A stretch of 33,037 nt of DNA from Xenorhabdus koppenhoeferi (GTDB taxonomy: Bacteria; Pseudomonadota; Gammaproteobacteria; Enterobacterales; Enterobacteriaceae): NCBI RefSeq assembly GCF_900116635.1, contig NZ_FPBJ01000033.1:1-33037 (forward strand), written 5' to 3'. Shown piece by piece: positions 1 through 33,037 of the stretch (positions are counted from its first letter, which is position 1; every line of letters starts with the position of its first letter). The notes below the pieces were generated by a model, which did no database searches, had not been told where the DNA came from, and saw nothing but the letters and a program-made list of their open reading frames with translations. The position numbers were made by a program, and so were the translations under genes.

Positions 1-91
1 TGCATGCTTGTCTTTGTATGCCAGTACTCTTCTTCGAAAATCTAGACTGTAACCCATCTCAATTCTACCTTGTCATTGGGATTTAGGTATT

Positions 92-760
92 ATGACACAG
101 TATTATGATTCTGCTATATGTATTCAGGGAAAATTACATCGTAGTCATTGGGATACTCCGAATGAATATATACGTCTTACTCTTGAGCCGACTTCTGAGG
201 AAGAATGTAATAGTTTTATTCATATTGAGAAGGGTGATAAACGCGGCGTTTGGTTCCCTTGGCAGCCAACGTCAGAAGATTTGATGGCTTGTGACTGGAA
301 ATTGCTACAGTCGGATAACCATAAGCCAGAAGATTGTATGTTGGTTTTCGAGCTTGAATTAGGAGCTGGTAAATTTAATTACGGTCAGGAGTGGGGATAC
401 ATGAGTGAAAGTGGGAAATGGCTTAGTGGAGGTACAGTAACTTTCGGTAGCTTAAATCCAATCTCAAATAAGACAACCATTCCCAATGTGTTAGCATTTT
501 ATTGGAGTACGTATAATTGGTTTTATTTGATAGTTTCTTCTGATAAAGATGACTATCGGAAGATAGTCGAGTTGCTGACGAAAGATCTTTATGTAACTGT
601 TGATAATACAATCTATTCTCTTGGCACCATGCCGCTTTTAGGCGATACAGATGGCAGATATACCATTTCATATGGAAATTATGAAGCACAAAAATTAGGC
701 GGAATATTAAAACAAACCGGTGAAAAAAAGACGTTCTGTCTTAATTGGCGTGATAAATAA
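92..760 (+). CDS. Tad2/DUF2829-like N-terminal domain protein, 222 aa
   Basis: Not a gene I recognise as a whole. The first ~70 residues resemble the DUF2829 (Thoeris anti-defence Tad2-like) family. An N-terminal AICIQGKLHRSHWDTPNEYI segment fits the family's 'GK-x-R-x-x-W-x-x-x-x-YI' opening, and PWQPTSEDLMACDWKLL (about residues 56-72) fits its 'PW-x-P-(S/T)-x-x-DLLA-x-DW' close. Phage Tad2 sequesters the cyclic ADP-ribose-type signal of Thoeris immunity, but DUF2829 proteins also occur on chromosomes with no proven role. The remaining ~150 residues are an extension of unknown type, rich in aromatics (AFYWSTYNWFYLIVSS). No signal peptide or membrane helix is evident. It stands alone, on the opposite strand to yciU, followed by a hairpin. 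The domain call rests on motif reading only and the function is an inference. Confidence 0.6.
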   Translation: MTQYYDSAICIQGKLHRSHWDTPNEYIRLTLEPTSEEECNSFIHIEKGDKRGVWFPWQPTSEDLMACDWKLLQSDNHKPEDCMLVFELELGAGKFNYGQEWGYMSESGKWLSGGTVTFGSLNPISNKTTIPNVLAFYWSTYNWFYLIVSSDKDDYRKIVELLTKDLYVTVDNTIYSLGTMPLLGDTDGRYTISYGNYEAQKLGGILKQTGEKKTFCLNWRDK

Positions 761-817
761 GTTATTCAAATTTATATCCTGAATTCAGGGTTTTGCTCAG
801 ATGTAGAGCTATAAAAT

Positions 818-838
818 CAGCCTCCTAATTGGAGGCTG
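818..838 (+). terminator. Hairpin after the Tad2-like gene
   Basis: Arms CAGCCTCC and GGAGGCTG (8 bp) enclose a 5-base loop, about 58 bases after the stop codon. The run of T after it is poor (TTGTGC), so it may act as a weak or two-way terminator between this gene and the converging yciU. Confidence 0.5.
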
Positions 839-900
839 TTGTGCATTATTTGATTATTTTAACTGGCGGCTAGATGTAACCTTTTGTTTTTATTAATATA

Positions 901-1230
901 TTATTTCTTCCAGATAATATGGTAGATAGGGTGAGCTTTTTCCCGGCAAATCAAAATACGGGCAAAAATATCATCAATTTCGGTATCTTCCGATTCAGCC
1001 AAGCCAATAATGATTTCTGAAAAAAAATCTGGATCTAAATCAAAATCGACATGTGCAGACCAGATTCCCGAAGGCTCTAGTAGTTCAGCACCTCCTCGTT
1101 CTTCAAATTGCAGATTAAACAGCAGACTATCAGCCGGATCAAGATTCGAGAGGGCTTGTTCGAGGAAAATATCGTAGGCTTTTTCAAGCGCCTCATCTTC
1201 AGTCATTCGGTTGTTTAAATCCAATTGCAT
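901..1230 (-). CDS. yciU: YciU, HI1450-family double-stranded-DNA-mimic protein
   Basis: A small acidic cytosolic protein matching E. coli YciU along its whole length: DLNNR-TEDE near the start, [38 protein letters not shown] and a C-terminal HIIWKK. The HI1450 family is strongly acidic and thought to mimic DNA surface charge and occupy DNA-binding proteins; its true partner in the cell is not settled. The start at 1230 gives 109 aa, the same as the E. coli protein, although no good ribosome site precedes it. An in-frame ATG at 1254 follows a GGA 10 bases upstream and would add eight residues. In E. coli yciU lies next to cls. Here the two are separated by about 1.4 kb of accessory sequence. 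Confidence 0.9.
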
Positions 1231-1473
1231 AGAATGTGTCGGTTGATTTTCCATAATGGCATTGTCCGAAATTAGTAACAGAAAGAAATGCGTTTTATTA
1301 GTCATTCATAGTCAGGTAATGAATTTAATAATTTGATTTTAAAGGAAAACATTCTCATTTTTTGTTTTCCGTAATCATCAATAATCACAAATATTCATCT
1401 GGTGTCATGAAAAAAATGTACATAGTGATATGCAGAAACTACATTAAAAGCGATATTTTTTTGGGAAAGTGAT

Positions 1474-1674
1474 ATGGCCATTACTGATTCATGGAGCCGT
1501 TCTACCAATGGTAAACCTCAAGAGAAATTAATTGCCAAATCAGACAGAGATGGATTATCTGTTCGTGTTACCCCCAAAGGAAAGATTATATCCCAATTTA
1601 GAGATCGCTGGAACGACAAAGGGGATCGGATTGATATTGGCACTTATCCGGGAATGCGATTACCGTGGATGTGA
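1474..1674 (+). pseudogene. Truncated P4-type (DUF4102) integrase, N-terminal stub
   Basis: The 66 codons begin MAITD and continue with KLIAKSDRDGLSVRVTPKGK, QFRDRWNDKGDRIDIGTYPG. This is the N-terminal arm-binding domain of P4/prophage-type tyrosine integrases (typical: 'L-x-D-x-DGL-x-VRV-x-P-x-G-x-x-x-F-x-x-R-W-x-x-x-x-R-x-x-IG-x-YP'). Full proteins are about 400 aa. Here homology stops after GTYPGMRLP and a stop codon follows at once, so the core-binding and catalytic R-H-R-Y domain is missing. I found no continuation in the other frames of the next ~80 bases. No tRNA or att duplication is visible beside it. Most likely it is the scar of an integrated element; expression is doubtful. Confidence 0.75.
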
Positions 1675-1687
1675 ATTTAATGAGTCA

Positions 1688-1709
1688 GGTGACTGCTCAG
1701 GCAGTCACC
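1688..1709. repeat. Inverted repeat (9-bp arms) after the integrase stub
   Basis: Perfect arms GGTGACTGC and GCAGTCACC with a 4-base loop lie 14 bases after the integrase stop codon. A second, weaker inverted repeat (GGGATT/AATCCC, 1721-1738) abuts the end of the orphan gene on the minus strand. Neither is followed by a T run, so terminator function is unproven. They may mark the junction where the integrase was cut. Confidence 0.4.
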
Positions 1710-1738
1710 CTTTAACAAATGGGATTAGATCGAATCCC

Positions 1739-2236
1739 TTACTGATTCAGTATAGGCGTTGAGTCGTAATACCCTCTCAGGGTAATTTTGGCTCCTGCTC
1801 CCTTAAACAAATTCAGGGAAGATATATACCCCGCTAATTTCACTGTAGTCGCATCTGGAATGTGATACTCGTAAACTTTTGTTTCCTCTCCATTGAGGTT
1901 ATCCCGAAGAGGTAATTCTAATTTATCACAAATAGGTACTTTTCCTGAATCGCCTGAGTCGCCTGAACTAATGGGGTTTATCGGCTCACCATTAACATAC
2001 AAGGTAGTGGACACAGCAGTATGCTTTCCTTCTACACCCTCAATAATAACTTTTGCAAGAAAGTAACGATGATTGTTGGGAAGCATAATACCATGATGAC
2101 CGTGACCATCATCAATTTCGGAGATAATAAATGTTTCATCATGCCAAGGAGGACATTCTTCTTTTTGTGCGTGCTTTTCTCTTTCCGCAAGCTCAAGTAC
2201 TTCTTTAAGTCTATTCAAGCAATTATCGTCTGACAT
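1739..2236 (-). CDS. Hypothetical protein, 165 aa
   Basis: I do not recognise this protein. The start is well supported: AGAGGAA lies 7 bases before the ATG at 2236. The first ~30 residues are a charged helix (RLKEVLELAEREKHAQKEE). The rest alternates hydrophobic and polar residues in a beta-rich manner (RYFLAKVIIEGVEGK, STTLYVNGEPINP, VKLAGYISSLNLFKG, AKITLRGYY), broken by a short SSGDSGDSG linker near residue 92. There is a His-rich DDGHGHHG patch. No signal peptide or membrane helix is seen. It lies between the integrase stub and clsA, where E. coli has no gene, so it is probably cargo of the lost element. Function unknown. Confidence 0.6.
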   Translation of the reverse strand: MSDDNCLNRLKEVLELAEREKHAQKEECPPWHDETFIISEIDDGHGHHGIMLPNNHRYFLAKVIIEGVEGKHTAVSTTLYVNGEPINPISSGDSGDSGKVPICDKLELPLRDNLNGEETKVYEYHIPDATTVKLAGYISSLNLFKGAGAKITLRGYYDSTPILNQ

Positions 2237-2672
2237 GGGCTAATTCCTCTTTTTCTTTAGGTATACGACTGCTTGTGATATTTAATATGCAGATGACAAA
2301 GAATAATCTACATATGTTTTCTCATATCTATTGGCATGGACCAAACAAAGCAGTCAGTTTAATTAAAATTGTGGAAAAATATTACTTGGATTAATAAATA
2401 AAAGTTGATCTATTAATCTCTGTGTTTATTGAAAATATTTACTTTTACTTCTGCCACATAATTAATATTGTGTGGGTGAATTAATGGTAGTTAATTTGCG
2501 AATTTAAATAAATCATATTTTCCGTCATTGCATTGATATTAAACATGATTATTCTGATTTTTATTGTCAGTTCATAGATAACTAATATAAGACACCTTAA
2601 ATTTACCAAATTAATTATATTCTTACTTTATCTATTGGGTATATACTGAATAAAGGCTTTTTCTGTCATGAA
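2237..2672. other. AT-rich intergenic stretch, nothing recognised
   Basis: About 436 bases separate the orphan gene from clsA. They are very AT-rich, with no open frame of note, no RNA gene, no convincing hairpin terminator and no copy of the dispersed repeat. Both flanking genes run on the minus strand, so the part near 2240-2300 should hold the promoter of the orphan gene, but I cannot point to clear boxes. Confidence 0.5.
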
Positions 2673-4133
2673 TTATAGAAGAGGACTGAAAAAATAGCAG
2701 ATCCGTTCAAGAATGCGATGCCAAACTGGTCGTTTTTCCCATTCATTATTTGCAAGTAGCGTTGAGCGCATAATATAGTCTTGCTGAACCTGCATTAAAT
2801 CATTGCCGAAATGTTCATCGTCAATCACAACTGTAATTTCAAAATTCAGCCACAAGCTGCGCATATCCAAATTGACGGAACCGACCATGCTGAGTTGTCC
2901 ATCGACTAAAACACTCTTGCTATGTAATAGGCCATCCTCAAATAGATAGATTTTTACGCCTGCTTCCAATAATTCCGCAAAAAACGCCCGGCTGGCCCAG
3001 CGGACTAGAAATGAATTGTTCTGGCTTGGAATTATGATACTAACATCAACACCTCGCATCGCTGCTGTACAAATTGCATGCATTAGATCATCACTGGGCA
3101 CAAGGTAAGGTGTGGTAAGAATAAGTTGATTGCGAGCGGAAAAAATAGCTGTCATCAAGGATTGCTGGATCAATTCATCAGGGAATCCCGGCCCGGAAGC
3201 AATGACCTGAGCAATATGTCCACTGGCTTGCTCGAAAGGCATAATGGTACTGTCTGGCGGTGGGGGAAGATGACGTTTTCCTGTTTCCATTTCCCAGTCA
3301 AAAGCATAAACAATTCCCAGTGTTGTGGTGACAGGGCCTTCCATTCTCACCATGATGTCGACCCATTGTCCCACTCCCGCATCCTGTTTAAAAAAACGGG
3401 GGTCAACCATATTCATGCTGCCGGTGTATGAAATATGATTATCGATCAGGATAATTTTTCTGTGCTGACGTAAATCCATACGGCGCAAGAACAGACGGAA
3501 AATATTAACCTTTAGCGATTCGACGATTTCAATGCCTGCCTTACGCATAATATCAGGGTAAGGACTGCGGAAAAATTGCCAGCTTCCTGCTGAATCTACC
3601 ATAATCCGGCATTTAACACTGCGTTTGACCGCCCGCATCAGAGCATCGGTAACTTGATCAACCAAGCCTCCTGACTGCCATATATAGAACACCATTTCGA
3701 TATTGTATTTAGCATTTTCAATATCATTAATAATGCTTTTCAGGGAATCATCATAAGATGTCACTAGCTGCATTTTATTGCCTCTGACACCCTTGATTTT
3801 TTGGCGGCGTTCGCACAATTGAAATAATGGTGTAGCAACTTCACTATTTTCATTGGTAAAAATGAAGGGTGATTTCCTTAATTCTGCAAGCCACTTGGCC
3901 ACAGATGAACGCATTTGTCTGGCCTGTTCAACTCTGCGTTTGCCAAGATGCAATTCGCCGAATGACAGATAAGCAACAATTCCTACTAAAGGAAGAATAT
4001 AAATAATGAGCACCCAAGTCATTGCTGATGTCACAGGGCGGCGTTTCATTAAAACCCGAATGGTGATACCAGCAATAATCAGCCAGTATAAGAAAATCGC
4101 CAGCCAGCTCAGTACGGAATAAAAAGTTGTCAT
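2673..4133 (-). CDS. clsA: Cardiolipin synthase A
   Basis: An inner-membrane enzyme of the phospholipase D superfamily that condenses two phosphatidylglycerol molecules into cardiolipin and glycerol. Two N-terminal membrane helices (residues ~5-27 and ~38-58) precede the cytoplasmic catalytic part. Both HKD motifs are intact: HRKIILID at ~224-231 and HSKSVLVD at ~404-411, each followed by the usual GS-(M/V)-N. The C-terminus ends FFSPLL as in E. coli. The ATG at 4133 gives 486 aa, the E. coli length; an upstream ATG at 4142 would add three residues. In E. coli cls sits next to yciU, as it originally must have here. The gene stands alone with over 300 bases upstream. Confidence 0.97.
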
Positions 4134-4250
4134 ATGTGGCAATTAATCCTATTTATTTAAGAGCCTATCCATTAAGCTATTTTATTTGTCATATTAATCT
4201 AGAGTTTGTTTAAAAAATATGTACTGCGCGTACACTTTGATGTTTGCTTA

Positions 4251-4377
4251 TATATCCGTCGTCTTTCAAGTTGCAGCTTTGTTGGCTGCGCTCACTCACC
4301 CCAGTCACATAGTTATCTATGCGCTTGGGGGTTCATTCCCTTGCCGTCGTGCTGCATCTTGAAATCCATTGGGTATA
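4251..4377 (+). repeat. MITE-like dispersed repeat, full copy (127 bp)
   Basis: The two ends form imperfect terminal inverted repeats of about 27 bp, roughly 20 of 27 positions matching. The left end begins TATATCC and holds TTTCAAGTTGCAGC; the right end read in reverse begins TATACCC and holds TTTCAAGATGCAGC. Parts of it recur at 5363-5407, 9420-9446 and, inverted, at 16621-16697. It has no coding capacity. TATA at both outer ends would fit a TA-targeting element, but the duplication cannot be proved from one copy. I associate this sequence with Xenorhabdus/Photorhabdus genomes. Confidence 0.75.
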
Positions 4378-4474
4378 ACTGCGTTCAAACTGTTTGCGAT
4401 AATGAGCTCCTTTGAAATTATCGTATCACGACAAAACAGTAGTTTAAAAGTGTAGATGTTTTTGAATCGTTATT

Positions 4475-4493
4475 GAATATGATAGTCATTTGC
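4475..4493 (+). promoter_or_regulatory. Fur box upstream of tonB
   Basis: The 19-base site GAATATGATAGTCATTTGC matches the Fur consensus GATAATGATAATCATTATC at 14 positions, with the central ATGAT and TCATT intact. It lies 34 bases before the tonB start, so iron-bound Fur would block transcription. This agrees with iron control of tonB in enterobacteria. Confidence 0.75.
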
Positions 4494-4527
4494 ATTTAAA
4501 CTAATGGTTATCTGAAAACTGACTATC

Positions 4528-5241
4528 ATGCTGCTGAGCAAGAATTCTCTTATGCGTTGGATACCTTGGGCGATACTACTTTCTGTTTGTTTACATATTT
4601 CTATTGCTGCGGCACTTTTTCATGGTATTAAACCTGAAAGACTGTTAGAAGCCGCTCCTATGTCTGTTGCCATGGTTCAATTGGCCGCTGAAGAGGCACC
4701 AATCTCTGAGCCTATCATGTCTGAATCAGCTCCTGAGCCTGAATCACCTGAACCTGAACCTGAACCTATCGCGAAAATTGCCCTCCCTAAGCCGGAAAAG
4801 AAACCGGAAGTGAAAAAGAGAGAAGAGAAAAAAATTGTTAAGAAAAAATCTAAGCCGGTAGAGAAAAAGACTCAAAAAATCTCAGAACAACCACTGAAAT
4901 CTGTTTCTAATCAAGATTCCCAGATAGTCAAAAATCTGAATGATCAAAAACCGGTTAACGGTGCACCGAAAGCACAAAATGGGCCAAGGGCGTTAAATAG
5001 ACCAAATCCTGTTTATCCATCCAGAGCGCAGCAGTTGGGTACAGAAGGGACAGTGAAGGTAAGGTATGATATTGATGAAGAGGGTAGAGTGAGGAACATC
5101 GAAATCCTTTCCTCAACTCCCAAGAATGTTTTTGAGCGTGAAGTGAAGAAAGTGATGAGAAAATGGCGTTACGAAAAAATGCCTGCAACCGGGTATGTTA
5201 CTACTATTGAATTTAAAGTGACTGGTATTTCACAATCCTAG
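4528..5241 (+). CDS. tonB: TonB energy transducer
   Basis: The periplasm-spanning protein that passes energy from ExbB-ExbD to outer-membrane receptors for siderophores, heme and cobalamin. The layout is typical: an N-terminal signal anchor (~11-33) with the functional SVCLH histidine motif; a Pro/Glu stretch (PEPESPEPEPEP); a Pro/Lys stretch to ~residue 115; a linker; and a C-terminal domain from ~160 with NPVYPSRAQQLGTEGTVKV and FEREVKKVMRKWRYE. It is 237 aa against 239 in E. coli. The ATG at 4528 has only a weak ribosome site; a second ATG eight codons later is possible. A Fur box lies upstream. Copies of the dispersed repeat lie on both sides. exbB/exbD are not in the window. Confidence 0.96.
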   Translation: MLLSKNSLMRWIPWAILLSVCLHISIAAALFHGIKPERLLEAAPMSVAMVQLAAEEAPISEPIMSESAPEPESPEPEPEPIAKIALPKPEKKPEVKKREEKKIVKKKSKPVEKKTQKISEQPLKSVSNQDSQIVKNLNDQKPVNGAPKAQNGPRALNRPNPVYPSRAQQLGTEGTVKVRYDIDEEGRVRNIEILSSTPKNVFEREVKKVMRKWRYEKMPATGYVTTIEFKVTGISQS

Positions 5242-5258
5242 CCTATCAAGATACTCCC

Positions 5259-5299
5259 TACTGGAGTTAAAGGACGCAACACAGCCTTTAACTCCAGTA
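5259..5299 (+). terminator. Long hairpin after tonB
   Basis: Perfect 15-bp arms (TACTGGAGTTAAAGG and its complement) with an 11-base loop begin 17 bases after the tonB stop. No T run follows, so it may protect the message or terminate weakly. A second short hairpin (GAAAGGC/GCCTTTC, 5317-5334) follows. Confidence 0.6.
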
Positions 5300-5362
5300 A
5301 TTCTAGCAATATGAATGAAAGGCTCCTGCCTTTCACCGGAGGCCAGCCTTTGGCTGGGCAAA

Positions 5363-5407
5363 TTCGTTCCCTTGCCGTCGCGCTGCATCTTGAAATCCAA
5401 TGGTTAT
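5363..5407 (+). repeat. Dispersed repeat, right-end fragment
   Basis: About 45 bases match the right third of the copy at 4251-4377 in the same orientation, including CCCTTGCCGTCG, GCTGCATCTTGAAATCCA and the TTATA end. The left part is absent, its place taken by GC-rich short hairpins (5341-5360). With the full copy upstream it brackets tonB. Confidence 0.7.
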
Positions 5408-5472
5408 AGTTGCTTAATACGTATTTATATTATGCCCATAAACTGTAACTTAAATTTACTATTTTCAGAAAA

Positions 5473-5500
5473 AAGGTGCACAAATTTAATTGTGCGCCTT
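5473..5500 (-). terminator. Terminator of yciA
   Basis: Read on the minus strand, AAGGCGCACA pairs with TGTGCACCTT (one mismatch, 8-base loop) and runs into TTTTTT, 31 bases after the yciA stop. This is a classical intrinsic terminator facing away from yciA. Confidence 0.75.
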
Positions 5501-5531
5501 TAGTTTACGAATTGTTATTCTCAATAAATCG

Positions 5532-5963
5532 TTACTCTGAATCACTGCCTTCCAGTTTGAAGTGTCTTTTATCTTCAGGCAAAGGACGAGAAGAATTATT
5601 CTTATCAACGGCAACATAGGTGAAAACCGCCTCTGTTGCACGGTAACGTTGCCCAACGGGTTCAGAAGCCACCTTTTTCACCCAAACTTCAATATGAATT
5701 GTGATAGATGAATTCCCCGTTTTAAGGCAACGAGCATAACAGCATACGACGTCACCTACCGCAACTGGTTTCAGAAAACTGATGCCATTTACGCTAACAG
5801 TTACTACGCGCCCCAGTGCAATTTCTTTTGCCAGAATTGCGCCGCCAATATCCATTTGAGACATCAGCCAGCCACCGAAAATATCCCCATTGGCATTGGT
5901 ATCGGCAGGCATGGCCAGTGTACGGAGAACCAATTCTCCGTTTGGTAAGGGTTGTTGTGTCAT
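5532..5963 (-). CDS. yciA: YciA acyl-CoA thioesterase
   Basis: A cytosolic hotdog-fold hydrolase that cleaves a wide range of acyl-CoAs. Nearly all E. coli YciA motifs are present: LVLRTLAMPADTNANGDIFG, GGWLMSQMDIGGAILAKE (catalytic Asp at ~38), RVVTVSVNGISFLKPVAVGD, CCYARC and EVWVKKVASEP-GQRY. The ATG at 5963 (143 aa) gives an N-terminus matching the family; an upstream ATG at 5996 would fall inside a hairpin, so I reject it. yciB lies 78 bases upstream on the same strand, as in E. coli. The C-terminus is about ten residues longer than in E. coli and ends in an acidic tail. Confidence 0.95.
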   Translation of the reverse strand: MTQQPLPNGELVLRTLAMPADTNANGDIFGGWLMSQMDIGGAILAKEIALGRVVTVSVNGISFLKPVAVGDVVCCYARCLKTGNSSITIHIEVWVKKVASEPVGQRYRATEAVFTYVAVDKNNSSRPLPEDKRHFKLEGSDSE

Positions 5964-5995
5964 TAGAAAACTTGCTTTATTTGGTGAATACAACA

Positions 5996-6021
5996 ATACC
6001 TGTCGGTGTATCGACAGGTAT
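5996..6021 (-). terminator. Hairpin between yciB and yciA
   Basis: Perfect 10-bp arms (ATACCTGTCG/CGACAGGTAT) with a 6-base loop lie 20 bases after the yciB stop on the minus strand. The tail is TTGTTGTATT, only moderately T-rich, so it probably attenuates yciB readthrough into yciA or stabilises the yciB message. Confidence 0.5.
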
Positions 6022-6041
6022 CCATCTGATGGGTCATTACA

Positions 6042-6578
6042 TTATTCTTGTTCGCGAGGCAGATGACGGTAGATATATACCACACTTAATACAGTAAAAA
6101 CCAGTGTCAATGCTGTTAATCCGAACACTTTAAAGTTTACCCAAATATCCTGGGGTAGCCAGAAAGCGACATAAATATTTGCCAAGGCACAGGTGATAAA
6201 GAAAATCGCCCAAGCCATATTCAATTTATTCCAGACGAAATCAGGCAGTTCTAACTCTTTACCCAGCATCCTCTGAATAAGTGGTTTTTTCATAATCCAT
6301 TGGCTGACAAGCAGAACTAAGGCAAAAATGGCATAAATGGCAGTTACTTTCCATTTAATGAATAAATCGCTGTGGAAAACGAGTGTAAGTGTACCGAAAA
6401 CGGTAACCATGACAAATGTAATCAAGGAAGACTTTTCGACCTTACGATAAATCAGGTAAGTGATGACAACAGCCAACCCTGTTGCAGCAATCAAGGCGCC
6501 CGATGCATAGAAAATGTCATACATTTTATAGACGATGAAGAAAACGACTAATGGTAAAAAGTCTAAAAGTTGTTTCAT
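6042..6578 (-). CDS. yciB: YciB/IspZ inner-membrane protein
   Basis: An integral membrane protein of the septation protein A family, linked in E. coli to cell-envelope synthesis and the elongation/division machinery; its biochemical activity is unknown. It has about five hydrophobic segments and conserved stretches [67 protein letters not shown] and YIYRHLP. The ATG at 6578 gives 178 aa, one short of E. coli. A frame start at 6611 would add a non-conserved 11 residues. It is upstream of yciA and divergent from the SulP gene, with 226 bases between them. Confidence 0.96.
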
Positions 6579-6804
6579 AAATTGAACCCATTGTGATGCC
6601 AATGATGGCATGTTCTTGAATTTATGTCAGAGTGTATCAGATCTCGATGAAATGATTTATTTATCAAGAAAAAAACATTTTTCATTTATTCGGATAATTT
6701 TATCACAATGAATGAAAAGTCGGGCTGGTAATGAGGAACTTGAGAGTTTCCATTGAACACCGCATTATAGTGGACTCCGTTTTCATGAAAGGGCATAAAA
6801 AGTC

Positions 6805-8511
6805 ATGTTGTGGGAAAGATTGCATCGTTGGATGCCAGGTTTGGGAAATCTCTGTCATTATCGTAAAGAATATCTTAGCCATGATATGCGGGCCGGTCTT
6901 TCTGTTGCTGCGGTCGCATTGCCGGTTGCGATTGCTTATGCTGAATTAATGGGCATTAGCGCAATTATTGGTTTGTATGCCTGTATTCTACCTATGTTCG
7001 CTTATGCGCTGTTTGGGACTTCCCGACAGTTAATTGTTGGGCCAGATGCAGCAACTTGTGCCGTTATCGCCGCCGCTGTGACACCGTTGGCGCTGGGAAA
7101 TGAACATATACGTTGGCAGCTTGCCATTGTCATGACATTAATGACGGGGTTTTGGTGTATACTGGCCAGCCATTTCCGGCTGGGGGCATTTGCCGACTTT
7201 CTGTCCCGCCCCATTCTGAAAGGTTTTATGAATGGTGTGGCGATCACTATTATCGCCGATCAGATTTCTAAAGTTTTCGGACTTTCTGGATTGCCTGCCG
7301 AATTGATTGAGCGATTAATTGCACTGCCTCATAAGTTGTTGGAATCTGACTGGCCGACGGTGGGGATGTCTGCAATAACATTGTTGGTATTGCTCTGTGT
7401 GCGTGTTATTCGATCGAGCTGGCCAGCACCATTGATAGCAATGGTAGTGGCGACTTATATCAGTTGGCAGTTTGAACTCAATCAATATGATATCCAAATT
7501 GTTGGTAATATGGGGATGGGTTTACCTATTGTACCTATGCCTGAATTTGAATTTGGTATCTTGCGTGATTTGGTTGTTCCATCCATTAACCTTGCAGTTA
7601 TTAGTTTTGTCAGTTTTATGATGACAGCTCGTAGCTTTGCCAGTAAAAACGGCTATCAGGTTGATGCAGATTTAGAACTCAGGGCACTGGGTATAGCCAA
7701 TATCGCTTCATCGTTGTCACAAGGGTTTGCGGTCAGCGCTGCCAGTAGCCGTACTGCCGTCAATGACTCCATTGGTGGCAAAACGCAAATGGTATCAATG
7801 ATTGCGGCTACCGCCATTCTATTGGTGCTGTTGTTTATGACAACATTTCTAACCTATATTCCTTTGTCATCACTGGGAATTGTGCTGATTTTTTCCACAT
7901 GGTCACTATTGGGTTTAAAGAATATCTGGGCATACCGAAAACGTAATCGTCAGGCTTTTATACTCTCGACTTTCACGCTGGTTGCAGTTTTACTGGTGGG
8001 TGTTATTGATGGTGTCGGTTTTGCTGTTTTGTTGGGATTGTTGCAATTTTTGCGGATTATTTTCCGGCCTTCAGATCAATTACTGGGTGTGAATGAGCAC
8101 GGCATGGTTCGTTCTATCCATCAAAATAGTGATATTAAGCCAGTAGATAGCATCATGATGTATCGTTTTAACTCTCCTTTGACTTATTTTAATGTCGGAT
8201 ACTTCAAAAAACGGGCATTACAGCATGTGGAGAGGGCATCTGATCGTCCTGCATGGCTGGTGGTAGATGCGACAGTCAGTTTCACCTATGATGATGTTAG
8301 TGTTTTTGCAGTGTTGGATGAGTTGATTACGGAATTAAAAGAGAAAGGTGTGACATTGGTTTTGGCAGGGCGCAGGACAGAGCTGAATTACTGGATTAAA
8401 CAAAATAAACTGAGCCGCAGTGATGAAGATTTGATTGTGGTGCCCGATCTCTATTTTGCCATTCGTATGATTCAAAGTAAGTTGCAAGTTGAGGAAAAAC
8501 AAGCCGAATAA
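6805..8511 (+). CDS. SulP-family anion transporter with STAS domain
   Basis: A 568-aa membrane transporter of the SulP/SLC26 family, which moves sulfate, bicarbonate or dicarboxylates. The N-terminal hallmark is clear: GLSVAAVALPVAIAYAELMG, IGLYACILPMFAYALFGTSR and IVGPDAATCAVIAA (residues ~31-92), followed by many hydrophobic segments to ~425. A cytoplasmic STAS domain covers about residues 431-560 (VVDATVSFTYDDVSVFAVLDEL, KGVTLVLAGRRTEL). The substrate cannot be read from the sequence. Carbonic anhydrase or sulfate genes are not nearby, and I do not assign it to DauA. E. coli has no such gene between yciB and yciC. The ATG at 6805 has only a weak upstream AAAAAG. Confidence 0.9.
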   Translation: MLWERLHRWMPGLGNLCHYRKEYLSHDMRAGLSVAAVALPVAIAYAELMGISAIIGLYACILPMFAYALFGTSRQLIVGPDAATCAVIAAAVTPLALGNEHIRWQLAIVMTLMTGFWCILASHFRLGAFADFLSRPILKGFMNGVAITIIADQISKVFGLSGLPAELIERLIALPHKLLESDWPTVGMSAITLLVLLCVRVIRSSWPAPLIAMVVATYISWQFELNQYDIQIVGNMGMGLPIVPMPEFEFGILRDLVVPSINLAVISFVSFMMTARSFASKNGYQVDADLELRALGIANIASSLSQGFAVSAASSRTAVNDSIGGKTQMVSMIAATAILLVLLFMTTFLTYIPLSSLGIVLIFSTWSLLGLKNIWAYRKRNRQAFILSTFTLVAVLLVGVIDGVGFAVLLGLLQFLRIIFRPSDQLLGVNEHGMVRSIHQNSDIKPVDSIMMYRFNSPLTYFNVGYFKKRALQHVERASDRPAWLVVDATVSFTYDDVSVFAVLDELITELKEKGVTLVLAGRRTELNYWIKQNKLSRSDEDLIVVPDLYFAIRMIQSKLQVEEKQAE

Positions 8512-8515
8512 TTGC

Positions 8516-8548
8516 AATCCACCTTGCTAGAATGCAGCGAGGTGGATT
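8516..8548. terminator. Hairpin between the converging SulP gene and yciC
   Basis: Perfect 9-bp arms AATCCACCT/AGGTGGATT with a 15-base loop that can partly pair (TGCT/AGCG). It lies 4 bases after the SulP stop and 23 bases beyond the yciC stop, so it probably serves both converging genes. Confidence 0.6.
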
Positions 8549-8570
8549 ATTTAGTGTTTATTTAGTGTTT
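8549..8570. repeat. 11-bp tandem duplication
   Basis: Two exact copies of ATTTAGTGTTT stand head to tail between the hairpin and the yciC stop codon. It looks like a replication-slippage duplication with no evident function. Confidence 0.8.
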
Positions 8571-8571
8571 A

Positions 8572-9321
8572 TTATATACCGTTTATAGTTTTATTTTGTG
8601 CCAGCATATACAAGCGGAACAGGTAAACCAGCAGCAGGGCTGATAGTAGGTTATTCAAGACAGACAGTACCAAATAGGGAGTTTTTGACAATAAAAGCTC
8701 CAGTATCAGTTTGGCTGCAATCCACAACAGTATCGCAGGTATTAGCAGGCGCATATTCTCAAATGCTAACTTCCAACTTGCCTGCATGGCAGCAAAAACA
8801 CTCTTGCCTTTTTCAAATAGAAAAATAGGGGCAAGTGCAAATGCAATAGAGAACAGAACTCCTGGTAATAACATCAAAACGTAGCCAATTTGAACCAGCA
8901 GGGTGCAGATAAACATCAGTAAAAACATTCTTGGCAGAAGTGTGATCGATAATGTGCTGGCATGAATAGCATTAGTTTGCTGCCCATTGGAAACAGCATT
9001 GATGAGTATTAACACACTGGCAGTAAGTAAGGTATTGCCGAATATGTTGGTAAATAAGATCCCAAATGCTGTGCGCAAGAACATGAACTGCTCATCTGGT
9101 GTTAATTGAGCCGCAAAATCTTTGACTCCTGCATTACCGGATTCTTTAAAAGCATTTTGTATCCCGACCAATAAGTTGAGTTGTTCACCATTTGGCATGA
9201 GAAAATGTTCGAGCAGTGTTGTCACCAACGCGGCCAAGACAGAGAGTATGACAATATTCAACAGTTGGTTCTTCAAAAAGTTGATGCTGTCACGATACAG
9301 GGTATTTGCCGTGATGAGCAT
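8572..9321 (-). CDS. yciC: YciC family (UPF0259) inner-membrane protein
   Basis: A 249-aa multi-span membrane protein matching E. coli YciC in order and motifs: ITANTLYRDSINFLKNQ at the start, a Q-L-TPDEQ region, FGNTLLTASVLILI, LLVQIGYVLMLLPGVLFSIAFALAP, FAAMQASWKLAFENMRLLIPAILLW and a LVYLFRLYMLAQNK end. About six hydrophobic segments are visible. The role of the family is unknown. The start at 9321 is supported by AGGAG eight bases upstream; a frame start at 9339 lies before that site. In E. coli ompW follows; here the trp operon does. Confidence 0.93.
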   Translation of the reverse strand: MLITANTLYRDSINFLKNQLLNIVILSVLAALVTTLLEHFLMPNGEQLNLLVGIQNAFKESGNAGVKDFAAQLTPDEQFMFLRTAFGILFTNIFGNTLLTASVLILINAVSNGQQTNAIHASTLSITLLPRMFLLMFICTLLVQIGYVLMLLPGVLFSIAFALAPIFLFEKGKSVFAAMQASWKLAFENMRLLIPAILLWIAAKLILELLLSKTPYLVLSVLNNLLSALLLVYLFRLYMLAQNKTINGI

Positions 9322-9419
9322 GAAAGTGGCTCCTATCAAATAAAACGACGATGATAATGTTCAATTGTACCTTGTTAGGGGGATTATTGGATACCCAAGA
9401 TTTGCCTTCTTGCTGATGT

Positions 9420-9446
9420 CTTGCAACTTGAAATCCATTGTGTATA
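9420..9446 (+). repeat. Dispersed repeat, terminal fragment
   Basis: CTTGCAACTTGAAATCCATT followed by GTGTATA matches the right end of the element at 4251-4377 (GCTGCATCTTGAAATCCATT, GGGTATA). Only the terminal ~27 bases are present; no second end is seen within the yciC-trpA gap. Confidence 0.65.
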
Positions 9447-9548
9447 AGTGGGATGGATAATGAAAAAGATTTCTGCACTCGTATGCCACCAACATTAAAA
9501 GCTGATAAAAAGTAAGTTATGTGTGTGTGTTTGACATAAGAGAGAACC

Positions 9549-9571
9549 AATGGGGTCTAATCAGCCCCATT
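9549..9571. terminator. Hairpin downstream of trpA
   Basis: AATGGGG/CCCCATT arms (7 bp, 9-base loop) lie 61 bases after the trpA stop. The T run (TTTTT) is on the plus-strand side, the wrong side for the operon, so it may be only a barrier or RNA-stabilising hairpin for trp mRNA. Confidence 0.4.
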
Positions 9572-9632
9572 TTTATACTTTTCAGATTTGTTAAAGACAT
9601 CGTAGGATCACACGCAAATTACAGTTATGGGA

Positions 9633-10439
9633 TTATAGTAGAGTCGCGTTTTTCATAGAACGAACAAAGTCCGTTAAATTTTCCAGCATGATATTGGGTT
9701 GATGCAGGTTATCTTCAATAATTTTTACGATGGCAGAACCAGAAATCGCGCCCGTAGCTCCACTATTGAGTGCCACTGTAATCTGTTCAGGTTCTGAAAT
9801 ACCAAAACCTTGTAGAGCAGGTGCGGCATGATTCTCGTTGAGTTTATTGACAAGGTGAGTTAACGGTTGTATTGCTCGATTCTCACTCCCGGTTACGCCT
9901 GCTCTTGACAGTAGATAAGTATATCCGCGCCCAAATGAAGCGATTTCACGCAGTAAATCGTCATCTGCGTTAGGAGGACAAATAAAAATCGGGGCAATTC
10001 CATATTTCATAGCAGCTGAGCGAAATGGAGATGACTCAGATAACGGTACATCAGCCACCAGAACTGAATCAACTCCAGCATTTTTGCAACGGCGGTAAAA
10101 ATCATCAATTCCATTATGGAAAACTAGATTGGCGTAGAGCAACAGGCCAATGGGGATATCGGGATATTTAGCCCGAATTTTTCCCAACAGTTCAAAACAC
10201 AATGTTGATGTAACGTTGGATGACAATGCCCGTAAGTTGGCATTTTGGATAGTAGGGCCATCGGCAAGAGGATCTGAAAACGGAATGCCTAATTCAAGTG
10301 CATCTGCCCCACCAGCGATTAAAGCATCAATAATTTCTAATGACAAATCAGGATTGGGATCACCGAGGGTGACAAAAGGGACAAATGCACCCTGATTTCG
10401 GTTTTGCAGCTTCTTAAATAGTTGTTCATAACGTTCCAT
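9633..10439 (-). CDS. trpA: Tryptophan synthase alpha chain
   Basis: This TIM-barrel subunit cleaves indole-3-glycerol phosphate to indole and glyceraldehyde 3-phosphate and channels indole to TrpB. It is 268 aa, as in E. coli. Catalytic Glu49 ([11 protein letters not shown]) and Asp60 ([10 protein letters not shown]) are in place, with [33 protein letters not shown] and the phosphate-binding [14 protein letters not shown] end (GAISGSAIV). It is the last gene of the operon; its ATG overlaps the end of trpB by 14 bases, so translational coupling is likely. Confidence 0.98.
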
Positions 10440-11628
10440 CAGATTTCCCCCTAGATTTCAAAATATCGTGAACAGTAAAGATGTCTTTGTCGCCGCGACC
10501 AGATAAATTAACAATGAGTAATTGTTCCTTATCTGGATTCTGGTGGATCATTTTCAACGCATAAGCCAGAGCATGGGACGATTCTAATGCCGGAATAATA
10601 CCTTCATTACGTGATAACGCCTGAAAAGCTTCGAGTGCTTCATTATCAGTAATTGAGACATAATCAGCTCTGCCGATACTGTTCAAATAAGCGTGTTGAG
10701 GACCAACGGAAGGAAAATCTAAGCCGGCTGAGATGGAGTAAGATTCTTCAATTTGCCCATCTTTCGTTTGCATAATCGGGGCTTTCATACCGAAATAGAT
10801 GCCCAATTTACCGTGTTTCAATGAAGCGCCGTGCTTTCCGGTTTCGATGCCATGTCCAGCAGGTTCGACCCCGATTAGGCGAACATTATTTTCTGGTATA
10901 AATTCAGCGAACAGGCCAATGGCATTTGAGCCACCACCAACGCAGGCAATCACCGCATCAGGCAGACATCCTTCTTTTTCCAGAATTTGCGCTTTGGCTT
11001 CTTCACCAATCACGCGCTGGAATTCTCGTACTATTGTTGGGTATGGGTGAGGGCCTGCGGCGGTACCCAATAAGTAATGTGCTTTGTCATAACAACCAGA
11101 CCAGTCACGCATCGCTTCATTACAAGCATCCTTCAAGGTTGCTGAACCACTGTGAACAGGGATCACTTCAGCTCCCATCAATTGCATGCGGAAGACATTG
11201 GGAGATTGGCGTTCAATATCTTTTGCTCCCATATAAATACGACATTTTAGTCCCAACAAAGCACAAACCAAGGCAGTCGCTACACCGTGCTGACCCGCCC
11301 CGGTTTCAGCAATGATCTCATGCTTTTCCATTCGCTTTGCCAGCAATGCCTGCCCCAATACTTGATTGGTTTTGTGAGCACCGCCGTGGAGTAAATCTTC
11401 GCGTTTCAGGTACAAACGTGTTTTTGTGCCTTTAGTCAGATTCTGACACAATGTTAAGGCAGTAGGACGCCCTGCATAGTTTTTCAATAACGTCTCGAAT
11501 TCACGCTGAAATTCAGGATCTCTCTGGGCATCGATAAAAGCGTCTTCTAACTGATTAAGTGCGGGGAACAAGCTTTGGGGAACAAATTGTCCGCCAAAAT
11601 CGCCAAAATAAGGATTCAATTTACTCAT
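10426..11628 (-). CDS. trpB: Tryptophan synthase beta chain
   Basis: This PLP enzyme condenses indole with serine to tryptophan in the alpha2-beta2 complex. It is 400 aa from the ATG at 11628 ([18 protein letters not shown]), the family's usual N-terminus. The PLP lysine is in [18 protein letters not shown] (Lys86), the phosphate loop is [10 protein letters not shown], and [10 protein letters not shown] and [10 protein letters not shown] are present. The frame extends upstream into trpCF, but that part is not TrpB-like; an ATG at 11640 would add four residues. It lies 31 bases after trpCF and overlaps trpA by 14 bases, more than the 1-base overlap in E. coli. Confidence 0.98.
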
Positions 11629-11659
11629 TATTTTATTCATCCACTTTCTGTCTGAAAAA

Positions 11660-13069
11660 TTAGTGATAACAGCGTAATTGTTGGAATACTTGTTTGATTT
11701 TTTGTCTGCTTTTGATTCCCGGAGAAATTTCGACACCTGAGTTAAAATCCAGCCCATAGCAGCCAAAAGTTGCTGCTTGCTGGCAATTTTCAGTGTTTAG
11801 CCCGCCAGCCAAAATGCTATTGTCTAAAATGCTATTGTCTAAAATGCTATTGTTTAAAGAACTATTATGTTGAAAACGAGAGTCGATTAATTGCCAGTCA
11901 AATGGTGTGCCTGTTCCTCCTGACCCATTATCCAGCAATAAATGATCGACATTAGGCATTTCGGAAATATCCGTTGATTTGGACATATTAATGGCTTTCC
12001 AAATGTCGCAGTACTCAGGTAAGAGAGGGCGCAATGTGTTGATGTAATGCCCATTTTCATCACCATGAAGCTGAACTGCACTTAGAGAAAGTATTCGGGC
12101 AATGTGACTGACAAAATCAACCGATTGATTTTGAAATACACCAACATATTGCAAAGAAGCTTCATTGATAATTTGCTGCGCTTTTTGCAGATCGATTTTA
12201 CGTGGTGATTTTTCGGCAAAAATTAAACCACCGTAGACAGCCCCCGCCTGTAATGCAATTTTTGCATCTTGTGGACGAGTCAATCCGCAAATTTTGTTAT
12301 CACCAAAAATTAAACGCCGTAATGCGAGATCTAAATTATTCTGTGCCATTAAAGCACTGCCGATGAGAAAACCGTGAGTAAATTGACTTAATTCCCGCAC
12401 TTGACGATGCTGGTGGATGCCAGATTCACTGATGATGATAGTCCCTTCAGGTAAATCAACAGCCAGTTTGCGTGTACGATCTAAATCAATAGACAGGTCT
12501 CGCAGATCCCGATTATTGATACCAATAACTTTTGCTCCCAATGCAATTGCCCGTTGTCGTTCCTCTTTATTACTGACCTCGGTCAGTACGCCCATATTAA
12601 GTTTGTGTGCCAGTGCGGAAAGTTCACGATACGTTTCATCATCAAGCACAGAGAGCATGAGTAAAATAGCATCGGCTTGATAGTAACGGGCAAGATAAAC
12701 CTGATAAGCATCAATAATAAAGTCTTTGCACAAAACAGGTTGATGTACGGCATTGCTGACCATTGTGAGAAAATCGTAACTACCCTGAAAATATTTTTCA
12801 TCGGTCAATACTGAGATTGCGGCAGCATAGGGCTGATAATTTTTGGCGATGCGTACAGGATCGAAATCTTCGCGAATTAACCCTTTTGAAGGTGATGCTT
12901 TTTTGCATTCCAAAATAAAAACAGTTTGTGCGTGGGTTAACGCCTGATAAAACCGACGGTGACTCGGGACAATGGAATCAATAAAACTTTCCAATGGCTG
13001 CTTTGTTTTACGATTAATTAAGTAGTCCGCCTTATCAGCAACAATTTTCTGTAATACGTTGGTCTTCAT
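11660..13069 (-). CDS. trpCF: Bifunctional indole-3-glycerol-phosphate synthase / phosphoribosylanthranilate isomerase
   Basis: A fused enzyme for steps 3 and 4 of tryptophan synthesis. The IGPS half (1-~255) has [44 protein letters not shown] and ISESGI. The PRAI half (from ~258) has [11 protein letters not shown] with catalytic Cys261, [19 protein letters not shown] with catalytic Asp380, LAGGL and GLDFNSGVE. It is 469 aa against 453 in E. coli. Almost all the excess is between FDWQLID (~391-396) and LAGGL (~420), where a 15-bp unit is repeated three times and yields [14 protein letters not shown]. It overlaps trpD by 4 bases (ATGA). Catalytic residues are unaffected, so activity is likely retained. 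Confidence 0.97.
11811..11855. repeat. 15-bp x3 in-frame tandem repeat inside trpCF
   Basis: Three head-to-tail copies of AAAATGCTATTGTCT, the third with one changed base. The unit is a multiple of three, so the frame is kept and each copy adds five residues (N-S-I-L-D on the coding strand). It is a likely slippage-prone microsatellite. Confidence 0.9.
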
Positions 13070-14070
13070 GATTTAATCCTTGCCGCTAATGCAGTCACTT
13101 TTTCATATGCCTGACCGCTGTAAATAGTATTAAGTGCTAATTGGGTGCTTTCTCGCAGATCTTCTTGCCCATGAATTTTCATTAGAAGAGCGACATTTGC
13201 TGCTATGGTATCAGCGTGGGCTTTGTTGCCATGGCCTTGCAGTAGTATCGCCAACATATCGCGATTTTCTTCGGGAGTGCCGCCTTTCAGTGAAGATATT
13301 GGATGATTTGGCAAACCGAAATCTGCTGCTGTCAACTGATACTGATTAATCTCACCGTGAATGAGTTCTGCAACATAAGTTGGTTTATGCAAAGCTACTT
13401 CATCCATACCTCCGCTGTGTACAACAGCGGCACGTTGATAACCCAAAACTTGTAAAGTGCGGGCTATAGGCTCTATTAATTCAGGACTGTAAACACCGAT
13501 TAATGCCAGAGGAGGGCGGGCAGGATTAATCAATGGGCCAAGTATATTGAATAGTGTCCGGGTTTTTAATTGCTGGCGAACCTGGACAGCATGACGGAAC
13601 CCACTGTGATATTGAGAAGCAAACAGGAAGCAGACACCAATATCATCTAAAGCCTTACGAGAGTCTTCGGCGCTGGTATCCAATGCAATACCGAATGCGG
13701 ACAGTAAATCGGATGAACCGGAACGGCTGGAAATACTGCGGTTTCCATGTTTTGCTACTTTAAGGCCACAAGCGGCAGCGATAAAGGCACTGGCTGTTGA
13801 AATATTGATGCTATTTGTATTATCTCCGCCTGTCCCGACGATATCACAAAACGTATAGTCAGGGCGGGGAAAGTAAGTTGCATTAGCTAAAAATGCTTGC
13901 GTTGCACCCGCTATTTCTTGGGGCTGTTCGCCACGCAATTTCAGGCTAATTAATACAGCAGACAGTTGCACATCGCTTAACTCGCCATAGATTATTGCAG
14001 TGAATAGTTTCTGGCTCTCTTGCTGCGTCAGTGTTTGGGCACTGAATAATTTGTCAAAAATCAACTGCAT
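13066..14070 (-). CDS. trpD: Anthranilate phosphoribosyltransferase
   Basis: Transfers phosphoribose from PRPP to anthranilate. It is 334 aa from the ATG at 14070, which has AGGA eight bases upstream; a frame start at 14088 precedes that site. Motifs seen: [32 protein letters not shown] (PRPP/Mg loop), [33 protein letters not shown] and VVHSGGMDE. In E. coli this domain is fused behind TrpG. Here it is a separate gene 92 bases downstream of trpG, as in Serratia-type operons. It overlaps trpCF by 4 bases. Confidence 0.97.
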
Positions 14071-14136
14071 TTTACCATTCCTTCCCATTTAATGTTTTTT
14101 TAGTCTGATGCCCTTAAATGCGATACACCCAAATTC

Positions 14137-14172
14137 AATTCAATATTTTTAATTCAATATTTTTAATTCAAT
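14137..14172. repeat. 14-bp tandem repeat running into the trpG stop codon
   Basis: Two exact copies of AATTCAATATTTTT (14137-14150 and 14151-14164) plus a third partial AATTCAAT. The trpG stop codon (14163-14165) lies at the junction, so the array makes up the 3' end of trpG and part of the trpG-trpD gap. Confidence 0.85.
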
Positions 14173-14741
14173 GTCCATGCCAGCGTTTGCTCAAGCAGCT
14201 TGGCACCCTGTGTAGTCAGAATAGATTCGGGGTGAAACTGGAATCCACAAACTTTGTGCGTATCATGGCGAACAGCCATCACTGTGCCACAACATGAGGC
14301 AGAGACAGTCAGTGGTACAGGGATCTGTACACCGGTAAGTGAATGATAACGGGCAACAGTCAGGGGATTTGGCAGACCTGCAAACATACCGTGTCCATCA
14401 TGAGTAGCTCGTGTTGCTTTGCCATGCAGAATTTCTTGGGCAGCAGAGACTTTTCCTCCATAGGCTTCAATAATTGCCTGGTGCCCAAGACAGATGCCGA
14501 TTACCGGGATCTGTCCTATCATTTTTTTGAGTAATTCAGGCATACAGCCAGCATCTGACGGTTTCCCGGGACCGGGGGATAACATCAGAAGTGGTGATTC
14601 CATCTCGTCGAGTTTGGCAATGATTATGTCTGCTGACACTGTATTGCGGTAAATAATGACACGATGACCATGAGTACGCAGTTGATCCACGAGGTTATAT
14701 GTAAAGGAATCAACATTATCGAGTAAAAGAATATCGGCCAT
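14163..14741 (-). CDS. trpG: Anthranilate synthase glutamine amidotransferase component
   Basis: Supplies ammonia from glutamine to TrpE. It is 192 aa, a class I glutamine amidotransferase with the full triad: Cys84 in GICLGHQAI, His170 and Glu172 in [27 protein letters not shown] opens the domain, [12 protein letters not shown] forms the oxyanion region, and YHSLTG is present. It is not fused to TrpD, unlike E. coli. Its ATG overlaps the trpE stop by one base (TGATG), which points to coupled translation with trpE in equal amounts. Confidence 0.97.
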
Positions 14742-16312
14742 CAGAATGTCACCTCCATATGATGTGCTTGGGCAATCGCGCGAATAACAGCTCTGGCTTT
14801 ACTGTGAGTTTCATCCACTTCGGATTGGGGGATAGAATCCAAAACAACACCAGCACCGACCTGAACTGTGGCTTGACCGTTTTCCACATAAGCAGAACGA
14901 ATCACAATGCAGGTATCAAAATCCCCTTTACCAGTGAAATAACCGACAGCTCCGCCATAACTGCCACGCTGCTCACCTTCAAGTTCAGCGATAAGTTGCA
15001 TGGCTCTAACTTTAGGTGCTCCCGTCAGCGTCCCCATGTTCATGCAGGCCTGATAGGCATGAAAGATGTCCAGATCGTGTCGGAGTGTGCCAACAACCCG
15101 AGAAACGAGATGCATAACAAACGAATAGCGATCGACTTTGGTTAAATCAGCCACATAGCGGCTGCCCGGCTCACAAATGCGGGCTAAGTCATTTCGGGCA
15201 AGATCAACCAACATCACGTGTTCAGACATTTCCTTGGCATCAGTACGCATTTCCAGTTCAAGACGACTATCGAAATCAGTATCCGGTTCTCCATTGGCAT
15301 GGAGTCCGCGTGGGCGTGTACCAGCTATCGGATAGATCTCTATCTGCCGGTTGCTGGAATCATATTTAAGAGCACTTTCTGGCGAGGCTCCGAACAGGTA
15401 AAAGTCCTGATCCTGCATAAAAAACATGTAGGGGCTTGGGTTTTGTTTTTTCAGAACGTGGTAAGCATTGAGTGGAGAAGGGCAAGGCAGAGTAAAACGT
15501 CGCGATGGGACTACCTGAAAAATATCCCCTCGACGGATAGATTGCTGTAATTGTAGCACGATATTTGCATATTGTTCGTCGCTCAGGTTGCAGCCAATAG
15601 TGATATCAGACAATGTAGTAGATAAAGTAGTAGACAAAAGTGAGGGAATAGGTTCTGAAATCACGGAGGCCAATATTGTTATACGCTCGTTGAGGCGTTG
15701 TCTTTCAGAGTCGGATTCGCCAAACAGCGAAGTTTGTAGAAATGAGTGTTTATTCTGATGATCTATTGTCAATAGTGTTTCTGCGAGATAAAAACAAAAA
15801 TCAGGGCAACGTTGGTGGTTTTTTACTGTGGGTAATAGTTCAAATCCGGCTACTAAATTGTAAGCAAACAATCCACCAACGAAAATGGCATCGGGAGATT
15901 CTGAGAAAGATGACAAAGTTGTTATAGCACGCAATGCATCAAAAACTGAATCGGATTTTAGTCGGTTGTCTTCATCCAAATTATGCCTGGTAGCAGGAAA
16001 CTGTGCTCGCATAACCTGTGACTCCACATTCAATTGAGCTTTTTCTGAAAGTAGAGTAGCGAGTATGGGGAGCAAATTTTGGCCATTTACTGTAAGTGCT
16101 TCAAAAGTGACCTGACGCTCGTTGGCTGTAATGCGCATGGCACTATCAATGATCAAGATGCTTTTGAGATTCTTTTTACTGTGAACTTCAGCAGACTCCA
16201 GCAATAACGTTGCTGGACGATTACTACAAAGCTGATGAAAAAGCAGTGTTGCATCTGTTTTATAAACAGTATCAATCTGATTTATAGAGATATTAAATTC
16301 TTTTCCGATCAT
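14741..16312 (-). CDS. trpE: Anthranilate synthase component I
   Basis: Converts chorismate and ammonia to anthranilate; the first, feedback-inhibited step. It is 523 aa from the ATG at 16312, which has GGGGG seven bases upstream; in-frame ATGs at 16318 and 16342 are possible but less well placed, and E. coli TrpE is 520 aa. The tryptophan-sensing LLLES motif (~36-40) and the catalytic half with [63 protein letters not shown] and [10 protein letters not shown] are intact. A 12-bp tandem duplication (15615-15638) yields STTLSTTL in the variable linker near residues 225-235. Expression should be set by TrpR and by attenuation at the upstream leader. Confidence 0.97.
15615..15638. repeat. 12-bp tandem duplication inside trpE
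   Basis: GTAGTAGATAAA is followed by GTAGTAGACAAA. It is in frame and adds four residues to a surface linker of TrpE. Confidence 0.7.
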
Positions 16313-16368
16313 GTTCATCCCCCCATTACTACCTTCATTCACAAAATTTTTTTATAAAAAACAGTTAT

Positions 16369-16395
16369 AAAAAAACCCGCTTTTTAGGGCGGGTT
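16369..16395 (-). terminator. trp attenuator terminator
   Basis: On the minus strand AACCCGC and GCGGGTT pair across an 8-base loop and run into TTTTTTT, about 20 bases after the leader-peptide stop. Two competing pairings are visible in the leader. GGGCGG (16433-16438) can pair with CCGCCC of the terminator's 5' arm (16387-16392) as an antiterminator. TGGCACT over the Trp codons (16451-16457) can pair with AGTGCCA (16397-16403). Confidence 0.9.
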
Positions 16396-16415
16396 TTGGC
16401 ACTTGTGAATCGTAC

Positions 16416-16508
16416 TTATGTGCGTGAGCCAGCCGCCCGGAATGGGAAATAGTGCCACCAACGATTTACTTGTATAGTTTGCATAAATACGATCAGTTTC
16501 GAGTGCAT
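16416..16508 (-). CDS. trpL: trp operon leader peptide
   Basis: A short reading frame with tandem Trp codons: MHSKLIVFMQTIQVNRWW, then HYFPFRAAGSRT and stop. Ribosome stalling at the two Trp codons when charged tRNA-Trp is scarce would favour the antiterminator. The ATG at 16508 (30 aa) has GAG eight bases upstream, and the ATG at 16511 is also possible. The internal ATG at 16484 would give 22 aa but has no ribosome site. It is longer than the 14-aa E. coli leader, whose Trp-Trp is followed by Arg-Thr-Ser and stop. Confidence 0.85.
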   Translation of the reverse strand: MHSKLIVFMQTIQVNRWWHYFPFRAAGSRT

Positions 16509-16551
16509 CATGTTTTCTCAATGGTGTTTTGGTAAAGCAGCTTACCTGACC

Positions 16552-16588
16552 CTTGTACTAGTAGACTGGTTCGCGGTTTGCTTGTCAA
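16552..16588 (-). promoter_or_regulatory. trp promoter with TrpR operator
   Basis: Read on the minus strand, the -35 is TTGACA (16583-16588), the spacer is 17 bases and the -10 is TCTACT (16560-16565). The operator CGAACCAGTCTACTAGTACA (from 16573 down) overlays the -10 and closely follows E. coli trpO (CGAACTAGTTAACTAGTACG). An A/T run just upstream of the -35 could act as an UP element. Tryptophan-bound TrpR should repress here. Confidence 0.9.
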
Positions 16589-16620
16589 TATTTTTTTTAA
16601 AATTTTTAGCAAGAGAGCAA

Positions 16621-16697
16621 ATCCCCGGGAGCATAGATAACTATGTGACCGAGCGCAGCCAGCAAAGAGGCAGTTTGAAAGACGAAGTGTATATATA
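16621..16697 (-). repeat. Dispersed repeat, inverted partial copy
   Basis: In reverse orientation it matches the left ~two thirds of the element at 4251-4377: CGTCTTTCAAACTGC, GCTGGCTGCGCTC and CACATAGTTATCTATGC. The right end is missing. It lies about 35 bases upstream of the trp -35 box, between the trp promoter and the exported-protein genes. Confidence 0.75.
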
Positions 16698-16800
16698 TAA
16701 ATGCCTTAGGTTTAATTATTAATATAATAAGATTAATTAAAATTGTTTCTTTTTTATAATAATGGCTGGATTGTAAATCTGTTCTAATGGATATGATGAT

Positions 16801-16828
16801 TTGAAAATTTAATTTTGTTTTTTATGAT
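16801..16828 (+). promoter_or_regulatory. Possible promoter of the exported-protein operon
   Basis: TTGAAA (16801-16806), a 16-base spacer and TATGAT (16823-16828) each match the sigma-70 boxes at five of six positions. It lies 30 bases before the first start codon. The region is so AT-rich that chance matches are likely. Confidence 0.4.
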
Positions 16829-16858
16829 AATATCAATTTTTAACTGAGGGTTATCATT

Positions 16859-18649
16859 ATGATTATAAGTAAAATAAGATTGCTTTTCATGTTATTTTTT
16901 ATTGCTATGGTTTATTTTACTGATGCCAGTGCGATTGAATTAATAAGTAATGATACTATTTCAAATGGGAAATATGATGAGTCAAAAAAAAGAAGTAATT
17001 TATATGCGGATTATAATCTAACCTTTGAAAATGACAGTAAAAATGATGACTTACAAATAAAAATTTCAGATTATTCATGTATGTATAATATTGGAAATAA
17101 TGATATTTATTTAAAGCCAGGAGAAAAACATCAAGAGCACCTTAGAGATAATAATGGTTTTTTTCAAGGATGCTCGGGTGAAAATAAATTTGTTACATGG
17201 AAAGCTACTACCTATAAGGAAGGGAATGCATATAAGTCATGTACTGTTAGGTTGGAAACCTATTTTTCAATTACAGGATGGAATACGATAGTAGAAACAG
17301 ATGATAGTTCATTGTTTAACTCTATTAGTGATACTTGTTATCTTGCAGTAACTGCTATGTGTGATGGAGTGAATTGTGGAAATAAGAGTGTTAGTAGTAA
17401 TACAAGTTATAACCCCAGTAATATTGTTATTACTATTAAAGACGATAACAATTCGGAACGACCACAAATCACATCACCTAAGCCTAATTCAACAGTTGAA
17501 AATAACTTCATTACCTTTTTAGGGAAAGGAGCTATGGAAAATGGCTCTTCTATTATTATTAAAACAAGTTTCAATCCTTATATATATTCTGTTAAGGCTA
17601 TAGAAGGTACAGAAAACTGGGAAGGACAACTCTGGATAGATTGTGGTATCACCGGAACAATTTACATTGATGGCGTGGAAAATTCTGATGTAAGTTTTAA
17701 CGGGCCTTCATGTGGAGCAACAATTACCTCCATTCAGGATGGACAAATTATTCCTGCAGGGAAATATAGTTTATCAGGTATAGTGAATAGTGATACGGCT
17801 GATGATGACAGACGTATGCAGGTGCAAATAACCGGTTATCAAAATGATGGAACAATTTATTCTCCGACAAAGAGTTACACGCCAAATGTTGATACTGGAA
17901 CGGGAAAATGGAATCTGGAGGGTTTAGAGGCCGTTTGCTTTATTCATTATAAGGCTTCTGTATCTAGTAATTTTGAACTACAGAGCACTAATCAATCTCT
18001 TTTACCTCAGATCTCGGGGAAAAAAGAAATCAGCTATAGCACATCACCGTGCCCAATTGAATTAACTGAACCAAAAAATCATGAAGTAGTTTCTTCAACA
18101 ACGGTTAATGAACAGAATATTTTTATTGGTGGTAAAGCCACTGATGGAACCATTATTGTTAATGTGAAATCTGCAGATTATCAAGGTAACTTCGAACAGT
18201 CCTTTCGTGAAAATGTTGTGGATAATAAGTGGAGTGTTGAAGCTGAAAACGTACCTATAGGTATTATGGAAATTCAGGCTAAGAATAGTGAATCGACAGA
18301 ATTTCCTAGTAAAAACGATAATGCTGAAGTGATTATACTGAGTTCTAAAATTTTTTCTGTAGAAGCTAACAACATCAATGTATTCACCAAATTTTCTGGA
18401 ACATCTATGCCAGAAGTTGAGGATGAGGATCTCATGCCAGAAGTCAACATATTGCTTTATGAAAATCAGTTGGAAGAAGCATTTACAAATGAGTATGGTG
18501 ATTGGGTAACAAAGAATAAATATTATGCTAAAAGAGGTGAATATAATTTCACTTTTCAGGAAGAATCAAATAGTGAAATTTACAAAGCGAGAGATAAAAA
18601 AATACTAAAATGCACTGGTAGCGATCGTGGAATGATTTGTGTTAAATAA
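16859..18649 (+). CDS. Exported Ig-like-repeat protein, 596 aa
   Basis: I do not recognise this protein. A Sec signal peptide is clear: IISK, then a hydrophobic LLFMLFFIAMVYF, with likely cleavage after DASA (residue 25). Residues ~26-190 form a Cys-containing domain of unknown type. About four Ig-like beta-sandwich units follow, each opening with a 'I-T-x-P-x-x-x-x-x-V-x-x-x-x-x-x-x-G-x-G' pattern: ITSPKPNSTVENN (~201), ITSIQDGQIIPAG (~288), ELTEPKNHEVVSS (~400) and a last one from ~496 with NEYGDWV. No anchor, autotransporter barrel or RTX repeats are seen, so the final location (periplasm or outside) is open. GAGG stands 10 bases before the ATG. The protease gene follows after 34 bases, so the two are likely co-transcribed. 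The DNA is much richer in A/T than the flanks. Confidence 0.8.
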   Translation: MIISKIRLLFMLFFIAMVYFTDASAIELISNDTISNGKYDESKKRSNLYADYNLTFENDSKNDDLQIKISDYSCMYNIGNNDIYLKPGEKHQEHLRDNNGFFQGCSGENKFVTWKATTYKEGNAYKSCTVRLETYFSITGWNTIVETDDSSLFNSISDTCYLAVTAMCDGVNCGNKSVSSNTSYNPSNIVITIKDDNNSERPQITSPKPNSTVENNFITFLGKGAMENGSSIIIKTSFNPYIYSVKAIEGTENWEGQLWIDCGITGTIYIDGVENSDVSFNGPSCGATITSIQDGQIIPAGKYSLSGIVNSDTADDDRRMQVQITGYQNDGTIYSPTKSYTPNVDTGTGKWNLEGLEAVCFIHYKASVSSNFELQSTNQSLLPQISGKKEISYSTSPCPIELTEPKNHEVVSSTTVNEQNIFIGGKATDGTIIVNVKSADYQGNFEQSFRENVVDNKWSVEAENVPIGIMEIQAKNSESTEFPSKNDNAEVIILSSKIFSVEANNINVFTKFSGTSMPEVEDEDLMPEVNILLYENQLEEAFTNEYGDWVTKNKYYAKRGEYNFTFQEESNSEIYKARDKKILKCTGSDRGMICVK

Positions 18650-18683
18650 AAATAACTATTACTCCATATTCAAGGAGATTACC

Positions 18684-21600
18684 ATGATTTTTTTTAGAAA
18701 GATATTTATATTGTTTCTTTTATTTTATTGCGGCAATTTGTTTTCTGGTACTGAATTGGGATCTCAACCTTTAGAGGCTATTGTAGGGGGAGAAAAAAGT
18801 TGTGATACTGATGATAAATGTAAGCCTTGGGTTGTTAGTATTTTTTATAAGAATAATGATGGTGATGAGAAATTTATGTGCAGTGGATCATTGATATCTG
18901 AAAAATATGTTCTTACCGCTGCACATTGTGAAATGGATGATAAAGAAATAAAGGAAACAAAATTCAAAGAATATCTCATTAAAAATTATAAAAAAGAGCA
19001 AATAGGCACTGCATCACGTTATGGTTTTATAAAACATTATTTTAACGATAACTCTTATAATGATTTTGCTCTTATACAGTTAGAAAAACCAATAATAAAA
19101 GAATGTTGTGGCCATATTCGTCGATTCTTTAATTATGATGAAGCTTATGAAAAGTTGGACAGTAATTATTACCAAGCTTCTGTTTATGGTTATGGACTTA
19201 GGGGTATTAATGAAGATACAGGTGAGCAACAAATAAATGACGGCTCTCAATATAGAGCCGATGTGAAAATTTTAGCCCCTGCTTTAGATGCTAATGGGAA
19301 ACGGGGAATTATTATAGAAGCAAATAAAAATAAAGGGTTCAGTTCAGGTATTACACAACCTGGAGATTCTGGAGGCCCAGTTATTTGGGATGATACCATT
19401 ATTGGGGTGACTTCTGCTGGGCTTCAAATGGCTAAAGGGAAATCAGGAGAAATTAATTATCTTCCTGTCTTAATTTCAGATATAACTAATAAGTATTCAG
19501 ATTCCTCTTTAAATCTTATAAAGTGGTTTTCCAGTACTATGAAACATATTTGGATTTATACTCCAGATTGGAATTCTGAGTTAACAAAACGACAAGAAAA
19601 TATTACTGTTAAAGGGTTTGGAAGAGCGTTAAGTAAAATTAAGCTTACTTACACTATCGACAATATTTTACAAGACTCAGTTGAATGTAAAGATAAAGTC
19701 AGCTCCTTTCTGGAATGGAAGTGCACTATTCCTCGTGAAAAAATTTTTAAAGATTTAGATGAAACAAAAAATTATAAGATAACTATTATTGCCAGTGAAG
19801 TTTCAGACTCTTTATCGAAAAATGAAACATGGACAAAAGATACGATACAAGCAGAAATACCTTCTGTTTCAAAAGAGTTTGGAATTGTTTATCCAACTGA
19901 TGGAGTAACTATTTATACTGAGGATATTAGGTTACGTGGTTATGCTGATCCTCATTCAGAAGTTCAAGTAACATTGCAAGTTGACTCAGATAATTATGTC
20001 TATAAAGAAAAAGAATTATGTCAAGAAAGAGGGGGAAATGGAACAATAAAAACCAATGAATATGGTGAGTGGCTATGTACTATGCAAGTTGATTTAATCA
20101 AGGAGATAAAAGAAGATTTGAATGAAGAAGGTATAAATATTAAAATAACGGCGAATCAGAATACAAAAGATATAAATATTTATGATCAGGTTAATATAAC
20201 TCTCTCGGAAGAAAAAACCGTTACAGAGGTAGCATTATTTCTAAATGAAGAAAACTCAGGTTATAAATATAGAAAATTTTTGAATCTTAACGTTTCTCAT
20301 GATGAAGATGCTAAGATTGTTTGTGTTTTTAAAGAAGGGTATGTGGATTGTCAAGATAAAAGAATCAATGACAAGGGATTTTATTTGATAAATGCTTCAG
20401 GAGAAACTGGAAGTTCTATTTTTAGATTATCAGATATTCAAGCAGCAGCAATACAGAAAGTTGAAGGTGTTGATCCGCTTGATAATAAAAAATTGCTAAA
20501 GGAGAAAAATTTAAAAGGAAGATATTTTAAACCTACATTTACCGATAAATATGATCTTTATAATCCGAAAGAAATTTTATCTGCTGAAATTGAAAGTCAT
20601 AAATTCTCTGGTTATGGTAGTGATAACAGTGGATATACTCTGCCGAATAATGATGTGATCTTACCGTCAGAATATTTTATATGTATGAAGAAAAAAGATA
20701 ATACACCTTTGCCGCCAGAAGATAATTTATGCTCTAAAGAAGGTAATGATATCTATTTAAAAGTTAAACTAAAAAACAATCAATATTTTGATATTATTCC
20801 AACAGAATACACCAAATATCGGGAAAGTCATGACTTTCCAAATTGGGGTATTTCTCTCCCTTCTACACTGGAAGATGGGTTTTATTATATTGAAGTGGCA
20901 GATAGGTATCATCCAGTAGGGTTGGAAAAGTTTAAACGTACCTGGATGGGTTTAACGCCTGACAGAACCTACTTTAGTATAGTAAACCCTGAAGTTCAAT
21001 TCACAGATCCTTCTGTAGGAGAAACAAATACTATAGGCAGTCTAAGTTTTTTGTCAGGGAGTTCTAATATACCAGGAGATGAGGTCGCTATTAAAAGACG
21101 CAGGATTGATCTTTCGTCAGAGCTAAAAGAAAACAAGCAAGACTTTGGTGAGGAAACGTTGATCTGCACAGGTGCTGTGGTCAGCGATAATGGTAACTGG
21201 CAATGTGGCAGGCCAATTATTTTTCCGGTAGGCACTTATGAATTAACCGCTGAGTTAATAAAAGAAGGAAAAGTAGTTGCCACAGATGTTACACAACTTA
21301 CCATTAAAGATAAGAATAATGATGATGAACCCGAAAAGAAAAAATTTGAAATAAATAACCCCAAGAATAATTCAACGGTTGATCCTGATAACCCTATTAC
21401 CTTTTCTGGCATGTTTAATGGTTCTGCCGGAGGAGCAGGAGGTGGTGGTGGATTTGGCGGTTTTCTAAGTAGTTTGATTGGTGGTGTTTGGGGTGCAATT
21501 GAAGGAATTGCTTCTGCATTCAGTGGTGCTCTGGGTTTCTTTTGGGAGTTCACGATTCATCCGGGAGATATTTTCGGTGGCGATACCTATGCGATGACAT

Positions 21601-23792
21601 TACAGGAAACCCAAAATGGCGTGAACGTCGGTGATCCGATTAAATGGACTTTTACTGTCCCGATGCGTATTACCGAGCCTAAACAGGGAACACAGTATAG
21701 ATTAAATGACAAAATTTTCATTAAAGGTCAGGGAAGCCCCGATCAACTGATCTTTGTTACAGCCTCTGAATATATTCTACCGCCAGAAAAAGTAACTTTA
21801 CCGATTTCAAGTGAAGGAATTATTTGCACTGCAACAGTGGATAAAGGAGGAAAGTGGTCTTGTCCTGATAACCCCGCCATGATAGCAACCAACGAAGGGC
21901 AGTTTTTCCTTTATGCGGCTCAGTATCAAAAAACAGGTTCGGCTCAATTGGGTGAATTAGGTGATACTTACGAAAGAACCTCACAAGTTACTCGTAAGTA
22001 CGAGGTCACCAAAACAAAAATAAACATCACTGCCCCTAATCATGGTGCAAAAGTAACAAAACTGCCTTTTACTATCTCAGGCACGGGAGAAAAGGGTGCT
22101 CAGGTATATATCGAAGGCTTTGGTGGTACTGAGGATTGTAATACCACTATTGATGCATCATCAGGTCAATGGTCCTGCGGGTCTTATCAGCCTGAAGAAG
22201 GGAAATACACTATTTCTGCTGAACAATTTATTGATAACCAGCTAAATTCAAGTGTGCACATTTCTTTTGAAGTTCAAACCAAAACTGTCAAATCTGTGGT
22301 GATCACACAACCTCATAATGGCGTGATATATCAGCGTCTTGATAATGTTTTACCGAAGGGAACAGGTGAGCCGGGAACAACAGTTTGCTTAGATAAAAAA
22401 GTTCTTTCTCAGGTTTGTAAGAATGGCGTCACTGTGGATGAACAAGGCAACTGGGAATGGATTGATGGTCTGGATACCGCAGTTAAAGGTGAACAAAAAT
22501 TGGTGGCAACGGCCTTTTTGGATAACGTGCGTCAATCAACAGCAAAGGTTACATTTGATATAGCTCCCGATCCTGGTGAAACCACGTTAACGGTGAAATT
22601 ACCCAAAGAAAATGAAGTGATCAAAACACCTTCATATAACTTTAGTGGCACGATGCCGAGTAATGCCAAAACAGTCACAGTGAAAGCGTTCGGCGGTCAT
22701 GATGATTGTCATGCGAGGCTCAATATGAAGGATTACACATGGACATGCGGGCCTTACAGTTCTGTACCAGGGGATTATGATGTAATGATCGTGGATGATG
22801 TGGGTTCTCAGATTAACAGAAATTTCAAAGTACGCTATGGGAATAATTTGCAAATGAGTGTGCTTAAACCAGAGGAAGGGGAACAAATTGCAACTCCGAC
22901 GTATACAATCAGTGGTAAGGGGCAAGTGGGTGCCCGTGTCACCGTTTCTATTACAGGTAAGCAGATCTGCGGGGTTGATGTCGATGATAATCAAAATTGG
23001 GTTTGTCCGAATCCTATAGAGTCAGTTGCGGGCGTATATAAGCTTTTGGCGCAGCAATGGGTGGATAATGTGCCTTTGGGAAAACCAGTAACACGTAATT
23101 TTGACGTGGTCTATATGTCGGATATGACTATTACTCCTACGGTTGAACCAATTTGTACAGTTCCAAGTGCAAGTGAAATTACAAAAGCATCAATGAAATA
23201 TATCCCTATTATGGAGAGTAATGGCACTATTTCTATTCCAATTACGGGAACAGCGACAAAAGGTGCTTATATTTCCCTGAAAGCGAAATCTGCAAATGGA
23301 AATCATTGGAATTGTGGTCCCGTACAGGCTTCAAAGATGGATGGTAAATGGAGTTGTAGTCTATATAATGCTCAGCCGGGAACATATCAGATAGAAGCTA
23401 CACAATCCCTTATGATCAATGGCCATGTTCTCAAAAATACTAAAGAGAGTAAGGTTGATGCGGCTGTTTTAGACATTTTCTATCCAAGGGAAAATGAAAT
23501 CATTGTTTCATATCGCCGTCCAATATCTATTAAAGTGACGGGGGAAGCACCATCAGGAGTGGAAATTTCATATCACATTGAGCAGCAGACTGATTCAGGT
23601 ATATTCCATAATAATATGGATTCATCTACAGATAATAAACAAGGGACTATAATAGCAGATGAGCATGGAAACTGGGCTTTTCAAGCAAAACTTAATGAAT
23701 TTGGAGGATATAATATCATTGTTTCTGCTCCATTCTGTGGTAAGCATTTTAACTATAAAAGAAATTTTCGTCATCACCCGTATTTGAGATGA
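18684..23792 (+). CDS. Exported chymotrypsin-fold serine protease with about ten Ig-like domains, 1702 aa
   Basis: A signal peptide (hydrophobic 5-20) is followed by a short propeptide and IVGG (33-36), the usual activation site of family S1. The triad is intact: His81 in VLTAAHC, Asp127 in NDFALIQL, Ser229 in GDSGGPV; Cys66-Cys82 matches the conserved His-loop disulfide. The position equal to trypsin Asp189 is Ile223, so trypsin specificity is unlikely. From ~287 to the end come about ten Ig-like units, several with 'C-x-x-x-V-D-x-x-G-x-W-x-C' and 'G-x-Y-x-x-x-A' (starting near 396, 769, 887, 994, 1112, 1203, 1303, 1391, 1483, 1595). The unit at ~887 carries a Gly-rich then hydrophobic insert (913-955). 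The start at 18684 has AAGGAG six bases upstream; an earlier in-frame ATG lacks one. The secretion route beyond Sec is not evident. Substrate unknown. Confidence 0.85.
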   Translation: MIFFRKIFILFLLFYCGNLFSGTELGSQPLEAIVGGEKSCDTDDKCKPWVVSIFYKNNDGDEKFMCSGSLISEKYVLTAAHCEMDDKEIKETKFKEYLIKNYKKEQIGTASRYGFIKHYFNDNSYNDFALIQLEKPIIKECCGHIRRFFNYDEAYEKLDSNYYQASVYGYGLRGINEDTGEQQINDGSQYRADVKILAPALDANGKRGIIIEANKNKGFSSGITQPGDSGGPVIWDDTIIGVTSAGLQMAKGKSGEINYLPVLISDITNKYSDSSLNLIKWFSSTMKHIWIYTPDWNSELTKRQENITVKGFGRALSKIKLTYTIDNILQDSVECKDKVSSFLEWKCTIPREKIFKDLDETKNYKITIIASEVSDSLSKNETWTKDTIQAEIPSVSKEFGIVYPTDGVTIYTEDIRLRGYADPHSEVQVTLQVDSDNYVYKEKELCQERGGNGTIKTNEYGEWLCTMQVDLIKEIKEDLNEEGINIKITANQNTKDINIYDQVNITLSEEKTVTEVALFLNEENSGYKYRKFLNLNVSHDEDAKIVCVFKEGYVDCQDKRINDKGFYLINASGETGSSIFRLSDIQAAAIQKVEGVDPLDNKKLLKEKNLKGRYFKPTFTDKYDLYNPKEILSAEIESHKFSGYGSDNSGYTLPNNDVILPSEYFICMKKKDNTPLPPEDNLCSKEGNDIYLKVKLKNNQYFDIIPTEYTKYRESHDFPNWGISLPSTLEDGFYYIEVADRYHPVGLEKFKRTWMGLTPDRTYFSIVNPEVQFTDPSVGETNTIGSLSFLSGSSNIPGDEVAIKRRRIDLSSELKENKQDFGEETLICTGAVVSDNGNWQCGRPIIFPVGTYELTAELIKEGKVVATDVTQLTIKDKNNDDEPEKKKFEINNPKNNSTVDPDNPITFSGMFNGSAGGAGGGGGFGGFLSSLIGGVWGAIEGIASAFSGALGFFWEFTIHPGDIFGGDTYAMTLQETQNGVNVGDPIKWTFTVPMRITEPKQGTQYRLNDKIFIKGQGSPDQLIFVTASEYILPPEKVTLPISSEGIICTATVDKGGKWSCPDNPAMIATNEGQFFLYAAQYQKTGSAQLGELGDTYERTSQVTRKYEVTKTKINITAPNHGAKVTKLPFTISGTGEKGAQVYIEGFGGTEDCNTTIDASSGQWSCGSYQPEEGKYTISAEQFIDNQLNSSVHISFEVQTKTVKSVVITQPHNGVIYQRLDNVLPKGTGEPGTTVCLDKKVLSQVCKNGVTVDEQGNWEWIDGLDTAVKGEQKLVATAFLDNVRQSTAKVTFDIAPDPGETTLTVKLPKENEVIKTPSYNFSGTMPSNAKTVTVKAFGGHDDCHARLNMKDYTWTCGPYSSVPGDYDVMIVDDVGSQINRNFKVRYGNNLQMSVLKPEEGEQIATPTYTISGKGQVGARVTVSITGKQICGVDVDDNQNWVCPNPIESVAGVYKLLAQQWVDNVPLGKPVTRNFDVVYMSDMTITPTVEPICTVPSASEITKASMKYIPIMESNGTISIPITGTATKGAYISLKAKSANGNHWNCGPVQASKMDGKWSCSLYNAQPGTYQIEATQSLMINGHVLKNTKESKVDAAVLDIFYPRENEIIVSYRRPISIKVTGEAPSGVEISYHIEQQTDSGIFHNNMDSSTDNKQGTIIADEHGNWAFQAKLNEFGGYNIIVSAPFCGKHFNYKRNFRHHPYLR

Positions 23793-23836
23793 GTATTTTA
23801 TTTATAAATAAAATAATTTAATATTTCATTGGTGTT

Positions 23837-23868
23837 TAATATGCGGCTGGCATGCCAGCCGCATATTA
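23837..23868 (+). terminator. 32-bp perfect palindrome after the protease gene
   Basis: A gap-free palindrome centred on GGCATGCC with CGGCTGG/CCAGCCG arms and AT-rich ends lies 44 bases after the stop codon and is followed by TTTAT. It is probably the operon terminator. Full symmetry means it could also work on the other strand. Confidence 0.65.
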
Positions 23869-23952
23869 TTTATAAAGAATAGAAGCAAGCAATACTATTC
23901 TCCATCAGTTTAGTTCACTGTGTTATCATTGATACTTTGTGCTTGATATCAC

Positions 23953-23980
23953 CTGATAGATAGTATTCTGATAGATAGTA
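23953..23980. repeat. Tandem duplication upstream of rnm
   Basis: CTGATAGATAGTA occurs twice, separated by TT (15-bp period), 37 bases before the rnm start. It lies where the rnm promoter or leader should be and might affect spacing of that signal. Confidence 0.7.
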
Positions 23981-24017
23981 CTTTTATTTCCCGTCCTATA
24001 AAAACAGGTACAGAACA

Positions 24018-24890
24018 ATGACTGAAGCTGCCAGTGAAATGACAAAACGTTATGACTTACATAGCCATACGACTGCTTCAGACGGGGTTTTATCGCCTGA
24101 GCAGCTCGTGGACAGAGCCATCACCATAGGTATTCATGTATTGGCAATTACTGATCATGATACGACGGAAGGTATACAGCCAGCTTTAAATCATATCCAG
24201 CAAAATAATCTGCCGCTGACATTAGTTTCTGGCGCTGAAATTTCAACGTTATGGGAGAATTTTGAAATCCATATTGTTGGTTTAAATATCGATATCAATT
24301 CTATTACCTTAAGGGAACTCTTGGCCAAGCAGGTTGATTTAAGAAATCAGCGTGGCATTGAAATTGGACTTCGTCTAGCTAAAGCTGGCATTCCTGATGC
24401 TTGGGAAGGTGCATCCCGATTGGCTAATAGTGGGCAAGTTACGCGCGGGCATTTTGCCCGTTATTTGATTGAAGCCGGCGTTGAACCGACAATCAAAAAA
24501 GTGTTTAAGAAATATTTGGTAAAGGGGAAAATCGGCTATGTTCCTCCGCAATGGTGTACAATTGAGCAGGCCATTGAAACCATTCACCAGGCAGGAGGAC
24601 AAGCTGTCATTGCCCATCCAGGCAGGTATGATTTGTCGACGAAATGGCTGAAGCGGTTAATAGTTTGGTTTAAACAACATGGTGGTGATGCAATGGAAGT
24701 TGCACAGTGCCAGCAAGCACCTAATGAAAGGCAACAACTTGGTCAACTGGCAAGAGAATATGGGCTGAAAGTATCATTGGGATCGGATTTTCACCAACCC
24801 TGTTCATGGATAGAACTTGGGCGCAATTTGTGGTTACCTGGTGATGTTGTACCGATATGGCACGACTGGTCACGGATTGGGGCTGCATAG
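24018..24890 (+). CDS. rnm: RNase AM (YciV/TrpH), PHP-domain 5'-3' exoribonuclease
   Basis: A PHP-family metal-dependent phosphoesterase that trims the 5' ends of 5S, 16S and 23S rRNA in E. coli and also degrades short oligonucleotides. It is 290 aa against 293. Metal ligands are visible in order: YDLHSHTTASDG (His15, His17, Asp22), AITDHDT (Asp46, His47), GAEIST, EIHIVGLN, VTRGHFARYL, VIAHPGRY and GSDFHQPCSW. The start at 24018 is the first in frame; an ATG seven codons later, next to KRYDLHSH, is an alternative. In E. coli rnm starts just upstream of trpL. Here 7 kb of exported-protein genes separates them. yciO follows after 16 bases. Confidence 0.96.
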   Translation: MTEAASEMTKRYDLHSHTTASDGVLSPEQLVDRAITIGIHVLAITDHDTTEGIQPALNHIQQNNLPLTLVSGAEISTLWENFEIHIVGLNIDINSITLRELLAKQVDLRNQRGIEIGLRLAKAGIPDAWEGASRLANSGQVTRGHFARYLIEAGVEPTIKKVFKKYLVKGKIGYVPPQWCTIEQAIETIHQAGGQAVIAHPGRYDLSTKWLKRLIVWFKQHGGDAMEVAQCQQAPNERQQLGQLAREYGLKVSLGSDFHQPCSWIELGRNLWLPGDVVPIWHDWSRIGAA

Positions 24891-24906
24891 AAGTAGAGGT
24901 TATATT

Positions 24907-25527
24907 ATGAGCCAGTTTTTTTATATCCACCCTGACAATCCACAAGCCCGTCTCATTGATCAAAGTGTGGAAGTGCTTAAAAAGGGAGGAGTTATCATTT
25001 ATCCTACTGATTCAGGCTATGCCATCGGTTGCTGTCTGGAAAATAAGGATGCTATGACCCGTATATGCCGCATCCGCCAATTGGAAGGACGTCATAATTT
25101 TACATTGATGTGTCGTGATCTTTCCGAGATCTCGACTTACGCTCATGTGGATAATCAGGCGTTCAGGATGATCAAAAATAACACACCGGGAAATTACACC
25201 TTTATTTTGCAGGCGACAAAAGAAGTTCCCCGCCGTTTGATGAACGAAAAACGTAAAACTATTGGTCTGCGTGTTTCTTCCAATCCTATCGCTTTAGCGT
25301 TGCTGGAGAAAATGGGCGAACCATTGATGTCATGTAGTTTGATTTTGCCCGGAAATGATTTTGCCGAGTCTGATCCTGAAGAGATTAAAGATACTTTGGG
25401 TAAACAAGTTGATTTAATTATTCACGGTGGTTATCTTGGGCAGCAACCGACAACGGTAGTGGATTTAACGGGTGATTCACCAGTCATTCTTCGTAAAGGC
25501 GAAGGTGACATAACACCGTTTTTGTAA
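24907..25527 (+). CDS. yciO: YciO, Sua5/YciO/YrdC-family protein
   Basis: A 206-aa protein with the double-stranded-RNA/nucleotide-binding fold shared with TsaC/Sua5, which make threonylcarbamoyl-AMP for tRNA t6A. YciO itself is a paralogue whose cell role is not firmly known. Motifs: GGVIIYPTDSGYAIGC, RICRIRQLEGRHNFTLMCRDL, PGNYTFILQATKEVPRR, KTIGLRVSSNP and QPTTVVDLTGDSP. The ATG at 24907 has AGAGG seven bases upstream. The frame is open further upstream inside rnm, but that part has no family similarity. Confidence 0.95.
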   Translation: MSQFFYIHPDNPQARLIDQSVEVLKKGGVIIYPTDSGYAIGCCLENKDAMTRICRIRQLEGRHNFTLMCRDLSEISTYAHVDNQAFRMIKNNTPGNYTFILQATKEVPRRLMNEKRKTIGLRVSSNPIALALLEKMGEPLMSCSLILPGNDFAESDPEEIKDTLGKQVDLIIHGGYLGQQPTTVVDLTGDSPVILRKGEGDITPFL

Positions 25528-25590
25528 GGTGTACGATTTAATTTTATTTAATGATACGACGCCTGTGAAGGCGACAATAGAGGTTGCTCA

Positions 25591-26514
25591 ATGAGCGATA
25601 AAACAGAAAAGTTACAAAAAGTTCTTGCGCGTTCTGGTCATGGTTCCCGTCGCGAAATTGAAGGATATATTCAACAAGGGCGTATCAGCATCAATGGCAA
25701 AACCGCAACGTTGGGTGATCGAATTGAAGTTAAGCCCTCAGTAAAAATTCGTCTGGATGGGCGGATTTTAAATATCAAAGAGCCACAGAAATCAGTTTGC
25801 CGTGTTCTGGCTTACTATAAACCGGAAGGTGAGCTATGTACCCGCCATGATCCCGAAGGTCGTCCGACCGTATTTGAGCGTTTGCCAAGAATGCAGGATG
25901 CGCGATGGATAGCGGTGGGACGTTTGGATATCAATACTTGCGGGTTACTGTTGTTTACAACCGATGGGGAATTAGCCAACCGTCTGATGCATCCGAGCCG
26001 TGAAGTAGAACGTGAATATGCTGTCCGTGTTTTCGGTGAAGTTGATAATGCAAAACTTCGTCAGTTGACCCAAGGCGTTCAATTGGAAGATGGACCCGCA
26101 TCATTCAAAACCATTACATTTAAAGGCGGCGAAGGTATTAACCAGTGGTACAACGTCACATTGACGGAAGGCCGTAACCGTGAAGTCAGAAGGTTGTGGG
26201 AATCTGTCGGCGTGCAGGTCAGCCGCCTGATCCGTGTACGTTATGGCGATATCGACCTGCCAAAAGGTTTGCCACGTGCTGGTTGGACTGAGTTGGGACT
26301 GGAACAGACTAACTATTTACGTCAATTGGTTGGTTTGAGTGATGAAATGGTGACGAAAGTAGCTGTTGAGCGTGATCAACGCCGCATTAAGGCTAACCAG
26401 ATCCGTCGTGCAGTGAAACGACATGCTAAGGTTGCATCCCGTCCAGCGGGAAAACGTCCTGCAAGTAGCTCTCGCCAGAATGCCGGCAGAAAAACGACAC
26501 CTAAAGGTCGTTAA
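25591..26514 (+). CDS. rluB: 23S rRNA pseudouridine(2605) synthase RluB
   Basis: Makes pseudouridine 2605 in 23S rRNA. It has an N-terminal S4 RNA-binding domain ([21 protein letters not shown], residues ~7-66), then the RsuA-type catalytic domain with the active-site Asp113 in [27 protein letters not shown], plus REYAVRVFG and [13 protein letters not shown]. The C-terminal tail (~255-307) is rich in Lys/Arg, as in other RluB proteins, and contacts RNA. AGAGG lies nine bases before the ATG. E. coli has yciQ between yciO and rluB; it is absent here. Confidence 0.96.
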
Positions 26515-26520
26515 TATCTC

Positions 26521-26564
26521 AACCCGCTGTTTCAATATGTTGGTATAAACTGAAACAGCGGGTT
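26521..26564. terminator. Two-way terminator between rluB and btuR
   Basis: Perfect 14-bp arms AACCCGCTGTTTCA/TGAAACAGCGGGTT with a 16-base loop lie 6 bases after rluB and 4 bases from the btuR stop. The two genes converge here, so the hairpin likely ends both transcripts. Confidence 0.8.
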
Positions 26565-26568
26565 TGCT

Positions 26569-27165
26569 TTACCAATCAATGCCTTTCTGTGCTTTAATGC
26601 CGGCATCAAAAGCGTGCTTTACCGGTCGCATCTCTGTAATCGTATCAGCATATTCCAGTAACTCTCTGTGACATCCTCGACCAGTGATTATCACACTCTG
26701 GTGTGAAGGGCGCTGTTTGAGTGCAGTTAGAACATCCGCCAGTTCCAGATAACCGTAGCTGACCATATAAGTCAGTTCATCCAAAACTACAAGATGCAAT
26801 GAAGGATCGGACAACATCGTCAAGGCATGTTTCCATGCAGTTTGGCAAGCTTCGGTGTCTGTTTCACGATTTTGTGTTTCCCATGTGAAACCTGTTGCCA
26901 TTACATGAAATTTAATCCCTTGCTGTGCCAGCAAATTTCTTTCACCGCTTTCCCATGTCCCTTTGATAAATTGGATCACGCCAACGCGCTGAGCATGCCC
27001 GATTGCACGAGTGACGGTGCCGAATGCAGCGGTAGTTTTTCCTTTTCCGTTTCCGGTGAATACAATGACGATCCCGCGTTCTTGCTGTGCTGCCTCAATA
27101 CGGGCATCGACTTTTTCTTTCAGACGTTGTTGTCTTTTGTGGTACTGACTGTTATTTCTCGTCAT
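26569..27165 (-). CDS. btuR: Corrinoid adenosyltransferase (BtuR/CobA type)
   Basis: Transfers the adenosyl group from ATP to reduced corrinoids, giving adenosylcobalamin precursors. It is 198 aa, with the P-loop variant GNGKGKTTAAFG (residues 38-49) near the N-terminus, VGVIQFIKGTWESGERNLL, VMATGFTWETQNRE, VVLDELTYMVSYGYL, VIITGRGCHRELLEYADT and RPVKHAFDAGIKAQKGIDW. It overlaps yciK by 4 bases (ATGA), so the two are coupled. The TonB made nearby serves B12 uptake, but I infer no shared control. Confidence 0.97.
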   Translation of the reverse strand: MTRNNSQYHKRQQRLKEKVDARIEAAQQERGIVIVFTGNGKGKTTAAFGTVTRAIGHAQRVGVIQFIKGTWESGERNLLAQQGIKFHVMATGFTWETQNRETDTEACQTAWKHALTMLSDPSLHLVVLDELTYMVSYGYLELADVLTALKQRPSHQSVIITGRGCHRELLEYADTITEMRPVKHAFDAGIKAQKGIDW

Positions 27166-27929
27166 GATTTAGCAGGTCCCGCTTTGCGACCGGGTTGAGC
27201 ATCAAAACTGATGCCAGAATCATTCAGGCTATCATCACCCATAACATAAAGATAGACAGGCATAATATCTGCTGGTGTTTTTAGTTTGGCTGAGTTCTCA
27301 TCAGGAAATGCACTGGCACGCATACTGGTACGAGTCCCACCAGGATTGATACAATTAATACGCAGGGAAGTGTCTTGATATTCTTGCGCCAAAATCTGCA
27401 TAAAACCTTCTGTGGCAAATTTGGAAACAGAATAGGCACCCCAGCCACTTCGCCCTTCACGCCCTACGCTGGAACTGGTAAATATTAAAGCGCCGCTGGG
27501 CGCTTTTAGTAACAGAGGAATTAGTGCCTGAGTCAGCATGAAAGTTGCATTGACATTTACTTGCATTACATCATGCCAAAGTTGTGCGGGTTGCTCTATG
27601 ATAGGTGCGACAACGCCAAGAAGCCCTGCATTGTGTAAAACACCATCCAGACGGGGATAATGCCGTGCCAGCTTCCTGGAGAAATCCTGGCATTCTTGTG
27701 CGGTCACCGTCAAAAGATCTATTGTATAAATGCTGACAGGCAAGCCCCCATCATTTTCAATTTGCTGTTTCACTGCTTCGAGCTTCGCGGTAGTTCGCCC
27801 CAGAAGAATAATTTGTGCACCGTGGCGGGCATAAGTCAGAGCGGCTTCACGCCCAATACCATCGCCAGCACCGGTTACTAAAATAATTTTGTGTTGCAGC
27901 AGATCATGATTGGGTTGGTAATTAAACAT
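27162..27929 (-). CDS. yciK: YciK, short-chain dehydrogenase/reductase
   Basis: A 255-aa classical SDR of unknown substrate, matching E. coli YciK. It has the Rossmann motif VTGAGDGIGREAA (Gly20, Gly24, Gly26 region), HNAG at 99-102, and the catalytic Ser-Tyr-Lys set: Ser in TSSSVGREGR (~152-154), Tyr166 and Lys170 in GAYSVSKFATEG. INPGGTRTSMRASAFP and KTPADIMPVYLYVMGDDS are also shared. It is the first gene of a two-gene unit with btuR and diverges from sohB across 225 bases. Confidence 0.96.
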   Translation of the reverse strand: MFNYQPNHDLLQHKIILVTGAGDGIGREAALTYARHGAQIILLGRTTAKLEAVKQQIENDGGLPVSIYTIDLLTVTAQECQDFSRKLARHYPRLDGVLHNAGLLGVVAPIIEQPAQLWHDVMQVNVNATFMLTQALIPLLLKAPSGALIFTSSSVGREGRSGWGAYSVSKFATEGFMQILAQEYQDTSLRINCINPGGTRTSMRASAFPDENSAKLKTPADIMPVYLYVMGDDSLNDSGISFDAQPGRKAGPAKS

Positions 27930-28154
27930 CGAACAATCTTCCTGTGATTCTTGTAAACCTGATATTCGCCATTTCAGGATGGCACATGCAGGCTATCATC
28001 AAAACAAAACTTAAAGCCTTCGTCAAATTTGTCCAAATCAGTGAATGAGAGTAAGCCTTAATTAAAAAAGAGTTAAGTAAACTGTTAGAGCGCTGCTTCC
28101 AGTTTTTAGCTAAAATGAAACATATTGTTCATCATAGGTAATAAAGGTAGATCT

Positions 28155-29201
28155 GTGGAATATTTGTCTCTATACGGATTGTTCTTGGCCAAAGTGCTTA
28201 CTGTAGTATTAGTGGTCGCCGTTCTGGCGTTATTTAGTATTGGATTGGGTGTACGTAAAACCATTCAGAAAGGAGAGTTAAGGCTGACTAATCTTGGGGA
28301 GTCATATAAGAAGAAACAACGCCAGATGCAGCAAGCCCGAATGAGTGAGGCAGAACGAAAAATCTGGCAAAAGTCATTAAAAAAGCAACAAAAAAATGAT
28401 GCCAAACAGAAGAAAACGGCGGCTAAAACGGGTCAGAAAGGCTTACAGAAACCGAGTCTTTATGTTCTGGATTTTAAAGGCAGTATGGATGCCCATGAGG
28501 TTGATTCCCTTCGTGAGGAAATCAGCGCTGTATTGGCGGTGGCAAATAAAAAAGATGAAGTTTTGCTACGGTTGGAAAGTCCTGGAGGCATGGTGCATGG
28601 CTATGGACTGGCCGCATCTCAATTAGTCCGTTTGCGGCAAAAAGAAGTACGTCTGACGGTAGTTGTGGATAAAGTGGCGGCAAGTGGTGGCTATATGATG
28701 GCCTGTGTGGCCGATCGCATCATCGCTGCACCTTTTGCGATTATTGGCTCCATTGGTGTTGTGGCTCAATTGCCAAATTTCCACCGATTATTGAAGAAAA
28801 ATGATATTGATGTAGAACTGCATACTGCTGGCGAATATAAGCGTACCTTGACTGTTCTGGGTGAAAATACTGAACAGGGCCGCAAGAAATTTCAGGAAGA
28901 CTTAAATGAAACGCATAAATTATTTAAATCATTTATTCATCAGTACCGTCCTTCTTTGGATGTGGAAAATGTGGCTACGGGTGAATATTGGTATGGTATG
29001 CAAGCAAAAGAACACGGGCTGATTGATGAAGTGGGCGTCAGCGATGATTTTTTGATTGAACAAATCGAGCATTGTGAAGTTATTGGTGTCAGCTATACTC
29101 GCCGTAAACGCATGTTAGAACGCGTTATGGGGGGCACAGTGGAAAATATTGATAAACTGTTTATGCGCTGGTGGCAAAGGGGAGAAAAGCCACTGTTATG
29201 A
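28155..29201 (+). CDS. sohB: SohB, SppA-family inner-membrane peptidase
   Basis: A membrane-anchored serine peptidase of family S49; in E. coli, extra copies suppress the loss of DegP. I chose the GTG at 28155: AAAGG lies seven bases before it, and it yields EYLSLYGLFLAKVLTVV, matching E. coli's N-terminus, for 348 aa against 349. An upstream in-frame ATG at 28125 lacks support. There is one N-terminal helix (~8-32), a Lys/Gln-rich coiled stretch (~50-98), then the S49 core: FKGSMDAHEVDSLREE, ESPGGMVHGYGLAASQ, KVAASGGYMMACVADR (Ser177) and HTAGEYKRTL (Lys229), the Ser-Lys dyad. Confidence 0.95.
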   Translation: MEYLSLYGLFLAKVLTVVLVVAVLALFSIGLGVRKTIQKGELRLTNLGESYKKKQRQMQQARMSEAERKIWQKSLKKQQKNDAKQKKTAAKTGQKGLQKPSLYVLDFKGSMDAHEVDSLREEISAVLAVANKKDEVLLRLESPGGMVHGYGLAASQLVRLRQKEVRLTVVVDKVAASGGYMMACVADRIIAAPFAIIGSIGVVAQLPNFHRLLKKNDIDVELHTAGEYKRTLTVLGENTEQGRKKFQEDLNETHKLFKSFIHQYRPSLDVENVATGEYWYGMQAKEHGLIDEVGVSDDFLIEQIEHCEVIGVSYTRRKRMLERVMGGTVENIDKLFMRWWQRGEKPLL

Positions 29202-29445
29202 TAATGTGGATTATGGCGATAATTAATAAAATATAATTGCAATAATCAATCGTTAAAATCATTTTTAGTATCATGCGGGTAAATAGAGGGCAGTTATGCC
29301 TTTTATTACCCGCATAATTATTGTTAACCGTTACGGAGTGATGAAGTGCATACATCCCTTGTATAAAATCTTCGGGTGTCCTTATGATTTCATTTGCTTT
29401 TTTCAGTAACTGTTCTTGCCTGATAGGTATTGTTTCAGTTTGCAT
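29161..29445 (-). pseudogene. yciN: yciN remnant
   Basis: The first ~30 codons (TETIPIRQEQLLKKANEIIR) match E. coli YciN (TQPIDRETLLKEANKIIR), and an ideal AAGGAG lies eight bases before the ATG at 29445. After IQGMYALHH the frame loses similarity. The conserved body (FTGDYFLDE and KHLAHVL-type segments) is absent and the frame reads into a hydrophobic tail that overlaps the end of sohB. Position and strand, between sohB and topA, are those of E. coli yciN. The 94-aa product could still be made, but not as YciN. Confidence 0.75.
29273..29315. terminator. Hairpin inside the yciN remnant, downstream of sohB
   Basis: 10-bp arms ATGCGGGTAA/TTACCCGCAT enclose 23 bases that can form a smaller GGCA/TGCC stem. 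It lies 71 bases after sohB. It falls where the yciN similarity ends, so it may be both the sohB terminator and the breakpoint. No strong T run follows. Confidence 0.5.
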
Positions 29446-29752
29446 CTATTGTACTCCTTCGATAAATAAGTTGTTGCGCATCGTTTTTTATCAGGTAGAG
29501 TGTGGGCTTTTCGTCATGCAGATGGAATATTTTGTTTACAACTGTTGAATCATACAATTGCATGGTTTGTGTTGGTATATAAAATACCTTAAATATTTCA
29601 AAGGTTTTTGCGCTTAAACAAAAGCACAGGATAAAAATTAGTTGATATCTTGTAAATCTATCGCAATATAAAAAGAGACTTTATTTTATATATCGCAACA
29701 TAACGCCGTGATTTTCGCCATCTGAAAAGAAGATAATTAGGTAAAGGTAACT

Positions 29753-32350
29753 ATGGCTAAAGCTCTTGTTATAGTGGAGTCCCCGGCAAAAGCCAAAACA
29801 ATTAATAAATATCTGGGGAATGACTACGTTGTGAAATCCAGTGTGGGTCATATCCGTGATTTGCCGACAAGTGGGGCAGCGAGTCAAAAGAGTTCAAGCT
29901 CATCTATCGATAAGAATAAAAAGAAAGCAAAAAAAGATGAGAAAACAGCGCTGGTAAGCCGTATGGGGGTCAATCCCTATCACGATTGGGAAGCAAATTA
30001 CCAGATTTTACCCGGCAAGGAAAAAGTTGTCGCGGAGCTGAAAACGTTGGCTGAAAAAGCCGAGCATGTCTACCTTGCAACGGATCTCGACCGCGAAGGG
30101 GAAGCCATTGCATGGCACCTGCGGGAAGTGATTGGTGGGGATAATACACGTTTCAGTCGGGTTGTATTCAATGAAATTACTAAGAATGCAATCACACACG
30201 CTTTTGATAAACCGGGTGAATTGAATATTGACCGTGTTAATGCACAGCAAGCGCGCCGTTTTATGGATCGCGTTGTCGGTTATATGGTTTCACCGCTGCT
30301 GTGGAAAAAAGTTGCCAGAGGGTTATCTGCTGGGCGGGTTCAATCTGTCGCGGTTCGCCTCGTGGTTGAGCGGGAGCGTGAAATCAAGGCATTTGTGCCG
30401 GAAGAGTATTGGCAACTGCACGTGGATTTAGTGGTTAAGGGAGATATCGCTCTCCGTATGGAAGTGACCCACGAAAAGGGAAAATCTTTCGAGCCAGTAA
30501 ATGCTCAACAAACACAGGCGGCGGTATCTCTGCTTGAGAAAGCAAAGTATAAGGTCGTTGACCGTGAAGATCGCCCGACCTCCAGCAAACCCAGCGCGCC
30601 GTTTATTACCTCAACATTGCAACAGGCTGCAAGCACGCGCCTTGGGTTTGGGGTCAAGAAAACGATGATGATGGCGCAACGTTTATATGAAGCGGGCCAT
30701 ATCACTTATATGCGTACTGATTCGACTAATTTGAGCCAGGATGCGTTGGACATGGTTCGCGGTTATATCAGTTCGTATTTTGGTGACAAATATTTGCCAA
30801 AAAGTGCCAATATCTATAGCAGCAAAGAAAATTCTCAGGAAGCCCATGAGGCGATCCGTCCTTCTAATGTTGAAGTGATGGCGGAACAGTTGAAAGATAT
30901 GGAGGCTGATGCTCAGAAACTATATCAGCTTATCTGGCGTCAGTTTATTGCTTGCCAGATGATGCCAGCGAAATATGATTCCACTACACTGACTGTTAAG
31001 GCTGGTGATTTTGAACTGCGAGCTAAAGGGCGTACGCTGCGTTTTGATGGTTGGACGAAAGTGATGCCGGCATTGCGCAAGGGAGATGAAGATAATACCT
31101 TGCCAGTTATTGAGGCGGGTACGGAACTTGATTTGCAGCAGTTGCTTCCAAGTCAGCACTTTACAAAACCGCCAGCGCGTTTCAGCGAAGCATCACTGGT
31201 CAGAGAGCTGGAAAAACGTGGTATTGGTCGTCCGTCAACTTATGCTTCGATTATTTCAACCATTCAGGATCGCGGTTATGTTCGAGTTGAAAACCGCCGC
31301 TTCTATGCAGAAAAAATGGGTGAAATCGTCAATGATCGTCTGGAAGAGAATTTCAATGAATTGATGAGCTATGATTTCACTGCAAGAATGGAAAACCAGC
31401 TCGATCATGTTGCTAATAACGAAGCGGATTGGAAAGGTGTGTTGGATGAATTTTTCTCCAACTTCAGTGAACAACTTGATGTCGCCAATAAAGAGCCTGA
31501 TGCAGGTGGCATGCGTACAAATCCGATGGTAATTACTTCCATTGAATGTCCGACCTGTAATCGTCCAATGGGAATTCGCACGGCAACGACGGGGGTATTT
31601 CTGGGGTGCTCGGGTTATGCGTTATCACCCAAAGAACGATGCAAGCAGACAATTAACCTGATCCCTGAAAATGAAATTCTGAATATTTTGGAAGGGGAGG
31701 ATGCGGAGACTAATGCTTTACGTGCTCGCTGTCGCTGTAAGAAATGTGGTACAGCGATGGATAGCTATTTGATTGATAACCAGCGCAAGTTACATGTATG
31801 TGGTAATAACCCTGCGTGTGACGGTTATGAAGTTGAAGAGGGTGAGTTCCGCATCAAAGGTTATGATGGCCCTGTTGTTGAGTGTGATAAATGTGGTTCG
31901 GAAATGCACCTGAAAATGGGACGTTTCGGAAAATATATGGGCTGCACAAACGAAGAGTGTAAAAACACCCGTAAAATCTTACGTAATGGGGAAGTTGCGC
32001 CCCCGAAAGAAGATCCTGTGCCACTACCTGAATTGGCCTGTGAAAAATCGGATGCTTATTTTGTTTTGCGTGATGGTGCAGCGGGAGTATTTTTGGCCGC
32101 CAATACATTCCCGAAATCACGAGAAACACGTGCGCCTTTGGTTGAGGAGCTTGTCCGGTTCAAAGACCGTTTGTCGGAAAAATTACGTTACTTGGCAGAA
32201 GCACCCGTTATTGATCCTGAAGGAAATAAAACAGTTGTGCGTTTTAGCCGCAAAACTAAGCAACAGTATGTTTCTTCTGAAAAGAATGGCAAAGCTACCG
32301 GATGGGCTGCCTTTTTTGTTGAGGGTGCTTGGGTGGTGAAAGAGAAATAA
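29753..32350 (+). CDS. topA: DNA topoisomerase I
   Basis: Relaxes negative supercoils by transient single-strand cleavage. It is 865 aa, exactly the E. coli length. The Toprim domain opens [20 protein letters not shown] (Glu9) and has [13 protein letters not shown] (Asp111, Asp113, Glu115). The active-site tyrosine is Tyr319 in [12 protein letters not shown]. Arg/His-containing motifs [13 protein letters not shown] and [10 protein letters not shown] are intact. Three C-terminal zinc-ribbon repeats with Cys pairs ([25 protein letters not shown]) and two ribbon-like domains follow. AAAGG lies five bases before the ATG. About 300 bases upstream, shared with the yciN start, should hold its promoters; I cannot assign boxes with confidence. 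Confidence 0.98.
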
Positions 32351-32447
32351 TAGTGTGATGATTATATACTCCCATTATTGGGTATTATTCGATGAAATAT
32401 ATTCAGACAGATATTTCTTTTTTTGCTAAAAAATAACTTTTCTTTCT

Positions 32448-32476
32448 AAAAAGCCAGCCCTTAAAGCTGGCTTTTT
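32448..32476 (+). terminator. topA terminator
   Basis: Arms AAAAAGCCAGC/GCTGGCTTTTT (11 bp, 7-base loop) end in a T run about 100 bases after the topA stop. It is a clear intrinsic terminator, and the A run on the other side makes it potentially bidirectional. Confidence 0.85.
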
Positions 32477-32522
32477 GTATTTAAAGAGAATTTGAACACA
32501 ATATATAGCAGAATCAATATAA

Positions 32523-33037
32523 TCAGACATAAGTCACATGCTCTGTAAACAGCTCATCAATAGAGCATCTTTCTCGTCTTCTTGTTGTTTTTGTTTCAGC
32601 CCATTTGTTTTCGATAGGATTTAAATCTGGGCTGTAAGGCGGAAGCCATTCTAACTGGCATCCGTGATCGGTTATCGCTTTTCGCGTGTCACCGCGTTTA
32701 TGGAAAGGGGCATTATCCATCACAATCACTGTCCCCTTAGGGAGCTTCGGCAACAAATCTTGTGTCAGCCAGGCATGAAACACATTCGCATTAATGGTTC
32801 CGGCAAACAAACTTAAGGTCACAAAGGTATTTTTAATGATAGCACCAATGGCATTAATGCGGCCTTTGTGCTGCCAGTCATGTAAACCAAAACAGCGGGA
32901 CCCTTTTAACGAATAGCCATGCGTACGTGGCATGGACTGCTCAAAGCCGCTTTCATCCAGATAAACAATCTGTTTGCCCGCCTGCTCATGATGGCGGATA
33001 CGCTCGCCAAATACCTGACGAGCGTGTTCGTCAGCGG
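32523..33037 (-). mobile_element. IS630-family transposase, 5' end beyond the window
   Basis: The frame is open to the right edge, so the N-terminal part is outside the window. The visible 171 codons hold the whole DDE core: YLDESGFEQS (first Asp), GTVIVMDNAPFHKRG (second Asp) and PPYSPDLNPIENKWAETK (Glu), the pattern of IS630/Tc1-type integrases. An inner ATG at 32933 is not the true start, since the first Asp motif lies before it. Target sites of this family are TA. The left inverted repeat should lie between the topA terminator (32476) and the stop at 32523, but I cannot fix it without the other end. In E. coli cysB follows topA. Confidence 0.9.

Follow-up and report, generated by a model that had tools for sequence, protein, structure and literature searches.

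The window analysed here is a whole contig of 33,037 nucleotides from Xenorhabdus koppenhoeferi (NZ_FPBJ01000033.1), in which two genes for exported proteins lie between trpE and the gene that we take to be rnm (Table 1). An earlier note on this DNA had described two adjacent reading frames with Sec signal peptides and Ig-like repeats, an intact S1 triad in the second protein only, and AT-rich base composition, and all of this is borne out. The two frames are separated by 34 bases (last base of gene 1 at 18649, ATG of gene 2 from 18684), and an AAGGAG upstream of this ATG makes an in-frame GTG at 18639 less likely as the gene 2 start. Both N-termini were read by eye as signal peptides, with helices at residues 2-22 of gene 1 and 2-20 of gene 2 in the structure models. 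The GC content is 0.33 in gene 1 and 0.31 over residues 1-765 of gene 2, against 0.41 in the gene 2 core and 0.43-0.44 in the flanking gene blocks. Pfam Trypsin matches gene 2 alone, and Ig-like repeats are recognised in gene 2 by Big_13 and Big_6 and in gene 1 by the structure model only. Chance is excluded as the origin of these frames by their conservation, the rows of alignments A1 and A2 being 38-88% identical to the window's proteins.

The extent of the module was derived by blastn of its flanks against 16 trpE-rnm sites free of the pair, contributed by the 15 genomes that lack it and by genome G013. In most of these sites homology on the left stops near 16596-16616 and resumes on the right near 23919. 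The trpL and rnm genes presumably adjoin in E. coli, which fits with the empty trpE-rnm sites in half of our genus sample. No third module gene was seen between trpE and rnm, and promoter and terminator scans of the locus gave no more matches than in shuffled sequence. A repeat that we take to be ERIC-like occupies 16617-16700, between the trp promoter region and gene 1; an exact degenerate pattern for it, which is a weak test, matched only the window's own loci among 209. A reading frame at 32523-32933 on the minus strand resembles, by eye, a DDE-type IS transposase.

Table 1. Features of the locus in window coordinates
Feature	Coordinates	Strand	Basis and details
trp operon leader RF00513, left neighbour of module	16367..16466	-	Rfam 46.1 bits, gathering 41
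Module extent relative to empty trpE-rnm sites	~16600..23918	.	blastn of flanks, 16 pair-free sites; ends approximate
Gene 1 (P1), exported, N-domain and four Ig-like domains, 596 aa	16859..18649	+	
Gene 1 signal sequence, residues 1-25	16859..16933	+	by eye; helix 2-22 in model
Gene 1 N-domain, residues 49-195, six conserved cysteines (74, 105, 128, 160, 168, 173)	17003..17443	+	alignments A2, A3; mostly strands in model
Gene 1, four Ig/FnIII-like domains, residues 199-596	17453..18646	+	
Gene 2 (P2), exported S1 protease with Ig-like stack, 1702 aa	18684..23792	+	
Gene 2 signal sequence, residues 1-21, then short stretch to IVGG at residue 33	18684..18746	+	by eye
Gene 2 S1 protease domain, residues 33-290; H81 at 18924, D127 at 19062, S229 at 19368	18780..19553	+	
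Gene 2 variable beta-rich stretch after protease, residues 291-765	19554..20978	+	35-51% mean pairwise identity, 13 sequences; low-confidence model
Gene 2 conserved core, residues 766-1390	20979..22853	+	67-80% mean pairwise identity, 13 sequences
Gene 2 Gly-rich hydrophobic insert inside one Ig-like domain, residues 916-956	21429..21551	+	13/13 full-length sequences
Gene 2 C-terminal Ig-like domains, residues 1391-1702, variable at end	22854..23789	+	Big_13; identity 66, 47, 33%
rnm, right neighbour of module	24018..24890	+	matched in 30/30 genus genomes, two pieces in G027

Architecture of the two proteins

The protease domain of gene 2 matches Pfam Trypsin over residues 34-254 (E 7.9e-23, 81.9 bits against a gathering threshold of 20.6). 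Its triad residues, which were assigned from motifs, are invariant in all 15 rows of an alignment that omits the broken copies in genomes G004 and G013, and GDSGGP is kept in the same 15 rows. The residue preceding I-x-GG is A, T, N or D and never basic. Position 189 is I or V in 15/15 rows, as counted back from GDSGGP by motif alignment rather than from a solved structure, which makes a trypsin-like pocket unlikely; trypsin specificity was rejected on this count. Taken together, the signal sequence, the approximately eleven residues that follow it, the I-x-GG motif, the intact triad and the non-basic S1 pocket make gene 2 look like an S1 zymogen, which would be subject to activation.

The rest of the protein is a stack of Ig-like domains of uneven conservation. 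Strands follow residue 300 in a low-confidence structure model, and Big_13 and Big_6 score above their cut-offs in the C-terminal half (Big_13 at residues 1402-1457 with 37.5 bits against a gathering threshold of 27). The repeat style of this half is that of bacterial Ig-like repeat proteins (Big_13, Big_6, Ca_tandemer), from which gene 2 differs by its protease domain, by having no anchor visible by eye, and by a Ca_tandemer (NF033510) score of 41.5 bits, below the curated cut-off of 50. Among 13 full-length sequences the mean pairwise identity is 35-57% in residues 34-765, 67-80% in residues 766-1390 and 66% in residues 1391-1480, falling then to 47% and 33%.

Gene 2 is a mosaic, and its GC border is also the mosaic border (0.31 in residues 1-765 and 0.41 in the core). 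Between genomes G015 and G001 the identity rises from 37-61% in residues 34-765 to 88-94% in residues 861-1390, and that of fourfold sites from 62-66% to 80-81%, with 85% in rnm. The reverse pattern is found between G015 and G007, where fourfold sites are 73-85% identical in residues 34-515 and 49% in the core, with 63% in rnm. Each of these fourfold comparisons rests on 24 to 124 sites, conditional on equal first two bases. As such jumps are not explainable by selection on the protein alone, the best reading is that the protease half has been exchanged between lineages by recombination. The C-terminal end seems to have been exchanged too, being 41% and 58% identical at 22 and 43 fourfold sites between G001 and G029.

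Within the conserved core lies an insert of 41 residues, of which 15 are Gly and 2 are charged. In 12 of the 13 sequences the most hydrophobic 19-mer of the mature protein lies here, G007 having a higher stretch elsewhere, and the insert is unstructured in the model (block pLDDT 21-27). With a Kyte-Doolittle 19-mer value of 1.2-1.7 it falls short of what is usual in transmembrane helices; the minimum of the Wimley-White interface energy (-4.6 to -6.7 kcal per 19 residues) is located in or beside it. Its likeness to a fusion peptide, or to the Gly-rich part of GlyGly-CTERM, is one of composition only, the insert being internal and having no basic tail. No hydrophobic anchor or GlyGly-CTERM-like tail was seen by eye at the C-termini of the 13 full-length sequences.

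Gene 1 and its relatives carry a six-cysteine N-domain on four to eight Ig-like domains, and the model of gene 1 shows a run of Ig/FnIII-like domains over residues 199-590. Nothing in Pfam matches gene 1 above cut-off. The N-domain itself has no Pfam match, apart from one nearest-genus copy with a sub-cut-off match to an Ig-like family, and a profile search of PDB sequences was likewise empty. No solved fold for residues 49-195 is among the Foldseek and VIA matches listed, the whole-P1 searches being filled by the Ig domains at 199-589. We regard this first, cysteine-rich domain of gene 1 as a family of its own.

The nearest known architecture is that of VesB of Vibrio cholerae, where an S1 zymogen is likewise followed by an Ig-like domain; in Foldseek the VesB structure 4lk4 stands at rank 34 for gene 2 (E 1.1e-7, 408 alignment columns, rmsd 15.7 A). 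VesB has one Ig-fold and a C-terminal GlyGly-CTERM and is exported by the type II secretion system, T2SS (PMC12369372). Gene 2 has the S1 domain followed by an Ig-fold and lacks the C-terminal Gly/Ser motif, hydrophobic segment and basic tail of this type; it also differs from VesB in its length of 1702 aa, in the Gly-rich hydrophobic insert within the chain and in having a partner gene. No T2SS secretin scored above cut-off in the genus sample. This secretin marker, TIGR02517, the only one used, matched below cut-off in 30/30 genus genomes and above it in none, and in 6/14 controls, 2 of them above cut-off. A T2SS is entered for X. bovienii (XB) in a review table (PMC6023292). A second comparison is the umbrella toxin of Streptomyces. 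UmbA of S. coelicolor lacks the full triad and carries lectins, with UmbC and its ALF repeats as a third part (PMC11062931). In contrast, the triad of gene 2 is intact, no third module gene stands between trpE and rnm, and the Pfam scan gave no lectin domain match in gene 2.

Distribution and history of the pair

The same 15 of the 30 genus genomes hold both gene-2 matches and gene-1 matches that extend beyond the N-domain, the other 15 have neither, and gene 1 precedes gene 2 at every locus where both were read. The module is thus as coherent as the earlier note had proposed; a larger gene-1 tally of 24/30 genomes includes matches to the N-domain only, and G006 has one further S1-only match, at C68. 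In the family sample each gene was found in 1/149 genomes, both times in the window's own. The gene-2 profile (residues 1-1147) matched 51/295 order genomes, of which all but one cover only parts of profile positions 1-265 with open frames of 209-718 aa.

The pair stands at trpE-rnm in 13 of the 15 carriers, with both flanks on one contig in 10 and broken by contig ends in three (G016, G028, G025). G004 has remnants only at this site. In G013 the pair lies beside trpE fragments in a rearranged trp region (L071, G013:C1:93000-112500), and another trpE is next to rnm (L104). The 15 genomes without the pair have an empty site, with about 0.34-0.9 kb from trpE to rnm. One of these, G018, retains sequence of both module edges: one stretch matches window 16805-16880, which includes the gene 1 start, at 85% over 78 bases, and another matches 23796-24046, downstream of gene 2, at 73% over 254 bases. 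Its site looks like the scar of a deletion.

On a tree of 29 genomes, from which G027 was omitted with its broken rnm and in which G004 and G013 were scored as carriers, presence of the pair requires 6 changes, and branches with good support make 4 of these unavoidable; shuffled patterns need 10 on average, and 3/500 were as low. The earlier note had the module inserted between the trp promoter and rnm; given these changes and the two module edges kept in G018, a single recent insertion is less likely, and simpler histories exist. Joint losses from an old presence and exchange through the conserved flanks both fit, and gains by flanking recombination are compatible with the data as well. Phage cargo was rejected, with no phage-record match for gene 2 or for one stand-alone N-domain protein, as was plasmid cargo, with no plasmid match for gene 1 or for the one stand-alone N-domain protein searched; the single plasmid match of gene 2 was to an Ig-like protein, with 26% of the query aligned at 24.9% identity. 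An anti-phage defence role was set aside, with no PADLOC match.

The trpE-rnm slot is stable and its flanks are conserved, which would allow two unrelated genes to travel jointly by flanking recombination. Gene 2 would then be an ordinary digestive exoprotease and gene 1 an unrelated exported Ig protein, sharing only a promoter and a favourable genomic slot. Against this stand the copies at other places, in G025 (C105, C156), G013 (C157) and G004 (C468), where both genes are present, in some cases interrupted or truncated at a contig end. Pieces of gene 2 without gene 1 (G004 C517, G013 C272, G025 C136) all lie at contig ends, which prevents a judgement on a solitary state.

Pairwise distances, taken over the first 420 residues of gene 1 and the first 850 of gene 2, correlate with r 0.72 (0/5000 permutations, n=14). 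However, the rnm control gives 0.76 with gene 1 and 0.60 with gene 2, so that much of this correlation is shared descent, as the view of mere neighbours would have it. Given rnm, the partial correlation between the two genes is 0.48, with 4/5000 permutations as high (n=13), and their trees differ in places. Co-evolution as a proof of contact is weakened by this control. On balance we hold it rather improbable that the two genes are mere neighbours.

The N-domain beyond the pair

The N-domain profile A3 matches 27/30 genus genomes, as well as 3/345 order genomes and 2/398 phylum genomes, all of the same genus. In the nearest genus (TopA 89%), which we take to be Photorhabdus, a search with the full gene-1 profile A2 found the N-domain alone in 8/12 genomes and the full gene 1 in none. 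Confinement of the N-domain to Xenorhabdus is therefore wrong, and the order and phylum counts under-sampled the nearest genus.

We read 46 wide loci, a selection of the A3 match places, which hold 51 N-domain reading frames, and scanned them for the S1 and M10 protease classes. Seventeen frames are gene 1 or its remnants, 16 of them with gene 2 or a remnant within 0.6 kb and one ending at a contig edge; as these loci were chosen for the pair, they make no independent test of association. Of the other 34, 13 either are fused to a protease-like frame or have one within 4 kb. The remaining 21 comprise one that adjoins a gene like the pertussis toxin subunit S1 and 20 whose locus shows neither an S1 nor an M10 signature.

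The protease-like neighbours are of several kinds. Five of the 34 are fused to an M10-like part with the motif HE[MF]GHALGLGHP and have the N-domain halves in swapped order; Pfam Matrixin was below cut-off in the three that were scanned. Such M10-like frames with a C-terminal swapped-half N-domain were observed at L147, L148, L149, L150 and L151, and in the window's own genome at G000:C64:1622-3256. In the nearest genus, 6/6 wide loci have the N-domain 0.35-3.4 kb downstream, on the same strand, of a 505-aa frame that is S1-like by its motifs and by sub-cut-off Pfam matches (Trypsin_2 at 24.7 and 27.3 against 27.6 in the two scanned), and in two other loci this frame is seen cut by the locus edge. 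By blastp it has no meaningful similarity to gene 2 (best E 0.078). In two further loci, with starts as we chose them, an N-domain frame begins 18 and 25 bases after an S1-like frame of 767 or 780 aa with GDSGGP, the first matching Pfam Trypsin at 6.1e-10 and the second assigned by eye; both N-domain frames have sub-cut-off Ig-like matches and one has RCC1 repeats. At these loci (L153, 3715-8922, which has the RCC1 repeats, and L152, 1511-5663) the S1-like frame stands first, in reversed order relative to the module.

The pertussis-S1-like gene (PF02917, E 4e-14) is at L147 (G002:C159), where an N-domain protein of up to 266 aa at 9145-9942 directly precedes it at 9888-10679; an M10-like frame is 5.4 kb away. 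The 20 frames without a protease signature comprise 15 stand-alone genes and 5 that are related to the fused form but lack the metal motif, and so the N-domain is not tied to proteases. Stand-alone genes occur in one to three copies near a glycosidase and a PTS-like gene at L158, L159 and L163, and an oligopeptidase-A-like gene lies near the copies at L158 and L163 (all by eye). The earlier note had held that its view would suffer if homologues of each gene were usually found alone; the full genes are found together, whereas many N-domain proteins stand alone.

What the pair may do

The explanation that we prefer, and to which we tentatively assign close to an even chance, is a two-part exported protease in which gene 2 is the enzyme and gene 1 a binding or targeting subunit. 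Gene 2 would present an S1 zymogen-like head on a long Ig-like stalk, and the Gly-rich hydrophobic element in its conserved core could touch or enter a membrane. Gene 1 would be a co-made partner, with a cysteine-rich N-domain carried by four to eight Ig-like domains as its stalk, and would either guide the protease to a substrate or retain it at a surface; the two proteins may bind each other, and their target may lie in an animal host. That the N-domain turns up with different proteases speaks for gene 1 serving the enzyme, and its presence beside an ADP-ribosylating-type gene and on RCC1 repeats favours binding or targeting rather than inhibition. A scaffold with changing specificity would be expected to show such exchange of its protease half and C-terminus around a kept core.

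This explanation is supported by the co-occurrence of the genes, the partial correlation, the kept triad, the N-domains near proteases, the exchanged ends and the insert in 13/13 sequences. It is weakened by the 20/34 N-domains without S1 or M10, by the sub-cut-off status of the 505-aa frames and by the moderate hydropathy of the insert; also counted against it are the T2SS marker, above cut-off in none of 30 genomes, and the large share of common descent in the distance correlation. The partner role that the earlier note had given to gene 1 is accordingly upheld in part, by the 13 of 34 frames in or near protease-like genes, and undercut by the 20 with none in the locus.

A dedicated inhibitor, chaperone or immunity protein is unlikely but is the alternative that survives best. 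Gene 1 would then silence gene 2 in the periplasm, for example by a flexible N-terminal stretch in the S1 cleft. Gene 1 is first in order and probably co-made, its residues 15-46, including the stretch after the signal sequence, have very low model confidence, and the N-domain is in or near other protease-like frames; a precedent is UmbB with the inactive trypsin fold of UmbA (PMC11062931). However, conservation within gene 1 is lowest in residues 1-48, the signal and N-terminal stretch (mean pairwise identity 33% over 10 sequences), the N-domain also occurs beside the pertussis-S1-like gene, on an RCC1-repeat protein and in the 15 stand-alone frames without S1/M10 signature, and an inhibitor has no need for four to eight Ig domains.

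Least probable is a surface adhesin pair, in which the Ig stacks would be the working part and the S1 domain would serve stalk processing or binding instead of digestion: the stack matches bacterial repeats and the T2SS secretin marker identified no secretion route in the 30 genomes, but the triad and oxyanion motif, needless for a binding fold, are invariant in 15/15 rows, and the C-termini have no hydrophobic anchor or GlyGly-CTERM-like tail by eye.

Returning to the two-part protease, its individual pieces are familiar (VesB-like S1 plus Ig), and to our knowledge the combination of an S1 domain, an Ig stack and a partner gene is not known from elsewhere. PrtA, presumably a metalloprotease, shares export and genus with gene 2 and differs from it in class. 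PrtA/XrtA are given as exported proteases of Xenorhabdus in PMC3814329. The pair was not found in the accessible parts of the literature on Xenorhabdus secreted proteases, Ig-like domains, the secretome and pertussis toxin, drawn mostly from outside the subscription journals. A bolder version, which we also consider unlikely, would have both the S1 head and the C-terminal end swappable on an Ig core that contacts host membranes through a fusion-peptide-like Gly-rich element, and the partner N-domain as a general accessory module for several proteases and at least one pertussis-S1-like gene; nematode-symbiotic bacteria would then have a two-part exoprotease of a new kind.

A protease of the gene-2 build is unusual in the family, as only the window's own genome matched among 149. 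The A3 profile provides a handle for accessory proteins without a Pfam name in Xenorhabdus and its nearest genus. Finally, exchange of the catalytic ends in an enzyme-partner pair that is itself stable suggests that substrate specificity changes.
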